The position numbers were made by a program, and so were the translations under genes. Of a stretch of DNA of 64,000 nt, positions 1 through 64,000 are shown one piece after another; the stretch's first letter is position 1; each line of letters starts with the position of its first letter. The notes under the pieces are model-generated. The model saw only the letters and a program-made list of their open reading frames with translations. It searched no databases and was not told where the DNA came from. This DNA is from Spirochaetota bacterium (GTDB lineage: Bacteria; Spirochaetota; UBA12135; COTS27). The DNA is taken from contig AP019861.1 of the NCBI GenBank assembly GCA_013426755.1, forward strand, positions 2,387,271 through 2,451,270, in the 5' to 3' direction.

Positions 1-236
1 ATGCACTTAGCTAAATATTTAAGACTCCAATCAATATAATCTCCAAGTGCCCTATTGTCCTTAGTATTACCAAAATCTTTGCCAATGTTATAGGGTGGGT
101 CGATGATTGCTAAATCAAAAAAATTCTCAACCGCAAATGCATTTAAAAATTCCATAACATCTAGATTACAGACCTTATTTTTATAAGGTGCAATCTTTGT
201 TTTACGCGAGGTCAAATCCGTTGATTGCTGCGACAT
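1..236 (-). CDS. DNA methyltransferase, N4/N6 class (5' part; cut by window edge)
   Basis: This open frame is too short for a normal ORF listing because the window cuts it. Reading the minus strand from an ATG at 236, about 78 codons run off the left edge. It contains LAIIDPPYNIGKDF, the DPPY catalytic motif of N4-cytosine/N6-adenine DNA methyltransferases, preceded by a short segment (KNKVCNLDVMEFL) typical of the beta-class start before the target loop. Function: S-adenosylmethionine-dependent base methylation, either a solitary methylase or part of a restriction-modification system; partners would lie outside the window. A TATAAT sequence lies 9 bases before the ATG (246-251, minus strand) with no ribosome binding site, so a very short leader is possible. 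Specificity cannot be told from this fragment. Confidence 0.8.
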   Translation of the reverse strand, partial: MSQQSTDLTSRKTKIAPYKNKVCNLDVMEFLNAFAVENFFDLAIIDPPYNIGKDFGNTKDNRALGDYIDWSLKYLAKC

Positions 237-350
237 TGGATGTGCATTATAACAAGGGAGTCAATTTGCTTGATAGCGAACTTAATTAATTGGATTAGTT
301 TGCTTAATTGAATGAATTAAATGAATTGAATTCAATTTTAGATGCCATCA

Positions 351-1502
351 TCACGCCCGATCATTGACAACCGCAATCACACGATCTTGCTCTGCAGCTG
401 TAAGAAATGGATGCACTGGAATAGAGAGCATTGTTTCTGCTAGCTGTTCTGATACGGGAAGCGAACCTTTTTTATATCCGTAAGACTTAAAAGCACGCTG
501 AAGATGAAGGGGAATCGGGTAGTAAATCCCATAGCCTATATCATGCTTTTTAAGCCGCTCGATCAAAACCGTTCGCATCCGCTTGCTTTCACAACAAAGC
601 GAATACTGCGCATAGGCAGAAATCACATTGCTAGGAATAAGTTGTCTTGTGTACCTATTTTTATCTAATTGTTCGTCATAACGGGCAGCATTGAGACGTC
701 TGGCTTTAAGTTCATTGTCTAAATGGCGTAATTTAACATTGAGAATAGCTGCCTGAATCGTATCTAACCTTCCATTGATACCGACTGCATCATGATAATA
801 ACGTTGCGACTGTCCATGATTTAAAAGACATCTTAATTTATGGGCGTAGGTGGTACTTGTTGTGAAGATTGCGCCGCCATCACCCGCTCCGCCTAACGGT
901 TTGGCAGGGAAGAAACTCGTACATCCAAACATCGCTAAGTGACATGACCTTCTTTCATTGTACTTAGCGCCAAATGACTGCGCTGCGTCTTCGATCACGG
1001 CTATATTGTGCTTAGCGGCAACAGCAGTGATAGCATCCATATCAGGTAGAACACCGAAAAGTCCAACCGGAATAACTGCCTTCGTCTTCGCAGTCACAGC
1101 TTCACTCACAGCCTCCGCATCTATAACATAAGTATCAGGATTGACATCTATAAAAACAGGACGCGCCCCTAACAAAGCAACGACTTCGCCTGTCGAGATA
1201 AACGTGTACGCAGGAACGATAACCTCATCGCCATCACCAATACCTAACGCCATTAAAACAAGGAACAGCGCATCAGTCCCACTAGAACAACCAATTGCAT
1301 GAAAATCTGACCGCATAGCCTGGGCGTTTTTATCAGCAGCAACCCGACATTCTCCGCTAACATAGGCACGTAAAGCCGTTTCAAATGCCGCTAACTTCTC
1401 ACCACCTACAAAAGACACCTCAGCCATAACCTCAGCAATAGCCCTTTCTAGCTCTTGCCGGTAACACGCATATTGACGTTTGAGATCAACTAACCCAATC
1501 AT
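351..1502 (-). CDS. DegT/DnrJ/EryC1/StrS-family PLP aminotransferase
   Basis: Sugar aminotransferase of the DegT family, usually acting on nucleotide-linked keto-sugars for surface polysaccharide or glycan synthesis. Seen: N-terminal LVDLKRQYA, the GCSSGTDALF cofactor-phosphate segment near residue 71, PAYTFISTGEV, EDAAQSFGA and FFPAKPLGGAGDGGA, in which Lys201 is the expected PLP-binding lysine. Length 383 aa, near the family norm. Residues about 51-67 form an extra, non-conserved stretch just before HAIGCSSGTD that most relatives lack. It closest resembles the WbpE/WlbE type (UDP-3-keto-GlcNAcA aminotransferase) in motif style, but the substrate is not certain. The start lies 6 bases after the aconitase stop, without a clear ribosome binding site, so translational coupling is likely. 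The pairing with aconitase makes no obvious metabolic sense. Confidence 0.85.
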   Translation of the reverse strand: MIGLVDLKRQYACYRQELERAIAEVMAEVSFVGGEKLAAFETALRAYVSGECRVAADKNAQAMRSDFHAIGCSSGTDALFLVLMALGIGDGDEVIVPAYTFISTGEVVALLGARPVFIDVNPDTYVIDAEAVSEAVTAKTKAVIPVGLFGVLPDMDAITAVAAKHNIAVIEDAAQSFGAKYNERRSCHLAMFGCTSFFPAKPLGGAGDGGAIFTTSTTYAHKLRCLLNHGQSQRYYHDAVGINGRLDTIQAAILNVKLRHLDNELKARRLNAARYDEQLDKNRYTRQLIPSNVISAYAQYSLCCESKRMRTVLIERLKKHDIGYGIYYPIPLHLQRAFKSYGYKKGSLPVSEQLAETMLSIPVHPFLTAAEQDRVIAVVNDRA

Positions 1503-1508
1503 AAGAAG

Positions 1509-3773
1509 TTAAGCCATTGCTTTTTGCCTGATCAAGTTTAACGCAGACCCAGCGGTAAACCAGGTTAATTGTTTTTGATTGTACGAATGATTGGCACGGA
1601 TCGTTTCGGTTAGACCGTCTGCATGCCTGATAATAATCTCAAGCGGCTTTTTAGGCGCCATCGCTTCAATAGCAACAATGTCAAACTTATCGTCTTCACG
1701 GATTTTATCGTAATCACTAGGGTCTGCAAACGTCAAAGCAAGCATACCTTGTTTTTTGAGATTGGTCTCGTGAATGCGGGCAAACGAACGCACTAAGATA
1801 ACTCGTACACCAAGGTGCCTAGGTTCCATCGCAGCATGCTCACGCGAAGAACCTTCACCATAATTAGTGTCCCCGACAACAATTGTTGCAATGTTATTAT
1901 TTCTATATTCACGTTGAGTTTCAGGAACAGGGCGATACGCTCCTGTTAAGGCATTTTTAACAGAATTGGTTTTGTCGTTGAAGGCATTAGTTGCACCGAT
2001 GAACATGTTATCAGATATTTTATCGAGATGACCACGCAGTCTAAGCCATGGCCCTGCCATTGAGATATGATCGGTAGTGCATTTGCCTTTTGCTTTGAGT
2101 AACAAGGTCAAATTTTTGTAATTGGCAGCAGCGAACTTATCAAAGGGTTCTAGGAGCTGCAGTCTTTGTGAATTGGGGTCGACGTGCACTGCGCTGTGCT
2201 TGGCTTGGTCATCGGTTTCTACAAAACCAACTCCCTGTCCGATGAACCCATTAGGCGGGAAATCAAGTCCCTTAGGCGCTTCTAGTTTCACATGGTCGCC
2301 ATTTTCATTGACGAGTTCATCGGTCATTGGATTGAACTTCAAACTTCCACCGAACACCAATGCTGTGACGATCTCAGGCGAGGCTACAAAAGCATGTGTG
2401 TTAGGATTGCCATCATTTCTTTTAGCAAAATTGCGATTAAATGAGGTGATGATCGTATTTTTTCGATTGGGATCATTGCTATGGCGCTTCCACTGCCCAA
2501 TGCAAGGACCACACGCATTGGCAAGGACAAGGCCGCCCACTTCTTTAAATGCATCGAGATAACCGTCACGTTCTACGGTCTGTCTTATTTGTTCAGAGCC
2601 CGGTGTGATTGTGAATTCAGATTTTACTTTGAGTTGTTTTTCACTGGCCTGTGCGGCTATCGAAGCTGCGCGCGTGATGTCTTCATAAGATGAATTCGTA
2701 CAAGAACCGATAAGACCGACTTCTAACGTGCTCGGCCAATCATTCGCTTCAACCTCAGTACGCAGTTTAGAGAGAGGAATTGCCCGATCTGGCGTAAATG
2801 GACCATTGACATAAGGTTCTAATTCGCTGAGATTTATCTCAATGACTTCATCAAAGTACTGCTCTGGGTTTTCATACACGCCCTCATCTGCGCTGAGATC
2901 ACCTGCTATCTCGGTTATAGCAGGAATAAGGGCTGCGCGGCCTGTATGATTGAGGTAATCTTTCATAGAAGCGTCATAGGGGAATAGAGAGGTTGTAGCG
3001 CCGATCTCAGCTCCCATATTAGCAATCGTACCCTTTCCTGTAGCAGAGATGGTTTCTGCGCCTGGTCCGAAGTATTCAATAATTTTACCCGTCCCTCCTT
3101 TGACAGTCATAATCCCTGCGACTTTTAGAATGACGTCTTTAGCAGAAGCCCAGCCACTGAGTTTTCCGCTAAGTTTAATGCCAACTAGCTTAGGAAAGAG
3201 TAATTCCCATCCGAGTCCAACCATCACATCGACACCATCCGCTCCGCCAACTCCGACAGCTATCATTCCTAACCCACCTGCATTGACCGTATGCGAATCG
3301 GCGCCTATGAGCATTCCGCCTGGGAAAGCGTAATTTTCTAGGATGATTTGATGAATAATTCCCGCCCCAGGCTTCCAGAAGCCTATATCGTACCGTTGGC
3401 AGACGGTGGCTAGAAAATCGTATATTTCTTTATTGGTTGTCTGGGCGGATTTAAGGTCGGATTGCGCCCCTGTTTCTGCTTGAATAAGATGATCGCAATG
3501 TACAGTCGTGGGTACTTCGACGCGCTCTTTTTTTGCTTGCATGAACTGAAGTAATGCCATTTGAGCAGTAGCATCCTGGAGCGCCACACGGTCTGGTGAA
3601 AATTCGACATAATCTACACCACGGTTAAAATCACGCACTGCTTCTTCTTTATGCAGATGTGTGTATAAGATTTTTTCGGTCAAAGTCAATTTGCGCCCCA
3701 GAACAGCGCGTGCTTTACTGAGCTTCTTAGGGTACTGTGCGTACACTTTTTCTATCATATTCTTATCAAACAT
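1509..3773 (-). CDS. acn: Aconitate hydratase, mitochondrial-type
   Basis: Isomerises citrate to isocitrate through cis-aconitate using a [4Fe-4S] cluster. The 754-aa chain has the aconitase order: N-terminal domains with HCDHL near 93 and [11 protein letters not shown] near 157, [11 protein letters not shown] with Cys358, [10 protein letters not shown] with Cys421 and Cys424, then the C-terminal swivel domain with [15 protein letters not shown]. The three cluster cysteines fall at the same numbers as in mature mitochondrial aconitase, and length and domain order match that branch rather than bacterial AcnA (about 890 aa) or AcnB. Start ATG is preceded by GAGG with a 7-base gap. It is the first gene of a pair with the DegT aminotransferase. 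No citrate synthase or isocitrate dehydrogenase lies in the window, so whether it feeds a full cycle or only glutamate synthesis cannot be told. Confidence 0.97.
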
Positions 3774-4572
3774 TGGACTGCCTCGCTTAGATATTTAGAT
3801 TTAATATTTCAATAAGTACTTCAAATAAACTTCAGTTTAGATAAACGTCCGTTGCATTGCGGTTTTATTAGATCATTTTCGTTTTATTATATCATTTTTT
3901 TAAGATTTATTTGAAAATTTGACGGCACCTAACCTAAGCAGCCGTCATTTTCACATGACTTCACCCATTGAGATCATATTTCTTATATGGCTTTATGGCT
4001 TTTCCCGTTGAGAGCACGTCTAAGTACTATCTCAAAGTACTATCCCAAAGCACCACCCCAGAAAATCGCCACACCTCCCTAACAATAGTCTTTAATAACC
4101 TTTAATAACCTTTCAAAGAACAATCTTTCATCCATTGTATTAAAAAAAATTTCTTAAAAAATTTCCTTAAAAAGTTTCCTCATACACTACTCGTACAAAA
4201 CTCTCTAAATAGCCCCAAATAGTTAAATTAGCGGGCTATAAAATCATTGTTTTATAAAAAAACCAATAAAATTGAAAAAAGACTTTAAAATCATATTACA
4301 ATGATATATAGCATTTAATCATATGATCCTATTCATAATATCATTTTATGAAAATTTCTTGTAAAAAGCCTATTAATTCTTGTAAAAAGCCTATTAATAA
4401 TTGATCACCACAACTACGACAACCCTTTAATAAAAATACCACAGAATACGTTATTTTACTTATTATTTTAATGATTTAATTTTTTAATTTTTAAAGTTGA
4501 CTGAATTTTATGAGTGCTTTTAACAAAGAGTTCTTGTAAGTTCTTTGCCCCATTGATACAGATTCTTAAAAT
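3774..4572. other. AT-rich gap between divergent genes, no credible gene
   Basis: About 800 bases between the divergently transcribed aconitase and PatB-type genes. It is strongly AT-rich, with short internal repeats (TTTAATAACC twice near 4091 and a 21-bp doublet at 4356-4397). No open frame with protein-like composition, no RNA gene and no GC-rich hairpin with a T-run was seen. Promoters for both flanking genes must lie here, but no convincing -35/-10 pair stands out among the many AT-rich hexamers. Confidence 0.5.
4356..4397. repeat. 21-bp direct tandem repeat, 2 copies
   Basis: Two perfect head-to-tail copies of a 21-base unit beginning TTCTTGTAAAAAGCC. It lies about 175 bases upstream of the PatB-type gene. 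No function is evident; it fits the general abundance of short tandem duplications in this genome. Confidence 0.9.
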
Positions 4573-5958
4573 ATGGAAAAATTGACAACCACGCTGAGCA
4601 GCCAAACCGTTTCAGAAATTGAAAAGGATTTTCAACCAGACGCTCATTCCTATCGGTGGAATACCGCCAAAAAAGATACACTAGGAGACGTTATTGGGCT
4701 CACAACAGCCGATATGGATTTCCCACGCACCCCGCAAATGCAGCAAGTTATTGTCAATTTTGCTGAAAAGGGGTGCCTTATGTACCCAACTCAACATCCT
4801 AAGCTAAATCCTGTAACATTGAGGCGCATTCACAACCGTTACAAAGCTTCAAACATTGAAAGTGAGGACATTTTATTCTTTCCTTCCGTTCTTACAGCAA
4901 TGAACGCCTTAGTCTGGGCGCTCAATCCACCCAACACGCCTTATACACTCCTCACACCCAATTATCCGCCGTTATTCAACCTCTCGCAACCTAGTAAAAT
5001 TCTTGAAATGCCTTTACTAGATACAGAACACGAAGACCCCACTCAGCGCGGCCGCATTGATTTCGCGAAGCTCAAAACAGAAATGCACTTACGCCAATCA
5101 AAGGTCCTTGTCATTTCAAACCCAAGTAACCCGCTCGGCAAGGTATGGCAGCCAACAGAAATTAACGAAATCATTGATTTTGCTAGAAAAAATGCCATTC
5201 ACGTGCTCAGCGACGAAATCTGGATCGACTGGACATTCGAATCACCCGCAACATCATTTGCTAAATTCATCACTTCGCCCACCTCAAATCACTCTGCTAT
5301 ACTCCCAGTAGAATCCCAATCCCAGCCAGCCACTAAATCAACAGCTGCTAAACAGCCAACTACCTCAAAATCCTGCTGTAACGCCAGTTTTGATCCTAAG
5401 AAAACACCCGCCGCCGGTATTTCTCCAGTAGAATACAGCACATCAGAAATCTCAGACCCAACAGTAGCCGTCGTGATGGCGACAAGTAAGACCTTTAATA
5501 TCGGTGGATTGAATTGTGCTTACATTATCACTAAAAATAAACCATTAAAGAAGAAACTTCAATATTATCTTAATTTTTACTGCACAGCTCCAAGCCAACT
5601 CGCACAACACATGCTCATTCATCTCTACGAACAGGGCGATGAAACATTCCATCATTACAAAGAACTCGTTCGTAAAAACAGAGATTATCTAGTCGAATTT
5701 TGCCGTGAAAAAATACCCCAACTACGCCTCCTGCTCGGCGCAGCTAGCCACGTAGTCTGGATCGACGCTAGCGCTCTTACCACCACTGCATCAAATCCAG
5801 CCGATTTCTTCCTAAAAAACGCTAAAGTACACCTCTTCCACGGCTCCGCATTCGGATCCCAATACACAAAATTTATCCGCATGAACATCGCAACACACCC
5901 ACATATCCTAGCCGAAGCACTAAATCGCATGCACCAAGCTATAAAAAACTCCCATTAA
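4573..5958 (+). CDS. PatB/MalY-family aminotransferase (probable cystathionine beta-lyase) with long insertion
   Basis: Fold-type I PLP enzyme of the MalY/PatB branch, which typically cleaves cystathionine or cysteine with C-S lyase activity. Seen: LTTADMDFP near residue 43, VISNPSNPLGKVW near 180, LSDEIWIDW near 212, and MATSKTFNIGG with the PLP lysine at Lys306. At 461 aa it is about 65-70 residues longer than the usual 390. The surplus is one block, about residues 236-296, rich in S, T, P, Q and K, placed where relatives pass directly from the DEI(W/H) strand to the catalytic lysine strand. The frame stays open through it and both flanks align to the family, so this is an in-frame insertion, not a broken gene. 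No ribosome binding site is visible before the ATG. Confidence 0.88.
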   Translation: MEKLTTTLSSQTVSEIEKDFQPDAHSYRWNTAKKDTLGDVIGLTTADMDFPRTPQMQQVIVNFAEKGCLMYPTQHPKLNPVTLRRIHNRYKASNIESEDILFFPSVLTAMNALVWALNPPNTPYTLLTPNYPPLFNLSQPSKILEMPLLDTEHEDPTQRGRIDFAKLKTEMHLRQSKVLVISNPSNPLGKVWQPTEINEIIDFARKNAIHVLSDEIWIDWTFESPATSFAKFITSPTSNHSAILPVESQSQPATKSTAAKQPTTSKSCCNASFDPKKTPAAGISPVEYSTSEISDPTVAVVMATSKTFNIGGLNCAYIITKNKPLKKKLQYYLNFYCTAPSQLAQHMLIHLYEQGDETFHHYKELVRKNRDYLVEFCREKIPQLRLLLGAASHVVWIDASALTTTASNPADFFLKNAKVHLFHGSAFGSQYTKFIRMNIATHPHILAEALNRMHQAIKNSH

Positions 5959-6168
5959 ACCTATTTTAAGCCCATTTTTAAACCTAACCCGCCCACATAA
6001 CCGCTCACATCATCAAATAACCGCTCACCGTTTAAAAAAACCTATATACATAGTAGACTATATATAACTCAGCCTCTAAATCAAACAGATATTCATCACA
6101 ATCATTCACCCATTTTATCAATCCAATTGACTTAAAAATTATCACTACGCTAAGAGGTTTTTATTACG

Positions 6169-7443
6169 ATGACAACATTATCTATACCTGTTAAATTAAC
6201 AGAAACCATCAAAAATATTGACAACGAAGTCTTCGCTGCTATTGAAAAAGAACGTGAACGACAGGAACTCAATATTGAACTGATTGCCTCAGAAAATGCT
6301 GCCCTCCCAGAAGTTATGGCAGTCCAAGGTAGCGTTCTTACCAATAAATACGCCGAAGGATATCCCACCAAACGCTACTACGGTGGATGTATCCACGTAG
6401 ATGAGATCGAACAATTAGCCATTGACCGGGCTAAACAACTCTTTGGCGCCGAACACGCCAACGTACAGCCGCATTCTGGCAGTCAAGCCAATATGGCCGT
6501 TTATTTAGCCACACTAAAACCAGGAGATAAAATCCTCGGCATGGCACTCGACCAAGGCGGACACCTCACACATGGCGCCCCAGTCAGTATCAGTGGAAAA
6601 TATTACGAAGCGCATCATTATGGAATCAATGCCACCTCAGGCCTCCTCGAATACGACAAAATACGCGATCAAGCTAAAAAAATTCGCCCTAAAATGATCA
6701 TCGCAGGAGCAAGTGCCTATTCACGAATCATTGATTTCAAAGAATTTCGTACCATTGCCGACGAAGTCGGTGCTTTATTACTCGTCGACATGGCGCATAT
6801 AGCAGGACTAGTCGCCGCAGGACTTCACCCATCGCCCGTACCGTACGCAGACTTTGTCACAACAACGACACATAAAACTTTGCGCGGCCCACGGGGAGGA
6901 CTCATTCTCACGCGCAGCGATTTCGCTAAAAAAATCAATTCGGCTATCTTCCCAGGCACACAAGGCGGACCTCTCATGCACGCCGTCGGCGCTAAAGCAC
7001 TCGCATTCAAACTTGCCATGCAGCCCGACTTTAAAGCCTACCAAGAGAAAGTAATCGAAAATGCAAAAGCAATGGCAGCAGCTCTCATTGAACGCGACTT
7101 CACCATCATTAGCAATGGCACCGATAATCATCTGTTTCTCATTTCACTTATCAATAAAAACGTCAGTGGAAAACTCATCGAACGCGCCTTAGAAACAGTG
7201 GCTATCACACTCAATAAAAACGCCATTCCCAATGACCCACGTTCGCCCTTTATCACCAGCGGTATTCGTATAGGCACACCCGTAGTCACCACACGCAACA
7301 TGGGACCTGAAGAAATGAAACAGATCGCTCATTTCATTGACATGACCGTGCGAGACCCTGAAAATGAATCCTCACTCAATCAAGTACGTAAAGAAGTCCA
7401 TGCCTTAGTGAAAAGATTCCCGCTTTATAAAGACGAATCTTAA
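6169..7443 (+). CDS. glyA: Serine hydroxymethyltransferase
   Basis: Interconverts serine and glycine with tetrahydrofolate, supplying 5,10-methylene-THF for purine, thymidylate and methionine synthesis; cytoplasmic PLP dimer or tetramer. Motifs: [14 protein letters not shown] near 36, [15 protein letters not shown] near 59, [11 protein letters not shown] near 102, [13 protein letters not shown] near 206, and [14 protein letters not shown] carrying the PLP lysine at Lys236. Length 424 aa is normal. ATG is preceded by AGAGG about 10 bases upstream. It is followed by larB on the same strand after about 88 bases. Together with gcvH at 55.7-56.1 kb it supports glycine/one-carbon metabolism, although gcvT and gcvP are not in this window. 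Confidence 0.98.
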
Positions 7444-7531
7444 AAATATTTGACATTGCAGTAAAGTCTGTACTTGTTTTATTTTCAAGTCATGTGATCT
7501 GTGAGTTTTGTTAAGAACGCTACCGAGAGCT

Positions 7532-8452
7532 ATGAAAGCAGGACCATTAAAACGCCTCATTAAAGAACTCGATAGCCTTCCCTTAAATCACAGATCACTT
7601 GAAATTATCAAAGGAGCTTTACGCAAAACATATCCAGATCAAGATACTACGTTCGCTCCTGCTGCGTCTAGGGAGGGAAGCCATAAACAAAACCCTGCAG
7701 TAACTGATCTCTCATCGCAAAATCATCTAAAAGCACTCACCGGGGGAAAGCTTTTAGAACATGAAACATTTACCATAGACCTAGACCGCGCCAAGCGCAC
7801 AGGTATACCAGAGATTATTTTTACGCAAAATAAGTCCATAAATCACGTTTCACAAATAGTCTCATCGCTAGCTAAGAGCGGACATAAAGACCTACTGCTA
7901 AGTCGTGTCACAGCAGAATGTTACACCCACTTAAAAAAACTAGAATCCAAACTAAGTATCAAATTCGTCTATCACGAATTAGGCAAAGTCCTCTACACAC
8001 AAGCTTTTAAAGAGCATATGCAAAAAACTCACCGTCATTTAAGGGCGCACACAACTTCTGTAATTACCGCAGGTTCGAGTGATATTGGGGTTGCTGAGGA
8101 AGCCGCTGTCATATTAGAATGCATGGGGGCACGTGTAGAGCGCATTTACGATGTGGGTGTGGCTGGTCTTAATAGATTGTTTAACCATTTAGATGCGATC
8201 AATAAAACACAGTTAGCACTGGTTATTGCTGGGATGGATGGGGTATTGCCGAGTGTTTTAGGTGGGCTTGTACCTATACCTGTTATTGCTATTCCTAGTT
8301 CGGTTGGATATGGAGCGCATTTGGGAGGATTGGCGTCGCTTTTAACGATGCTTAATTCTTGCGCACCTGGTGTGACCGTTCTTAACATTGACAATGGGCT
8401 AGGAGGAGCGGCTTTGGCACTTAAGATCTTAAATACTTTTACGACCCGCTAG
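7532..8452 (+). CDS. larB: LarB-like pyridinium-3,5-biscarboxylate mononucleotide synthase
   Basis: LarB carboxylates and hydrolyses nicotinic acid adenine dinucleotide in the first step of nickel-pincer cofactor synthesis (used by lactate racemase and other LarA-type enzymes). Seen: ITAGSSDIGVAEEA, YDVGVAGLNRL, VIAGMDGVLPSVLGG and MLNSCAPGVTVLNIDNG, where the cysteine of NSC is the conserved catalytic residue of the family. The C-terminal AIR-carboxylase-like domain is complete. An extra S/Q/N/K-rich segment lies around residues 42-67, between the short N-terminal helix and the first core strand. I chose the ATG at 7532, preceded by GAGAG, over an in-frame TTG at 7508. No larA, larC or larE is nearby. 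Confidence 0.9.
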   Translation: MKAGPLKRLIKELDSLPLNHRSLEIIKGALRKTYPDQDTTFAPAASREGSHKQNPAVTDLSSQNHLKALTGGKLLEHETFTIDLDRAKRTGIPEIIFTQNKSINHVSQIVSSLAKSGHKDLLLSRVTAECYTHLKKLESKLSIKFVYHELGKVLYTQAFKEHMQKTHRHLRAHTTSVITAGSSDIGVAEEAAVILECMGARVERIYDVGVAGLNRLFNHLDAINKTQLALVIAGMDGVLPSVLGGLVPIPVIAIPSSVGYGAHLGGLASLLTMLNSCAPGVTVLNIDNGLGGAALALKILNTFTTR

Positions 8453-8753
8453 CGTAGTAAACAACCTATATCTTACGCATTACGTCATAAATGAGCACCT
8501 AAGATCACTTCACAGCATTTAAGCTACTACTCACCTAACCCTAACCAACCCTAACCTATTGACCTATAAATCGTCTCCTCTAAAATCGCCCCTTCTAATA
8601 AATCTACTTTTGATACGCAGTAGATAATGATATAATTGTGTTTGGAAATGGTATCTAGAAGTTAGCTCTGGACTAATAGATGTATAATGGAAGGATGACT
8701 TTTTTATGACGGGAGTAACTAGCTATTATACGCTAGCGAAGACGATTAATTAT
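8453..8753. other. Intergenic region upstream of tRNA-Arg
   Basis: About 300 bases between larB and the tRNA. A TATAAT at 8683-8688 and a TATTAT-like element near 8724 are possible -10 boxes for the tRNA, but neither has a good -35 at 16-18 bases. No reading frame here resembles a protein. Confidence 0.35.
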
Positions 8754-8827
8754 GCGCTCGTAGCTCAGCTGGATAGAGCATCAGGTTGCGGACCTGGGGG
8801 TCGGAAGTTCGAATCTTCTCGAGCGTG
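8754..8827 (+). tRNA. tRNA-Arg, anticodon GCG
   Basis: A 74-nt cloverleaf with acceptor stem GCGCTCG/CGAGCGT, D arm GCTC/GAGC, a 5-bp anticodon stem closing loop TTGCGGA (anticodon GCG, preceded by U33 and followed by G37), and T arm with GTTCGAAT. Discriminator base is G. CCA is not encoded (CTT follows), so CCA addition is needed. GCG reads CGC directly and CGU by wobble. Most bacteria instead use ACG deaminated to ICG, so this is an unusual arginine tRNA. A spurious open frame at 8706-8954 runs across it and should be ignored. Confidence 0.95.
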
Positions 8828-9130
8828 CTTAGTTCATACGACATTCACTCAAAATTTGCTATATACCGTATACCAAGTGAATTATCTATGCCTCATTTAC
8901 CCATATCAACCCAATTTATTACAATCCATAGGTATAGATCATTATAAGTATTGATTGATGATTGGCAATTAGCGTATGAATAAGAGATTCTTGTAAAGGA
9001 TACTTGGGGGAAAAACGATATTTTAATACATCATAACGGTTGCTAAAAATAACGATTGCTAAAAAATAATAGATTGGCGCATCAAATAATAGGTGAGTCG
9101 ATCCTAACGGTTTATTATTAAGGTATTCTA

Positions 9131-10285
9131 GTGAATTTTAGAATTTCTACAAAAGCATTACTATTACTCGTTAGAGCGTATTCTATTCGATTGTTTTATC
9201 GGTTACGCAATATGCGTAAAACCACTACGCTTTTAGCACACAATCATTTATCCACTCCATTTTACGCTAAAATAGCGTCTTACCATAAAAAATCCAGTAA
9301 AAACCAAGATCTATTGACGATAAGTCATTCAGAACGTAAAGGAGGCATTCGTAGCATTGTCAATCCACTAACATTGGCGGTAGTACTTCTTGTAAGCGTG
9401 CTGATCTTAGGTGGGTGTGGATTTTATTACATTGGGCTTTCGACCACTGAACGCTTTTATTACCAGACGTTTTATTTACGCACTTATGTCAATGAATGGT
9501 TAAGTGGTTCTGCCGAGCAGAAAACCACCGCCCCAGTAGAAATCAAGCCTCTTAAAGTCGTTCCTTACAAAGTGGTTGCTGGAGATACTTATTGGGATAT
9601 TGCTAAGAAAACAGGACTTTCAATGGACACCATTCTGTCTTACAATAATCCTAAGGACACGTTTATCGTCCATCCAGAAGACACACTGCAAATTCCAATT
9701 CAAAACGGTATTTTATACAAACGAACAACCACCCAAGAGACGCTAGAAGCGATCAGCAGCAAATACGATGTGACTCCACAGCAAATAGCCTATTTTAACC
9801 CAAATTGGGAAATTGCAAGCGATCTATTTCTTCCTGGTGCCTATTTTAGCTATAATGAGCGATTAGAACGACTCGGAGCAGAATTCGCAAGCCCACTTAA
9901 TTTCTTACGCATCACGTCAATCTTTGGTATGCGTATTCATCCTATTACGAAAAAACATAGTTTTCACAATGGTATTGACTTGAGTGCTGGAATTGGCACC
10001 ACTGTTTATGCAGCGGCGAGCGGACGGGTGATCGCAGCACGCGCAGCACACGGCTATGGCAATATAATCATCATTTCACATGGCAATCAAAAATTCACAA
10101 GATACGCCCATTTATTAAATTTTTCCGTCAAACCAGGACAACGTATTTTACGGGGACAACCCATCGGTCGCGTAGGAAATACAGGCATCAGTACAGGACC
10201 ACACCTTCATTTTGAAGTCTGGAAGCGAAATAGACCCATCAATCCAATTGGCTCCGTAGACCTTTACGCTAAACCACGTCCGTAA
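9131..10285 (+). CDS. LysM-domain M23 peptidase, membrane-anchored
   Basis: Probable envelope peptidoglycan endopeptidase or a cofactor for one. Order: basic cytoplasmic segment (1-75), one transmembrane helix (about 77-101, ending ILGGCGFYYIG), a LysM motif (YKVVAGDTYWDIAKKTG, about 146-190), a second weaker LysM-like segment (about 195-240), then an M23 domain with zinc ligands His279 and Asp283 in HNGIDLS and His360 in HLHFEV, so the metallopeptidase looks active. The start is GTG preceded by AAGG with a 7-base gap. Family knowledge: such proteins cleave peptide cross-links during growth or septation, and LysM targets them to the wall. It stands alone between tRNA-Arg and yaaA. Confidence 0.92.
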   Translation: MNFRISTKALLLLVRAYSIRLFYRLRNMRKTTTLLAHNHLSTPFYAKIASYHKKSSKNQDLLTISHSERKGGIRSIVNPLTLAVVLLVSVLILGGCGFYYIGLSTTERFYYQTFYLRTYVNEWLSGSAEQKTTAPVEIKPLKVVPYKVVAGDTYWDIAKKTGLSMDTILSYNNPKDTFIVHPEDTLQIPIQNGILYKRTTTQETLEAISSKYDVTPQQIAYFNPNWEIASDLFLPGAYFSYNERLERLGAEFASPLNFLRITSIFGMRIHPITKKHSFHNGIDLSAGIGTTVYAAASGRVIAARAAHGYGNIIIISHGNQKFTRYAHLLNFSVKPGQRILRGQPIGRVGNTGISTGPHLHFEVWKRNRPINPIGSVDLYAKPRP

Positions 10286-10292
10286 TTGCACT

Positions 10293-10314
10293 GACCTCGC
10301 TCTTATAGGAGGTC
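10293..10314 (+). terminator. Hairpin after the M23 peptidase gene
   Basis: A perfect 6-bp stem (GACCTC / GAGGTC) with a 10-base loop begins 8 bases past the stop codon of the M23 gene. No T-run follows directly, so it is at best a weak or Rho-assisted terminator or an mRNA-end stabiliser. Confidence 0.3.
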
Positions 10315-10580
10315 GTAATCGCCGATTTTACTGCTGGCTGATTTTACTCTATAGCAATAGCATTTTTGCTGTGATTTGTAACTTTGCTGCTATAAATTGC
10401 AGTTATTATAATTATTATAATTATTACAATTACTACAATCCGCGTTTGTTTTTGATGTTGTTTTTTTGATATTTATCGTATGATTAAGAGCACAATGCGT
10501 GAACCCATTGCTTTATTCACTGCTTTATTAATATCCAGTGGTTAAGCTATTTTTTAAGATACTATGCGAGGTATATTCAA

Positions 10581-11357
10581 TTGAAACTAGTTATCTCACC
10601 TGCTAAGACTTTTAGATCAATTGTTAATAACAATCACGATTTGAAATCAAATTCGCAGCCTTATTTTAGCCGCGACACGACAACTCTTATAAAAACACTG
10701 AAGACATTGTCATCACAAGAGATTGGAACATTGATGACGATCAGTCCTAAGCTCGCTGATCTTAATTATGAACGTTACCAAAATTGGACGTCCACAGCGT
10801 CTAAGCAGAATGTTATAAAACCTCAGGCGGCTATTTTTTCATTTGACGGCGATGTTTACCGTGGCATTGACATTGGCTCTTACACGAAAGCAGAATTGAA
10901 ACGCCTAGGCAGTACAGTTTTTATTCTCTCTGGTCTGTACGGACTTCTTAAGCCCTTTGATCGCATTAAAGAATACCGCCTCGAAATGGGCACGGGGCTT
11001 AAAGTTAATAATCATAAGGATTTATACGCATTTTGGAACGACCGCGTTGCTAAGGCACTGTTAGACAATCTAAGCCCACGCGAACCGCTTATCAATCTCG
11101 CTTCACAAGAGTACTTTAAAGTCATCAAACCGTATTTAGGAAAAACTACCGTTGTCACACCTATTTTTAAAGAAAATGTACGCGGTACTTATAAGATCGT
11201 AAGCTTTAAAAGTAAAGTCGCACGCGGAATGATGACGTCTTATATTGTAAAAAACAATCTCAAAAAACCTGAAGACCTTACAAAATTCACTACCGCAGGC
11301 TATCGTTACGACAAAAAGACCGCAACACCGCTAGCACCAACCTTTATTCGCGACTAA
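10581..11357 (+). CDS. yaaA: YaaA/DUF328 peroxide-stress protein
   Basis: YaaA family proteins bind DNA and lower intracellular iron damage during hydrogen peroxide stress in E. coli. Seen: MKLVISPAKTF at the N-terminus, FSFDGDVYRGID near 92, ILSGLYGLLKPFDRIKEYR near 117, INLASQEYFK near 172, and the C-terminal segment with RGMMTSYIVKN. Length 258 aa is typical. The start is TTG: it gives the canonical N-terminus and has GAGG 9 bases upstream. It is the last plus-strand gene before the convergent polysaccharide operon, with only 9 bases between the two stop codons. Confidence 0.95.
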   Translation: MKLVISPAKTFRSIVNNNHDLKSNSQPYFSRDTTTLIKTLKTLSSQEIGTLMTISPKLADLNYERYQNWTSTASKQNVIKPQAAIFSFDGDVYRGIDIGSYTKAELKRLGSTVFILSGLYGLLKPFDRIKEYRLEMGTGLKVNNHKDLYAFWNDRVAKALLDNLSPREPLINLASQEYFKVIKPYLGKTTVVTPIFKENVRGTYKIVSFKSKVARGMMTSYIVKNNLKKPEDLTKFTTAGYRYDKKTATPLAPTFIRD

Positions 11358-11366
11358 TAAGCCGTG

Positions 11367-12704
11367 TCAAACACTCTTCCAGAGACTAAGAAAGGCTATT
11401 GTTCGACTCTTATCATAACGCTGACGTGAAAGCGCTAGCGCCTCTCCAGCCAATTGTACCAATCTGCCCCGTCCTGGAAGATTTTTCAATAATATCCCAG
11501 GCATCGCAGCATAAAGACGGTAGCGCGGATGATACCATTTCCAGACGCCGCGCAGACCCTTCAATCCAAGTAACATAACATTATACACCATATACCGTAC
11601 TCCGCTCTGTTCGTGTGAAAATAACCCTGCACGATAATAACGATCCACTGCATTGGCAAAGGTTCTACCGTCTAAAATAGTACGTTTTGTATAAATTGAG
11701 AATACTTTGAAATAAAACTTTTCATAGATAAGAAATATTTCAGAAAACTGGCTCTTTATATCGGCTGCTTTAGGGACATTCCCACATCTAAACATATATT
11801 GCAGCGCTTTCCAGTAGTGTTCTGAGAAGTGAATTTCACTTAAAAAAGGGTCTTCAACTTCCAAATTACGTAGAACTCGCAATTTAGCTAAAAACGTTGC
11901 CGTATAAGCGCGCGTGAGAATCAGATAAACCGCCCCACATATCAAATACGTCTGCCATAACGTCCGCCAGATGCGTACTAGGGCAATTGAATGACTTTGC
12001 AATGCAGATTTTTTTCTAAGCAGCCGATTAAACTCACGTTCTGCCTGAACGAGAGCAATGCCTTGGGTGAACAGAATCTGCAACGCCTCCGCAGCAGTGA
12101 ACACAGGTCTCTTAGAAAAAGGAATCTTAGCAAGAACCGTATTCGCTCCCCATAACACGCGATGCCCCCACTTGAGTTCATACCACTTCGGCAAGCTTGG
12201 AAGAGTGTATAAGTTACTTTCACATACGACCTTAATAAGCCGTACGCTAGTATTTAATTTTGTTTTAAGACCATAGATCACAGTAGCAATGAGTTGTGTC
12301 AAGTAAGATTTTTGTAACGCGCTCATATCCTTAATAACAACAACTATTTCATAAGGAGCATAAAGTTTTTCAGTTCCACTGTGATCTGTAAAACATCCCG
12401 CTTCACCTCGTCCATACACTCCCCCTAAGATAATGGCAACGATTTTAGCCATCGGACAACGACATTCGAAACTATAAACTAACGTCTTCAAATCACGATT
12501 AATCCGCTCTTCTAGATGAGAATATTCGTAATACGTAAATCCATAGCTCCCGCCACTACGAGCATCTGCTGTAGAGTGTGTGCGAACAGATAAGTGATCT
12601 CGCTGCGTGGAATTTTGATGGGTTGCTACCGGTGCTAAAACGGATGGAGTCGTTTTTTTAACCGATGGACTGTGCAGCGGTGAATCATGCGTGAATTGAT
12701 TCAT
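11367..12704 (-). CDS. Nucleotidyltransferase-like protein in polysaccharide/partner-switch operon (function unknown)
   Basis: Last gene of the 17.5 to 11.4 kb operon. I do not recognise a named family with confidence. Around residue 90 the segment AIILGGVYGRGEAGCF, followed after a short loop by YEIVVVI, resembles the glycine-rich G(S/G)xGRGE strand and acidic strand of minimal nucleotidyltransferase-fold proteins found with exopolysaccharide loci. The second acidic residue of the usual D-x-D is not clear, so activity is doubtful. The remaining 300 residues are basic and probably helical, with one hydrophobic stretch (LWQTYLICGAVYLIL). The N-terminal 50 residues are S/T/H-rich and unstructured-looking. 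I took the ATG at 12704, preceded by GAGA, rather than the in-frame GTG at 12725. Confidence 0.6.
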   Translation of the reverse strand: MNQFTHDSPLHSPSVKKTTPSVLAPVATHQNSTQRDHLSVRTHSTADARSGGSYGFTYYEYSHLEERINRDLKTLVYSFECRCPMAKIVAIILGGVYGRGEAGCFTDHSGTEKLYAPYEIVVVIKDMSALQKSYLTQLIATVIYGLKTKLNTSVRLIKVVCESNLYTLPSLPKWYELKWGHRVLWGANTVLAKIPFSKRPVFTAAEALQILFTQGIALVQAEREFNRLLRKKSALQSHSIALVRIWRTLWQTYLICGAVYLILTRAYTATFLAKLRVLRNLEVEDPFLSEIHFSEHYWKALQYMFRCGNVPKAADIKSQFSEIFLIYEKFYFKVFSIYTKRTILDGRTFANAVDRYYRAGLFSHEQSGVRYMVYNVMLLGLKGLRGVWKWYHPRYRLYAAMPGILLKNLPGRGRLVQLAGEALALSRQRYDKSRTIAFLSLWKSV

Positions 12705-12766
12705 ATTAAAATCTCTAGCTAGCACATATTAAAAAAAACCTACAAAACAAACACAATCATTTACGG

Positions 12767-14224
12767 TCACGCCCATTTAAGGAATCTCCGTAAAAATATC
12801 TTTGTAATTGTCCGCAAATATTTAAAGGGCATTTTATGGTTCGAGAAATAAAGTTCATTGATAACAAATTGTTCGTCTTCATCGATAACTGGATCGGTCA
12901 TTTCACTGAACCAGAACACCCCTGGTTCATAACTGTCCATCATTCTGATCGTCTGTTTATTGTGAGTGGTCGCTTCGAGCGGACAATTCCCAACAAGCCG
13001 TAATTTCCCACTTAGAACGTCTTTAAGCAATTCACGTTTGTCTAAGAAGAACTGCATAAATATCCATTTGCCCACGCTGCCGCGTTCAAACGTATACGAC
13101 CAGCGTTCGCTAATCTCAAATCGTTTATTGAGATAACAAAGCACACGCTTTCTGTAAATAGAATAATAATCTGTCGCAAAAGCAAGGTAATACCAGTAAA
13201 CGGGTGTCTGGACTAACAGCAGGATGAGGGCAAGTGGAACTTCCCATAAATATCGAATAAAACCCAGTTTGTTTTTCTGCCACACACTACCAGCAATGTG
13301 TTCATCCTCGAAGTCAACGACATGCCCACTGGGAATGTGAATCAGTGTTTTATTGTAAACGATGGCATCTCTAATACTGAGCCATTTGCCTAAGTAGGTT
13401 TTGGGAAGAATAATCGAATCGACGACCTGTGTTCCTTCATCGACAACGACTTCATCTGACAAAATAGCACCCTTGCCGATAATACAATCTGCTTGAATAA
13501 CGGCGTTAGCACCGATAAAGAAATTTTCTTTGAGGATCGTATTTTTCTTTAAGATTGTTTTTTCACCCATAAGTAATTTGTCATTTCTGGCATGCGCCGT
13601 GGCGGCTGGTGGTGTTAACCCGAAATAAGTTGGAAAATCATTCAAAATACGCATCGATAACGAATAGTAATCTTTGCAATTTTTAATAGGAATGGAAGAG
13701 ATTTTTTTCGTGGCGTAAAGTTGGCTAAAATAACGTTGCTTTTTTGAGGGCATGATCTTCTTAGGCAATACGAAGCGCGGCGGTTTGAGAACACCCCAAA
13801 AGAAATCTTTCGTTGCCTCAGTTTTAGCCGTTTGACAGAACATGGCTTTAAAGTCATCGCTTTTAGTCTGATTGTAAAACATAAAACCGTAGCCATAGGT
13901 GTAGTACACGGGCTCAGTGCCGTACCAGAAGCTTTTATTTTTAACAAACGCCGTCTCTATCGTATCTTCACTGCGAATAAGATTGAAAGAAACATCGATT
14001 TTGCTTTTGTATTTATTGTTCGACGCCATGAACCATTTCTCGACTGCGCCCGCTGATCCTTCGGTAACTAGACGCAGTTTCTTAATGCCCATCATTATAA
14101 ATAATTCTAACAAATAGCCAATAAGGGGCTTATTGACAATGGGAATGAGTAGCGGCTCTGTACCTGGGAAGAACTTTGTAATCCATTCGGTTGTATGGTT
14201 TCTAAATATCATGAGGCCTTTCAT
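12767..14224 (-). CDS. Fusion: sugar-nucleotidyltransferase-like N-terminus, left-handed beta-helix, degenerate sugar transferase C-terminus
   Basis: Residues 1-130 look like an NDP-sugar pyrophosphorylase-type Rossmann domain (MKGLMIFRN, PIVNKPLIGYLLELF) but lack the canonical GxGTRL signature, so catalysis is doubtful. Residues about 225-300 form hexapeptide-like repeats (LKKNTILKENFFIGANA, ADCIIGKGAILSDE), as in GlmU/GlgC-type proteins. A hydrophobic segment near 330-360 is followed by a sugar-transferase-like end: LLKDVLSGKLRLVGNCPL and YEPGVFWF correspond to the LxxVLxGxxSxVGPRP and KPGxTGW motifs of polyprenyl-phosphate sugar transferases, but several conserved residues differ. Strong ribosome binding site AGGAG 8 bases before ATG. 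It follows the STAS gene after a hairpin. The probable job is synthesis or control of a surface glycan. Confidence 0.72.
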   Translation of the reverse strand: MKGLMIFRNHTTEWITKFFPGTEPLLIPIVNKPLIGYLLELFIMMGIKKLRLVTEGSAGAVEKWFMASNNKYKSKIDVSFNLIRSEDTIETAFVKNKSFWYGTEPVYYTYGYGFMFYNQTKSDDFKAMFCQTAKTEATKDFFWGVLKPPRFVLPKKIMPSKKQRYFSQLYATKKISSIPIKNCKDYYSLSMRILNDFPTYFGLTPPAATAHARNDKLLMGEKTILKKNTILKENFFIGANAVIQADCIIGKGAILSDEVVVDEGTQVVDSIILPKTYLGKWLSIRDAIVYNKTLIHIPSGHVVDFEDEHIAGSVWQKNKLGFIRYLWEVPLALILLLVQTPVYWYYLAFATDYYSIYRKRVLCYLNKRFEISERWSYTFERGSVGKWIFMQFFLDKRELLKDVLSGKLRLVGNCPLEATTHNKQTIRMMDSYEPGVFWFSEMTDPVIDEDEQFVINELYFSNHKMPFKYLRTITKIFLRRFLKWA

Positions 14225-14300
14225 TATATGATCTCCTAATAATGCTGGTAAATAGTTCTAAAAATAGTTCTAAAAAATGTTTTTATCTACGAGTGACAGC

Positions 14301-14334
14301 GGAGTTCTCTTTATTTCTAAGAAAACAGAACTCC
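14301..14334. repeat. Intercistronic hairpin downstream of the STAS gene
   Basis: Perfect 8-bp arms GGAGTTCT and AGAACTCC enclose an 18-base loop that can itself pair (TTTCT/AGAAA). It begins 1 base past the STAS stop, inside the operon, and precedes the fusion gene by about 75 bases. On the transcript (minus strand) no T-run follows immediately. It may set the relative amounts of STAS protein and the downstream enzymes by partial termination or mRNA processing. Confidence 0.6.
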
Positions 14335-14335
14335 T

Positions 14336-14665
14336 CTAAAGCGTGTCAATTGCTGTGTTAAGATTATCGTAAATATCAAAGATGCGATGTGCTTGTGTGA
14401 TTTCAAAAACCAGACGCACCTTCGGACACAGTCCGACAAGTCGCAATTCTTTTTTATTTTCACGAATAGACTTCAAACACGAGACGACCGCGCCGAGTCC
14501 TGTCGAATCAACAAAATTCAAATGTGAGAAATCAAAGACAAAATGACAAACTTTATTGTTCCATTTCATAAATGTTTCTTTAAAGTCGCGCGCATTGGTA
14601 GCGTCTAATCGACCTTCAAAGCGAACAACTCCCACTTCATCTATATATTCAATATCTACTTTCAT
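14336..14665 (-). CDS. STAS-domain anti-sigma-factor-antagonist-like protein
   Basis: Single STAS domain, 109 aa. The motif DFSHLNFVDSTGLGAVV holds the phospho-acceptor Ser54 of SpoIIAA/RsbV-type proteins (DSxGLG). In known partner-switching modules such a protein binds an HATPase kinase when unphosphorylated and is released when phosphorylated; a PP2C phosphatase resets it. Both activities are present in the product of the gene two positions upstream (15709-17502), so they are very likely partners. It lies between two sugar-transferase-type genes, not beside a sigma factor, suggesting that glycan synthesis rather than transcription is the direct output. AGG 10 bases before the ATG. Confidence 0.93.
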   Translation of the reverse strand: MKVDIEYIDEVGVVRFEGRLDATNARDFKETFMKWNNKVCHFVFDFSHLNFVDSTGLGAVVSCLKSIRENKKELRLVGLCPKVRLVFEITQAHRIFDIYDNLNTAIDTL

Positions 14666-14715
14666 AACGATATGACCTATCTTAAAAAATAATGGTTAAT
14701 AATGAGGTTACCTTT

Positions 14716-15645
14716 TTAATAAATAGCTTTTCCAATCATAATGAAAAAACTGATCTTCATTAAAACAATTGTGTAATTTGCCCATGTTAAATTTCTAATA
14801 TGCTTAAGATCAAAATACCCATAACGATCGCGAACAACAAATGAACGCATATCTTTATCTAAACTGCTATCGGGGTGAAGCATGGCTGCGAGGTGGTTCT
14901 TTTTAGCCTGTGGCGTCTTACTTGTGGTATCGTAATGATTTAATGCACTACTTCTTAAGTATGCGAGGCCTGGTTTCAAATGAAGGCGCATTCTATCGGT
15001 AAGCGTGTAATTAAATGTTTGATTCGCCGCAATGGGGTGTGGTCCTAACAAACTCATATCTCCTAGCAGGACATTAAATAACACGGGTATCATTTCTAGC
15101 CGTGTGAAGACTAGGATTTTACCTATGAATGTGAGGTCGCGCTGTTCTGAGACACGGAAGATTTTTTCTTTGATACCGGTAGTTTCATGTGTCATAAACA
15201 AAGGCAACAAATTATAAGTCGAAGTGGTGCGCTGTGTTCTAAATCTATACATTCTAAACAGTTCGCCATCTTGCCCGATGCATTTCTTTCCATAAAAGGC
15301 ACAGCCACTACCCTCCATGCTAACTAAAAACATAAACGTGATCGTAATAGGAATCAAAGCAATGATCAGTATTAAAGCAATGCTTATATCCAGCAATCGT
15401 TTTAGCGCATAGCTCGTTAAAAATGCAGCCCGTAAAAAGAAGTCACGCAAATCAGCTTTAGAATTGATCTTAAAGAGATGTGATTTACGCCGTTTGTAAA
15501 AAAAGATGGTTTGACGAAGTTCATTTCTCTGGATATCGTAATGATCTTTAACCGCGTTCATAACGTTTAGGGTACGACTACTAAGTCCCGTAAGATTTTC
15601 ATCGCGTAAATTCAATTTTTTCATATTCATATTAGCAGGAGGCAT
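14716..15645 (-). CDS. Bacterial sugar transferase (initiating polyprenyl-phosphate glycosyl-1-phosphate transferase type)
   Basis: Membrane enzyme of the WcaJ/PglC/ExoY superfamily that transfers a sugar-1-phosphate from a nucleotide sugar to undecaprenyl phosphate, starting surface-polysaccharide synthesis. Seen: cytoplasmic N-terminal part (1-75), YALKRLLDISIALILI leading into a hydrophobic hairpin (about 78-108), YRFRTQR, LTFIGKILVFTRLEMIPVL near 175, and NVLLGDMSLLGPHPI near 192. The usual SLVGPRP reads SLLGPHP and the usual RxTSLDELP reads RLEMIP, so two catalytic-site motifs are altered and the substrate may be atypical. Only the family's C-terminal catalytic core is present, without the long four-helix N-terminus of WcaJ. 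ATG at 15645 has no ribosome binding site; in-frame ATGs at 15630 and 15624 are alternatives. Confidence 0.85.
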   Translation of the reverse strand: MPPANMNMKKLNLRDENLTGLSSRTLNVMNAVKDHYDIQRNELRQTIFFYKRRKSHLFKINSKADLRDFFLRAAFLTSYALKRLLDISIALILIIALIPITITFMFLVSMEGSGCAFYGKKCIGQDGELFRMYRFRTQRTTSTYNLLPLFMTHETTGIKEKIFRVSEQRDLTFIGKILVFTRLEMIPVLFNVLLGDMSLLGPHPIAANQTFNYTLTDRMRLHLKPGLAYLRSSALNHYDTTSKTPQAKKNHLAAMLHPDSSLDKDMRSFVVRDRYGYFDLKHIRNLTWANYTIVLMKISFFIMIGKAIY

Positions 15646-15708
15646 TGAACTATTTATTAAATAACTAGGTTACAGTAAGGGTTAAAACAAATTAACTGAT
15701 GATTGTGA

Positions 15709-17502
15709 TTATGGATTATCTGTTGTGAGCAGTGGCAATTTCTTATTAGGCGGCACATGAAGTTTCGAATGGAGCTGTTCATTGTTAGCAGATGCTGCCA
15801 GTACGGCCGTCTCCTTAGCGTTGTGGTCATAATTTTTTAAATATTTTTCCTCTTGTTCTAATTCGTCTTTTATAAGAACGATGACGGTTTCATTGGTGTC
15901 TTCATAGCGTTTACTATAAAATCGTGAGGCTATGGAAGCAATGATAAGAATACCGCGACCAGAATTAGCGAGTTGGTCTTGGGGACGATAGCGTTTTTCT
16001 TCGAGAACGTTATTGAAATTCCAATCTTTACCCTTGTCATAAAGTTTTAACGTGACACTGTCCTCTTTAACATCATAAGAGACTTCAACGACAATCGTTC
16101 CCGTACTACGGCCTTTAAATCCATGTGAAATGATGTTATTGAGATATTCATTGACCGCAAGTTCGCTTTTTGTGGCGAGCAGATCACTGTCCGTCCACTT
16201 TTTGATACAATGTTCTATTTTCTTCCCAAGGGCAGCGACATTGATTAAAAATGAATTGATATAAAAAACTTCTCTGTAATTAGAAAAATAGGTGGCTGTA
16301 TTTTCTAATTTGAGGAGGGCAAAATCATCGGTCATTACTTTAAAGCCATTGTCATGAAGTAATTTTTTTATCATTTGCGGCATAAGGTACATATGAAAAG
16401 CGTCGCGTGCGTTCGTTTCTATAAGTTCGAGCAATTTTTTAAGTCCGAGTTGTTCTCCTTTATCATTCATACATTCGAAGACGCCATCTGTATACATGAC
16501 GAAGACCGTCTCTTCATCAAAGGCAAAGACCTCTTCGTCTTTTTTATCATATTCAGAATCAGGGAACCATCCGAGCGGACAACCTCCTTTCTGCCCGACA
16601 AATTGGGCTCGGCCTGTTTTCTTATTAAATGTGAGGAGGGGCGGATGTCCTGCATTGTAGACGGTCATCTTTTGATGCTGCAGATCAATGACCGAGCAGA
16701 GAATCGTAATATAACTTTGTTCGAACAATGTCTGTGTGATGATAGCATTGAGCCGTGTGAGGAATTCATGGGGGTAGTATTTGTCCTTGTCCGTGATCAT
16801 AACAAGACTCTGAATAAGTGATTTGACAGCAGTCATAAGTAAGGCGGCATGGACGCCATGTCCTGAAATATCCCCCATATACACAAGGTATTTATCATTG
16901 CCGAGGTCTAGAATGTCATATAAATCGCCACTGACTTTACTAGAAGGCTCATAAATAGATACACCTAGGAAGTCTTTTTTGTGTACAAACCATTCTGGGA
17001 GGAGGTATTTTTGAATTTCTGAGGATAAATTGAGATCGTGGAGGATATCTTGATAAAGTTTTTTGATATTGCGTTCTGCACTACGAATCTTGATCACGTT
17101 TTCTACCCGTGACAATAATTCTACTTCATTGATAGGTTTTTTAATATAATCTACGGCACCATATTTGAAAGAATAGCGAATCGAATCGTCATCTATAAGT
17201 GACGTCAATATAATTACAGGCAATTCAGGACATATTTTATGGATATATTCACACACTTCAAATCCTGTCATCTCGACGAGCATAACGTCAAGTAAAACAA
17301 CATCGTATTCATTTTCCTCTACTTTTTTGATTGCTTCTTTGCCGCTGGAACAAGAGTCATATTCCATATTGTATTTAAAAAGGATTTTTTCTAGGATATA
17401 GACATTGACATTTTCATCATCGACGATGAGAATTTTGATGTTTTTTTTGTCTTGCGATTGTTTGAGTTGTGTCTCGAGTTGTTTTTCCGCTATTGGTTTC
17501 AA
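15709..17502 (-). CDS. Response regulator with PP2C phosphatase and HATPase kinase domains (RsbU/HsbR-like)
   Basis: Three-domain regulator. Residues 20-140: receiver domain with Asp28/Asp29, phospho-acceptor Asp72 (VVLLDVM), LTS and Lys121 (IKKP). Residues about 155-390: SpoIIE-type PP2C with the metal-binding aspartates visible in SGDLYD, GDISGHGVHAAL, YTDGVFE and TDDFALL. Residues about 420-540: GHKL serine-kinase-like domain with N-box AVNEYLNNIISHG, G1 YDKGKDW and G2 SGRGILII. All three look active. The order REC-PP2C-HATPase matches Pseudomonas HsbR, which switches its STAS partner HsbA; the STAS protein here is two genes downstream. Start is TTG with GAGG 9 bases upstream, and no ATG lies near. 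No cognate histidine kinase is encoded next to it. It heads the five-gene operon. Confidence 0.94.
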   Translation of the reverse strand: MKPIAEKQLETQLKQSQDKKNIKILIVDDENVNVYILEKILFKYNMEYDSCSSGKEAIKKVEENEYDVVLLDVMLVEMTGFEVCEYIHKICPELPVIILTSLIDDDSIRYSFKYGAVDYIKKPINEVELLSRVENVIKIRSAERNIKKLYQDILHDLNLSSEIQKYLLPEWFVHKKDFLGVSIYEPSSKVSGDLYDILDLGNDKYLVYMGDISGHGVHAALLMTAVKSLIQSLVMITDKDKYYPHEFLTRLNAIITQTLFEQSYITILCSVIDLQHQKMTVYNAGHPPLLTFNKKTGRAQFVGQKGGCPLGWFPDSEYDKKDEEVFAFDEETVFVMYTDGVFECMNDKGEQLGLKKLLELIETNARDAFHMYLMPQMIKKLLHDNGFKVMTDDFALLKLENTATYFSNYREVFYINSFLINVAALGKKIEHCIKKWTDSDLLATKSELAVNEYLNNIISHGFKGRSTGTIVVEVSYDVKEDSVTLKLYDKGKDWNFNNVLEEKRYRPQDQLANSGRGILIIASIASRFYSKRYEDTNETVIVLIKDELEQEEKYLKNYDHNAKETAVLAASANNEQLHSKLHVPPNKKLPLLTTDNP

Positions 17503-17825
17503 TGAAAATATCCTCTATATAAGATTGATGCTTCGTATAATGGCTACTTCGTATGCGTAGTTATATCGTGCGTGGGTGTGCAGGTGTAAGTAAATGTATG
17601 AGTAAATGTATGAAATAGTCTCGCTTAGTGTAATCTCTCTTTTTAAGAAGTTCCTATTAGATGTGTACATGGTATAATTAAAACGTTGCATCGAAGATTA
17701 TTAGAAAGTTTTATGAATGGTTATAAAAATGTCTAATATCTGCAGAACAATTTTATTAACTTTACACAAAAGTTCAAATTAAACGAAAGTTATTTTAATT
17801 ACATACTATTATTGGGAAGCAAGTT
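17503..17825. other. Divergent promoter region of the regulator operon and redoxin gene
   Basis: About 320 bases between the TTG of the REC-PP2C gene and the ATG of the redoxin gene. It contains TATAAT-like hexamers on both strands (for example GTATAATTA near 17671) but no -35/-10 pair of clear quality, and the pieces TGTATGAGTAAATGTATGA form a short direct repeat near 17592. No gene is seen. Confidence 0.4.
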
Positions 17826-18368
17826 ATGAATAAGAGATTGTCACCTATGCCGCGGCAGGCTGTGCCGGATTTGGAAATTCCACTACTCACTGGGGGAACG
17901 TGGAATATTAAAACTGCTTCATGTGAGCGGTTTTTTCTAGTTGTATTTTATCGCGGGTATCATTGTCCGATCTGTAAACCCTATTTACAAGAGCTAAATG
18001 CGCTTAGCAAGGACCTCGAAGCGCATGGTGTGGTCTCTATTGCGGTCTCTACGGACGTCAAAGAGCGTGCTGAGCGGTCTTACAGTGAATGGAATTTAGC
18101 ACCCCTTAAGCTTGGATATGGGCTTTCTGTGGACACAGGAAGGAATTGGGGCTTGTTTGTCTCGTCAAGTCGTGGAAAAACCTCTACGGGTGTCCTCGAG
18201 CCAGACTTTTTTACAGAACCAGGTCTCTTTCTAGTGAGGGCTGATCGCACGCTTTACAGTTCGGCTATTCAAACTATGCCTTTTATGCGTCCTAGCTTTA
18301 GTGATCTTGTTAAGGCGCTTGATTTTATCATAAAAAAAGATTACCCTGCGCGTGGAGAAGTCCAGTAG
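17826..18368 (+). CDS. AhpC/TSA-type peroxiredoxin-like (redoxin) protein
   Basis: Thioredoxin-fold protein of the peroxiredoxin-like redoxin group, probably reducing peroxides or acting as a thiol-disulfide protein. Seen: VPDLEIPLLTGGTWN near residue 13, then FYRGYHCPICKPYL with Cys47 and Cys50 (a CxxC instead of the usual peroxidatic PxxxTxxC), SIAVSTDVKERAE near 71 and a TEPGLFLVRADRTLY strand near 138. Length 180 aa. The ATG has AAG-rich sequence upstream but only a weak ribosome binding site. It is divergent from the partner-switch operon. Together with YaaA it suggests regular exposure to oxygen or peroxide. Confidence 0.85.
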   Translation: MNKRLSPMPRQAVPDLEIPLLTGGTWNIKTASCERFFLVVFYRGYHCPICKPYLQELNALSKDLEAHGVVSIAVSTDVKERAERSYSEWNLAPLKLGYGLSVDTGRNWGLFVSSSRGKTSTGVLEPDFFTEPGLFLVRADRTLYSSAIQTMPFMRPSFSDLVKALDFIIKKDYPARGEVQ

Positions 18369-18478
18369 CACTCCCTACCCGCTTGCTGCTTATCTTACAC
18401 TTGGTTTAGGCTAACTGGTCTAGGCTAACTAGTTCAGTCTACACAGCTAGACCGATGAGCGGGGCTTGCTCAATGAAG

Positions 18479-19396
18479 TTAGTCTTCATTGAAGCGAAGT
18501 TTGATGATATATGAGTATTTATTGACTGAGTTGGCAGTTTCTATAAGTTCGATCTTGACCACGCTTTCGTATGCATGGGTTACTGGGCTGTCATTGCCTG
18601 GGATTGAGATATCAATGGCACGATCGGCGTCAAAATTTTTTTCTTCATATCGCAATTGAAAATCCCTAGGCGCCTTTAACCTAATCGATACGGGAGTATT
18701 ATTATGATTAGTGAGCTGTGGTACAACTATTTCATTGGGAGGGATGATGTCTGTTGTTACGGTGACGTCAGAGATTCCCTGTGTAATATTTACAAGCATA
18801 TCTGCATAATTGATCTGAAATACAGGTCGCTTGATAACAAAATTTATCACAAAGGCTAGTGTATGGAATTGTAAACTTAGCTCATCTCTTAAATAAAAGA
18901 GAGCGGTTATTGTACCGCCCATACTTCCTGCTGGCTCCATCATGTATAGATAACAGGGGTCACAAGGTACTGTTTCACGCATCTTTGATGACTGATTTGT
19001 GACAAAGAACTTATATCCTGCAGGGGGATTATCGATTTTGATTTGAAATACGACGTTAGAATCAATATTGGGAACTGAATTTATTGTGAAAGTTTTCCTA
19101 TGTTTATCATACGCTATTCCATTGGGTGAAGCACTTTGAGAATTGCTAAGGTAATCTGTCTCTTTTAATGGAATACCTACTTCTAGGTAGGCAGGTACAA
19201 ATTCTCCTCTACTTGTTTCGGTCAAAAGGCTAATATTGCTATATTGTACCGAATCTTCGATCTTAACCTGTGTAAGTGGGTCAGGAAGTGAGTTTTCGTG
19301 TATTACCATTGTGCAACCTATGAGGATGCTAGGTATTAGGATGGTCTGCGCCCATACTATCGTTTTTTGTAAAAATTGCTTGTCCACTGCCCACAC
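18479..19396 (-). CDS. Putative lipoprotein, function unknown
   Basis: N-terminal hydrophobic segment ending SILIGCTMV, a lipobox-like site with cysteine at about residue 28, predicts an exported lipoprotein; spirochaetal lipoboxes are relaxed. The rest (about 275 aa) looks rich in beta strands, with N, D and S in loops, and resembles no family I can name. A CDPC near 143 could form a disulfide. The only nearby starts are GTG at 19396 and another at 19387; neither has a ribosome binding site. It stands alone, convergent with the redoxin gene and about 290 bases downstream of the cytochrome gene. A short direct repeat, TAGGCTAACT, lies just past its stop. Confidence 0.7.
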   Translation of the reverse strand: MWAVDKQFLQKTIVWAQTILIPSILIGCTMVIHENSLPDPLTQVKIEDSVQYSNISLLTETSRGEFVPAYLEVGIPLKETDYLSNSQSASPNGIAYDKHRKTFTINSVPNIDSNVVFQIKIDNPPAGYKFFVTNQSSKMRETVPCDPCYLYMMEPAGSMGGTITALFYLRDELSLQFHTLAFVINFVIKRPVFQINYADMLVNITQGISDVTVTTDIIPPNEIVVPQLTNHNNTPVSIRLKAPRDFQLRYEEKNFDADRAIDISIPGNDSPVTHAYESVVKIELIETANSVNKYSYIIKLRFNED

Positions 19397-19688
19397 CAGA
19401 CCATAATAAAAATTATTATGGCATTTATAAAGTTCTTTTCAATGTATAAACTTTTTAATTAATAACTGCTATCATGATCCTTGCGACTTTTCCTACATTT
19501 ACGAGAAGTTATATTTTCAAAAAAAAGAAAGAGAATGTTGTTAAGAAACCAGTATTCTTAGAGAACAAACATTGAATAAAGAAGATTTTAAAATTGAGGA
19601 TTCGAGTTATTTTTTCAAGGAAGATCCGTAATATCAAGGGGAATGGGTAGTAGATTAACAATAGATTGAAAATAGATTGGGATTAGCC

Positions 19689-20246
19689 TTACTTTCTATC
19701 TGTTTTAAGTGTTTTTTTGAGGTTGAGAATGTCGGCTGGTGTGGGAATGGCTTCTTTAGAAGTAGTGGGGGTATAGATTTCCATCAAATACGCTGTATAA
19801 AAAGCAATACTGATGAGTTCTTCATCACTTAAATAAGGATACCTATGCTTTTTGGAGAGCGGATGATTGACAAGGCCGTCGCGCAGGCTAGAAGCAATAG
19901 TAAGGACATCAAAGGTAGGCTGTGCGGCGTAAATGTCCTTAAAACTAGGTGGTTTTTCAATGTCTTTAAGAAATGCGTTTTTAGTACCCGTATTCCGTCC
20001 TAATCCCGCCGCGCCATGGCAAGTGGCACATTTTCTGACGTGAAATTGCCGATGCCCATCTTCGAGCGTTGCTTCAAATGTGACGAGTTGTTCTTTTTTA
20101 GGAGCGGTCGCCTGCCCATTTTTACTGCAAGTACCTAAAAGCACCGTAAAAAATAGGCTGGCACCCAAAATAAGTACAATTTTCTTAGCTAAATATTTCT
20201 TAGCTAAATACGATGACTTGTTAGAAATACCGACTATTTGACTCAT
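19689..20246 (-). CDS. Membrane-anchored monohaem c-type cytochrome
   Basis: KCATCHGAAG holds a single haem-attachment site (Cys73, Cys76, His77). A C-terminal YTAYLMEIYTP gives a candidate methionine axial ligand, as in class I cytochromes c. The N-terminus has a membrane segment (VLILGASLFFTVLLGTC), either an uncleaved anchor or a relaxed lipobox at Cys40. The protein is therefore periplasmic and probably carries electrons to a terminal oxidase or peroxidase not seen here. ATG is preceded by AGAGG 6-7 bases away. Residues 13-22 (YLAKKYLAKK) come from a small in-frame duplication. Haem supply fits the cobA-hemD gene at 53-55 kb. A cytochrome in a spirochaete points to some respiratory or oxygen-handling ability. 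Confidence 0.9.
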   Translation of the reverse strand: MSQIVGISNKSSYLAKKYLAKKIVLILGASLFFTVLLGTCSKNGQATAPKKEQLVTFEATLEDGHRQFHVRKCATCHGAAGLGRNTGTKNAFLKDIEKPPSFKDIYAAQPTFDVLTIASSLRDGLVNHPLSKKHRYPYLSDEELISIAFYTAYLMEIYTPTTSKEAIPTPADILNLKKTLKTDRK

Positions 20247-20415
20247 TGTATACCTCTTTGCCCTATCAATCCATTGAAAATGACTACAGAACGAATGAGA
20301 ACTCTATTAGAAACTTAGACTTAAAGCATTATCTCAATAGCTGAACCCCACTTCTTACAAAATGACCGTTAAAGAGATCACTTCTGTAATAAAAACGGAG
20401 AACAAAATGCTGCCT

Positions 20416-20436
20416 GGGCTAGCACAAAGCTAGCCC
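20416..20436 (-). terminator. GC-rich hairpin downstream of the HU-like gene
   Basis: Perfect 8-bp stem GGGCTAGC / GCTAGCCC with loop ACAAA, about 70 bases past the stop of the HU-like gene on the minus strand. It stands out in an AT-rich gap. A short T-rich stretch (CATTTTG) follows only after several bases, so it is an imperfect intrinsic terminator. Confidence 0.5.
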
Positions 20437-20505
20437 TATCGTGGTACACTTGAGTATCATGTTAAATACTCATTAAATACAAGGAAAAATCTATCTACTC
20501 AGTGG

Positions 20506-20832
20506 CTAAGAAGATTGTTTGACCTTTTCTTTAAAGTTTTTAGAAAAAGTAAATTTAGGCACATTAGTTGCAGGCTTGGCTTTAATGGTAATGGTTTCGC
20601 GTGTTGCGGGATTGATACCTTTACGTTCTTTAGTTGCAGGCTTACGGTGAGCATAAATCTTGCCAATGTTCCCAAGCGGCACTCTATTTCCACTAAATAT
20701 ACCCTTTTCTATCACATCGAACAACGAGTCAAGAATATCCTTAGCTTGTTTTTTACTGATACTGTGTTCTTGAGCAATATAATTGATAATGCTGTTTGCA
20801 GTGAATTTACTAGGAATTTCGCTTTGATTCAT
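20506..20832 (-). CDS. HU/IHF-family DNA-binding protein
   Basis: Small histone-like protein, 108 aa, that bends and compacts DNA as a dimer. The N-terminal helices (SIINYIAQEHSISKKQAK) are followed by VPLGNIGKIYAHRKPAT and the beta-arm segment KGINPATRETITIKAKP, matching the GRNPxTGExxxIxA pattern with the intercalating proline conserved. The C-terminal PKFTFSKNFKEKV is also typical. A ribosome binding site is weak (GGGA about 14 bases before ATG). The N-terminus is about 12 residues longer than in HU of E. coli. Whether it is the main nucleoid protein or a second copy cannot be told here. Confidence 0.93.
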   Translation of the reverse strand: MNQSEIPSKFTANSIINYIAQEHSISKKQAKDILDSLFDVIEKGIFSGNRVPLGNIGKIYAHRKPATKERKGINPATRETITIKAKPATNVPKFTFSKNFKEKVKQSS

Positions 20833-20945
20833 AAAAATGACTTCCCTTTACTATGAGTTTAATATAAGCAATTGATTTTTTTATTTAATTAATAGTTTAT
20901 ATTTGTTGAATACGTCGTTAATGATTGATTGGCACCCCCCAATGA

Positions 20946-21554
20946 TTACTCGACAGGTTGCCGTAAGATGACCTTCATGTTCTCTGGAATGACTTTGCGT
21001 GGATAAGAAAGATGGACTTCATGATAAAAACCACTTTCTTTAAGATTATTGAAAGACAGGTATTTTCTGAGTTCTTTGATGGAATAGATCTCAGAACCAA
21101 TCTTTCCATAATGCATAATACTCACACATTTGCCTATTTTCACGTGTTCTGTAACAATACTCTCAGCAATGATAAAGTTTTTTTTGCGAACACAATAGTC
21201 ACGTGCCTCTTCTATCATCTCAGCAGTGATGAAATTGTATTTTCTGATAAGCAAAATCCAATGCCATTCGTCTTCGTCGACTTGCTCTTGAAAAGCATTT
21301 CCCTCGACCCAGCGCATAATCTCAAGTTTGGGTATAGAAAAAACAATTTCCTGGCGTTTACAGATCTGCTGAATAACTTTATTGAAGAAAAACAATGCGT
21401 TGACCTTATTGATAAATTCGGCACCTAACGTTTTTCCCTGTCCTTTAATACGAATAAAATCATATTCACCTAATTCTACGATAGCGGGCTGATTCGATGC
21501 GGTATAATAAAGTGGGTCTTGTTTGACAAGATTATTTTTATTTTTGACTGACAT
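20946..21554 (-). CDS. GyrI-like small-molecule-binding domain protein
   Basis: Stand-alone GyrI-like domain, 202 aa. Seen: DPLYYTASNQPAIVELGEYD near residue 13, IPKLEIMRW near 74 (the PPLEGLWW-like strand of the family) and DEDEWHWILLIRKYNFIT near 92. Such proteins bind hydrophobic small molecules; some members hydrolyse or sequester toxicants, and others are the sensor half of transcription factors. No DNA-binding domain is attached here, so it probably acts as a ligand-binding or hydrolase protein. No ribosome binding site is seen before the ATG. It is upstream of the HU-like gene, about 110 bases away, and faces an 830-base gap. Confidence 0.8.
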   Translation of the reverse strand: MSVKNKNNLVKQDPLYYTASNQPAIVELGEYDFIRIKGQGKTLGAEFINKVNALFFFNKVIQQICKRQEIVFSIPKLEIMRWVEGNAFQEQVDEDEWHWILLIRKYNFITAEMIEEARDYCVRKKNFIIAESIVTEHVKIGKCVSIMHYGKIGSEIYSIKELRKYLSFNNLKESGFYHEVHLSYPRKVIPENMKVILRQPVE

Positions 21555-22383
21555 TGTACGACTAATGATGGGTTAAATATTAATACTGTAGAATAAATAC
21601 TATTCCTCTTACAAGTTTTAAACGTATAACCACTAATTATACCATGAATACCCATCACAACAGCCAAATTTACAACCCAACTCACAACTTAACGCCTCAA
21701 ACACATAAAAAATGAACTCTTTTCACAATTATTCTGATCACATCACGCATTTTTAGCCAATAATATTTAAAATATTGAGACTTTAATCATATAATATAAT
21801 ATCCAGAATTTATACTGGGTGCTGGAAAAAATTCATTGAGACAAACTTATCGAAAAAATGCATTGAAGCTATCACCTTAAATTGATCTCACATTTTTCTT
21901 GGATTTTATTTAAAATTATTGAAATTTGCTAAAATTATCAAAATTCATCAAAATTCTTAAAACGCACTAAGATTCTTAAAATGTTCTTTAAAATTTTTTA
22001 ATCACAACTAAAACTTACTTGAAATTAAAACAAAGCCCAAAACTAAGACCTACTCCAAAACCTACTACCCACTCCTACTACCCACTAAGAAGTACCCAGA
22101 TCTACTAAGATCTATAACCCTATTCATGCACATTCGCCTTAAAGAGAGAAACCACCTATCCTAAAATGATAATCCCTTAATAAAAATTGAGATAGCAATG
22201 ATGAACCTATAATGAACCTATATCTACCTGCGATATTGCGATAAGGTACCCTCTACAACAAAGTACACTTATTATTGTTCTGTAAAAATGGTTCTATAAA
22301 AAAAAATTGACTGTCTGAATTTTTTAGAGGATAGGCCTTCATCTACCTGAAATTATTCGCTACCTAAGAAAAACGTAATTCAA
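21555..22383. other. AT-rich gap, no credible gene
   Basis: About 830 bases between the GyrI-like gene (minus) and fabZ (plus). It contains ATATAATATAAT near 21792 and many degenerate short repeats (AAAATTCATC/AAAATTCTTA near 21945, CCTACTACCCACT near 22060). No open frame with protein-like composition, no tRNA and no strong hairpin were found. It must contain the divergent promoters. Confidence 0.45.
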
Positions 22384-22830
22384 ATGGAAATAGAAGAAAT
22401 TATAAAAACACTGCCGCATCGCTATCCATTTTTGATGATTGATCGGGTGGTGCACTTAGACAAAGATCGGATTGTCGCTATAAAAAATGTCAGTGCCAAT
22501 GAGCCTTATTTTGTAGGACATTTTGTAGAAGAAAAGATCATGCCCGGTGTTTTAATCCTCGAGACAATGGCACAGGCCTCAGCTATTAAAGCCATTAAAA
22601 GCCGTAACCTTGTCAATCCATCATTTTATCTACTCAGCATCACGCATGCCAAATTTCGCCATCAAGTCAAACCCGGTGATACGCTCCGTATCGAAGCATT
22701 GGAAACACATTCTAGTGGAACACGGCTTAAATTTGATTGTCAGGCGTTTGTAGAAAAAAAAATGGTCTCAGATGTGAAATTCCTAGCCATGTTCACAGAC
22801 AACGCAGAACCCTCTTCAAAACCCGCCTAG
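22384..22830 (+). CDS. fabZ: 3-hydroxyacyl-ACP dehydratase
   Basis: FabZ dehydrates 3-hydroxyacyl-ACP in fatty-acid elongation. The 148-aa hot-dog-fold protein has LPHRYPFLMIDRV near residue 10, EPYFVGHF with catalytic His46, and MPGVLILETMAQ with catalytic Glu60. The usual FPGNP after GHF is FVEEK here, a small divergence. No ribosome binding site is visible before the ATG. In Gram-negative bacteria fabZ often lies between lpxD and lpxA-lpxB. Here lpxB follows on the same strand after about 290 bases but lpxA and lpxD are absent, so the cluster looks reduced. Confidence 0.95.
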   Translation: MEIEEIIKTLPHRYPFLMIDRVVHLDKDRIVAIKNVSANEPYFVGHFVEEKIMPGVLILETMAQASAIKAIKSRNLVNPSFYLLSITHAKFRHQVKPGDTLRIEALETHSSGTRLKFDCQAFVEKKMVSDVKFLAMFTDNAEPSSKPA

Positions 22831-23121
22831 CTTATCACAAGAACCGCCGTAGTCTTGCTTATTTATTTTGATTTTACTTAGGTTTATTTAGTCATAACAA
22901 CCATCTCCTTTTGACTTCCATATGACAATCTTAAATACAGACAAGCTTAAATACAGACAAGCCGTTCATACTGCTAAGTAAAATTCTCTATCAAACGATA
23001 TTAACAGATATGTGCACTGCAGATTTACGGGGCTTCGAATACTTATAGCAGGTCATAAGTCCATAAAGCAGGTCATCACAATCCATAAAGAAGTACTCCT
23101 ATCGAGCTATTTTCCTAAGAG

Positions 23122-24570
23122 ATGCGGCGCTATCATATATTAATCACATGTTTTGATGTGTCAGCAGATCATCACGCTGCCAGACTCATTCATTATTTAC
23201 AACATATCTGGCAAGACCGCGTCGTGTGGTCAATAATGGGGGGCGAAGAAACGTTAAAATTAGCCCAAAAATACAATCACGTGCACGTCTTAGAACATTC
23301 TGCTACGAATAGTGCCATTGGTTTATCAGAAAGTGTCTTAGAGGTCTTCCGTAGTCCGCTACTTTCAACATCGGTACGGCGGTTTTTAAAGCATGGATAC
23401 CACAAAAACGCACGGACTGACTGGGGAAAGGTGGACCTCTTCCTCCCCTTTGATGGACAAGGACGCAATCTCTCCTTAGGCAAATTTGCTTATCAATTAA
23501 AGATTCGGACAGGATATTTCTTCCCTCCCATTGTCTTTATCTGGGGAAAGTGGAATATAAAAAAAATGCGCTATTTCAACCCCATTTTATGTGTCTTCAA
23601 GCCCAATTGGATGCTGTACCGTGACCATCATGTCGACGCAGCGACATTTGTCGGACACCCTTTTGCCTACTATCTACTAGCCAATGATACAAATGCGTTA
23701 GCTCAAAAACACTCCTTACCCCTTACAGAAGCCTCTCCGTCATCCCATACTAGCTCTCCGCTCCACCACTTACCGCAGCACCAAGCACCCGCTAAGAATA
23801 ATCACCCAAACCAAAACCGAAGTATAGAAGCGTTTAACCATCTCATCGCCCAGTATAACATTGAGGAGCGAACGGAACAATTTAAAAAAAAATTGCGAAT
23901 CCGTGCCAATGAATGGGTCATCAGCCTCTTCCCAGGCAGTCGCCGTCAAGAAATCCGTAAAGTAACACCTATTTTACTAAAAACACTTCAAACCCTTCAA
24001 AATACGTATCCCCATGGCGTAGAACTTCCCTCGCACACAGGAAAACCCAAACGTTATCGTCTTCGATTCATCTTAGCACTCTCGCATAAACAATTTCTAA
24101 GACCGCTGTTGAAATTACGAATGCAAGCAAACATTGATAAGCGAACGTTACCTATTGTGTACGGTGCTTACGAAGAAACACTCAAAGTCTCACGAATGGC
24201 ATTGACATGTTCTGGGACGGTAACCTTCAAAGCATCCTTTCTCGGTGTGCCGCATGTTATTTTATACAATATTTCATGGCTATCTTACTTAGTCGCTAAG
24301 ATTGTCGTCAAAACGCCTTATATCGGCATGCTCAATATCCTTCATAACCGTTTGCTCGTACGCGAACTTATCAATCACGATTTATCCGTTAAAAACATTA
24401 TTGCAGAAATTACGCCTTATTTAGAAGACGAGAACTACTTTAAAGAACAAAGCCGTAAACTTATCACTTCCGCTAAAATGGTCTGCCCGCCAACTTCTAT
24501 AACTTCACATCCATTTAAAAACATTGAAACAGCACTGGCTAAGGTTATTTCTTCCTCTTCCTCCTCCTAG
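23122..24570 (+). CDS. lpxB: LpxB-like lipid-A-disaccharide synthase (GT19), divergent
   Basis: GT19 glycosyltransferase, 482 aa (usual about 380). Family marks: FVGHPFAYYL near 176, LFPGSRRQEI near 264 (nucleotide-phosphate loop), CSGTVTFKASFLGVPHVILY near 363 and LVAKIVVKTPYIGMLNIL near 392. Differences: the N-terminal GExSGD loop is replaced by CFDVSADHHAA, and the glutamate expected after SGT is a lysine (SGTVTFK). Residues about 198-235 are an inserted S/P/H/Q/N-rich block, and the C-terminus ends in six serines. Known enzymes join UDP-2,3-diacylglucosamine to lipid X. Without lpxA, lpxC or lpxD nearby, this one may act in another outer-membrane glycolipid pathway, or lipid A genes may lie elsewhere. 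Confidence 0.8.
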   Translation: MRRYHILITCFDVSADHHAARLIHYLQHIWQDRVVWSIMGGEETLKLAQKYNHVHVLEHSATNSAIGLSESVLEVFRSPLLSTSVRRFLKHGYHKNARTDWGKVDLFLPFDGQGRNLSLGKFAYQLKIRTGYFFPPIVFIWGKWNIKKMRYFNPILCVFKPNWMLYRDHHVDAATFVGHPFAYYLLANDTNALAQKHSLPLTEASPSSHTSSPLHHLPQHQAPAKNNHPNQNRSIEAFNHLIAQYNIEERTEQFKKKLRIRANEWVISLFPGSRRQEIRKVTPILLKTLQTLQNTYPHGVELPSHTGKPKRYRLRFILALSHKQFLRPLLKLRMQANIDKRTLPIVYGAYEETLKVSRMALTCSGTVTFKASFLGVPHVILYNISWLSYLVAKIVVKTPYIGMLNILHNRLLVRELINHDLSVKNIIAEITPYLEDENYFKEQSRKLITSAKMVCPPTSITSHPFKNIETALAKVISSSSSS

Positions 24571-24656
24571 TAAAGAGTTTTTTTGACATCGTAGAGTCGT
24601 TCATTCCTAATCACAACAAACAACAAAGCCATCCCAACAAAGCCATCATTGTCTTA

Positions 24657-25811
24657 TCACGAACTGAATTCACGCATCCAATCTTTAAATACAGGGTCTA
24701 AGCCCAATTGTCGTACACGCTTTGTGACGGCAGCTGGCGACCTGGTGTCTTCAATTGAAAATTGTTCGAGTGTTTTCTTAGGATAACACGCGTAGCCGCC
24801 GGGATTCGTTTGGCTGCCCGCCGTCAGTGCTGTGATGCCTAGCGGGATCATGTAATCGCGAAATAACTGGCGTTCACGGGTAGATAACGAGAGTCCTAAG
24901 TCTTCATCAAAAATGCGGTAAGCAAAGATTAATTGGGCGAGGTCGCGTTCTGTGGGGAAATAGTCTGTATTTTGCCCTGCTTGGGTGACCGTGATCTTTT
25001 CAGCAGGTCTGAGCCGTGGAAATGAGACGGTATATTCGCATTGCCAGAAGCGTTTGTGGAGGTATTTATAATGAAGTGCCGTATAATAACTATCGCAGCG
25101 CCACGGCGCAAGTCCCAGCAATGCACCGATGCCGAGTTTATGAATGCCAATCATTCCTGCCCGCTCAGGCGTCGCTAAACGATAGCTAAAATTGGCTTTT
25201 TTCCCGCGCGGGTGATATTTTTTGTAAAGAGCGCTGTGATACGTCTCTTGGTAAATTGTCACACCATCTAGACCTAGTGCCCTTAGTTCTTTATATTCAC
25301 TACTTTCAAGGGGTTGTACTTCTAACATCACTTCTGAGAAATGTGCTTTGAAGAGGGGAATCATTTTTTTAAAATAATCCATACCAACGCGGCTACTGTG
25401 TTCGCCCGTGAGAATGAGAACGCGATCGTACCCAAATTTTTTAAGGGCAGCAATCTCTTTCAAAACTTCTTTCTCTGAAAGTGTGATGCGTGGAACTTGA
25501 TTTGTATAAGAAAAACCACAATACGTGCAGATATTATGACATTCATTGGAAAGATAAATGGGAACAAAAAATTTAATCGTCTTCCCAAACCGTTTTCGTG
25601 TGAGCGTTTGACTTACCGCAGCCATTTCAGGCAAATACTCACTCGCCGCTGGACTGATCAGTGCTAGAAAATCTTCAAGCGTCCCCGCTCCAGCGCAGTG
25701 TAACGCCTGTTCGACACGAGCAGCACGGACGTGTTCGATCTGCTCTATGATTTCCTGCGGGGGATGTTGTTTTAAAATTTCTAGAAACGACGATGGCTGG
25801 GATTTAAGCAT
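24657..25811 (-). CDS. thiH: 2-iminoacetate synthase (tyrosine lyase), thiamin biosynthesis
   Basis: Radical-SAM enzyme that cleaves tyrosine to dehydroglycine (2-iminoacetate) and p-cresol for the thiazole part of thiamin. Residues 88-100 contain CHNICTYCGF, the CxxxCxxC cluster motif at Cys91, Cys95 and Cys98. Further marks are LILTGEHS near 134, EVQPL near 162 and the C-terminal AGSQTNPGGYA of ThiH. Length 384 aa is normal. ATG has GAGAG 7 bases upstream. The remaining thi genes (thiS, thiF, thiG) are not here, and no TPP riboswitch consensus was seen upstream. It is downstream of nfu on the same strand, fitting its need for Fe-S cluster supply. Confidence 0.95.
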   Translation of the reverse strand: MLKSQPSSFLEILKQHPPQEIIEQIEHVRAARVEQALHCAGAGTLEDFLALISPAASEYLPEMAAVSQTLTRKRFGKTIKFFVPIYLSNECHNICTYCGFSYTNQVPRITLSEKEVLKEIAALKKFGYDRVLILTGEHSSRVGMDYFKKMIPLFKAHFSEVMLEVQPLESSEYKELRALGLDGVTIYQETYHSALYKKYHPRGKKANFSYRLATPERAGMIGIHKLGIGALLGLAPWRCDSYYTALHYKYLHKRFWQCEYTVSFPRLRPAEKITVTQAGQNTDYFPTERDLAQLIFAYRIFDEDLGLSLSTRERQLFRDYMIPLGITALTAGSQTNPGGYACYPKKTLEQFSIEDTRSPAAVTKRVRQLGLDPVFKDWMREFSS

Positions 25812-25968
25812 ACGACCACTCTCGTTATTTGAAGCACTGTGGTTATGTATTTATTGAGTGGTTCTGATTAATGCCTCGCTGCAGTCGCTAGGTCTTTCAT
25901 CTAAATACGATATGGTTCTGTAAATAAAAAACCAAAATAGTTAACCCTATCTTCTTTTTTAAATTAGG

Positions 25969-26511
25969 TCAGTTAGAAATGACTTCAATCTCGGGGTCAT
26001 ATTCGTCTTGTAAGATACCCTGGATTGCCATGAGTGTTCCAGAGAAGGCACTCGGGCAGCTGTGACAGGCGCCTTCATAATTGACGGTGAGCGTTTTCGC
26101 TTCGAGCGAGATAAGTTCGAGGTCGCCGCCGTCCATCTGTAATGCCGGTCTGACGGTACGACTGAGGATCTCATCTATCGTTTTAAGTTCGCCTTCATAC
26201 CGTGGAGCGGAGCTATTTTCCTGGGGCGTGGTGAATTCGGGGTCGTGATCGGGTCCTTTTTCGGTCATCACCTTAATGACAGCAGGCTCTAATACTTCCC
26301 ATGGAATATCATTGTTTTTAGTGACGGTGACCGTATTTTGAAAGAAATGCAGCTGAATGACGCCTTCTAGATTAAATAGCGCCGCAGCTAACGGAATCGT
26401 CAAAGCTTCCTCCAAATTTTTAAAAGTCGCCTTGCCTTCGCTTTTAAGGTCACGTTCGCATAGAAATTTCAATGCATTCGGATTAGGTGTAGGTTGACTC
26501 ATAACACGCAT
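25969..26511 (-). CDS. Nfu-type Fe-S cluster scaffold/carrier
   Basis: Two domains: an Nfu N-terminal domain (MSQPTPNPNALKFL, then NLEGVIQLHFFQNTVTVTK) and a NifU C-terminal domain (VRPALQMDGGDLELISLE, then GACHSCPSA with the cluster-binding CxxC at about residues 149 and 152). Nfu proteins carry [4Fe-4S] clusters to enzymes such as aconitase and radical-SAM proteins, both encoded in this window. I chose the ATG at 26511, which has GAGG 9 bases upstream; the frame opens earlier with an ATG at 26526. The next gene downstream is thiH after about 160 bases. Upstream it is divergent from the Sua5/YrdC gene. Confidence 0.93.
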   Translation of the reverse strand: MRVMSQPTPNPNALKFLCERDLKSEGKATFKNLEEALTIPLAAALFNLEGVIQLHFFQNTVTVTKNNDIPWEVLEPAVIKVMTEKGPDHDPEFTTPQENSSAPRYEGELKTIDEILSRTVRPALQMDGGDLELISLEAKTLTVNYEGACHSCPSAFSGTLMAIQGILQDEYDPEIEVISN

Positions 26512-26683
26512 CTTTGATGTCCTCATAAAATTTGACTTAAATCTTTAATCTATAACAAATTCTTAACTAACAACTACTTACTACTAATAATATACTCAAT
26601 TATATGATATAGTTCAAGTAATTTTTTAATTTAATGCAAATTCACTACAAACTTAATACAAATTCAATACGTATTTTTAGCAC

Positions 26684-27475
26684 ATGATGTGCCCTGCTCC
26701 TTTATTTAATGCGACTAAAATAACTAGGCTATTACGCATGCAGCGTCTTCTAGCTCGTCTTCAAGCAAAGCATCATTGGGAGCGCAGTACGACTAGTCTG
26801 TACTATATATTCTGTAAAACCGTACTTGCTGGCAGGATTATTGCTTTAGAAACGGATACGGTGCCTGGGTTAGCGGTAGATGTGCTTAGTCTGAGCGCTT
26901 TAGCGCGGCTTTATTGCCTTAAAAAAAGAGCCGCAGCTAAACCTATTGTCTGGCTTATTTCTGAGATAAAGCCACTACTCCCTTATATCGAATATTCCCC
27001 GCTAGCTAGAAGATTAGTAGAAAAATACTGGCCTGGTGCGTTAACGATTGTCTTCAACCTCACACCAGCGGGAAGCCAAGCCCTAAAAACGAACCTATTC
27101 CCACCAGCACAGCACCTAGCTACCCAATCACCCGCACCTACGCCTAACTATACCTCCCAAGCACAACTAAAAATAAGCCACAACCCGAAAAACAATGAAA
27201 TCTTCCCCACAATAAAAACAATTGCCCTAAGAATGCCAGCAGACCCCTTCATTCTAACCGCGCTGCAACTCTTAGGAACACCCCTAGCTGTGACGAGTGC
27301 GAATTATTCCGATGAACCCCCACCCAAAACCCTTGCTGAGGTAAGAAAACTCTTTGCAACACAAATTGACGTCTACTTAGAACGGGGAAGGACAATGTCA
27401 AACCACGCCTCCACTATTGTCGATATCAGTACAGGCACTGCCATTATCAAACGCCAGGGCACCCTTAAACTCTAG
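26684..27475 (+). CDS. tsaC: Sua5/YciO/YrdC-family threonylcarbamoyl-AMP synthase
   Basis: Makes threonylcarbamoyl-AMP for the t6A37 modification of ANN-decoding tRNAs. Seen: IIALETDTVPGLAVD near 52, LKKRAAAKPIVWLI near 79 (the KxR and K residues of the nucleotide site), YWPGALTIVF near 115, LRMPADPF near 182 and TSANYSDEPPPKTLAE near 204, ending VDISTGTAIIKRQG. At 263 aa it is longer than TsaC (about 190) but lacks the Sua5 C-terminal domain. The extra length is an N-terminal extension of about 45 aa, possibly from a start chosen too early, and an inserted P/Q/S/T/N-rich block at about 135-172. No ribosome binding site is clear. Confidence 0.9.
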   Translation: MMCPAPLFNATKITRLLRMQRLLARLQAKHHWERSTTSLYYIFCKTVLAGRIIALETDTVPGLAVDVLSLSALARLYCLKKRAAAKPIVWLISEIKPLLPYIEYSPLARRLVEKYWPGALTIVFNLTPAGSQALKTNLFPPAQHLATQSPAPTPNYTSQAQLKISHNPKNNEIFPTIKTIALRMPADPFILTALQLLGTPLAVTSANYSDEPPPKTLAEVRKLFATQIDVYLERGRTMSNHASTIVDISTGTAIIKRQGTLKL

Positions 27476-27805
27476 CTATTTTTAACTTATATGAGATATA
27501 TACAGACAATAGACCCATCATGGCTTATTTTACATTGAGACGCCGCTAGGGTATATGTAGAGTACACAAAATTAGCTTATCCTAGCCGATTGAGATGAAT
27601 TTATTTCAGCTAAAATAAGACTAGGTTACTGCCACCGATTGAGATGAGTTTATTTTAGCTACGGCTGTTATAATCAGTATATTATTGACTGAGTTAACTA
27701 AGCGTACCTCCGTGCATCAATGTGTACTTCCGTGCATCAATGTGTACTTCCGTGCATCCATGCAAAACTCCGCTGAAAACACGGCTTAGCTTGGCGTAAC
27801 GGCAG
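27476..27805. other. Gap with degenerate direct repeats between convergent genes
   Basis: 330 bases between convergent stops. It contains two copies of a CCGATTGAGATGA(A/G)TTTATTT element about 63 bases apart (near 27577 and 27640) and the 20-bp array at 27702-27761. No gene and no clear terminator were seen. Confidence 0.5.
27702..27761. repeat. 20-bp tandem repeat, 3 copies
   Basis: Three head-to-tail copies of a 20-base unit with core TACTTCCGTGCATCAATG, followed by a decayed fourth. It lies just past the 3' end of the acidic-protein gene. Confidence 0.9.
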
Positions 27806-28321
27806 TTATTCTTCGTAATCTCCATAAAAGTATCCGTTTTCATCATCAGCGCCAGACGAATCGGTATCAATGAAATCATCGACATTCTCGTAGCTGTCTT
27901 CTTCTAGTTTATCTTTGTTTTCAATATCTGATTTACTGAGATTTTCTTCTTCAATGTCATCATCATAATCGCTAGCGAAATCGTCACTGTCTTCGAAATC
28001 GTCATCATCATCATCGTTACTGCTGGCATCGTCTCCGTCATCGTCGAAATCGCTGTCTTCTGCTTCATCGGTCGCATCGGAGAAGTCCTCTTCTAGGTCT
28101 ACAGAATCGTCGTCAATGACGCTTTCATCAAACTCGTCCTCTTCTTCAAAGCCGCTGTCTTCAAGAGGCGAGGAATTCTTAAGCAAAGCGAAATCTAAAT
28201 GCTTAGCTTTAATCTTTAACAGGGTTGCCTGTATCATGGTTAACCATTGTGGTTTTAAGGAAATTAACGCGTTTTTTATAACACTCTGATCATTTACAAG
28301 AATCTGACCCTTCATATTCAT
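27806..28321 (-). CDS. Small protein with highly acidic Asp/Glu tail, function unknown
   Basis: 171 aa. Residues 1-55 are an ordinary mixed segment (KGQILVNDQSVIKNALISLK, then PQWLTMIQATLLKIKAKHL). Residues 55-171 are mostly D, E and S, with runs of Asp up to six, and end YFYGDYEE. The architecture (small folded head, long acidic tail) recalls RNA-polymerase delta subunit or histone-chaperone-like acidic tails, but I see no sequence match and do not assign a function. AAGG lies about 10 bases before ATG. The gene is expected to be real because the reading frame keeps its strong D/E bias on one strand over 350 bases and has a ribosome binding site, but simple-sequence expansion could also have built the tail. 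Confidence 0.65.
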   Translation of the reverse strand: MNMKGQILVNDQSVIKNALISLKPQWLTMIQATLLKIKAKHLDFALLKNSSPLEDSGFEEEDEFDESVIDDDSVDLEEDFSDATDEAEDSDFDDDGDDASSNDDDDDDFEDSDDFASDYDDDIEEENLSKSDIENKDKLEEDSYENVDDFIDTDSSGADDENGYFYGDYEE

Positions 28322-28454
28322 AAGACTTTAGCCTTTCTAATTAGCTTGCTTCAATACAAATAAATTGGACTACTTATCTAATCAATTGCTTATTTTTACT
28401 GGACTACTTATCTAATCAATTGCTTATTTAACAAGTTATTTAATGAATTATTTA

Positions 28455-28920
28455 TAATACGGTACTGAGTACATTATTTGGCGATTAATTCAATGTGCTG
28501 CTTGGTATATTATTTAATCTGTTATTCAATACATTATTTAGCCATTAATTCAATATGCTGCTTGGTATATTATTTAATCTGTTATTCAATACATTATTCA
28601 GCCATTAATTCAATACGCTACTTGGTACATTATTTAATCTGTTATTCAATACATTATTTAGCGATTAATTCAATATGCTGCTTGGTATATTATTTAATCT
28701 GTTATTCAATACATTATCCAGCCATTAATTCAATACGCTGCTTGGTATATTATTTAATCTGTTATTCAATACATTATTTAGCCATTAATTCAATGTGCTG
28801 ATTAGTACATTGTTTAATCCGTTATTCAATACATTATCCAGCCATTAATTCAATATGCTGCTTGGTACATTATTTAATCTGTTATTCAATACATTATTCA
28901 GCGATTAATTCAATACGTTA
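28455..28920. repeat. 60-bp tandem repeat array, about 7.5 copies
   Basis: The unit, starting at GCCATTAATTCAATATGCTG and running through a CTTGGTATATTATTTAATC segment to ACATTATTTA, repeats exactly every 60 bases with only substitutions and no length change. An open frame of 107 aa (28478-28801) crosses it, a 20-residue hydrophobic peptide repeated five times, but the changes between copies alter amino acids as freely as silent sites and there is no ribosome binding site, so I treat it as non-coding. There are no unique spacers, which rules out CRISPR. Confidence 0.93.
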
Positions 28921-30296
28921 TCTGATGTGTTGTTAGATATGTTGTTTACTCCAATATGATGTTCACTCTGATCAAATGAATTGTTTATTTATATGCTAAA
29001 CGCTGATTGCGCCGATTGTACGTTATATTACTACGATTCGGTTAACAATTCAGCAATTTTTTAGCAATCTGTTCGATATTGACACAGTTCTTCATCGAAG
29101 ACGTGTCAAATAGACACAATCAAGCATTTTCAAGTACTTTGATAGTCTCCTCCATCATAAACTAGCAGCAAACTTGCATTCATTAGCCCTCTTCTAAAAC
29201 AGGATTCCCCACAGTTCATACGTTCTGAGGCTTCTAAATTCTTTATAATTGCAGAAATCATCCTATTTTTACACAAAAATTATCACGTTTTTAACAAAAA
29301 TAATCACGTACTGCACGGGAATGCTCACGTATTTCAGCATAAAAATCACTAGAATTTTCTTGGCATTTATTTTTTACTTAACGGCTTACTCACCGAAATA
29401 TTCTTTTGACTCACCGAAACATTCTTTTTTAGCATTTATTATAACGTTTTTTAACGATTAGCTTATCAATTTTTTTTTATTAACCGTAAAAAATAAGAGG
29501 TCTGCGAGTAATTGCCTTATTCTCTTATAAAAAATGCCAAAATATTTTGCCATTTACAGACAAAAATTCTTTTTAACCCCATTTTTAACACGTATATGTA
29601 TTTTTTAACGATAGCCCACGTGCTTTTTATATTATTTCTGTATCATTTCTGTGTTATTTCTGTGTCATTTCTGTGTTATTTTTATATTATTTTTGTGTTA
29701 TTTTTACACTGTTCATACCCATTGACCCCAGTACACCTTTAAATAGATTATGATATACTGCGCTTCTAACGTATTATGCACCGTTAACCACTGTTAATCA
29801 TTATTAATCACTGTTAATCACCATAAAATACTGCTAAATACCGTTACGCAACTGTTATATCCTAGGAATTGATTTTTGGCACAGTTTTTGATACGTATAC
29901 AATTGCAATTGAATCAAACACCACATATACGAGAAGCAAGCACATACACCCCATTTAATAAAAACTACATTCAATGAAAATAATTCATTCATAAAATAGA
30001 GATAAATCCTTCATAAAAAACAAGCTGCTCATAACCTCATAAAAACCCACTAAAAACGCAAAACCTGTATATAATCCTTGAACTATTTATCCTTGAACTG
30101 CTCTTAGGTAATTTATTTAGCCACGACAATTTAACCACGACAACTATTTTTAACCCGCTCCAAACAGTAATAAAATCCGCGTTATTCCTATTTTTCAATC
30201 GCCTGTATCATTTTTTTTAAGCCATTATATTTATTATTTGTTATATTTATTATATTTATTACTTATTTTTATATCAGTTAAAAAGGTCTTATCATC
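28921..30296. other. Long AT-rich gap upstream of the sigma factor gene
   Basis: About 1.4 kb after the 60-bp array. It is very AT-rich, with an 11-bp degenerate array (29628-29707) and TTAATCACTGTTAATCA repeats near 29796. Open frames of 60-76 codons occur on the plus strand, but their composition (F, I, Y, T, L-rich without families) is what random AT-rich DNA gives. A TATATTTATTATTTGTTATATT stretch lies just before the sigma gene. No RNA gene was recognised. Confidence 0.45.
29628..29707. repeat. 11-bp degenerate tandem repeat
   Basis: About seven head-to-tail units of the type TGTTATTTCTG / TGTCATTTCTG / TATATTATTTT, drifting along the array. Confidence 0.7.
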
Positions 30297-31148
30297 ATGA
30301 GTTTTGTAGAAAGCAGTTATATTTACTACTTACAGCATATTAACAATATTCCGCTTTTAAGTCATAGCGAAGAGAAGAAGATAGCCCAAAAAATTCGCCA
30401 AGGAGACGAAGCGGCTAAACAAAAACTAATCAAAGCCAATTTACGCTTTGTCGTCAAAATAGCCAAACGCTACACCAATAAAGGCGTATCACTTATTGAT
30501 CTTATCAGTGAAGGGAATTTAGGCCTTATTCGAGCCACAGAAACCTTCGATCCAGACCGCGGCTACCACTTTATCTCCTACGCCGTACACTGGATCAAAC
30601 AAAGCATCATTAAGTGCATCGCAGAAAAATCACGCCCCGTACGCATGCCGCTAAGCTGGAATAACAACCTTATCAAAATAAGCCGCTACTTCAATGATCT
30701 AAATCAAACCGATCTATCCGATAAAAAACTAAACAAACTCGCCAAAGAACTCGGTATCAAAAACAAAGAACTTCTCAAACTCATTCAATTCTCTCAAAAC
30801 TCGCTCTCGCTAGACCAGGTCATTTACTCCAATAACAGTACCCACGAAGAAACCCTGCTCATAAAAAGCACCCTCGAAAATGAAAACTCAACTTCACCCG
30901 AAGAATCCTTTATCAAAAAACACTTCAAAAACCATCTCTATTCTGTCATCGAAGAACTCAAACCCATCGAACAAGACATCCTCAAACGGAGGTTTGGGCT
31001 CGGTGAGTATTCATTTCCACAAACACTCCTCACCATCGGTGCCAAGTATAACCTCACCAAAGAGCGTGTTCGCCAAATCGAAAAAAGAGCCGTCGCTCGC
31101 TTACGCCAAAAATTGAGTAAAGAAGATGTTGCTGAATACACTCTCTAA
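30297..31148 (+). CDS. Group-2 sigma-70 family factor (RpoS/RpoD-like)
   Basis: RNA polymerase sigma factor, 283 aa, lacking region 1.1. Region 1.2: YYLQHINNIPLLSHSEE (about 9-35). Region 2: LIKANLRFVVKIAKRYTNKG (about 44-65), LISEGNLGLIRATETFDPD, and YAVHWIKQSIIKCI with the conserved -10-recognition and melting residues. Region 3: about 115-190. Region 4: LKRRFGLGEYS and LTKERVRQIEKRAVARLR (about 225-275), the -35-binding helix-turn-helix. It is too short to be the primary RpoD, so it is an alternative factor, possibly general-stress. AAGG lies 10 bases before ATG. Nearly 2 kb without genes separates it from the previous gene. Confidence 0.93.
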   Translation: MSFVESSYIYYLQHINNIPLLSHSEEKKIAQKIRQGDEAAKQKLIKANLRFVVKIAKRYTNKGVSLIDLISEGNLGLIRATETFDPDRGYHFISYAVHWIKQSIIKCIAEKSRPVRMPLSWNNNLIKISRYFNDLNQTDLSDKKLNKLAKELGIKNKELLKLIQFSQNSLSLDQVIYSNNSTHEETLLIKSTLENENSTSPEESFIKKHFKNHLYSVIEELKPIEQDILKRRFGLGEYSFPQTLLTIGAKYNLTKERVRQIEKRAVARLRQKLSKEDVAEYTL

Positions 31149-31260
31149 TCATCTTACAAAATACACTTGCCCTGCACTCATAGGCTACTAAGCACTCTCT
31201 AAACCATAGCCGTGAAAACGCTCTAAAACTCTCATTGGGGTAGCCGTTCTAAAACTCTCA

Positions 31261-32481
31261 TCATTGAGGTAGAAACTGGTCTTCTATCAAGGCTGCTTTT
31301 CTAAGAAGTGCCAGTTTATTGCGAACAAGTGTGTTACGGCGCATAGTCAGTGCGTCACGTTTGATACGGTCATAAACATAAGAAAAAGCCCACGGCCCTG
31401 CAGCACTAGTAGACCATTTCCAAAATAAATGAATTGTCATTCCCGCGCGGACAAGACCACTTAATTGGTTGTCATTGAGCGAAAACAAATACGCCTCGAC
31501 TTGGGATTCAAGTATGCCTCGTTCAAAATAGATACGGTCGCGTACTTGCAAGTCTGACATCTGTTTTGCTGCTGCGATCAATTTTTCAATTATATCCCGC
31601 GCCGCCATTGTTTTATCACAACTTTCTTCATAAAGACGTTGTAATTGCTGTAACTGAGCTAAGCCGAGCATGTCATCATTTTCTAGTTCTAAATTCAAAT
31701 TTTGTTTATTTATATTGACTTCGGCTAATTGTGCTAAGATACGGGGGTGCGTTTCTATTACTGTAACAAGCACGCGTTCTTTAGCGAGGTATTGATTTTG
31801 ATTTTTGTCGTAATACGCCTTAAAATCAGTTTTAGTGAGCTCAGGAAGTTCTCGTTCCCACATGGTAATGAGCCGATCGATTTTAAGACTCTTCTCAATA
31901 TTGCATTTAATAGTAAAAGCATCTGTGCCAGCAGGCTGCGAATTTACATCTGTGCCAACTAAATTGATCTCTTTACCGCCTGGCAGAGAATTGGCTCGCT
32001 TTGCTAAGTTAGCACCAGCTTGGATGGATGTTAGAGGTCGGTCAGCTGGGCTGGTGGAAAAATTTTGTACTTTCGTTTCATCGATAACTGGAATACTTGG
32101 ATTGCTGGTCAGATCGGCAACTTTAGCCGAAAAAGCCGCTGCACCTCCAAAATGCGCCTCCATTTTTTTGTAATACGCCTCAATCTCTTCATAGGGAATC
32201 TCACCCATAACACGATTAGCCTCCCATTCCAATAAACAACGCGCAATCACGTTATCCTTAGCATAAGTTAGTGTTTTAGCTAATGTTTCCTTAGCTAAAT
32301 AAGCAGTCGCATCGTTGGTTATTACTTCTCCATCGGCTAGTCGAGCATTTTTTTTCAATTGCTCTTTTAATTGCTCTTTAATAAGCCGCCATTCCCTTTC
32401 AATAACCTCAGCGGCAATAACAGTCCCATTGACAATGATTGCATTCTGACGGGATTTAGCTTTCAATGAAGACGCTGTCAT
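31261..32481 (-). CDS. Parvulin-type (SurA/PpiC/NifM-like) peptidyl-prolyl isomerase, probably cytoplasmic
   Basis: Starts like SurA/PrsA chaperones after their signal peptide (NAIIVNGTVIAAEVIEREW), with helical N-terminal segments to about 120. A rotamase-like domain lies near the C-terminus: VLVTVIETHP, IYFERGILESQVEAYLFSL and LSGLVRAGMTIHLF match the ARHIL / GxFxRGxMxPxFExAxFxL / VxTxxGxHI pattern loosely. No signal peptide is seen, unlike SurA, which recalls NifM-like cytoplasmic relatives. Residues about 125-188 (PSIPVIDETKVQN and following) are a low-complexity block without a counterpart in relatives. Catalytic competence is uncertain. The C-terminal end and stop lie in a short direct repeat (CTCTAAAACTCTCAT) that also occurs 3' of the gene. 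Confidence 0.7.
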   Translation of the reverse strand: MTASSLKAKSRQNAIIVNGTVIAAEVIEREWRLIKEQLKEQLKKNARLADGEVITNDATAYLAKETLAKTLTYAKDNVIARCLLEWEANRVMGEIPYEEIEAYYKKMEAHFGGAAAFSAKVADLTSNPSIPVIDETKVQNFSTSPADRPLTSIQAGANLAKRANSLPGGKEINLVGTDVNSQPAGTDAFTIKCNIEKSLKIDRLITMWERELPELTKTDFKAYYDKNQNQYLAKERVLVTVIETHPRILAQLAEVNINKQNLNLELENDDMLGLAQLQQLQRLYEESCDKTMAARDIIEKLIAAAKQMSDLQVRDRIYFERGILESQVEAYLFSLNDNQLSGLVRAGMTIHLFWKWSTSAAGPWAFSYVYDRIKRDALTMRRNTLVRNKLALLRKAALIEDQFLPQ

Positions 32482-33009
32482 TAATTGACCCTTTATCTAG
32501 ATTTTAATAGAGACGTAGTCATCCATTGACCACTTGTATTGACTTTTTATGAAACATTGGCTTTTTATGAAACGCAAGTCCCTATTCTGAGGCAGTTCTG
32601 AAGCTAATTCTAGGGCAATTCTGGGGTATTTTTGAGGCATTTTTGAAGCTAATTCTGGGGGCATTTTTGAAGCTGATTCTGGGGCATTTTTCAAGCAATT
32701 TCTGAAGACAATATTAACCCAATTATTAAATACCTAACCCAAGCCCGCTCTTAAATATATTATCATCAAATTGAATGCTGAGGAGCAGAACTCATTGAGG
32801 TCTCACCCATTATTCATAAAAAGGCCATTTATAAAAAGAAGCCATTTATAAAGAATAAAACCACAACCCAAAAAAATCTATTCGATAAATAACGCTAGCC
32901 ATATTGTATTTCAATCTTGTATTTCCATTGGATTTCAGAGAAAATACCCTCCATCCATAAAAAAGTACTAGAATTACTACGTTTTAACCGAGTTTTAGAG
33001 AAGAGCGCA
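32482..33009. other. Gap with degenerate repeats, no credible gene
   Basis: Between the parvulin gene and the secreted unknown. It contains the 24-bp array at 32586-32710 and CATTTATAAAAAG repeats near 32828. Short open frames here are made of repeats and are not credible genes. Confidence 0.5.
32586..32710. repeat. 24-bp degenerate tandem repeat, about 5 copies
   Basis: Units of the type TTTTTGAAGCTAATTCTGGG plus GGCA, with substitutions and small length changes. A minus-strand open frame of 65 codons (32497-32694) consists mainly of this repeat and is rejected as a gene. Confidence 0.85.
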
Positions 33010-34059
33010 TCATGGAAATACCGTTTTAATATCGGCAAGTGTTTGAAAGGATTTGACAGCATTGATCCCTTCACCACTAACAACACGTTCAATCCTAACA
33101 CCACTCAATAAATCAAAGGTAACATAGTAAGCGGCTCTATATTTATTGAAGGTGATCCATTTCTGAAATATCATGTTCTGCTGTGGTTGTAAAAGTTTGT
33201 ACTCGTTTTGCCTTAGAACTTCGTAAGCCGTACCAACAAGAATCTTCTTAGCATCACTAAAAATTACTTTTTCTTTGATCACAAGCCTATTTTCTTGATA
33301 ATACTGATAGGAAATGATAAATGCCATCACGTAGGACAATGGAGCGTAGTATACTTTTGTAAGACGCGGAGGTGCTAGTAAATTCTCAGTAAATCTTACC
33401 CTTGCTAGTTGATAGCGGCGGTGTCGTCCTTCTAGTTGCAGTGAAAATTCATATTGATCGGTTGCTGTGTGGAGCGTTGCGTCTTTTTTACTCCGCGTTA
33501 GGTCACGAAATGGCTTTACTTCGGTATTCACACGGACAGGCAACCGATTAAAAACATGGTACGTTCCAGCAATTGCCTCGGTTTCTAACGAGATCGCTAT
33601 ATCGTACTTTCCAGTCACACTAGCTAAGTCCGTATAGAAATCATTTGGATTATCGTGAGTGGTGACGGTCACTGCTTGGAAAGCATTTTCGTATAAGTAG
33701 AGCTGCTTTTGTTTTCTGCCCTGGGCGGCAAAAGTGGTCGCACTCAGGAGCAATGTTTCTCCATCGATAGCCGAGCCTAATGACTTTATTGTCATCACTT
33801 CGCTGTAATCGGTGTGGACAAACTCAGGAAGAGATCTCCGTTCATGCAATCGTTTTTCTTTAACAGTGTTAAGAAAATCGGATTCACGGTCGATAGGTAG
33901 AGGTGTTTTTAATGCCTGTGATTGCTCAGTATTTCTTTCAATAGGTATATTGCCGCGCTGTGCTAGCCGATTGTCCTGTCCATAGCTATAACTTGCTAAA
34001 CTTAAAAAGAATAACACGCCTAGCCTAAATACAACTCCAATCGTACTTGCTTTAACCAC
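33010..34059 (-). CDS. Secreted protein of unknown function, downstream of flgF
   Basis: 349 aa with an N-terminal signal peptide (VVFRLGVLFFLSLASYSYG, cleavage near residue 27), predicted periplasmic or outer surface. The body is mixed alpha/beta, basic, with no motif I recognise. A segment YEVLRQNEYKLLQPQQN and a C-terminal FQTLADIKTVFP could belong to a small folded domain. Start is GTG without a ribosome binding site. It follows flgF by 110 bases in the same direction, so co-transcription is likely, and a flagellar or motility-linked role is possible by position only. In other spirochaetes flgG often follows flgF; this protein is not FlgG. Confidence 0.7.
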   Translation of the reverse strand: MVKASTIGVVFRLGVLFFLSLASYSYGQDNRLAQRGNIPIERNTEQSQALKTPLPIDRESDFLNTVKEKRLHERRSLPEFVHTDYSEVMTIKSLGSAIDGETLLLSATTFAAQGRKQKQLYLYENAFQAVTVTTHDNPNDFYTDLASVTGKYDIAISLETEAIAGTYHVFNRLPVRVNTEVKPFRDLTRSKKDATLHTATDQYEFSLQLEGRHRRYQLARVRFTENLLAPPRLTKVYYAPLSYVMAFIISYQYYQENRLVIKEKVIFSDAKKILVGTAYEVLRQNEYKLLQPQQNMIFQKWITFNKYRAAYYVTFDLLSGVRIERVVSGEGINAVKSFQTLADIKTVFP

Positions 34060-34169
34060 AATACAAAGTAGAACTCAAAATGGTTTTCATTTCATGAGTA
34101 TTTTTTTCACGAGCACTGTTAAAAGACTTTCTTTCTGCTAACAAGTACTTTTTACAAGTAGCCTATAAC

Positions 34170-35072
34170 TTAAGCCGTCACACTGCCCATACTATTGATA
34201 AGCCGTGCGAGAAGTTGGTCGCTTGTCATGATAGATTTCTGCGATGCTTCATAAGCGCGTTGTACTTCGATCATTTTAACCATCTCAGAGACAGGATTGA
34301 CATTAGAGTTTTCAAGAAAACCTTGTACGACTCTAACTTCTAGGTCAGGATCGTCTTTGATCTGGGCGCCGTCGTAATCAAATCTAAATAAATTGCGTGC
34401 TAAAACAGCCGCTCCACTCTCTAATGTGGTTGTATAAAGTGACGTGCCTTCTTTAAGAAGATAACGTGGCCGCTCAAAGCGAACCACTTTGATTCGATCG
34501 AGCAATTCACTTTCTTCATAGCCATTCTCTTCGAGGCGAACAGGACGGTCTGGGGGTAGTTCGAAATTGGGATTGATGTAGATCTCACCACGCCGATTGA
34601 CTGTAAAATTGTTTGTCTTCAGCCGAATGATCCCTTCTTCGCCGAGGACAGGCAATCCTTCAGTTGTGACGAGTACGCGGTCATCTGTTAACGTAAAACT
34701 TCCATTACGTGTGTAACGTTCGCCATTGGGTGTTAAAATTGAAAAAAAGCCCTTGCCTTCTAGTGCAAAATCATAGACATTGTCGGTTTTACGAATACTT
34801 GATTGCTCCATTTCATTATACACTTCATTGACTTCGACACCCGTACCCAATCTTCCAACCACAGGCCGTGTGTCAATAGAACCCAGTGACGGCAAATAGA
34901 CCACACCATCATCATTCGTCCGTCGTGCAATCATCTCAGGCGCCGCCTTAAACAATGTCAAATCACGCTTAAATCCCGTCGTATTGACATTCGCTAGATT
35001 ATTCGATACCACATTCATTTGATGGACGCGAGCTGCCATTCCACTCGCACCTGTGTATATTCCGCGTACCAT
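34170..35072 (-). CDS. flgF: Flagellar proximal rod protein FlgF (FlhO) type
   Basis: Flagellar basal-body rod family protein, 300 aa. The N-terminus MVRGIYTGASGMAARVHQMN followed by VVSNNLANVNTTGFKRD is the rod/hook polymerisation motif, in the form typical of spirochaetal FlgF/FlhO. The C-terminal NPVSEMVKMIEVQRAYEASQ segment is the matching end motif. In between, LEGKGFFSILTPNGERYTRN is the D1-type conserved block. It exports through the flagellar type III apparatus and forms the rod of the periplasmic flagellum. AAGGA lies about 12 bases before ATG. A FlgG assignment is possible, as the two are paralogous; length 300 and the spirochaetal N-terminus favour FlgF. Confidence 0.92.
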   Translation of the reverse strand: MVRGIYTGASGMAARVHQMNVVSNNLANVNTTGFKRDLTLFKAAPEMIARRTNDDGVVYLPSLGSIDTRPVVGRLGTGVEVNEVYNEMEQSSIRKTDNVYDFALEGKGFFSILTPNGERYTRNGSFTLTDDRVLVTTEGLPVLGEEGIIRLKTNNFTVNRRGEIYINPNFELPPDRPVRLEENGYEESELLDRIKVVRFERPRYLLKEGTSLYTTTLESGAAVLARNLFRFDYDGAQIKDDPDLEVRVVQGFLENSNVNPVSEMVKMIEVQRAYEASQKSIMTSDQLLARLINSMGSVTA

Positions 35073-35813
35073 ATTAGGTCATCATCCTTATAAAATTGAT
35101 CTGCTTATACTCTATATCTGGTTATTCGTTATTCACTCTAATGCTAAAAGCGATAAAAATCTCTAAAAATCTCTTATTTCATGTCATAAGTAAGCTATAT
35201 TTTTAGGCTGCATAGACAGATTGTGTGTCATAATAGGCTATTGATTGTCTGTCACAGGTTATTATTATTAACAAGCTATGTTATTAGGCTGTATTAATGA
35301 ACTCTATCTAAGGGGCTATATATGAAATGGGCTTTTTTACCTACTGTTGTCTACTTATTATTTTTTATCCACTTAATACTTGTTATCATATGCTTTGGTA
35401 TGTAAATTGTGAGTTGTGAATTATGAATTGTTGTTAACCGTATTAACATTCATTACCACGTTCTAACACGTCCCGACACGTTCCAGCACGTCCCGTGAAA
35501 AACATGTCCCAGTTATAAAATACGGTATTTTCAGCGAAACGTGAAGTATAATTTCTTTATACCACACGTAACCTTTCAGAAATGAGCGCTGCACCGGTCA
35601 AAATTCACCTTTTCATCGCTTTTCATAGCATAGATGCTATTGATGATTGATGACCTGTGATATTGATATGATCTATGATATTGATGTTGCCTGTAGTATC
35701 AATGCTATTGATACTACTGATTTACTGATGATTATTGATGATTATTGATACTAAGCGTAATAGAGGAGGATAAAGTAAAAAAGTATCTGGGGATAGCTTA
35801 TTGGGGCACGTTA
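35073..35813. other. Gap between dnaG and flgF with repeats
   Basis: 740 bases between dnaG and flgF (both minus strand). It contains ACACGTCCCG-type degenerate repeats near 35465, a GTCATAATAGGCTATTGA / GTCACAGGTTATTATT region, many TTGATGATTGATG-like repeats (35640-35760) and the palindrome at 35693-35717. No gene was seen. The flgF promoter should lie toward the left end of the gap. Confidence 0.5.
35693..35717. repeat. Perfect 11-bp palindromic hairpin, 3-base loop
   Basis: GTAGTATCAAT - GCT - ATTGATACTAC. It lies about 100 bases past the dnaG stop on the transcript strand. It has no adjoining T-run, so a terminator role is uncertain; a cruciform or protein-binding site is possible. Confidence 0.85.
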
Positions 35814-38012
35814 CTATTTGTAATGATAAGCGGTTGTGGAGAGATTGAAGGTTTGATTGCGGCTTAGGTAGTCTTGGAGCGTTCGTTTTTGCGTACTGGC
35901 ACGGAGTAATTGCTCTTGATTGGCACGTAAACCGGCTTCATCGTTCGAAGCGGCGAGCATTTCTGCTTTGAAATGAAGGTCTATTTCTTGGTCACGAAAT
36001 TGAATAATCTTAAAACGGCAGTATAACTCTTCAAAATACTGGTGTAATTCCTGCTCTGGATGTGAAGGCCGCTTGGATTTGACTTCTTTGTTGTTTTCTT
36101 GCTGGTGCGGGTTTTCTTCCATCAAGTGGATAAGTAGGTAATCTATCGTACTTTGGTCTTTAAATAACTCTAAGACATGTGTAGCTAGGGGCTTGGGATC
36201 ATTTTTTAAGTGCAGTAATTTCTTATAAATACCGCGCAGCTTGACATCTTCAAAATCAGGCACGTAGAGTAATGTTGCCGCATGCTTTAAAAAATGCGGA
36301 TGCCGTGCTAGAAAAAGCACTAACGCTTCTTCGATCAATTTTCTACTCGCCATAAGTTCTGTTCTGGCATTGGCAGGACTTTGCTGCGGCAAAACGGTAC
36401 CAGAAATAATAGCACTCTCGCCAGACCTTCGGTTACTAGATGATTGTATCGTTGTAGCAGTCTGTCCGTGTGATTGCTTTCCTTCAGTACGTTCTTTAAA
36501 GGCGTACATTTTAAGGATAGATTGAAAATGCTTCGTATGAGCGAGTTGTTCAGGGTCGGTCTGAAAAAGCTTCATGATTTTTGCTTTGAAGTTATTTCTA
36601 ATCGTTGCATCAGTAAGGGCAACGTAGACGGGCATGATGTTTTCTAGGGCCTCTTTCTTAGCAAAAGGCGATAAAACTGCCATTTGTTCACTGCTACGGC
36701 CTGTCGTTAACAGATAATCATAAATATTGGTACAATTGTCCTTGAAATAAGTCTCAATAGCAGACAATTGACCGCGATTATTCATAATAAAATCAAACGG
36801 GTCACTTTTCTCAGGAAGAGTATACACCATTCCGTCCATTTCTAATGCCACAGCAAGCGAGCTTGCTTGGAAAGCAGCTTTTCGTCCTGCCGCGTCACCG
36901 TCGAGTAGAAAATGAACGCGTTTGACATACCGTTTTAATTTTTTAAGTTGATCGATTGTTAACGCCGTGCCAAGCGGTGCTACCGCAGGCAATCGCAGCG
37001 CCTGCATCGCTAAAACATCCAAATACCCTTCTACAACAAAAACCTCACGGTGCTGCATCATCAATTGATACCCTTCGCTAATCCCATATAGTATCTTATG
37101 TTTCAAAAACCACTCACTTTCACGACTGTTCATGTATTTAGCAGGGTGATTGTCTAGCGCACGACCACCAAAACCCAGTACTTCCTGCCGTTCATTGCAG
37201 ATAGGAAACATAATGCGATGATTGAAAAAATCATGCCCTAACTTATCCGTTAAGGATGCTGTACTGCCTGTATTGACCGTATCGCCTGTATTGACCGTAT
37301 TGCCTGTATTGCCTGTATTGCCTGTATTGCCTGTATTGCCTGTATTGCCTGTATTGCCTGTATTGCCTGTATTGCCTGTATTGCCTGTATTGACCGTATC
37401 AGTTTCTTTACTCATGGTCTTTTTAGAAACTGTGATTTTAAATAAATTGGAAGCAAGCAGTGTTTTAAGGTGGAAGCGTTCAGCAAATTCCTCTCTTTTA
37501 AGTAGCTGTCCGAGCAGATCAATATTCCTAGGAGCGTACCCCAATAAAAACTGCTTAATAGCTTTCTTCTTGATACCACGGCGTGCGAGGTATTCACGTG
37601 CTTTTGTCGCTTGGCGATGTTCTAATAAGTACTTGTGATAAACCTTAGCTGCGAACCGATTGAGCGCCTTAATATCAAGATGCGGGTCTTCATAACGACG
37701 TTCTTTGTTAGCCGCTGCAGAAAAATACGCAGGCACGGTCAATCCATACTTGCTCGCCAATTTTTCCACTGCCACACGAAATGAGACTTTATCGTATTCC
37801 ATCACAAATTTGATCACATCACCGCCCATTCCACACGAAAAACACTTAAATAAGCCCTTTTGATCTGAAACCTGTAACGACGGCTTCGTGTCATTGTGAA
37901 AGGGACACAACGCTTTAATAGTACGCCCACGCTGCGTCAATGTGAGCCGTTCACCTATCACTTCACTTATCATAGCACGCTCACGTATTTGATCTGTTAT
38001 ATTGACGTTCAT
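35814..38012 (-). CDS. dnaG: DNA primase with (Asn-Thr-Gly)n insertion
   Basis: Synthesises RNA primers for replication. Zinc-binding domain with Cys36, His39, Cys57 and Cys60 (CPFH and CFSC). The TOPRIM/RNA-polymerase core has FVVEGYLDVLAM (catalytic Glu) near 321 and HFLLDGDAAGRKAA near 374. The C-terminal helicase-binding domain covers about the last 150 residues. At 732 aa it is longer than E. coli DnaG (581). Extra parts are residues about 195-258, largely (NTG) repeats coded by a 9-bp minisatellite, and an S/Q/T-rich linker around 505-550. The NTG block sits just before FNHRIMFPICNERQEVLGFG, a surface position ahead of the core strand, so the fold can tolerate it. ATG at 38012, with AGG about 14 bases upstream. 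Confidence 0.96.
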   Translation of the reverse strand: MNVNITDQIRERAMISEVIGERLTLTQRGRTIKALCPFHNDTKPSLQVSDQKGLFKCFSCGMGGDVIKFVMEYDKVSFRVAVEKLASKYGLTVPAYFSAAANKERRYEDPHLDIKALNRFAAKVYHKYLLEHRQATKAREYLARRGIKKKAIKQFLLGYAPRNIDLLGQLLKREEFAERFHLKTLLASNLFKITVSKKTMSKETDTVNTGNTGNTGNTGNTGNTGNTGNTGNTGNTGNTVNTGDTVNTGSTASLTDKLGHDFFNHRIMFPICNERQEVLGFGGRALDNHPAKYMNSRESEWFLKHKILYGISEGYQLMMQHREVFVVEGYLDVLAMQALRLPAVAPLGTALTIDQLKKLKRYVKRVHFLLDGDAAGRKAAFQASSLAVALEMDGMVYTLPEKSDPFDFIMNNRGQLSAIETYFKDNCTNIYDYLLTTGRSSEQMAVLSPFAKKEALENIMPVYVALTDATIRNNFKAKIMKLFQTDPEQLAHTKHFQSILKMYAFKERTEGKQSHGQTATTIQSSSNRRSGESAIISGTVLPQQSPANARTELMASRKLIEEALVLFLARHPHFLKHAATLLYVPDFEDVKLRGIYKKLLHLKNDPKPLATHVLELFKDQSTIDYLLIHLMEENPHQQENNKEVKSKRPSHPEQELHQYFEELYCRFKIIQFRDQEIDLHFKAEMLAASNDEAGLRANQEQLLRASTQKRTLQDYLSRNQTFNLSTTAYHYK
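37262..37407. repeat. 9-bp minisatellite inside dnaG
   Basis: Ten perfect consecutive copies of GTATTGCCT (plus strand) flanked by degenerate copies with GACC or CGCC in place of GCC. It encodes (Asn-Thr-Gly)n in DnaG. The unit is three codons, so gain or loss of copies keeps the frame. Confidence 0.97.
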
Positions 38013-38360
38013 TGTATTAAATTATCCCTACTGAGCTAATTTCCAAGTAGCCTAAGAATCACGACTAAATTCATCTCTCCCTTAAATCCTAGTATAAATT
38101 TAGCATTTAATACGCTTTTGATCTTAAAATTAAGCAAGTGAATTCTAAAAAAAATTCATACAGTCTTCATTAATTTCGTTTAACCGCCTATAAACCTTGA
38201 CTAAACACATATTTATGACCTAGTGAGTCCTTCTGACTGTGAATATCACAACCTTTAATAACACGTTAATTAGAAATTTCTATTAAAAATTTAGCTTTAA
38301 CTACACCTTTTAGCTTTAAAAATACCCTTGTAGCTATACATTTATAATACCACTCATGTT
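38013..38360. other. Divergent promoter region of dnaG and proC
   Basis: 350 AT-rich bases. A TATAAT at 38343-38348 lies 12 bases before the proC ATG, which would leave almost no leader, but no matching -35 is visible. No gene was seen. Confidence 0.35.
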
Positions 38361-39248
38361 ATGAAGACCTGTGTTTGTGGATATGGTGTGATGGGAAGTG
38401 CCATTGCTAAAACACTGCTCACCCCTTCGCTGGCGAAGCAATTAGCCATCACCACCCCTTACGTTTATGAACCCAACACCGAAACCTCAGAAATTGCCGC
38501 TAAAGACGGATTTACCGTCACAAAATCACTTCCCCAAGCAGACCTTTACTTCCTCTGCATGAAACCACAAGACATAACCCCCTTTTTTACACAATGTGGT
38601 AACGATATTGCAGCCCAACCCACTAACAATAAGCCCTTCTTTATAAGCATCGCAGCAGGCGTTAATCTCACTACCCTTTCTAGCATGCTCACCACATATG
38701 CCCATTTACCCCCTGCAAAGCAAAAATGCGCCCGCATCATGCCCAATCTTCCAACTATCATTCAAGCAGGCGCAGGCGCCGTCACCTATAACTCTCAAAT
38801 AACACCAGCCGATAAAAAAATCATTCATTCCCTGCTAAGTACAATGGGAACCTACATTGAAATAGCAGAACACCACATGGACGCTGTAACAGCCCTCTCA
38901 GGGTCTAGTCCAGCATTCATCCTTACTGCCATTGAAGCTGTTACTGACGCAGGCGTTTTACTTGGTTTATCAAAAAAAGAAGCACGCACGCTAGCAGCAG
39001 CCACTTTCAAAGGAACCGCAGAACTCGTCTTAAATAAACATTCACATCCCGCAGTTCTAAGAGATCAAGTCACTTCACCCGCTGGAACAACCATTTATGG
39101 CCTACGCGCATTAGAACAAAGCACTTCCTTTCGATCCGCTCTTATGAATGCTATTCGAGCCGCTTACAAAAGAAGCCGCACGCTGGGGAAACAAGCCGCC
39201 CGCCGCTCTGCTGGAAAACAAGCCGCACGCCGCTCTGCTGAGAAATAA
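38361..39248 (+). CDS. proC: Pyrroline-5-carboxylate reductase
   Basis: Last step of proline synthesis, NAD(P)H-dependent. Rossmann loop GYGVMGSAIAKTLL near residue 8, CMKPQDI near 66, RIMPNLPTIIQAGAGAV near 125 and the C-terminal signature SGSSPAFIL with TSPAGTTIYGLRALE near 238. The catalytic domain ends by about residue 270. The last 20 residues (GKQAARRSAGKQAARRSAEK) are not conserved; they come from a 27-bp tandem repeat that runs past the stop codon. Convergent with mnmA, with only 36 bases between the genes. Confidence 0.96.
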   Translation: MKTCVCGYGVMGSAIAKTLLTPSLAKQLAITTPYVYEPNTETSEIAAKDGFTVTKSLPQADLYFLCMKPQDITPFFTQCGNDIAAQPTNNKPFFISIAAGVNLTTLSSMLTTYAHLPPAKQKCARIMPNLPTIIQAGAGAVTYNSQITPADKKIIHSLLSTMGTYIEIAEHHMDAVTALSGSSPAFILTAIEAVTDAGVLLGLSKKEARTLAAATFKGTAELVLNKHSHPAVLRDQVTSPAGTTIYGLRALEQSTSFRSALMNAIRAAYKRSRTLGKQAARRSAGKQAARRSAEK

Positions 39249-39265
39249 GCCGCACGCCGCTCTTA
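39172..39265. repeat. 27-bp tandem repeat across the proC stop codon
   Basis: CAAGCCGC occurs at 39192 and 39219, and TAAGCCGC at 39246, exactly 27 bases apart, with a partial copy at 39172. In the third copy the CAA codon has become TAA, which is the proC stop. The repeat therefore fixes the length of the C-terminal tail. Confidence 0.95.
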
Positions 39266-39284
39266 TAAACCAAGTTTCCAAAAA

Positions 39285-40493
39285 CTAAGCCTCGACGATC
39301 ACAGCCGATCCTACGCAGATATTTTCTTTATAAAAAACAGCAAATTGTCCGGGTGCTATGCCTAATTCCACTTCGTTTAAATTAACACGATAACAACCTT
39401 CCGTTTCACTAGGCCTAGACGACACTTCTTTTATAGGTGTAAGCGTACATGAATGCTGCTTGCTGCCGTGACGAATTTTAACCGTATACTGCATTGACTT
39501 GCTACCTTTCACTTTATGGTGATAAAAATGTTGCTCCTCAACAAAGTCATCGCTTAGCCAATGCATCGCACCGATTGTGAATTTTTTCCGTAAAGCCGCT
39601 TCCCAACGTGAAACATAAACGCGATTGGTCTTAATATCCTTAGCAACAACATACCAAGGCCCATTAGAAAGGTCTAATCCCTGCCGCTGCCCAAGTGTAT
39701 AATACCAATATCCCCGATGTACTCCCAATACCCGCCCTGTATCCATAGCAACTATTTCACCTTGCTTTTCACCTAAGTAATAACGAACAAAATCACGAAA
39801 TTTAATTTTACCCAAAAAACACAAGCCTTGACTGTCCTTGCGATTTTGATTTTGCAATCGGTACTCACGCGCACACGCACGTACTTCTTGCTTTGTTAAG
39901 TGACCGATTGGAAACATCAATGCCTGTAACTGCACTTGCCTCAGACGCGAGAGAAAATACGTCTGATCTTTAATCGCATCAGGAGACATTTTAAGATACA
40001 CTTGATCGCTGTTCGTTTCATCACGATAAGCGATCTGCGCATAATGTCCTGAGGCAACCTTCGTAAAACTCGGAAACCGCTCGCGTAAATAATCGATAAA
40101 CACACCAAACTTAATAAGTGAATTGCAATGCATATCCGGATTAGGCGTTTCACCCTGCTTGATCCTAGCAATAGTGTCACTAATAACAAGCTTCCAATAT
40201 TCATCTTGCAGTGAGAGAACATGCAAGCGAACGTCAAGCTTTTCTGTTACCGCGCGGACAAACCCTAAATCTGCTTCCCACGGACAATCTCCCAAAGCAA
40301 CAACTTCATCTTGCAGCCAGATCTTCAAATAAAACGCCTCGACATCATAACCTGCTTTTTTAAGCAACGTCAAAGCAACCGCACTGTCAACACCACCAGA
40401 AACCAATACCGCCACTTTTTCACGTATCCCCTCACAACGAGCCGTGCTAAGATTAAGAGTGTCAATTGCTGCTACTTGTTTCATTGTCTTCAT
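39285..40493 (-). CDS. mnmA: tRNA-specific 2-thiouridylase MnmA
   Basis: ATP-dependent enzyme that makes 2-thiouridine at wobble U34 of Lys, Glu and Gln tRNAs. PP-loop VLVSGGVDSAVA near 30, NPDMHCNSLIKF with the catalytic Cys123, KDQTYFLSRL near 175 and SQGLCFLG with Cys224, the persulfide-forming partner. The C-terminal beta-barrel ends GIAPGQFAVFY. Length 402 aa; the first 25 residues precede the conserved VAVLVSGG, and in-frame ATGs at 40493 and 40484 are both possible, with no ribosome binding site to decide. Divergent from alr. Confidence 0.96.
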   Translation of the reverse strand: MKTMKQVAAIDTLNLSTARCEGIREKVAVLVSGGVDSAVALTLLKKAGYDVEAFYLKIWLQDEVVALGDCPWEADLGFVRAVTEKLDVRLHVLSLQDEYWKLVISDTIARIKQGETPNPDMHCNSLIKFGVFIDYLRERFPSFTKVASGHYAQIAYRDETNSDQVYLKMSPDAIKDQTYFLSRLRQVQLQALMFPIGHLTKQEVRACAREYRLQNQNRKDSQGLCFLGKIKFRDFVRYYLGEKQGEIVAMDTGRVLGVHRGYWYYTLGQRQGLDLSNGPWYVVAKDIKTNRVYVSRWEAALRKKFTIGAMHWLSDDFVEEQHFYHHKVKGSKSMQYTVKIRHGSKQHSCTLTPIKEVSSRPSETEGCYRVNLNEVELGIAPGQFAVFYKENICVGSAVIVEA

Positions 40494-40629
40494 TCAAATA
40501 AGCCCATTTAAAGATCGGATTTTTTTATCCTACAATCGCACCTAAAAAACCTACCCTCACCTTATTAATATAATACTATTATAATGATATTATTAAGAAG
40601 TTATACTTATAAAAAAAGCTTTGTCATCT

Positions 40630-41808
40630 ATGCAAATCACATCTCCAGTCGCTCGTACAACATTGACCGTTAACCTCGATGCCATTACAGCTAATGTGCG
40701 CACCATAAAAATGCACGCCAATAAGGCTAAAGTCATGGCTGTGCTTAAAGCTAATGCTTATGGTATTGGCGTAGGGCCTGTGATTAAAGCTGTTCTTAAC
40801 GGAGGAGCAGCGGCAATAGGCATTGCGACACACGCCGAAGCGGCTGCAGCACGGCGTTTCTTTCAAGGGCCTATTTACTTGCTTGGCGCTTATTTTGAGG
40901 GTGAAATAACAGAACTCCTAGACTTAGATATTATTTTTCCCGTAAGCTCCGAATACACGCTTACTCGCCTCAATGCCTACGCCACAAAAAACAATAAAAT
41001 AGCCCAATTTCATCTCCTCATCGATACAGGAATGGGACGATTAGGCACCCTTCCTGAAACGGTACTTGAGCTTATCAAAAAATCTCATTCTCTCCCCAAT
41101 GTCTCATTCTTAGGGTGCTACTCACATCTCTCTAATGCTTTCACACCCAATGACCCCCACACACAAAAACAAATCACCACGTTTAAAACCTTAAAAGACA
41201 AAGTCCTAAAACTCCATACCGAACTCAATTTGCCTTCACCGCCCCCATGCTTTCATCTAGCTAATTCAGATGGTATTCACAATTATCCAGAAACATCCTT
41301 GGATATGATTCGTGTAGGCATCAATTTATACGGCTTCTACGATCTACAAGGACACCGCCGCTACGCTTTAGAACCTGCCCTTACGTTGAGTAGTAAAATC
41401 ATTGCTATCAGGAAACTTCCTGCTAAAGCGAGCATTGGGTATGGAATCACCTATCGGCTACCCCATGCAGGCTATGTAGCTACCATTTCCGCAGGCTACG
41501 CAGACGGTATTCCGCTAGCCCTTGCTAATAGGTTTCACGTTATTATTGGGAAGCAGACCTATCCTATCATTGGGCGCATTTCGATGGATTATTTAACCGT
41601 CTGGCTAGATGCAAACACTTACGAGGTCAATGTAGGGGATAACGTTATTCTCTTAGGCCGCCATAACCAGCAATGTATTACCATTGACGAATGGGCAGAA
41701 CTCAAACAAACACACCCTTATGACATTATCACTTCGCTGAGCCCACGTGTGACCCGTGTTTACGAACACTTAGGAATACCACAAAAACTCCTCACTACCT
41801 CTATTTAA
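40630..41808 (+). CDS. alr: Alanine racemase
   Basis: PLP enzyme that makes D-alanine for peptidoglycan. MAVLKANAYGIG holds the PLP lysine (Lys40 from this start), IDTGMGRLG near 137, the YGITYRLPHAGYVATISAGY region (residues about 273-292) with the second catalytic tyrosine, and VGDNVILLGR near the C-terminus. Length 392 aa. I chose the ATG at 40630 over an in-frame TTG at 40621; neither has a ribosome binding site. Upstream, TATAAT occurs twice (40569-40574 and 40580-40585). The 3' end is duplicated past the stop codon. Confidence 0.96.
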   Translation: MQITSPVARTTLTVNLDAITANVRTIKMHANKAKVMAVLKANAYGIGVGPVIKAVLNGGAAAIGIATHAEAAAARRFFQGPIYLLGAYFEGEITELLDLDIIFPVSSEYTLTRLNAYATKNNKIAQFHLLIDTGMGRLGTLPETVLELIKKSHSLPNVSFLGCYSHLSNAFTPNDPHTQKQITTFKTLKDKVLKLHTELNLPSPPPCFHLANSDGIHNYPETSLDMIRVGINLYGFYDLQGHRRYALEPALTLSSKIIAIRKLPAKASIGYGITYRLPHAGYVATISAGYADGIPLALANRFHVIIGKQTYPIIGRISMDYLTVWLDANTYEVNVGDNVILLGRHNQQCITIDEWAELKQTHPYDIITSLSPRVTRVYEHLGIPQKLLTTSI

Positions 41809-41872
41809 GACGACTGATCATAATTTACCAGCAGAAACTCCTCGCCACTTCTATTTAAGACGATCGATCATA
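41785..41872. repeat. 50-bp-spaced direct repeat of the alr 3' end
   Basis: The 38 bases at 41785-41822, which include the end and stop of alr, recur with a few changes at 41835-41872 and there overlap the 3' end of the convergent YdcZ-like gene. It looks like a local tandem duplication. Confidence 0.9.
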
Positions 41873-42301
41873 GAGAAGTAGTAACGTTCCTATCACAAGG
41901 ACAACCATAGCCGTCAACTCAATCACAGAGACGCGTTTAACAGGTGCTCCCAACAACCCCAGATGCGTGATCACCTTTCCAACCGTGATCTGCGATACGA
42001 AGATAATCACCAGCGTTGGCAATAATCCCAATTTATACGAACAAATACCAATCGTTCCTACAATAATGACACCATAAATTCCCGCCGAATATTGGTACCA
42101 CGTGCCAGGGCTCCGCACATAATCAAGTAGATTCATCCGCCCAAAACTAGCCGCAAGTACAATAGCCGCCACAAACCCAACCACATAAGCTAAATACACA
42201 TTGCCAATCCACCCAATCTTCCCACTAAGCGCTCCCATCACCTGCGCCTGTAAAGCAACCGCAATACCCCCAATAATTGCTAAAATAATCCATACCACCA
42301 T
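41855..42301 (-). CDS. YdcZ/DMT-superfamily small membrane protein
   Basis: 148 aa, nearly all hydrophobic: about four or five membrane spans (WIILAIIGGIAVALQAQVMG, VYLAYVVGFVAAIVLAA, IYGVIIVGTIGICSY, LPTLVIIFVSQITVGKVI, ELTAMVVLVIGTLLLL). The sequence ALQAQVMGALSGKIG matches the inverted-repeat YdcZ (DUF606) family of drug/metabolite-type transporters, which work as dimers. Substrate unknown. AGGA 6 bases before ATG. Convergent with alr; its stop lies inside the duplicated alr end. Confidence 0.85.
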   Translation of the reverse strand: MVVWIILAIIGGIAVALQAQVMGALSGKIGWIGNVYLAYVVGFVAAIVLAASFGRMNLLDYVRSPGTWYQYSAGIYGVIIVGTIGICSYKLGLLPTLVIIFVSQITVGKVITHLGLLGAPVKRVSVIELTAMVVLVIGTLLLLYDRSS

Positions 42302-43400
42302 TATTTATCCTAATTTCGTGATTACCCTTCGAGCACCAAAGTGCATCACTGAGCTCTCCTGCCATATTGTCTCATAAAAGTTATTATTGTCTTATAAAAG
42401 TTGTGTTTATACAGATTCAATCTCCATTATTATAAGATTGTCTTATTTATCTTATAAAAGTTATGTTCAACTACAATTTCAATCTCTACTAAATGCGGTC
42501 CTTGTTATTTCGGTCCCTGTTATTTATTACGAGAAATTCATTTAAAATCCACGCTTTATCTTTTGAAAGCCATTTCACTTGAACACAACCATTTACCCAT
42601 CTAGACCCATTATCAATGCCTTTTTACAATTATTTTTACAGTTCTTGCTAAACTCTTGCTAAAAATTCACAGATTACTACCTACTCTCAATATCACTCTT
42701 GCTAAAAATTCATAGATTAAATATCTACTCTCAATATCACTCTTGCTAAAAATTCACGGATTATCTGCAATTTTTATATGAATTTTCTTGAATTTTTTTT
42801 ATTCTGCAAAAACACCTCTCAATACTCATATCATCCGTTTATTCTCCAAAAACAATGCCACATCACCCGCTTTCAATGTCCACGTCACCCATTTTTTCTA
42901 GAAAACCCGCCCAAGTACTAAGAAATCTACTCCAATACAACCTAACAGCTCTATTATTCACCCATCTTTCATCATTGAGTCCAAATACAATGCCACACCT
43001 CCACACAAAACCAAGCAAAAACACAGATAAAACAAGTCAATACAGATTAAAACAGGTTTTTTCACGCGATCTAACAAGTCTTTTCAAGCACTCCCAACAA
43101 CTTATCACAATCTCAACAGCCTATTATCAACAGCCCATTATAGAGTTAAATGATAAGCTATTTTACCTAAAATAAGAGCCATTTTACAAAAACCATGAAA
43201 TATTCCTTAAAAATCGCTTGCAGATTGCTTGCAGATCGCTTGGGGAGCCTAAGAACATAGCGATCAATTGTGCACCTTAACTTATTATAATTCAATTATT
43301 CACACGTTTTATGGTATAATTTAGTATAAAATTTTATTTTTTTGCGGTTTGTAATTGTCTTATTGATAGCCACTTATTAGTGATTACTTTACTAGACATA
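42302..43400. other. AT-rich gap with repeats, no credible gene
   Basis: About 1.1 kb. It contains CTTATAAAAGTT repeats (42375-42470), CGGTCC(T/C)TGTTATTT twice near 42495 and the 42653-42768 repeat. An open frame at 42855-43175 lies here but has no ribosome binding site and no family resemblance. No terminator with a T-run was seen. Confidence 0.5.
42653..42768. repeat. 43/44-bp tandem repeat, about 2.6 copies
   Basis: TCTTGCTAAAAATTCA followed by a variable segment and CTACTCTCAATATCAC, repeated head to tail. Confidence 0.88.
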
Positions 43401-43650
43401 CTGCTTTATTAGACGTATTAACGGCTGCTTTATTGGGTATAACTGCTTTATTAGATGTATTAATGTGCTGCTTTATTGGGTATAACTGCTTTATTAGATG
43501 TTTTAATGTGCTGCTTTATTGAGGATAATTGCTTTATTAGATGTATTAATGTGCTGCTTTATTGAGGATAATTGCTTTATTAGATGTATTAATGTGCTGC
43601 TTTATTGAGGATAATTGCTTTATTAGATGTATTAATGGCTGCTTTATTGG
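43401..43650. repeat. 43-bp tandem repeat, nearly 6 copies, upstream of flaA
   Basis: Each unit combines CTGCTTTATTAGATGTATTA with CTGCTTTATTGGGTATAA or the variant TTGAGGATAAT. The last copy ends about 135 bases before the flaA promoter. Each unit holds two CTGCTTTATT half-units, so there is also a shorter internal period. There are no unique spacers. Confidence 0.93.
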
Positions 43651-43785
43651 AATATGCAGATGATAACTAACTGTACGCTAGATAAATAAAGTAAATGGCT
43701 AGATAAAATAAAGCAACTGATCAGTTAAAACAACGATTAAATTTGTTAACGTGTAAAAAATCAATAAAAAAAGTCGTAAAAAACA

Positions 43786-43814
43786 TTGAAATAAACAGTA
43801 TAAAATAGTATAAT
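43786..43814 (+). promoter_or_regulatory. Sigma-70-type promoter for flaA
   Basis: TTGAAA at 43786-43791, a 17-base spacer, then TATAAT at 43809-43814. Transcription should begin near 43821, giving a leader of about 185 bases. Spacing and hexamers are close to ideal. A flagellar sigma-28 promoter was not seen. Confidence 0.7.
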
Positions 43815-44006
43815 AAAGTCCACAGTATAGAGTTTTAACAGCACATAACCTACATAAGGTCTTCTAAACCGTTCTAAAATTACACTTTAGACTTAAAAAA
43901 TTTGCATTTCAGACACCCTAATAAATTACAATCACTGCAATCAGTATAAACCTAGATTAAAACGAATAAATAACTAACTCACTTTTATTGCAAAGGATAA
44001 GCACAC

Positions 44007-44972
44007 ATGAAAAAATGTTTTGTTATGCTATCAATACTACTCAGTTGGGTACTTTTTAGCCAATTAGTCGCACAGGATACACCTGCTCCCGCAGGAACAC
44101 CTGCCGCACCACCACCAGCCGCCGCCACCACACCACAGACCGCCGCTGCTACTGAAGAAAACCCAGGAAATACGGGCAGACTCGTGGATTTTAACAACCT
44201 AGGCAAAGCTAATCCAGTACAACAGTACCTAGCAATCGAAAATTGGCTAGTCAAATTAAACGATTCCGCCAATTACAACCAAAATAGAGAACTCACCTAC
44301 GCCATCAATGCTAAAAATAATGCCGGCAATAAAAATTATATAGGTATTCGTATCAATTTTCCCGATTTTCCTAATAATGCCTACGGCACAGCCACACCAC
44401 CCCTTCCCTTCCCGTATTACGGTGAAGCAGAATCAGGTGTCATTAAAAACGTAGGCGCCATCAGATCCGTCATCGCACGCGTCGCTGGAAGAAATTACCC
44501 TTATTCGGTCTTCGTCAACGTCCAGCACAGTAGCGGTAAGATTGTCCATGCTCCACTCGGAAGAATTGAATTCCTTGGCTGGCGTGATCTAAGCTATGAA
44601 AACCCTGAATACATCAAAGATATCAAACAACGCACCCTTCAAATTCGCCCCGCCTACCCAAGGGTCGTTCCCTCGGCGCGGTTAAATGACATTATCTTCT
44701 TCAGAAATGGTGAAGCCCCTTACGCAGGCGATTTCGTGAGCTACGTCGCCTGGGTCGACATCGTTTATGACAACGCCTTCGCTAATTCTGCTCTCGAATC
44801 GCTTAAAGAAAGTGAAGATTACATCGACGACGACGCCACCTGGGGAATTATTTCCAATGAACTCCAGAAAGTCGAATCTGAACTCTTTAAAGGTAAACTT
44901 GACCGCTATCGTTATCTAGAACGCCTCGAACGAGAAAAAATGAACCTCCCTCCATTAGATGGAGGCCAATAA
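44007..44972 (+). CDS. flaA: Flagellar filament outer-layer (sheath) protein FlaA
   Basis: Exported protein that coats the periplasmic flagellar filament of spirochaetes and adjusts its stiffness and helical shape. Signal peptide at residues 1-23 (LSILLSWVLFSQLVAQ), then a short A/P/T-rich linker (about 24-50), then the FlaA body: VDFNNLG near 56, YIGIRINFPDFPNNA near 112, GVIKNVGAIRSVIARVAGRN near 143, GRIEFLGWRDLSYENP near 190 and VVPSARLNDIIFF near 219. ATG has AAAGGA 9 bases upstream, among the best ribosome binding sites in the window. FlaA is exported by Sec, not the flagellar apparatus. It is the clearest taxonomic marker here. Confidence 0.9.
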   Translation: MKKCFVMLSILLSWVLFSQLVAQDTPAPAGTPAAPPPAAATTPQTAAATEENPGNTGRLVDFNNLGKANPVQQYLAIENWLVKLNDSANYNQNRELTYAINAKNNAGNKNYIGIRINFPDFPNNAYGTATPPLPFPYYGEAESGVIKNVGAIRSVIARVAGRNYPYSVFVNVQHSSGKIVHAPLGRIEFLGWRDLSYENPEYIKDIKQRTLQIRPAYPRVVPSARLNDIIFFRNGEAPYAGDFVSYVAWVDIVYDNAFANSALESLKESEDYIDDDATWGIISNELQKVESELFKGKLDRYRYLERLEREKMNLPPLDGGQ

Positions 44973-45074
44973 GAACTCCTCTCTGAGTTCCAACCAACTA
45001 GAGCACGTTCTTACCCTCACTTCATTTTTAACTAAGCTTTCAAAGTTTGTCTATTCTACCTTTGTAAGAAATTC

Positions 45075-45124
45075 TATTGATCTACACACTGCTTGTAATG
45101 CTACATCAGTAGTGTAGATCAATA
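45075..45124. repeat. Long perfect inverted repeat between flaA and bioA
   Basis: 13-bp arms TATTGATCTACAC (45075-45087) and GTGTAGATCAATA (45112-45124). Inside, ACT/AGT (past one bulged A) and TGTA/TACA pair further, so the 50 bases fold into one long hairpin. It begins about 100 bases past the flaA stop and 150 before bioA. No T-run follows on either strand. It could be a processing or terminator structure for flaA or an operator for bioA; it does not match the known BirA operator pattern. Confidence 0.9.
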
Positions 45125-45272
45125 TATGGGATTGCTGGTATCATGGGCTATTGTGAAGACACGCTAGCTCGTTTATACATTTTTCCTCACATAGCTATAT
45201 GCCGTATACTGCTTGTTGTAGAGTTGCTTTAAGCTACGTATTTACCCGTTACTAAGACACTAAGACCACGTT

Positions 45273-46673
45273 ATGCGTAAAAAAAAAGAAGTGTCTCTTT
45301 CTGGGAGGCGCCATAAAAATTTTTCTCCACATAACCATCCTATCTGGCACCCGTGTTCACAAATGAAGGACTACGAATCCTTCCCACCTCTACAGATCAG
45401 TAACGCAGAAGGTTCGTACCTTTACACCCAGACAGGAAAACCACTCATAGATGCGATCAGTAGTTGGTGGTGTAAACCACTAGGACATCGTCATCCACGA
45501 CTGCACGCTGCACTTCTCAGTCAAAGTAGCCGCTTTGAACACGTGATCTTAGCCAATACCACCTACGATATCATAGAAAAACTCAGTCATGCACTCCTAA
45601 CCTTAAATCCCCCCATGTACAAAGTCTTTTATAGCGGAGATGGATCGAGTGCCATTGAAATCGCTCTTAAAATGAGTCTCCAATACCACGCACAGACAAC
45701 AGCACCCCACCGCCGAACACAATTTGCTTATCTCAAACACGCCTACCATGGTGAAAATTTGCTCTCGCTTTCTATAAGTGATCTAAACCTTTATAAAAAC
45801 CCCTTTAAAAAACTTTGTCTAGAAAATGTCTGCCTTCCTGCGCATTCCCTATTGACAGGACGAAGAGACCCTCAGTGGAATAAACCGCTTACAAAAGATG
45901 ATACAACATGGCATGCCATCTATGAAACATTAGAACAGCATAAAGAAACCCTTGCTGGTATCATTATTGAACCTATCGTACAAGGCGCTGGTGGTATGAA
46001 AATACACGCACCCGCGCTCATCGATAATCTTAGGACATGGAGCCGCCAATATAACATTCATATAATCGCAGATGAAATTATGACCGGTTTAGGACGCACA
46101 GGCGCTCCCCTAGCCATGCACCATAGCCAAAGCACAAGTGATATTACCGTTCTTATGAAAGGTCTAAGTGCAGGCTATTTGCCCTTCTCAGCCATTCTCA
46201 CGACAAAAGAGATTTATGACGCTTTTTACGATGACTTTGAAACACACAAAGCTTTTATTCATTCAAATACTTACAGCGGCAACGCCTTAGGGGCTGCAGT
46301 CGCTTTAGAAGCACTGAGTATTTATAAAGAACAAGACTGGTTTAACCAGGTAGCCGCCAACGAAATGACGCTTACTTCCATTTTAAGCCGCGTGGCTAAG
46401 AAAACAGGTGTCCTTAAAGAAGTACGCGGCATTGGCTGGATCGCAGCAGCCGAACTACGGTTCACACCCCACCCTACACAAAAATCATCGCTGCCCCGAC
46501 CGGCTCTGGCGGTATTTAAAGAATGTGCCAAACTAGGCCTTTTCATCCGACCATTAGGAAACACCCTCTACCTCCTTCCACCTTTTAATATAAGTTCTAA
46601 AACGCTGCAGACATTAGAAGCCATCCTCACACAAGCACTCTTAAACCTTAAAAACGATTACCCGTTAGAATAA
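45273..46673 (+). CDS. bioA: Adenosylmethionine-8-amino-7-oxononanoate aminotransferase
   Basis: PLP enzyme that makes 7,8-diaminopelargonic acid in biotin synthesis, using SAM as amino donor. WHPCSQMKDYE near residue 25, ISSWWCKPLGHRHP near 62, YSGDGSSAIEIALKM near 120, ADEIMTGLGRTG near 266 and LMKGLSAGYLPFSA with PLP Lys296; HSNTYSGNALGAA near 331 completes the class III signature. Length 466 aa, slightly long because of about 20 basic N-terminal residues (MRKKKEVSLSGRRH). bioB, bioD and bioF are not nearby, so it is an orphan here. Confidence 0.95.
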   Translation: MRKKKEVSLSGRRHKNFSPHNHPIWHPCSQMKDYESFPPLQISNAEGSYLYTQTGKPLIDAISSWWCKPLGHRHPRLHAALLSQSSRFEHVILANTTYDIIEKLSHALLTLNPPMYKVFYSGDGSSAIEIALKMSLQYHAQTTAPHRRTQFAYLKHAYHGENLLSLSISDLNLYKNPFKKLCLENVCLPAHSLLTGRRDPQWNKPLTKDDTTWHAIYETLEQHKETLAGIIIEPIVQGAGGMKIHAPALIDNLRTWSRQYNIHIIADEIMTGLGRTGAPLAMHHSQSTSDITVLMKGLSAGYLPFSAILTTKEIYDAFYDDFETHKAFIHSNTYSGNALGAAVALEALSIYKEQDWFNQVAANEMTLTSILSRVAKKTGVLKEVRGIGWIAAAELRFTPHPTQKSSLPRPALAVFKECAKLGLFIRPLGNTLYLLPPFNISSKTLQTLEAILTQALLNLKNDYPLE

Positions 46674-46834
46674 TAAACCACAGCCACAAGAAAATTTTTA
46701 TTCCTACCCCAATACGTTAAATAATTACCCCACCCACCTATTTTTCAATGATAAACTATAATAGCCACTACGCAGCCATACCACCACCTTTATACAAATA
46801 GTGTAGCTAGCCGCAAAAAAAAGAAACCGCACCC

Positions 46835-48151
46835 ATGAAAGCACAATTACTCATTGCTAAAAAATTTCTCAAACCCAAAGGACGCAAGACTTCATTAACA
46901 TCACTTGTAAGTCTCCTATCGGTAATAGGCGTCATGCTAGGCATCATGGTGCCCATTGTTGTCATATCCGTAATGTCAGGATTTCAAAAAGAAATTAAAG
47001 ACAAGATCCTAAGCCTCAACGGCCACATCACAATGCTACCCATTCTCGCTAATAGCATTAACAACTATGAAGAGATCATATCGTTCATAAAAAAACAAGA
47101 CAACGTAGAAGCCGTCACCCCCTATATAGAAGTGCAGGGACTCATTTATTTTCAAGACAGGTTTGAACCTGTTAAGATACGTGGGTTAGACCAGTCTATC
47201 TTCACCGAAGACAATAACTTCTCAGAACTCTTAGAGATCACGCAAGGACAAAAAGACCTTACACGCAAATATCACATCATGATCGGAACAGAACTTGCTT
47301 CGAACAATTATCTTTCAATTGATGATCGTCTCAATTTAGTTATCGCTGATCGGGGCACTCTTTCACTAGAAACGCAAACAAAAAATGTACGCGGTGTTAT
47401 TAAAGGTATCTTCAAAACAGGGTTTCAAGACTTCGATAATAACGTCGTCTACGTCTCCCTCATCACCCTCCAAGAACTCCTCAATCAACCTGACCGCGTC
47501 AATGCCATCGATATCAAACTAACCAATGTCTTTAATACAGCAGGTATCGTGACTAGTCTTATTACAAATTTCGGTGACGTCTATCAAGTGTTCACATGGA
47601 AAGAACTTAACCACAATTTCTTCAAAGCACTAGCCCTCGAACAGACCGTGATGTACCTAATCATGTTTTTCATCTTAGTCGTTGCTATCTTCAATGTTAC
47701 GAGCGGACAATTGATGCTTATTATTGAACGGAAGCGAGAAATTGGTATCTTAAAAACACTGGGAATGACGCCATCACACATCACACAAGTATTTTTAGTC
47801 GAAGGATTGGCTGTGACGATTTTAGGAGCATTGATCGGTGGCGCAGTGGGGTTTATTATCTCATTGAATGTCAGTTTCTTTATAGCGATCATTGAGTATA
47901 TCATTAATATCTTCAACAGACTTTACTTTCTGCTAGGCTCAATGCTTGGCCTTATCAATAAATCGTACGAAGCTTTCTCTATCTTCCCAGAAGGCATTTA
48001 CTATTTAGATAAAATTCCCTCAGACCCCAGTTTTACCCGTGTTCTGTTCTTTATCACAATGGCTATTATTTTATCGATAGTAAGCGGACTTTTTCCAGCA
48101 CTCAAAGCAGCCGCCATGCGCCCTGTCGATGTTATGCGTTACGAACAATAG
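46835..48151 (+). CDS. LolC/LolE-family ABC transporter permease
   Basis: Inner-membrane subunit of the lipoprotein-releasing complex that detaches outer-membrane lipoproteins and hands them to LolA. The N-terminal part (LLIAKKFLKPKG) and first transmembrane helix (VIGVMLGIMVPIVVISVM, about 27-48) are followed by a large periplasmic domain (about 50-270) and three more helices (LIMFFILVVAIFNVTSG near 275, GLAVTILGALIGGAVGF near 325, ITMAIILSIVSGLFPA near 408). The ERKREIGILKTLGM coupling segment near 295 is typical. 438 aa. It pairs with the ATPase gene 83 bases downstream. One permease suggests a homodimeric LolF-like or LolC2D2 system. No ribosome binding site was seen. Confidence 0.93.
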   Translation: MKAQLLIAKKFLKPKGRKTSLTSLVSLLSVIGVMLGIMVPIVVISVMSGFQKEIKDKILSLNGHITMLPILANSINNYEEIISFIKKQDNVEAVTPYIEVQGLIYFQDRFEPVKIRGLDQSIFTEDNNFSELLEITQGQKDLTRKYHIMIGTELASNNYLSIDDRLNLVIADRGTLSLETQTKNVRGVIKGIFKTGFQDFDNNVVYVSLITLQELLNQPDRVNAIDIKLTNVFNTAGIVTSLITNFGDVYQVFTWKELNHNFFKALALEQTVMYLIMFFILVVAIFNVTSGQLMLIIERKREIGILKTLGMTPSHITQVFLVEGLAVTILGALIGGAVGFIISLNVSFFIAIIEYIINIFNRLYFLLGSMLGLINKSYEAFSIFPEGIYYLDKIPSDPSFTRVLFFITMAIILSIVSGLFPALKAAAMRPVDVMRYEQ

Positions 48152-48234
48152 CAAGTAACGTCCGTTTCTTATATACCCCACATAATAATAGTAGCCAGCC
48201 ACACCACGCCATATCCATTAAAAAGACTATCATC

Positions 48235-48933
48235 ATGACACTCCGACCCCCTATTCAGATAGAACATGTGAGTAAAAAATTCACATTGAAAAACAAGGTC
48301 ATTGACATTGTTGAAAACGTTTCTGTAACATTTCCACAGAACAAATTGATCGCTATCATTGGAGCGAGTGGTTCTGGAAAATCAACTTTCTTAAACTTGC
48401 TAGGCGGTCTAGACAAACCCAATAGCGGAAGTATCTTTATTAACGATACCGACATCACCACCATGAATGAAAAAAAGCTCGCACAACTCAGAAATAAACA
48501 CATTGGGTTTATTTTTCAACAACCTCAGCTTATTGGCGAACTGACCACCTTAGAAAACGTTATCTTACCTGCTTATATTTTAAAGACACGCCACCAGCAA
48601 GCCTACCACCACGCCCAGTATTTACTAGAAAGAACGCGACTTAATTATCGTAAAGATCATCTCAGTGGAGAACTCTCAGGCGGAGAAATGCAGCGCGCAG
48701 TTATTGCCCGGGCGCTCATCAATAATCCTAAGATCATTCTAGCCGACGAACCTACAGGCAATCTCGATAAAAACAACGCTCTCGAAATTTTTATGCTGCT
48801 TAAAGAACTGTCCATGCAAAAACAAGTGACCGTCATCATGGTCACACACGATCTCAATCTCGCTAGAAAAGCCGATGTCATTTATGAATTACGTAATCAT
48901 TCCCTCTATACGGCTAAGGTCATAAGCAAATAA
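48235..48933 (+). CDS. lolD: Lipoprotein-releasing ABC transporter ATPase LolD
   Basis: ATPase of the Lol complex, 232 aa. Walker A GASGSGKST near residue 39, Q-loop FIFQQPQLIGELTTLENV near 92, signature LSGGEMQRAVIARAL near 144, Walker B IILADEPTGNLD near 164 and the switch histidine in VTHDLNLA. The MacB/LolD-type features fit the permease partner upstream. ATG at 48235 follows the permease stop by 83 bases. The intrinsic terminator at 48953 ends the pair. Confidence 0.95.
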   Translation: MTLRPPIQIEHVSKKFTLKNKVIDIVENVSVTFPQNKLIAIIGASGSGKSTFLNLLGGLDKPNSGSIFINDTDITTMNEKKLAQLRNKHIGFIFQQPQLIGELTTLENVILPAYILKTRHQQAYHHAQYLLERTRLNYRKDHLSGELSGGEMQRAVIARALINNPKIILADEPTGNLDKNNALEIFMLLKELSMQKQVTVIMVTHDLNLARKADVIYELRNHSLYTAKVISK

Positions 48934-48952
48934 TTGTAATAAAAAAGATTCT

Positions 48953-48992
48953 ATTGCCGTCTTTATTGTAAACGGCAATTTGTCTTCTTTCT
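48953..48992 (+). terminator. Intrinsic terminator after lolD
   Basis: Perfect 8-bp stem ATTGCCGT / ACGGCAAT (48953-48960 and 48972-48979) with an 11-base loop, followed by the T-rich tail TTGTCTTCTTTCT. It starts 20 bases past the lolD stop, and is the best intrinsic terminator in the window. Confidence 0.7.
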
Positions 48993-49146
48993 CATTGTAT
49001 TTCGTGATAATTCAATGATAATTCATAACAATTCATGACAATTAAAAATTTCACGAACTCTGTATTCCAAATAGCCGCTGCATCTTATAAAAAATAGCGA
49101 CCGATCGTACTCATCTAGCAATCTATACTTGATCGTATTGAGCCTT

Positions 49147-50889
49147 TTAATCTCTAAAAAAATAGCCTCTTCGATGTGTTTTACAATGCGAACATTGAAG
49201 AGTATTAAACCTAAAAGCCCGCCCGACAATGCTAGTACGGTATTCTGGCAATAACCGTGTAGGGTCACTTCCTTTATTATTAGCACAAGATAATTGCTGC
49301 CGCCGATATTTACGGCAACATTGAGGACAGGGAGGATAAAACAACGAGGGCTCGGCTAGTAGAAATTTGTTAAGAAGTGTAACAATATTCCATTCTTTTT
49401 TATGCTGCATACGCGCACGGAGATAGTCGTTCTGTGCGCGTTCTGTATGCCTGATAATATCTGCCATATGTCTTTTTAGTGGAGCAAGGATTTTACCATT
49501 ATGACGGTTAGTGGAATTAGCGAGTTTTAAAGTGTCTGCTAACGACGTTTGTAAGAGTTCAGCGGGCGCTTTAAAAAAGGCTGAGAAATCCTGCTTTGCT
49601 ATCGCTTGCAGATAGGGTGTTGGAGCGGAGACCCAGAGTGGAATTCCTAATATAAGCGCATTTCTAGCTGTAAGACTAGGATGTGTGAAGACACGGTTAG
49701 CATGTTTCAATAATAACCGATAATGCACTTCTGATAAACGTTTTAAAAAATGTGTGCGCGTAAGCAAATGTTTTTGTAATTGCTTGAACTTAGCTAGATC
49801 ATGATAATGACGTGAAACATACTTGTGGTATCTAGCTAGCTCGTTAGCAAGCGTTAGCTTCCATAATAGGTAGCCTTCTTTAACATCGTCTATCAATATC
49901 ATTGTATCAGGAAGTACGGTTACCATACCATTACGCTTTACAATGTTTTGTGCATCAATCTTGTTGCTATCAGTATTTTTTTTATAAGCATCTATTTTTA
50001 TTAAAAAATCATATACAGCAAGAGCGATCACTTGTTTGTACACATGTTTCCAATACGCTATTTTTTTTATTCCACCGATATAAACGACACTGTATGTTTT
50101 GAGGTTTGCGTTAGCTAGTGGAGTCCATCCTTGCTGAGTACTGTATTTTTCAATTAATGAAGCACGTAATTTTTTAGGCTGCTTTTTATTAATTGTACTG
50201 GCAGTACCGGTGTTCGATGATTGGCGGGGCATTAACAGATGCCAACTTAGGCTGAGATTGGCATGCTGCGGCTTCTTAGCCTTACTATGAGCGGTTACTT
50301 TTATATTATCTTGAGAAGAGAGAAAGGGTAGCGATCGAATAAGGTAATCTGCATACGCCGTGAATTGATTCTGTTTGCTATCTAGAACAATATGAAAGAT
50401 TTTCTGCTGGGTTGCAGTACTGCTATGACTCGTCTTTTTAATGAGTGCAAGTCCTTTACTTTGCACATCCCAGACAATTATATCTGGCATGTGTGTATAA
50501 ATCCATTTTGTTCGTGCGGCTGTATTAGGAAAGAGCAGAAAATCTTTTTTTTCAAGGGTGGTTAAGGGATAATGGGTATTTTTCTTTAAATGGAGACGGT
50601 GACTGTGATTTTTTACTTGGTTTGTGATGACACTAAGCCAGATACGTAAATCAATCAGAGGTTTTTGAGTGCAGCTAGCAGGAGGCAGGTTCGAATGCCT
50701 AGCGGCTAATTCAATGCCCCCAGTTAGAGGGAGGTTCGAGTACTCAGCGGCTAGGGTACGTTTGAGCGTGAGCATCCGCATAAAATGTCCCCAGCCGCCA
50801 TTACCGACATCTTGAGCACATAGTAATATATCTCGCTTAAAGCATTGCGGCTTAGCTGCTGAGGTTAATGTTGAGGACTTTGCCGCCAC
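49147..50889 (-). CDS. PseG/GT-B-like protein with C-terminal cysteine motif, function uncertain
   Basis: 580 aa. The N-terminal ILLCAQDVGNGGWGHFMRML resembles the substrate-binding loop of PseG and related UDP-sugar hydrolases (DxxxxxGxGHxMR), and HANRVFTHPSLTARNALILG near 425 resembles the GT-B C-terminal nucleotide loop. Between these lies a long K/S/T/N-rich region (about 60-300). Residues about 525-570 hold CPQCC, CANN and CSHC, a possible zinc ribbon. The combined arrangement is not one I know. A duplicated 15-residue unit, AAEYSNLPL / AARHSNLPP, sits near residues 47-70. By motif it could help make or remove nonulosonate-type sugars, for example on flagella, but this is weak. Start GTG with no ribosome binding site. 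Confidence 0.5.
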   Translation of the reverse strand: MAAKSSTLTSAAKPQCFKRDILLCAQDVGNGGWGHFMRMLTLKRTLAAEYSNLPLTGGIELAARHSNLPPASCTQKPLIDLRIWLSVITNQVKNHSHRLHLKKNTHYPLTTLEKKDFLLFPNTAARTKWIYTHMPDIIVWDVQSKGLALIKKTSHSSTATQQKIFHIVLDSKQNQFTAYADYLIRSLPFLSSQDNIKVTAHSKAKKPQHANLSLSWHLLMPRQSSNTGTASTINKKQPKKLRASLIEKYSTQQGWTPLANANLKTYSVVYIGGIKKIAYWKHVYKQVIALAVYDFLIKIDAYKKNTDSNKIDAQNIVKRNGMVTVLPDTMILIDDVKEGYLLWKLTLANELARYHKYVSRHYHDLAKFKQLQKHLLTRTHFLKRLSEVHYRLLLKHANRVFTHPSLTARNALILGIPLWVSAPTPYLQAIAKQDFSAFFKAPAELLQTSLADTLKLANSTNRHNGKILAPLKRHMADIIRHTERAQNDYLRARMQHKKEWNIVTLLNKFLLAEPSLFYPPCPQCCRKYRRQQLSCANNKGSDPTRLLPEYRTSIVGRAFRFNTLQCSHCKTHRRGYFFRD

Positions 50890-51059
50890 AGACTATTTTT
50901 ATAGCGCTACAAGTATTTACAGGTACTGCAAGTATTTAAGACGTGCATAAGACCGTTATTTAGGAGGGAGCGTCTTTATAATGAGTTATTGTGCTATTGT
51001 GCTCGATCATTGTGATAGATTACTGTTGTGGATTATTACTAGATGCGGTATGACAAATG

Positions 51060-52286
51060 TTATTGATGATGCTTTTCACGACTGATTTCAATACGGCGTC
51101 TGCGCTGTTCCATTTTCCGTCCGAATTCGACTTCTTTTTCCAAGCGACTTAAATTTCTGCACAAAAATTTATTTTTATCGATAGTCACAATATCTTCTTG
51201 AAGTATAACTCTTAAGGCGTCTTTGACGAGTCTTTCTTCAACCCCAAGCATGCTTTGTATTTCCTTAGGACCAAAGTCAAAAGCGTAGGAGGCACTGGTA
51301 AGATTATGGACGTGTTTTTTATAAACCTGGGTGATAAGGGTATCGTAAATGCGATGTTTAATATCTTTAAAGTAGAAATTATCGAGTTGTTTATAAATCG
51401 TCCATAACCGTTCGCTAAGCAGCATAATAATTTTGGTAGCGAGGCGTGCATTTTTATTAATGATGTTATTAAAATTGCGTTGATTGAGGACGGTACATGA
51501 AGTGGGTTCTGCTGCGATGGCGGTTGCAGAACGATTTTCATTATTGAGGAGTGCCATTTCACCAAAGATGTCGCCTTGTTTGAGGACTGCGATAAGCACT
51601 TCTTGGCCATTAATAACTTTAGAGATGTTCACTCGTCCTGACTCAATGATAAATACTTCAAAACCAGGTTCAAATTCGCTAAAAAGAATGTCGCCCTGCT
51701 TGTATTTGCGATTGAGGTCTGAGGCGAAGGCGTGCTTAATTTTACTGAGGACGGTTAAATCAATGGTTTTAAGACGTTCCTGTGCCTCTTTAGCGAGGTC
51801 ACTGTAAGCAAAATTTTTAATATACTGCGTATAAATGTATGCGGATATTGCCATTTCACCTTTATTGTAGTAAAATTCACCTTGGTGAAAGAGCATGTAT
51901 GGATCGTCTTTCTTTTTAGTTGCCAGGAGTGTTCTACTTGCCAGTTCTTCGCTATATTTCCTGAGTTCGTTAGAAAACGAACGGATTATCTTTAATACAA
52001 GAGGAGGTGACTGTTGAATGAGGAAATCAAATTGATCTTTACGGACCATAATAACTTCACTGTCTGTGACGACTTGTGAAGAAATAAGGCGCGGATGTCC
52101 TGTCATTGCCGAGATGACACCGAAAAAGTCTCCTGGCCCTAACACACGTTGCAATCGGTCGGCTTGTCTGAATGATGAAAAGGTTTTTATCGCACCTCTT
52201 CTTACAATATAAAAATGATGTCCTTCTTGTTTATTTTCTACCGTAATATACGACCCTGCTTTAAATTTAATAGCGGATAATTTCAT
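51060..52286 (-). CDS. Regulator with two cyclic-nucleotide-binding domains and a winged-helix end
   Basis: 408 aa. CNB domain 1 at about 1-115 (VRRGAIKTFSSF, GPGDFFGVISAMTG), a TPR-like helical pair at about 125-170 (LFHQGEFYYNKGEMAISAYI), CNB domain 2 at about 190-300 (IESGRVNISKVING, QGDIFGEMALLNNENRSATA, whose GE and R-A residues fit a cNMP-binding cassette), then a Crp-type winged helix (about 305-385: PKEIQSMLGVEERLVKDAL). Domain 1 lacks the GExx..RxA cassette and probably does not bind nucleotide. A similar double-domain protein exists in Treponema. Role: a cAMP/c-di-nucleotide or ligand-responsive transcription regulator. AAGG 9 bases before ATG. Confidence 0.88.
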   Translation of the reverse strand: MKLSAIKFKAGSYITVENKQEGHHFYIVRRGAIKTFSSFRQADRLQRVLGPGDFFGVISAMTGHPRLISSQVVTDSEVIMVRKDQFDFLIQQSPPLVLKIIRSFSNELRKYSEELASRTLLATKKKDDPYMLFHQGEFYYNKGEMAISAYIYTQYIKNFAYSDLAKEAQERLKTIDLTVLSKIKHAFASDLNRKYKQGDILFSEFEPGFEVFIIESGRVNISKVINGQEVLIAVLKQGDIFGEMALLNNENRSATAIAAEPTSCTVLNQRNFNNIINKNARLATKIIMLLSERLWTIYKQLDNFYFKDIKHRIYDTLITQVYKKHVHNLTSASYAFDFGPKEIQSMLGVEERLVKDALRVILQEDIVTIDKNKFLCRNLSRLEKEVEFGRKMEQRRRRIEISREKHHQ

Positions 52287-52505
52287 CTTATCTAACCTTG
52301 TTAAGCAATGCTAAGTCTGGACGCGTACTGTTATTACGATTGATTTCTTATCTCAATTATCTCAAGTAAGGGCAAAATTTTCAGTTTATTTTCCTAGCTA
52401 CGACAAAAACCTTAAATCTTTACTCTTTTGATCCTTGATGATGAAGATTGTTATTTAAGAGACGATTATCTAATACACAAAAAAACAGAGGTCCAATAAA
52501 AAAGC

Positions 52506-52531
52506 CTTATCCACATAAAAAACCTATCCAC
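52506..52531. promoter_or_regulatory. Two DnaA-box-like sites
   Basis: TTATCCACA (consensus, 52506-52514) and CTATCCACA (one mismatch, 52523-52531), same orientation, 17 bases apart, next to AT-rich DNA. Gene orientation does not diverge here as expected at a bacterial origin, so I do not call it oriC. Confidence 0.35.
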
Positions 52532-52646
52532 ACATTGCTTCCTATGTAGTGCAAATATCGGAAAAATCTATATATAAACTTACTTCCATTATTTTAATAC
52601 CACTAATACCACTTTATAACAGCATAATCGCTTATTAATTATAGTC

Positions 52647-52683
52647 TAGCATAATCATCTCATTATTATAATCGATTATGCTA
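52647..52683. repeat. 10-bp inverted repeat, third half-site nearby
   Basis: TAGCATAATC (52647-52656) and GATTATGCTA (52674-52683), perfect arms with a 17-base spacer. A third copy, AGCATAATC, occurs at 52621. It resembles an operator with a long spacer; no regulator is assigned. Confidence 0.8.
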
Positions 52684-52821
52684 AGAAACAAACTAATTTA
52701 TGAAAAAAATCTACCCTAAGGACTTATTTTAATTATATAATACTTATTTATTATGTAGTCATTGATTGATGTTTGTTTTATCCGTAGCAGGTCATTTTTG
52801 AAGGTCATTCTTGATATTGTA

Positions 52822-52894
52822 GGCCAGATAGCTCAGTTGGTAGAGCATAGGACTGAAAATCCTAGTGTCCGCAGTTCGATTCTGCGTCTGGCCA
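52822..52894 (+). tRNA. tRNA-Phe, anticodon GAA
   Basis: 73-nt cloverleaf: acceptor stem GGCCAGA / TCTGGCC, D arm GCTC/GAGC with AGTTGGTA, anticodon stem TAGGA/TCCTA around loop CTGAAAA (anticodon GAA), T arm GCAG/CTGC with GTTCGATT, discriminator A. The terminal A is followed by CCG, so CCA is not encoded in full. It is followed by a short direct repeat (GTTTGTTGTACTTAT twice) and the terminator-like 40-bp array. Confidence 0.97.
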
Positions 52895-53000
52895 CCGTTT
52901 GTTGTACTTATGTGTTTGTTGTACTTATATTATAGGCATTATTATTGCATTGATACTATTGATTTATACTAGAAAACTTCAAGGAGTCGTGATCCTTACT

Positions 53001-53150
53001 CCATTTCTTACCGATCGCTTGTCTGATCGTTTTTCCTACCCAATTTCTTACCGATCGCTTATCTGATCGTTTTTCCTACTCCATTTCTTACCGATCGCTT
53101 GTCTGATCGTTTTTCCTACCCAATTTCTTACTGATCGCTTGTCTAATCAT
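53001..53150 (+). repeat. 40-bp tandem array of terminator-like hairpins
   Basis: Four copies of a 40-base unit, the last decayed. Each of the first three contains CGATC-GCTTGTCT-GATCG, a 5-bp stem, directly followed by TTTTTCC. The start alternates CCATTT / CAATTT, so copies 1 and 3 are identical, giving an 80-bp higher-order period. It lies about 105 bases past tRNA-Phe and just past the cobA-hemD stop. The T-run orientation fits termination of plus-strand transcription from the tRNA. Confidence 0.9.
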
Positions 53151-55337
53151 TTAAAACTCAGTAAGATGTAATTGGCTTCGAAGTTTACTAGCCGCCCTTA
53201 AAAGAGCTGGGTAGTTATTTTGGCTAGCATGTTTGAAATATTGATTGACATCAAATAAACTCCTGTTATAAGCGTCTGATCTGAGTTTTCCTTCTAGCCG
53301 CTCTTGTTCTTTTAGTAAAATCTCAGTAAAATATCCCATAAAATAACGCTTAGCTTGCAGAGCCAATTCACGACTCATTGCTAAAAGGATAGGTAATGGA
53401 AGCTGGATACGGTAATTCGTAGCAAGTACTCCTTGATTATACCATTGTTCTGCTGTGAAAGTTTCAAATATGTGAGTATGTTCGTGCGTGTGTTCGTGAG
53501 TATGTTCGTGAGTATGTTCGTGAGAATTTTTTTGCTTATCTATTGTTGTTGTATTATTCCTATTTTTATGGGTGCTACTAGATTTCACAGCATTGAGTTG
53601 TTTGAGTTGTGATTGACTTTGAGACGCCAATAGGTCGGTGGGGGACCATTTTTCTCGGTAAAGCGCATTTTTACATTGCTTGGTATAGGCAATAAGTCCT
53701 TTAAGAGCGCTTGTCGAGGTTATAAGTAGGATATTGGAATTGTTAAGCCAGGTAGCAATCATTGGGTTTTGCAGCGCTTTTCTAGCAATCGGTACAGTTT
53801 TATAGAGCGGGTGTACTTGAAAGCGATAAGAACGTGATTTGTCTATTTTTCCTCCTAACCAATCTGCTAACCAAGGCTTTGCATTTTGTGATTGCGGCAG
53901 TAAGATGTTATTGAGCGAATTTTTTACAATAAGATCACGCACTCCTACTTGCGAAGCTTCAGTCGCCACCCAATCAGGAAAAATACCATATGTGCGTAGC
54001 TGCGTCGCCGTTCCTGGACCTATAGCTACAATCTTTAAATAACTAAGTCTACGTATATCAATGCAATTAGCACGTAGTAGGTCCCATACTCGTATCACAG
54101 TGCGTTTAGAAGTAAATAGCATGACCTTAAATCGGCGACTGAGCACGGCTGTAATAAATTTCTGCTCATCTTTACGAACAAGCACGTGTTTAATAAGGGG
54201 AATAAATATAGGACGTCCTCCCAATTTTTCTATAGCCATTTTAAGATCAAAAAATTCTCCCTCACTTCTAAGCAAACCTAGCGTCATTCCTGAAAGCTTA
54301 TTAGGACCCCGTACTTCGTTAAAATAGGTATCACTAGAACGACTATGAATGTTCTGTAATAATTGACGGTAAGCGCCAAACGTTTTACTGCACATAGCCG
54401 CCTCTCCGATTATTAAAATAGCCGGATGGACGATCGGTGTTTGTTCATGACAAGCTAACAAAGTCCCTAAGGTTTTAATACGAATACGTTCATTGGGAAG
54501 TGAAGCTGATTCGATGACGGCAACAGCCGTTTTAGCGGACTTGCCCGCTTTGATATTCTCCTTAATAATCCGTTCTAAATTTTTAACTCCCATCAAGTAA
54601 ATCACCGTATCGCTTGTAGCAATAACCTTACGTTTAGCTGCTTCGGCTTCTTTAGAAAAATGTCCTGTGAGCACAGAAAAACTCTGACCTGTTTTACGAA
54701 GGGTGAGCGGAATCGCTGCTGAAGCAGCGGCTGCTGTAAAAGACGAGATGCCAGGAATAACAAAAAAAGGTATATTGGCTCTAGCAAGCGCCTCCATTTC
54801 CTCTTTAGCACGGGCAAATATAAGCGGGTCTCCCCCTTTAAGACGAACTACGATATAGGGTGCTAAAAAATGACGACTTATTTTACTTGCAGCACTCCCA
54901 TCATCAAAAACGGGATGCCTGCCGTCATAACGATCGTATAAATCCTTAAAATAACGACAAACACGTACCAGCAATTGGATGCTTTTTTCAGAGTTAGAAG
55001 AAAATTGCGTCACAGCAGAATTGCTGTCATCATAGAAATATCTATCATTAAAGGGCTGGAACGCAGCTGGGGGCTTTAATTTCGATTGGGACTTAGACTG
55101 GAAATGAGACTGAGTCTTAGCAGGGGGCTGCCAATTGTAATCCTGAACAAATATACGCTCTGCAGCACCAGGAGCATAATCTAGCATTTCACGTGCCGTG
55201 AGCCGATCGTAGATCACCGCATTGGCCTGCCTGAGAATACGTTCTGCACGCAATGTCAATAGATCACCAGCGCCCGGCCCTGCTCCTACCAGATAACAAA
55301 TGACACCTGCGGGTTTATTGTGCTGCTTTTTTGCCAC
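53151..55337 (-). CDS. Fused uroporphyrinogen-III C-methyltransferase / uroporphyrinogen-III synthase with low-complexity insertions
   Basis: CobA-type methyltransferase (about 12-330) joined to HemD (about 340-590), as in many bacteria; makes precorrin-2 and uroporphyrinogen III for sirohaem or haem. Seen: YLVGAGPGAGDLLTLRA, VVRLKGGDPLIFARAKEEM near 163, VIPGISSFTAAAA near 193, IYLMGVKNL near 245 and AVAVIESASLPNERI near 272. The HemD half has VAIGPGTATQLR near 440. Insertions: about 66-160 (Q/S/K/N-rich) between the first strand and VVRLKGGDP, and about 575-622 ending in HEHTHEHTHEHTHEHTH, coded by a 12-bp repeat. The last about 105 residues (helical) have no family match. Start is GTG with GGAG 11 bases upstream. 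728 aa, against about 500 usual. Confidence 0.9.
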   Translation of the reverse strand: MAKKQHNKPAGVICYLVGAGPGAGDLLTLRAERILRQANAVIYDRLTAREMLDYAPGAAERIFVQDYNWQPPAKTQSHFQSKSQSKLKPPAAFQPFNDRYFYDDSNSAVTQFSSNSEKSIQLLVRVCRYFKDLYDRYDGRHPVFDDGSAASKISRHFLAPYIVVRLKGGDPLIFARAKEEMEALARANIPFFVIPGISSFTAAAASAAIPLTLRKTGQSFSVLTGHFSKEAEAAKRKVIATSDTVIYLMGVKNLERIIKENIKAGKSAKTAVAVIESASLPNERIRIKTLGTLLACHEQTPIVHPAILIIGEAAMCSKTFGAYRQLLQNIHSRSSDTYFNEVRGPNKLSGMTLGLLRSEGEFFDLKMAIEKLGGRPIFIPLIKHVLVRKDEQKFITAVLSRRFKVMLFTSKRTVIRVWDLLRANCIDIRRLSYLKIVAIGPGTATQLRTYGIFPDWVATEASQVGVRDLIVKNSLNNILLPQSQNAKPWLADWLGGKIDKSRSYRFQVHPLYKTVPIARKALQNPMIATWLNNSNILLITSTSALKGLIAYTKQCKNALYREKWSPTDLLASQSQSQLKQLNAVKSSSTHKNRNNTTTIDKQKNSHEHTHEHTHEHTHEHTHIFETFTAEQWYNQGVLATNYRIQLPLPILLAMSRELALQAKRYFMGYFTEILLKEQERLEGKLRSDAYNRSLFDVNQYFKHASQNNYPALLRAASKLRSQLHLTEF
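53473..53526. repeat. 12-bp tandem repeat inside cobA-hemD
   Basis: GAGTATGTTCGT units (plus strand), four and a half copies with slight variation. It encodes the (His-Glu-His-Thr)n stretch. Four codons per unit, so length changes stay in frame. Confidence 0.95.
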
Positions 55338-55360
55338 TGTAGGTCATTCTCCATCATATA

Positions 55361-55475
55361 CAGCCTTATTAGATCTTATTGGCTCTTATTGGATCTCACT
55401 GGATCTTATTAGACCTTGCCAGATCTTATTGAGTTTCATTGGGATTCATTGGATCTTACGAGTTCTTACTGGATA
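55361..55475. repeat. 10-bp tandem repeat, about 11 copies, in the cobA-hemD leader
   Basis: Degenerate units of consensus GGATCTTATT run without length change from 24 bases upstream of the GTG start. A 10-bp period nearly equals one DNA helical turn. Confidence 0.9.
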
Positions 55476-55732
55476 AATAGCGACAAAATGTCTTAAAACC
55501 CTAAGAGAAACCCCTAAGAGAGGCATCCGCCTTAAATCCTAAAGGACATCCGCCTCGAATCTAAAAAGCATCAACCTCGCCGCTCCCAATGTCGCTAAAA
55601 TATCGCTAAAAATCGCCTTGCGACTAAAAAGAGACCAAGCTAAAAATTGAGCCCACCTAGAACCCAATTAACAACAGCTAAAAGACTTTATAAAGTCGCT
55701 CGACAACTAGCTGCAAGCTAACAGTTATCCCA
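55476..55732. other. Gap between gcvH and cobA-hemD
   Basis: Beyond the 10-bp array, the segment has CCTAAGAGA-type and GCATCCGCCT / ACATCCGCCT short repeats (55500-55560), then AAATCGC repeats. No gene or clear terminator was seen. Confidence 0.4.
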
Positions 55733-56101
55733 TTAACCTTCACTTTTCACCAAAGCGTCGTAGCTGTCCTTAGTAAGAAGTCCAGAAAGATCAGCACCTG
55801 CACTCTTAATTTTTACAAGCCATCCCTCTCCTTCAGGGTCAGTATTGACTAGCGCAGGTTGATCTTGTAAAGCTTCATTAACCGCTACGATCTCACCGTC
55901 TATGGGCGCATAAATATCACTCGCCGCTTTAACGGAATCAATGGCTAACATTGACTTGCCGGCTTCGATTTTTTTACCTATTTCAGGAATTTCTACATAT
56001 ACAACATCGGAAAGTTGATTCTGCGCATGATCGGTTATCCCCACAGTATAACAATCATCATCTGCTTCTTTTATCCACTCGTGTGTTTTTGTATATTTCA
56101 T
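55733..56101 (-). CDS. gcvH: Glycine cleavage system H protein
   Basis: Lipoyl carrier of the glycine cleavage complex, 122 aa. YTKTHEWIKEADDDCYTVGI at the N-terminus and MLAIDSVKAASDIYAPI with the lipoylated Lys58 are the family marks; the C-terminal NTDPEGEGWLVKI also matches. gcvT, gcvP and lipA are not in this window. The protein can also serve as an intermediate in lipoate transfer. GAGA lies about 10 bases before ATG. With glyA it points to glycine/one-carbon metabolism. It is upstream of cobA-hemD on the same strand, separated by about 395 bases of repeats. Confidence 0.97.
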   Translation of the reverse strand: MKYTKTHEWIKEADDDCYTVGITDHAQNQLSDVVYVEIPEIGKKIEAGKSMLAIDSVKAASDIYAPIDGEIVAVNEALQDQPALVNTDPEGEGWLVKIKSAGADLSGLLTKDSYDALVKSEG

Positions 56102-56517
56102 ACTAGCTTTCTCTTACAATTTTACTTTTTTAACAGGAATTTAAGAATGTTTTACATTTAAACAATATTGAACTCTACAGTTAATTATATCCTATGATAA
56201 TAAGAACGTGGCATAGATTTTAGCCATTACAATGCTTTTCACCTATGTTTTTTGCGATTTTCTAGCAAAATAACCGTATTAATGGACGCTAAGATCTTTA
56301 ACTACGAGTCTTTTATACTACGAGTCTTTTATGAAAGACTGCAACCATGCAACCAATAGCCCGAAGAACTAAGCCGCATCTACTCCATATACCTAAAACA
56401 ATACCATTAAATATTAAAACCCATTTATAGGCAAATATTAGGTGCTTTTAAAGCTTTTATCCGAAAATAAACTTATAACAGCATTCTTAAAAATAATTAA
56501 TCCATGCACCCATTCAA
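56102..56517. other. AT-rich gap, no credible gene
   Basis: 416 bases between gcvH (minus) and the alpha-helical unknown (plus). It contains ACTACGAGTCTTTTA twice near 56299 and an ATGCACCCAT doublet at 56503 and 56518, so the start of the next gene is itself duplicated. No clear promoter was seen. Confidence 0.4.
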
Positions 56518-57369
56518 ATGCACCCATCTACTATCACCACGAAACATCCTATGGAAAAATCAATCTATAAATCAAAATTCACACAGCTAAAAAGTGAAAT
56601 TCACGTCCTCAGTGAACAATTGCGTAATCTCACAAAAGGCCTTCAAAAAACAGCGCCGCACCAGCACAAAATGAAAGAGAGTTACTTTAATGCAAGGTAC
56701 CCGCTTAAAATCAATTGGCTCAAACAGATCTATTTCCACCTCCTAGTCATTAGACTCGCTAAAACAACCCATAACGAGATCGAAGAGAGTGAAATCGATG
56801 AAACACGAAATGCGCTTATTGGCGTTCTTGCCCTCTGGGAAGAAGAATTGGAAACGAAGTTCTTAGAATTTTATGAAGACAGCTACCCCGTTCATTCTGT
56901 TATGAGCAATCTACAAGTCGCCGAACACTTTAAGGTCATTGGTTTTGCCATTGATAAGATAAATTTTATTTTATCAGAAAAAGGAATCATGCAGCGCAAA
57001 CAAGTAGCCATGCTCAGATTACGTTGTAAATTTCTTGTAACCTTCTGCAATGCCCTCAATTTTAAAAAACTCATCAAAGACATTGAAAGCATGGGAACGA
57101 CCTATTCCAGTTCCCAAGACACCCTCACCATTCTTTATTCCGAATTTGATTACTGCATTGACAACCTGTGGAAATATTACTTCGTCAATAATCAAGATAA
57201 TTTCAATCTGCTTGAAATGCGCCGCCTCCTCGATATTATCAATTTTGTTAAAAAATTATCTTCCTTCCTCTTCGACAAAGAACGCATGCTCGCCTACAAA
57301 AAAAAATATAAAGTGTGGAATAAATACATTATCAAAGCCACCGAAGAGATCAATAAGCAACAAAAATAA
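56518..57369 (+). CDS. Alpha-helical protein of unknown function
   Basis: 283 aa, no family recognised. Largely helical and charged, with no signal peptide or membrane span. Segments such as SKFTQLKSEIHVLSEQLRNL (17-36) suit a short coiled coil, and later helices are rich in aromatic and basic residues (INFVKKLSSFLFDKERMLAY near 245). Frame and composition are consistent along the whole length and the third-position use resembles its neighbours, so I consider it real. The ATG used is in a duplicated ATGCACCCAT; an in-frame ATG at 56551 (MEKSIYKSK) is an equally good start. No ribosome binding site at either. Confidence 0.65.
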   Translation: MHPSTITTKHPMEKSIYKSKFTQLKSEIHVLSEQLRNLTKGLQKTAPHQHKMKESYFNARYPLKINWLKQIYFHLLVIRLAKTTHNEIEESEIDETRNALIGVLALWEEELETKFLEFYEDSYPVHSVMSNLQVAEHFKVIGFAIDKINFILSEKGIMQRKQVAMLRLRCKFLVTFCNALNFKKLIKDIESMGTTYSSSQDTLTILYSEFDYCIDNLWKYYFVNNQDNFNLLEMRRLLDIINFVKKLSSFLFDKERMLAYKKKYKVWNKYIIKATEEINKQQK

Positions 57370-57438
57370 TTACCGCACTCCCTCACATAAAACTACTGTA
57401 CGTTTTGCCAGCTTAACTTAATATTGAATTGAATTGAA

Positions 57439-58881
57439 TTACTTTTTACTACGGGTAGGTGAACTTGTTGTTAAGTGAGCTTTTTTCCATCCATGCAAAG
57501 TCACCCTAACAGGCGGCGTCTTCAGTAAAATAAGCGTAAAAGTTGACAAACACGCTACAACAGCAATCCACTTAAACCACTCTTCAAACGGCGAATGATA
57601 ATATAAGGTGTCCATTCCATACAAACTAAGCGCACCTAAGGGCATTGGCAACCAGAAATTAAGCAGCAGTAGTCCTGTGAAAATATAGGTGATATCGGTT
57701 TCAAGCTGCGTGGAAGCTACATTCCACCCCTCCCAAGTCATCCCCACCGAAGTATAAAGATAATACTGGACGATCAACGCAATGACAAGAATAAATAAAC
57801 TCGTTCTAAAAAAGGCAATTCCGACACCTACACTCAGTACTAAGAAAACAGCACTCAGACTCAAGTAAAATTGACCTGCAAGCGATCTCAATACAACAGC
57901 ACCTAACCCTACGATACACAGCCATAATCCTAAGTAAATCATTCTCCCACTAGGCGGTTCTAATATCTGCTTTGAGAGAAATTTGAAACTGGGGTACAAA
58001 AATACATGTTCCTTACATTGTGCTGAGAACTTAGCTAGCATAGAGGTGTACCTATTTGGCTTGGTAGTACTAGATTGGCTAGTTGCTGCAAATTCCAAAG
58101 GATGCGTTCTACTCCCTATAACACCTAACCGAGCCCCCAATGTTAAAAAACTAAATTTAAATCGATTGAGAACAATAAGTACAAAAGCACCTGCTAACAC
58201 CATCCACGGTAAAAATATATATAATTTGAGTGCATTAGGATCAAGACCTTGATAAGAAAGCTCTACGAGATGTTCATTATAGCCTTCAATGGGATTTAGA
58301 AAAAAGACTTGTAGCCGCTGTTCTCCTGCGGCTGCGACTGGAAATTCAATTCTCACCTCACCTGCTAAATCACTCTTTGCGTCTATAACATGACCGTACC
58401 CTGAATCACGCTTAGTGTATGACTGCTGCAAGGAAGAGGTCGCTGTGCTAGCCGTGCTAGGAGATGAGCTCTCTGCTTGGGGTGATTTTTGAGACGACAA
58501 TGGAAGGGTGGCTGTTCCATATTTCTCTGCGAGCAATGGGTCTGCATCTTTAGTGGCGGCTGATGCGGTTGATGAGGGCACAGTCGTTTTAAACGTTTGA
58601 TGTTCATATGATGTCCATGTGAGTGGGGCAGTCGAGAAGATTTTAATGGGTTTTCCAGCCACATTGTATCCGCCTTTTCGGACTCGGATGATTAGTATAC
58701 CCTGTTCATTCTGCAAATAATGACTTCGCGTCAAAATAGCCTCGTATTCATACGCCTCCTGGCTAAGGGACTTAAGCACTGAAGAAAATGTTTGCTGAGC
58801 GGATAGCTCCGTACGGTAACTTGCTGCCCAGAAAACGCTAGTGAGCATCAAAGCCCATCCTACTGATTTCATCCATTTCAT
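57439..58881 (-). CDS. Polytopic membrane protein of unknown function, downstream of adk
   Basis: 480 aa. N-terminal signal-like helix (SVGWALMLTSVFWAASYRTE), then an extracytoplasmic domain with a beta-rich segment (about 60-110) and an S/T/A/K-rich block (about 110-165) without counterpart, then about six membrane helices (for example LYIFLPWMVLAGAFVLIVLN near 220, VFLVLSVGVGIAFFRT near 355, LFILVIALIVQYYLY near 372). It ends with a basic tail. No named family was recognised. A start at ATG 58881 gives the signal-like helix at the very N-terminus; the frame also opens at a GTG at 58914. It follows adk by 61 bases and is likely the third gene of the dxs operon. Confidence 0.65.
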   Translation of the reverse strand: MKWMKSVGWALMLTSVFWAASYRTELSAQQTFSSVLKSLSQEAYEYEAILTRSHYLQNEQGILIIRVRKGGYNVAGKPIKIFSTAPLTWTSYEHQTFKTTVPSSTASAATKDADPLLAEKYGTATLPLSSQKSPQAESSSPSTASTATSSLQQSYTKRDSGYGHVIDAKSDLAGEVRIEFPVAAAGEQRLQVFFLNPIEGYNEHLVELSYQGLDPNALKLYIFLPWMVLAGAFVLIVLNRFKFSFLTLGARLGVIGSRTHPLEFAATSQSSTTKPNRYTSMLAKFSAQCKEHVFLYPSFKFLSKQILEPPSGRMIYLGLWLCIVGLGAVVLRSLAGQFYLSLSAVFLVLSVGVGIAFFRTSLFILVIALIVQYYLYTSVGMTWEGWNVASTQLETDITYIFTGLLLLNFWLPMPLGALSLYGMDTLYYHSPFEEWFKWIAVVACLSTFTLILLKTPPVRVTLHGWKKAHLTTSSPTRSKK

Positions 58882-58942
58882 AGTGTACAAAATTACTGCC
58901 CAGTCATAAAACACCGATAAGAAAGCATTTACCAGCTCTGAG

Positions 58943-59488
58943 CTAACTTAGCAGCCTACTCACAGTAGCATGAACTGTTTCTATACTAGCCGTACCATTG
59001 ATCTTGACAAGCAGGTTCAAACGACCGTAATAATCAAGGATCGCTTGATTATTCGCTTGAAATAAGGCAAGCCGTTCAATGATGACCTGTTTAGTGTCAT
59101 CGCTGCGTCTAACCGAAGCCGAATGGGAACGATTTAACAGTCTTTCAATAGCGACCTCTTGTTCGACATACAAGTAAATCACTTTGCTTAGATCGGTGAC
59201 TGAGGTTAATAATTCGCATTGTCTGAGCGTGCGCGGATACCCGTCGAGCACAAAACCACTGGTAAGCGGCTCAATGGCTTTTTTAACGATTTCAGTCATA
59301 AGACTGTCATCGACAAGTTTTCCACTCTCTAAGATATTTTTAACCCTTTTACCAAGTGAGCTTTCATTCGCCACTTCAGTGCGCAAAACATCTCCTGTAG
59401 AAATATGTCTCCACCCAAACTTGCGTTCTAAATAAGCAGCTACCGTGCCTTTCCCTGCACCGGGCATTCCTAAAATAACTAACTTCAT
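58943..59488 (-). CDS. adk: Adenylate kinase, short (LID-less) form
   Basis: Phosphate transfer between ATP and AMP, 181 aa. P-loop MPGAGKGT near 8, STGDVLR near 30, GFVLDGYPRTLRQ near 78 and a final DTKQVIIERLALF. The segment after VYLxLLN (NRSHSASVRRSDDTK) goes directly to the core without the about 30-residue LID domain or its zinc-finger cysteines, as in short-type adenylate kinases. It is the second gene of the dxs-adk-membrane protein operon, 56 bases after dxs. No ribosome binding site was seen. Confidence 0.95.
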   Translation of the reverse strand: MKLVILGMPGAGKGTVAAYLERKFGWRHISTGDVLRTEVANESSLGKRVKNILESGKLVDDSLMTEIVKKAIEPLTSGFVLDGYPRTLRQCELLTSVTDLSKVIYLYVEQEVAIERLLNRSHSASVRRSDDTKQVIIERLALFQANNQAILDYYGRLNLLVKINGTASIETVHATVSRLLS

Positions 59489-59544
59489 GTGATATATAAA
59501 ACGAGATCAAATCTTTAGCACCGATAGGTAAAAACGATACTGTG

Positions 59545-61530
59545 TTAAAATTTCTTCCATAAATCTTTAATTGTTTTTTCAATCGACTTCGTATCGAGAC
59601 GACAGCTTTTAAGTTGTTCTACGCGCGATGCGTGTTCGACGAGCGCATCAGGTGTTCCACAGATCTTAATGGGCGTCTTATAAAAACCTAATGATTGTGC
59701 CTGTTCTAGGATGGCAGACCCAAAGCCGCCAACACAGCTCGCTTCTTCTAGCGTCAAGATAACCTTATGGCGCTGCAAGGTAGCCCGTAGTAATTTTAAA
59801 TCAAGTGGTTTAGCAAACCGCGCATTGACGAGTGTAGGTCGAATGCCTTGTTTTTCAAGATTGTAAATAGCAACACTGGCTTCATGAACTAGAGACCCAT
59901 ACGCCCAGATACAAACTTTTTTGCCATAGCTAAGCACCTCTGCTACACCGAGGCGCAGAGCGGCTGGCTTTACGTCTGCAAAGTACGTTTCAGGCGGCGC
60001 TACTGCCTTAGGGTATCTAAGCGCCACCGATGATTTCTGCTTGACAGCAAAAGCAAGCATTTGTTTAAATTCTAACGCATCCTTAGGTGCCATAAGGATC
60101 ATATTAGGAAAAATACGTAGATAAGCAATGTCATATAACCCGTGATGACTAGGACCGTCATCACCGACTAAGCCCGCTCTATCGATGCAAAACACCACTG
60201 AGAGACTCTCCTGGAGGATGATGTCATGAAAGATCTGATCAAATGCGCGCTGTAAGAATGTAGAATAAACCGCAAATACAGGACGACAATGACTGGCCGC
60301 CAGCCCAGCTGAAAAACCGGTAGCATGCGCCTCACAAATACCTACGTCGAAATATTGGTTTGGAAAAACTTGCGCAAATTTGAGAAGGCCTGTCCCCTCA
60401 GACATAGCCGCTGTGATGGCAACTATTTTAGGGTTGCGTTTAGCGAGATTTATAATTTCTGCTGCAAAGACTTTAGAATAAGAGACAGGTGTTGTATGAG
60501 CAGTGATGATTTTACGCCGCTGTGTTAACTTACTTTTAGATGGAGGCTGTTTTCCTGAGAGCGCGTGGGGGCCAATGATTGATTTTCCGATTTTGCCCTC
60601 TGGTGTAAACCCAATTCCTTTTTCGGTGACGGCGTGAATGAGCACGGGTTTATTTAATTTTTTAGCTAATTTTAAGCTTTTAATGACATGGCGAAGATTA
60701 TGCCCGTCAATAGGTCCCATGTACTCAAAGCCAAGTGAAGTAAAGATCTGTGACGGACTTACCATTTCTTGGAGGTCTTTTAGGACGTGCTCTGTAAAAC
60801 CGCGTACGCGTTGTCCGACTTTAGGAATGTGCACGATTTTTTCACGAAATTTATCGCGGATATTCCGATAAATATCTAAATGACGAAAGTAATTGAATGT
60901 CTTAGAGAGAGCACCCACTGTAGGTGAGATGGACATTGAATTGTCATTGAGAATGACAATGAGCGGCTTGCTGAGGTAACCTGTATGATTGAGTCCTTCA
61001 AATGTCATGCCGCCTGTCATAGCTCCGTCTCCAACGAGGGCAACTACGTAGATAGCATCATCTTTTTTACTTGAATGATTTGATTGCGCACTACGCGTTG
61101 GCACGTGGTTAGAATGCTGTTCTGCTGCGATCGCATAGCCACATTGGAGACCTAGCGCTGTTGAGACTGCCGTTGATGCGTGACCGCCGCGGAAGACGTC
61201 GTAACGACTTTCTCGTTGGTGTGGATAGCCGCTGATTCCCTCTTTTTGCCGCAATGTCCTAAATCGTTTATGGCGGCCTGTCAAAAGTTTATGGGGATAA
61301 ACCTGATGCCCTACATCAAATACGAGTCTATCTTTATTGAGATTAAAGACATAATGACATCCAATAATAAGCTCCACCGCTCCGAGATTAGGTCCTAAAT
61401 GTCCTCCCACTTCACTGACAATAGCACTGATGCGGATACGTATTTCTTTAGCTAACAACCGTAGCTCTGCCAAGCTAAACGTTTTGATTTCACTAGGGTT
61501 TTTTAAATTATCTAAAACGGGCGTGTTCAT
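59545..61530 (-). CDS. dxs: 1-deoxy-D-xylulose-5-phosphate synthase
   Basis: First enzyme of the MEP isoprenoid pathway, a thiamin-diphosphate enzyme that joins pyruvate and glyceraldehyde-3-phosphate. Seen: HLGPNLGAVEL near 44, DVGHQVYPHKLLTGR near 72, VALVGDGAMTGGM near 163 with the TPP-binding GDG...N pattern finishing at NDNSMSIS, HGLYDIAYLR near 470, and the C-terminal EEASCVGGFGSAI. Length 661 aa against about 620. Residues about 137-157 (N/H/S/R/K) are an extra loop between GYAIAAE and AIYVVALVGDG. ATG has no ribosome binding site and follows its promoter by 7 bases. ThiH elsewhere in the window helps supply the cofactor. Confidence 0.97.
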   Translation of the reverse strand: MNTPVLDNLKNPSEIKTFSLAELRLLAKEIRIRISAIVSEVGGHLGPNLGAVELIIGCHYVFNLNKDRLVFDVGHQVYPHKLLTGRHKRFRTLRQKEGISGYPHQRESRYDVFRGGHASTAVSTALGLQCGYAIAAEQHSNHVPTRSAQSNHSSKKDDAIYVVALVGDGAMTGGMTFEGLNHTGYLSKPLIVILNDNSMSISPTVGALSKTFNYFRHLDIYRNIRDKFREKIVHIPKVGQRVRGFTEHVLKDLQEMVSPSQIFTSLGFEYMGPIDGHNLRHVIKSLKLAKKLNKPVLIHAVTEKGIGFTPEGKIGKSIIGPHALSGKQPPSKSKLTQRRKIITAHTTPVSYSKVFAAEIINLAKRNPKIVAITAAMSEGTGLLKFAQVFPNQYFDVGICEAHATGFSAGLAASHCRPVFAVYSTFLQRAFDQIFHDIILQESLSVVFCIDRAGLVGDDGPSHHGLYDIAYLRIFPNMILMAPKDALEFKQMLAFAVKQKSSVALRYPKAVAPPETYFADVKPAALRLGVAEVLSYGKKVCIWAYGSLVHEASVAIYNLEKQGIRPTLVNARFAKPLDLKLLRATLQRHKVILTLEEASCVGGFGSAILEQAQSLGFYKTPIKICGTPDALVEHASRVEQLKSCRLDTKSIEKTIKDLWKKF

Positions 61531-61537
61531 TTCATAA

Positions 61538-61567
61538 AGTATAGCATGATTGCAGGTTTTTTTTCAA
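61538..61567 (-). promoter_or_regulatory. Sigma-70-type promoter for dxs, predicted leaderless
   Basis: On the minus strand, TTGAAA (61567-61562), an 18-base spacer, then TATACT (61543-61538), followed by only 7 bases before the dxs ATG. Transcription would begin at or one base before the start codon, so the mRNA would be leaderless. Confidence 0.6.
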
Positions 61568-61923
61568 CATACCCGATCACCTAATAACGAGCACCCAATA
61601 ACACCAGAGTATACTAAAGAACCTCTCAAAAGAACCCCTCTTTAACATAAATACGTACATAAAATTACCCCAGGACACATATACCCTAAAAATATTCTAT
61701 TATTTAAAAATAACCTCATCTAGAGACCTCAATGATATAATTAATATTAATAGGTGTTTAGAATTTAAAGACATTCTTATATAAGAGCTTATGCTACGTG
61801 ATAGCCCTTGATATAAATGCTAACTTTTTCCAGCGCGTTATTATTATTATTCATTATTATTAATAGTATGATTTAATTAAACTTTAAGGGGTTGCTTAGA
61901 TAAATTGACTGATATAAATACTC
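61568..61923. other. AT-rich divergent region, no gene
   Basis: 355 bases between the dxs promoter and the tail-anchored protein gene. It is AT-rich with TTATTATTATT near 61845. AAGGGG lies about 25 bases before the next ATG. No gene was seen. Confidence 0.4.
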
Positions 61924-62943
61924 ATGAACATTGATAACGATATTTTTACAGAAGACAACACTTCAGTTACCAATAATTTTAATAGCTACACGGCTATTAA
62001 AGTGAAGTTTTTTGCTCAAGATAGGAAGATTTATGGAATTTTTCTATTGATATATCCGCCTGGTGGAAATTACTGCGAAAAGTCATTTCTGGTTTTGACG
62101 ACATATTCACTCGAGTATAATTTACTAGGCGCCAATTCTTCTTTCAAAGATTTCTTCAATGCAACCTATAAGATCAGTAAAGAAAAGATGTCTTTTCAGA
62201 ACATCAATTTTAAACTAAAAAATGCCTTAGAAAAAGACTTCTCCATTATAGAGACATCCGCTAAAACAAGCAAACTAAAGGATATTTTAGAAATCGAGCA
62301 AGAGTTAAAAAGCATCCTTAGAAAAAATATGAGTGATAAACGAATCACTAATTTTACCTTCATAGAACACATCGACGAAGAAACGTATCACGACTTTTTT
62401 CAAATAGAACTCCATAAAGAAAACAACCCTAATAAAATACTCCCTCCTAGTAGCTCAGCTACTTCACCAGCTACCGAAGTGAGCATCTTTGAAGAGATCA
62501 ATATACCCAGCAGAACAAAACTCATCTCAGTGAGCCTGATCCTAGCCCCTGTAGAAGGCAAATCAATCTTTGATCTCAATCCAGACGATCGGATTGCTGT
62601 CATCATTTCCAATCCCACCGCAGACACGTCTGAAAAAAAATTAGAAGCACATAAAAAAGAACATAAAAAAGCCACTCAAACAGCACGTGTCACCGGCAAT
62701 TTCTATTATGAAGGCACCTATCATATCGGTCTTGAAATAGACAACCACTATGCTGTCGTATCCGAAGAAGCCAATATCAAAGTCAAACTAGCCCCTTCAC
62801 ATCAAGAAAAACTCTTCCCCAAACGCTATGTGCAAGAATTGAGCGCCTCTAATAAAAATTTCAAACTTATTGTCATCACCTATATTGGTGTCATTATTAC
62901 TCTTATCCTCATCTTCTTTTATAGTTTTATCTGGATCCTGTAA
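61924..62943 (+). CDS. C-terminal membrane-anchored protein of unknown function
   Basis: 339 aa with no signal peptide and one hydrophobic helix at the very end (LIVITYIGVIITLILIFFYS, about 315-334), giving a tail-anchored topology with the bulk in the cytoplasm. The N-terminal part is acidic, with a beta-rich region 20-75 (AIKVKFFAQDRKIYGIFLLI); a central helical, Lys/Glu-rich segment (about 85-160) may form a coiled coil; a second beta-rich domain spans about 185-305 (TKLISVSLILAPVEGKSIFD), reminiscent of PilZ-like or barrel folds but without the RxxxR motif. No named family. Gene appears real: long frame, no overlapping gene. Confidence 0.65.
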   Translation: MNIDNDIFTEDNTSVTNNFNSYTAIKVKFFAQDRKIYGIFLLIYPPGGNYCEKSFLVLTTYSLEYNLLGANSSFKDFFNATYKISKEKMSFQNINFKLKNALEKDFSIIETSAKTSKLKDILEIEQELKSILRKNMSDKRITNFTFIEHIDEETYHDFFQIELHKENNPNKILPPSSSATSPATEVSIFEEINIPSRTKLISVSLILAPVEGKSIFDLNPDDRIAVIISNPTADTSEKKLEAHKKEHKKATQTARVTGNFYYEGTYHIGLEIDNHYAVVSEEANIKVKLAPSHQEKLFPKRYVQELSASNKNFKLIVITYIGVIITLILIFFYSFIWIL

Positions 62944-63137
62944 GTACGGTGCCATCATTAAAATATTGGCTGGCGTTCCCCGTGGTGACGTTAAACTTTT
63001 CCACACACCGCCCTAAAAATAACTCCTAAACCATTAACTCCTAAACCATTAAATCACATACCACAAATCCTCATACCCAATTCTCCCAAACCTCCTCTAT
63101 ATAAAAAGATTGTTTAATATAAGTCCTTCGTCGTTTA

Positions 63138-64000
63138 GTGCAATCACTTAAAATAACTCTCATAGACAGCTACGGTTTTTTTTACAAAACCTATTTTGCG
63201 CTGCACCATATCCCACTTAAAACGCGGAGCGGTGAGATCACCTCCGTTATTCATTCCTTTTTTACGTTTCTACACGATATTATTATCAAACAAAAACCAG
63301 ATAAACTTATCTGTATCCTAGACGCTAAAGGAAAGACATTTCGCCATGAACGGTTCCCTGAATACAAAGCCAATCGTTCGCCTATGCCCGAAGAATTACG
63401 AACGCAGATCACCGCCATTGAAAAATTATTACACCAACTAGGAATCCCCACCATAAAAAAACAAGGCTATGAAGCCGATGATCTTATCGCCCATTACGCT
63501 ATCAAAGCACATGCTGAAAAACAAACCGTAGAAATCTTCTCTTCCGATAAAGACATTCTTCAATTAGTTTCCGATAAGGTTACGATTGTCAAATCTGGCA
63601 AACGCAATGAACCCTGGCAATTTGTCCGCGAACAAGAAGTTGTCGACAAATACAATATTCCACTTCATTCATTAGTGGATTATTTTGCCTTAGTCGGCGA
63701 TAGCGCCGACAATATTCCAGGTGTACGCGGCATCGGTCCTGTAATGGCAAGCAAACTGATAAATACCTATCTCGATCTAGACAATCTATACGATTCATTA
63801 ACGAAAGAAAATCCTAGTGTTCGTAAAAAGTTAGAACTCGGTCGCGACGATGCTTTTTTATCACGAGACCTCATCGATCTCAGAACAACAAATATTACAG
63901 ACCTTCCTGCATTAAATGACATCAAAGAAACCGCCATGCAAAGTAAGGAGATTGTCAAGGCGTTCAAACATTACGAACTTACAACGCTGCTAAAAAAGTT
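63138..64000 (+). CDS. polA: DNA polymerase I, 5'-3' exonuclease part (cut by window edge)
   Basis: The frame from 63123 is open to the window end and is not closed, so it was not listed as a complete ORF. With GTG at 63138 the protein begins MQSLKITLIDSYGFFYKTYF, matching the N-terminus of PolA. Seen: LDAKGKTFRHERFPEYKANR near 55, the KKQGYEADDLIA exonuclease metal segment near 110, FSSDKDILQLV near 138 and LVGDSADNIPGVRGIGPVMA near 190, the H3TH region of the 5' nuclease. 287 codons are visible; the polymerase part lies beyond the window. In most bacteria this is the Okazaki-fragment and repair polymerase. No ribosome binding site was seen before the GTG. Confidence 0.95.
   Translation, partial: MQSLKITLIDSYGFFYKTYFALHHIPLKTRSGEITSVIHSFFTFLHDIIIKQKPDKLICILDAKGKTFRHERFPEYKANRSPMPEELRTQITAIEKLLHQLGIPTIKKQGYEADDLIAHYAIKAHAEKQTVEIFSSDKDILQLVSDKVTIVKSGKRNEPWQFVREQEVVDKYNIPLHSLVDYFALVGDSADNIPGVRGIGPVMASKLINTYLDLDNLYDSLTKENPSVRKKLELGRDDAFLSRDLIDLRTTNITDLPALNDIKETAMQSKEIVKAFKHYELTTLLKK

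Follow-up and report, generated by a model that had tools for sequence, protein, structure and literature searches.

We propose, with modest confidence, that the locus described here belongs, as a divergent member, to a conserved module coupling a partner switch to the initiation of Wzx/Wzy-type polysaccharide synthesis, and that the switch in this genome now acts on a non-catalytic complex of two transferase-like proteins, GT and FUS. The locus lies in the window, the whole 64,000-nucleotide stretch of DNA that was analysed, which belongs to a genome assembled as one 2.68-Mb contig with an estimated completeness of 76%. A preliminary description had placed five same-strand genes here, and all five open reading frames were recovered, in the order REG, GT, STAS, FUS, NT2:

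15709..17502, minus strand: REG, 597 aa, a receiver - PP2C (SpoIIE-like) phosphatase - HATPase_c_2 (SpoIIAB/RsbW-like) kinase protein, assigned from Pfam, catalytic motifs and an orthologue in genome G001.
14716..15645, minus strand: GT, 309 aa, a monotopic phosphoglycosyl transferase (PGT)-like protein (Bac_transf), predicted to be catalytically dead, assigned from PF02397 and active-site columns compared with relatives.
14336..14665, minus strand: STAS protein, 109 aa, with predicted phospho-acceptor Ser54 in DSTGLG, assigned from Pfam, the motif and relatives.
14225..14335, minus strand: the 111 bp separating STAS from FUS, which contain an 8-bp inverted repeat (GGAGTTCT...AGAACTCC) whose hairpin was not significant as an RNA structure (z = -1.38).
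12767..14224, minus strand: FUS, 485 aa, a degenerate NDP-sugar pyrophosphorylase domain - left-handed beta-helix - degenerate PGT domain, assigned from a family profile.
11367..12725, minus strand: NT2, 452 aa, a Pol-beta-type nucleotidyltransferase-like protein with a degenerate active site, assigned from a fold match and a family motif.

The other intergenic gaps measure 63 bp (REG/GT), 50 bp (GT/STAS) and 41 bp (FUS/NT2), and codon usage is coding-like in all five genes. Promoter- and terminator-like sites at the locus were no more frequent than in shuffled sequences. As had been claimed, the operon holds no sigma factor, and none was found in the operons of the relatives examined.

Proteins that combine receiver, PP2C and kinase domains are known to set the phosphorylation of a STAS partner (PMC6482189). 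Judged by their domains and motifs, REG and STAS are a partner-switching pair of this type without a linked sigma factor. Pfam identified Response_reg, SpoIIE/PP2C and HATPase_c_2 domains in REG, and the motifs of all three are intact, in agreement with the preliminary description: receiver residues D28/D29, the phospho-accepting Asp D72, T100 and K122; the metal-binding aspartates D193, D211, D339 and D392/D393 of the phosphatase; and the N-box residues E452 and N456 of the kinase, with GRG at 513-515. The STAS protein matches its Pfam domain at 1.7e-21 and is 49% identical to the STAS protein of a Cloacimonadota genome (G403). Its Ser54 sits within DSTGLG, again as first described, which fits the D-S-[ST]-G-L-G loop. 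A search of the whole genome returned a single STAS match and a single HATPase_c_2 domain above the Pfam cut-off, that of REG, leaving REG-STAS as the sole pair of this kind found there.

The sugar-handling genes tell a different story from the switch. GT matches Bac_transf (PF02397) at 1.9e-27 and retains the DX12P re-entrant membrane helix (D86...P99), consistent with its earlier label as a sugar transferase, but the catalytic residues that the label implies are absent. All five columns of the K-R-D-E-R active site are replaced, by R134, V179, E184, M185 and H203. A lysine, two arginines and an Asp-Glu dyad are the catalytic or substrate residues given for PglC (PMC12802240); these columns are intact in 15 of 15 module relatives, and the dyad is also invariant in all 24 of the other spirochaete PGT homologues compared. 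From these replacements GT is predicted to be catalytically dead. The GT branch is very long (3.8 substitutions/site), which makes decay possible, although such a length fits either decay or a persisting non-catalytic complex. Among otherwise invariant columns, 0/6 active-site positions are kept as against 32/75 elsewhere, a difference that is suggestive and not significant (Fisher p = 0.08). Both the length of this branch and the lack of a significant excess of active-site loss count against our preferred explanation. The uninterrupted reading frames, the membrane helix and the 32 other invariant positions retained favor a preserved structure in this predicted pseudoenzyme.

NT2 gave no match in a Pfam search. 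Its structural model (overall pLDDT 60, with a better-scoring core) matches aminoglycoside nucleotidyltransferases, namely AAD(9) at 2.5e-4 and ANT-4'' at 1.2e-3, suggesting a related fold. The family motif, G-G-Y-G-R-[GS]-[ED] ... N-[DN]-x-D, is intact or nearly so in 12/12 relatives; the window protein instead reads G-V-Y-G-R-G-E ... A-P-Y-E, without the G-G/S motif or the D-x-D acids. The loss of active sites in GT and NT2 is thus a feature of the window copy and not of its relatives, and in NT2 it does not exceed the general loss of conserved positions. The true start of NT2 may lie downstream of the GTG. It could be argued that GT or NT2 remains catalytic with a rearranged active site, given that an acidic residue, Glu184, occupies the nucleophile position of GT and that YGRGE is retained in NT2. 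Since GT has substitutions at the lysine, at both arginines and at the second position of the dyad, and NT2 lacks glycine and acid positions conserved in its relatives, we regard this as extremely improbable.

FUS differs from GT and NT2 in being non-catalytic wherever it was found. Pfam alone recognized only hexapeptide repeats in it. The family profile, in turn, matched a UTP-glucose-1-phosphate uridylyltransferase (UGPase, 8x7s) at 4.6e-27 over the nucleotidyltransferase and beta-helix parts and PglC (8e37) at 1.5e-7 over the C-terminus; a profile of the C-terminal part matched both PglC and WbaP (E about 2e-4), and the FUS proteins of three relatives matched PF02397, one of them above the cut-off. 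The domain assignment comes from these profile searches, the AlphaFold model from a four-row alignment being poor (pLDDT 47) and left unused. The fusion of a nucleotidyltransferase-like with a sugar-transferase domain, as proposed in the preliminary description, is thereby confirmed, but both domains are degenerate. GxGTR near the N-terminus is absent from 16/16 FUS sequences (including one C-terminal fragment), and neither the aligned DE dyad of the PGT domain nor GPRP occurs in the FUS of any genome compared, which marks FUS as a family of pseudoenzymes. The monotopic PGTs PglC and WbaP therefore resemble GT in fold and membrane helix and FUS in its C-terminal domain, while the catalytic dyad and the substrate residues of those enzymes are missing from the window GT and from every FUS protein.

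Direct searches with the fast-diverging window FUS, NT2, GT and STAS proteins returned no linked homologues in 40-100 relatives. The orphan arrangement that these searches first suggested was overturned by scanning genome contigs with a REG alignment, built from the window REG, its same-family orthologue and one distant relative; as the scan was not exhaustive, the genomes with the module are a lower bound. Besides the window, GT, STAS and FUS are contiguous in four Cloacimonadota genomes (G403, G404, G395 and G397) and in a metagenome-assembled genome (MAG) labeled Armatimonadota (G394), and in G403 NT2 follows them, reproducing the window order GT-STAS-FUS-NT2. A UBP4 MAG has REG, a glycosyltransferase, STAS and FUS in succession. 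In Sphaerochaetaceae, STAS, NT2, FUS and GT lie in one exopolysaccharide (EPS) locus, with REG there too where the contig reaches. One of these loci (L076) adds Wzy_C, a Polysacc_synt flippase, a Wzz/BY-kinase-like protein, a WecG-type transferase and glycosyltransferases, its Wzy and Wzx genes being neighbors of REG, and inspection of the G394 locus revealed flippase, polymerase, chain-length and export genes. Full-length FUS occurs in 10/12 genomes chosen only for possessing a REG relative and in 4/393 Spirochaetota. Those four are the window genome plus three Sphaerochaetaceae whose FUS locus also contains REG and STAS.

The recurrence of this gene set, and of its contiguity, in several phyla shows that the arrangement is not due to chance. 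Because several of the genomes are MAGs, there is a binning risk in their phylum labels and in comparisons across phyla; Cloacimonadota and Sphaerochaetaceae are each covered by several independent assemblies. Gene content and order thus indicate that a conserved partner-switching module tied to an initiating PGT exists. Conservation of gene order had been set as a check on the preliminary description, and the order is indeed kept in distant relatives. Its further remark that the arrangement had not been described in a spirochaete holds insofar as neither the FUS family nor a STAS gene flanked by a PGT and a pseudo-PGT adaptor was described in the literature searched, which came largely from outside the subscription journals, but the arrangement is shared by Sphaerochaetaceae, Cloacimonadota, UBP4 and the Armatimonadota MAG.

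In the only same-family genome compared (G001; 83% complete, in broken contigs), the REG orthologue is 46% identical to the window protein and no STAS, GT, FUS or NT2 was detected. There REG precedes a 947-aa glycosyltransferase, and an assembly break falls inside REG. The finding of REG without any other module gene in a genome of the same family also weighs against the explanation that we prefer. A further candidate (G017/L054) was set aside, its STAS gene lying beside a PAS-PP2C-kinase gene only, without GT or FUS.

These comparisons bear on whether the switch might be an ordinary one that targets a sigma or anti-sigma factor encoded elsewhere, as in HsbA-FlgM-FliA or CrsA-CrsR-RpoS, with the sugar genes as passengers. 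REG has the domain order of HsbR and CrsR (PMC6482189), and NCBIfam places the STAS protein in the anti-sigma-factor-antagonist superfamily. Set against this, STAS is repeatedly linked to PGT and FUS genes in distant lineages, and REG and FUS co-occur. The STAS-to-FUS gap in six genomes of relatives is 9-39 bp, compared with 111 bp in the window. We therefore consider a sigma-type switch unlikely. In favor of the proposed module, pairwise identities were most strongly correlated between STAS and FUS (Spearman 0.91, the highest in a range of 0.67-0.91 for the five families), a value that fits physical contact without proving it since shared phylogeny contributes.

If the switch instead belongs with the polysaccharide genes, the question becomes whether this genome has a sugar transferase to gate. 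GT is its only PF02397 protein, and its only PF00953 protein, the one polytopic PGT found, is MraY, as identified by the C-terminal HHHFELLG motif and the gene neighborhood; the assembly yielded no PGT, from either superfamily, that would be competent to initiate a surface polysaccharide. According to the preliminary description, STAS would, by phospho-switching, directly gate an active sugar transferase encoded in the operon, and synthesis of a surface glycan in this organism would be turned on or off accordingly. The gene order, the REG motifs and the occurrence of the same arrangement with an intact PGT in relatives speak for such a model. With all five GT active-site residues replaced, the FUS family non-catalytic in every relative and MraY the only other PGT found, it is very improbable for the window genome. 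Similarly, the term polysaccharide-initiation operon suits the module in relatives, but in this genome it describes ancestry only, and the original interpretation as a whole is partly supported. Sugar-making parts that lack active sites imply that the window switch controls something other than sugar transfer, or that it is a leftover.

The second of these options is a decaying relic, in which the polysaccharide pathway was lost, GT and NT2 degenerated and no function of the other genes is under selection. The lost active sites, the long GT branch, the absence of any further PF02397 protein and the position of the module away from any glycosyltransferase cluster are all consistent with decay. 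It is harder to reconcile with five long, uninterrupted reading frames of coding-like codon usage, with the DX12P helix and 32/75 other invariant positions that GT retains, and with the intact motifs of the switch, and we hold it to be rather unlikely. Our best reading is that the window copy descends from a catalytic module as a set of pseudoenzymes, whether repurposed or decaying. Since the switch is intact while the active sites of GT and NT2 are lost and no other PGT for surface polysaccharide was found, we favor an action of the switch on a non-catalytic complex.

We hypothesize that, in the module generally, REG would receive a two-component signal at receiver residue D72, its GHKL domain would phosphorylate the STAS serine and its PP2C domain would remove the phosphate. 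In one of its two phospho-states, STAS may dock on FUS, a non-catalytic PGT-like adaptor, and through FUS, or directly, alter the state of a membrane-anchored PGT. Formation of the und-P-sugar might thereby be licensed or blocked without transcription, and we infer that STAS-FUS-PGT contacts of this kind are how the switch of the relatives gates polysaccharide initiation. In the window, the intact switch would act on a membrane-bound GT-FUS complex, perhaps together with NT2, that is kept as a scaffold or regulator. A more specific proposal, which we offer tentatively and consider less likely than not to hold in full, is that the switch controls an all-pseudoenzyme membrane complex (the pseudo-PGT GT, the pseudo-pyrophosphorylase/pseudo-PGT FUS and the pseudo-nucleotidyltransferase NT2) as a repurposed signaling output of a polysaccharide-initiation machine, and that in catalytic relatives FUS is a dedicated adaptor for STAS gating of the initiating PGT.

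Two elements of this scheme are already known, namely the type of switch and two-component control of an initiating PGT. HsbR-HsbA of Pseudomonas aeruginosa and CrsR-CrsA of Shewanella oneidensis likewise pair a REC-PP2C-GHKL kinase protein with a single-domain STAS partner, and phosphorylated HsbA binds the diguanylate cyclase HsbD as well as its kinase (PMC6482189). Their outputs, however, are FlgM/FliA, RpoS and c-di-GMP, and no linked PGT, FUS or Pol-beta nucleotidyltransferase has been described there. SypE-SypA of Vibrio fischeri also joins a regulator with receiver, serine kinase and PP2C domains to a STAS partner within a polysaccharide locus, SypA acting downstream of SypE on a target that is unknown (PMC10120452). 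It differs in the kinase-REC-PP2C order of SypE, in the transcriptional outcome attributed to SypA (PMC8256260), and in that no FUS-type pseudoenzyme is described. STAS-based control is also found in polysaccharide-linked systems of Nostoc punctiforme (HmpU/V/W) and Anabaena (all4160), but the former has a separate phosphatase and kinase and an unknown target, and the latter is a glycosyltransferase with an N-terminal STAS domain rather than a PGT module (PMC8256260).

A functional parallel comes from Myxococcus xanthus, where a two-component output acts post-translationally on the PGT that initiates a Wzx/Wzy pathway: once phosphorylated, the receiver EpsW activates this PGT, EpsZ, apparently by favoring formation of the EpsZ dimer (PMC12802240). 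EpsW is a lone receiver that binds a large PGT directly, with no STAS protein, kinase/phosphatase switch or pseudo-PGT involved. The module described here suggests a second route by which two-component signals could directly reach the initiating step in the synthesis of surface glycans. More broadly, a STAS gene that sits between the initiating PGT gene and that of a pseudo-PGT adaptor, and does so in several phyla, provides concrete and testable candidates for the targets of polysaccharide-linked STAS switches. The window copy would represent a natural case in which the switch survived and its enzymes died.

What may be a simpler form of the switch is found in a different spirochaete, G017, in a locus without the phosphoglycosyl transferase-like protein GT and without FUS, the degenerate pyrophosphorylase/beta-helix fusion:

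L054 5722-8502 (G017:C41), STAS protein and PAS-PP2C-kinase

The STAS gene here, whose product shares 37-41% identity with the window STAS protein, lies immediately upstream of the kinase gene and downstream of a glycosyltransferase-like gene.

A type I phosphodiesterase/pyrophosphatase-like protein of ~385 aa may be a further accessory component of the module, its gene being close to FUS or STAS in both an Armatimonadota MAG and Sphaerochaetaceae:

L147 7421-8569, Armatimonadota MAG
L076 15203-16375, Sphaerochaetaceae

In the Spirochaetaceae MAG G401, the GT-FUS(-NT2) module, NT2 being a Pol-beta-type nucleotidyltransferase-like protein, occurs in two to three copies (L149, L150, and L151), and FUS of L150 is divided into two ORFs by either a frameshift or an assembly error.

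In G001, the sole same-family genome compared, the gene encoding the REC-PP2C-GHKL regulator REG is broken across two contigs, and its 3' end precedes a glycosyltransferase to which nothing in the window genome closely corresponds:

L084 3-437 (G001:C98), REG 3' end
L084 474-3317 (G001:C98), 947-aa glycosyltransferase

The window itself also encodes:

7508-8452, AIR-carboxylase-like protein (PF00731) with an N-terminal extension, possibly LarB-type
18479-19396, probable lipoprotein of 305 aa, with zero Pfam matches
22384-24570, FabA/FabZ-like dehydratase and LpxB

Although the search found no surface-polysaccharide phosphoglycosyl transferase, the dehydratase and LpxB genes indicate that the window organism probably makes lipid A.
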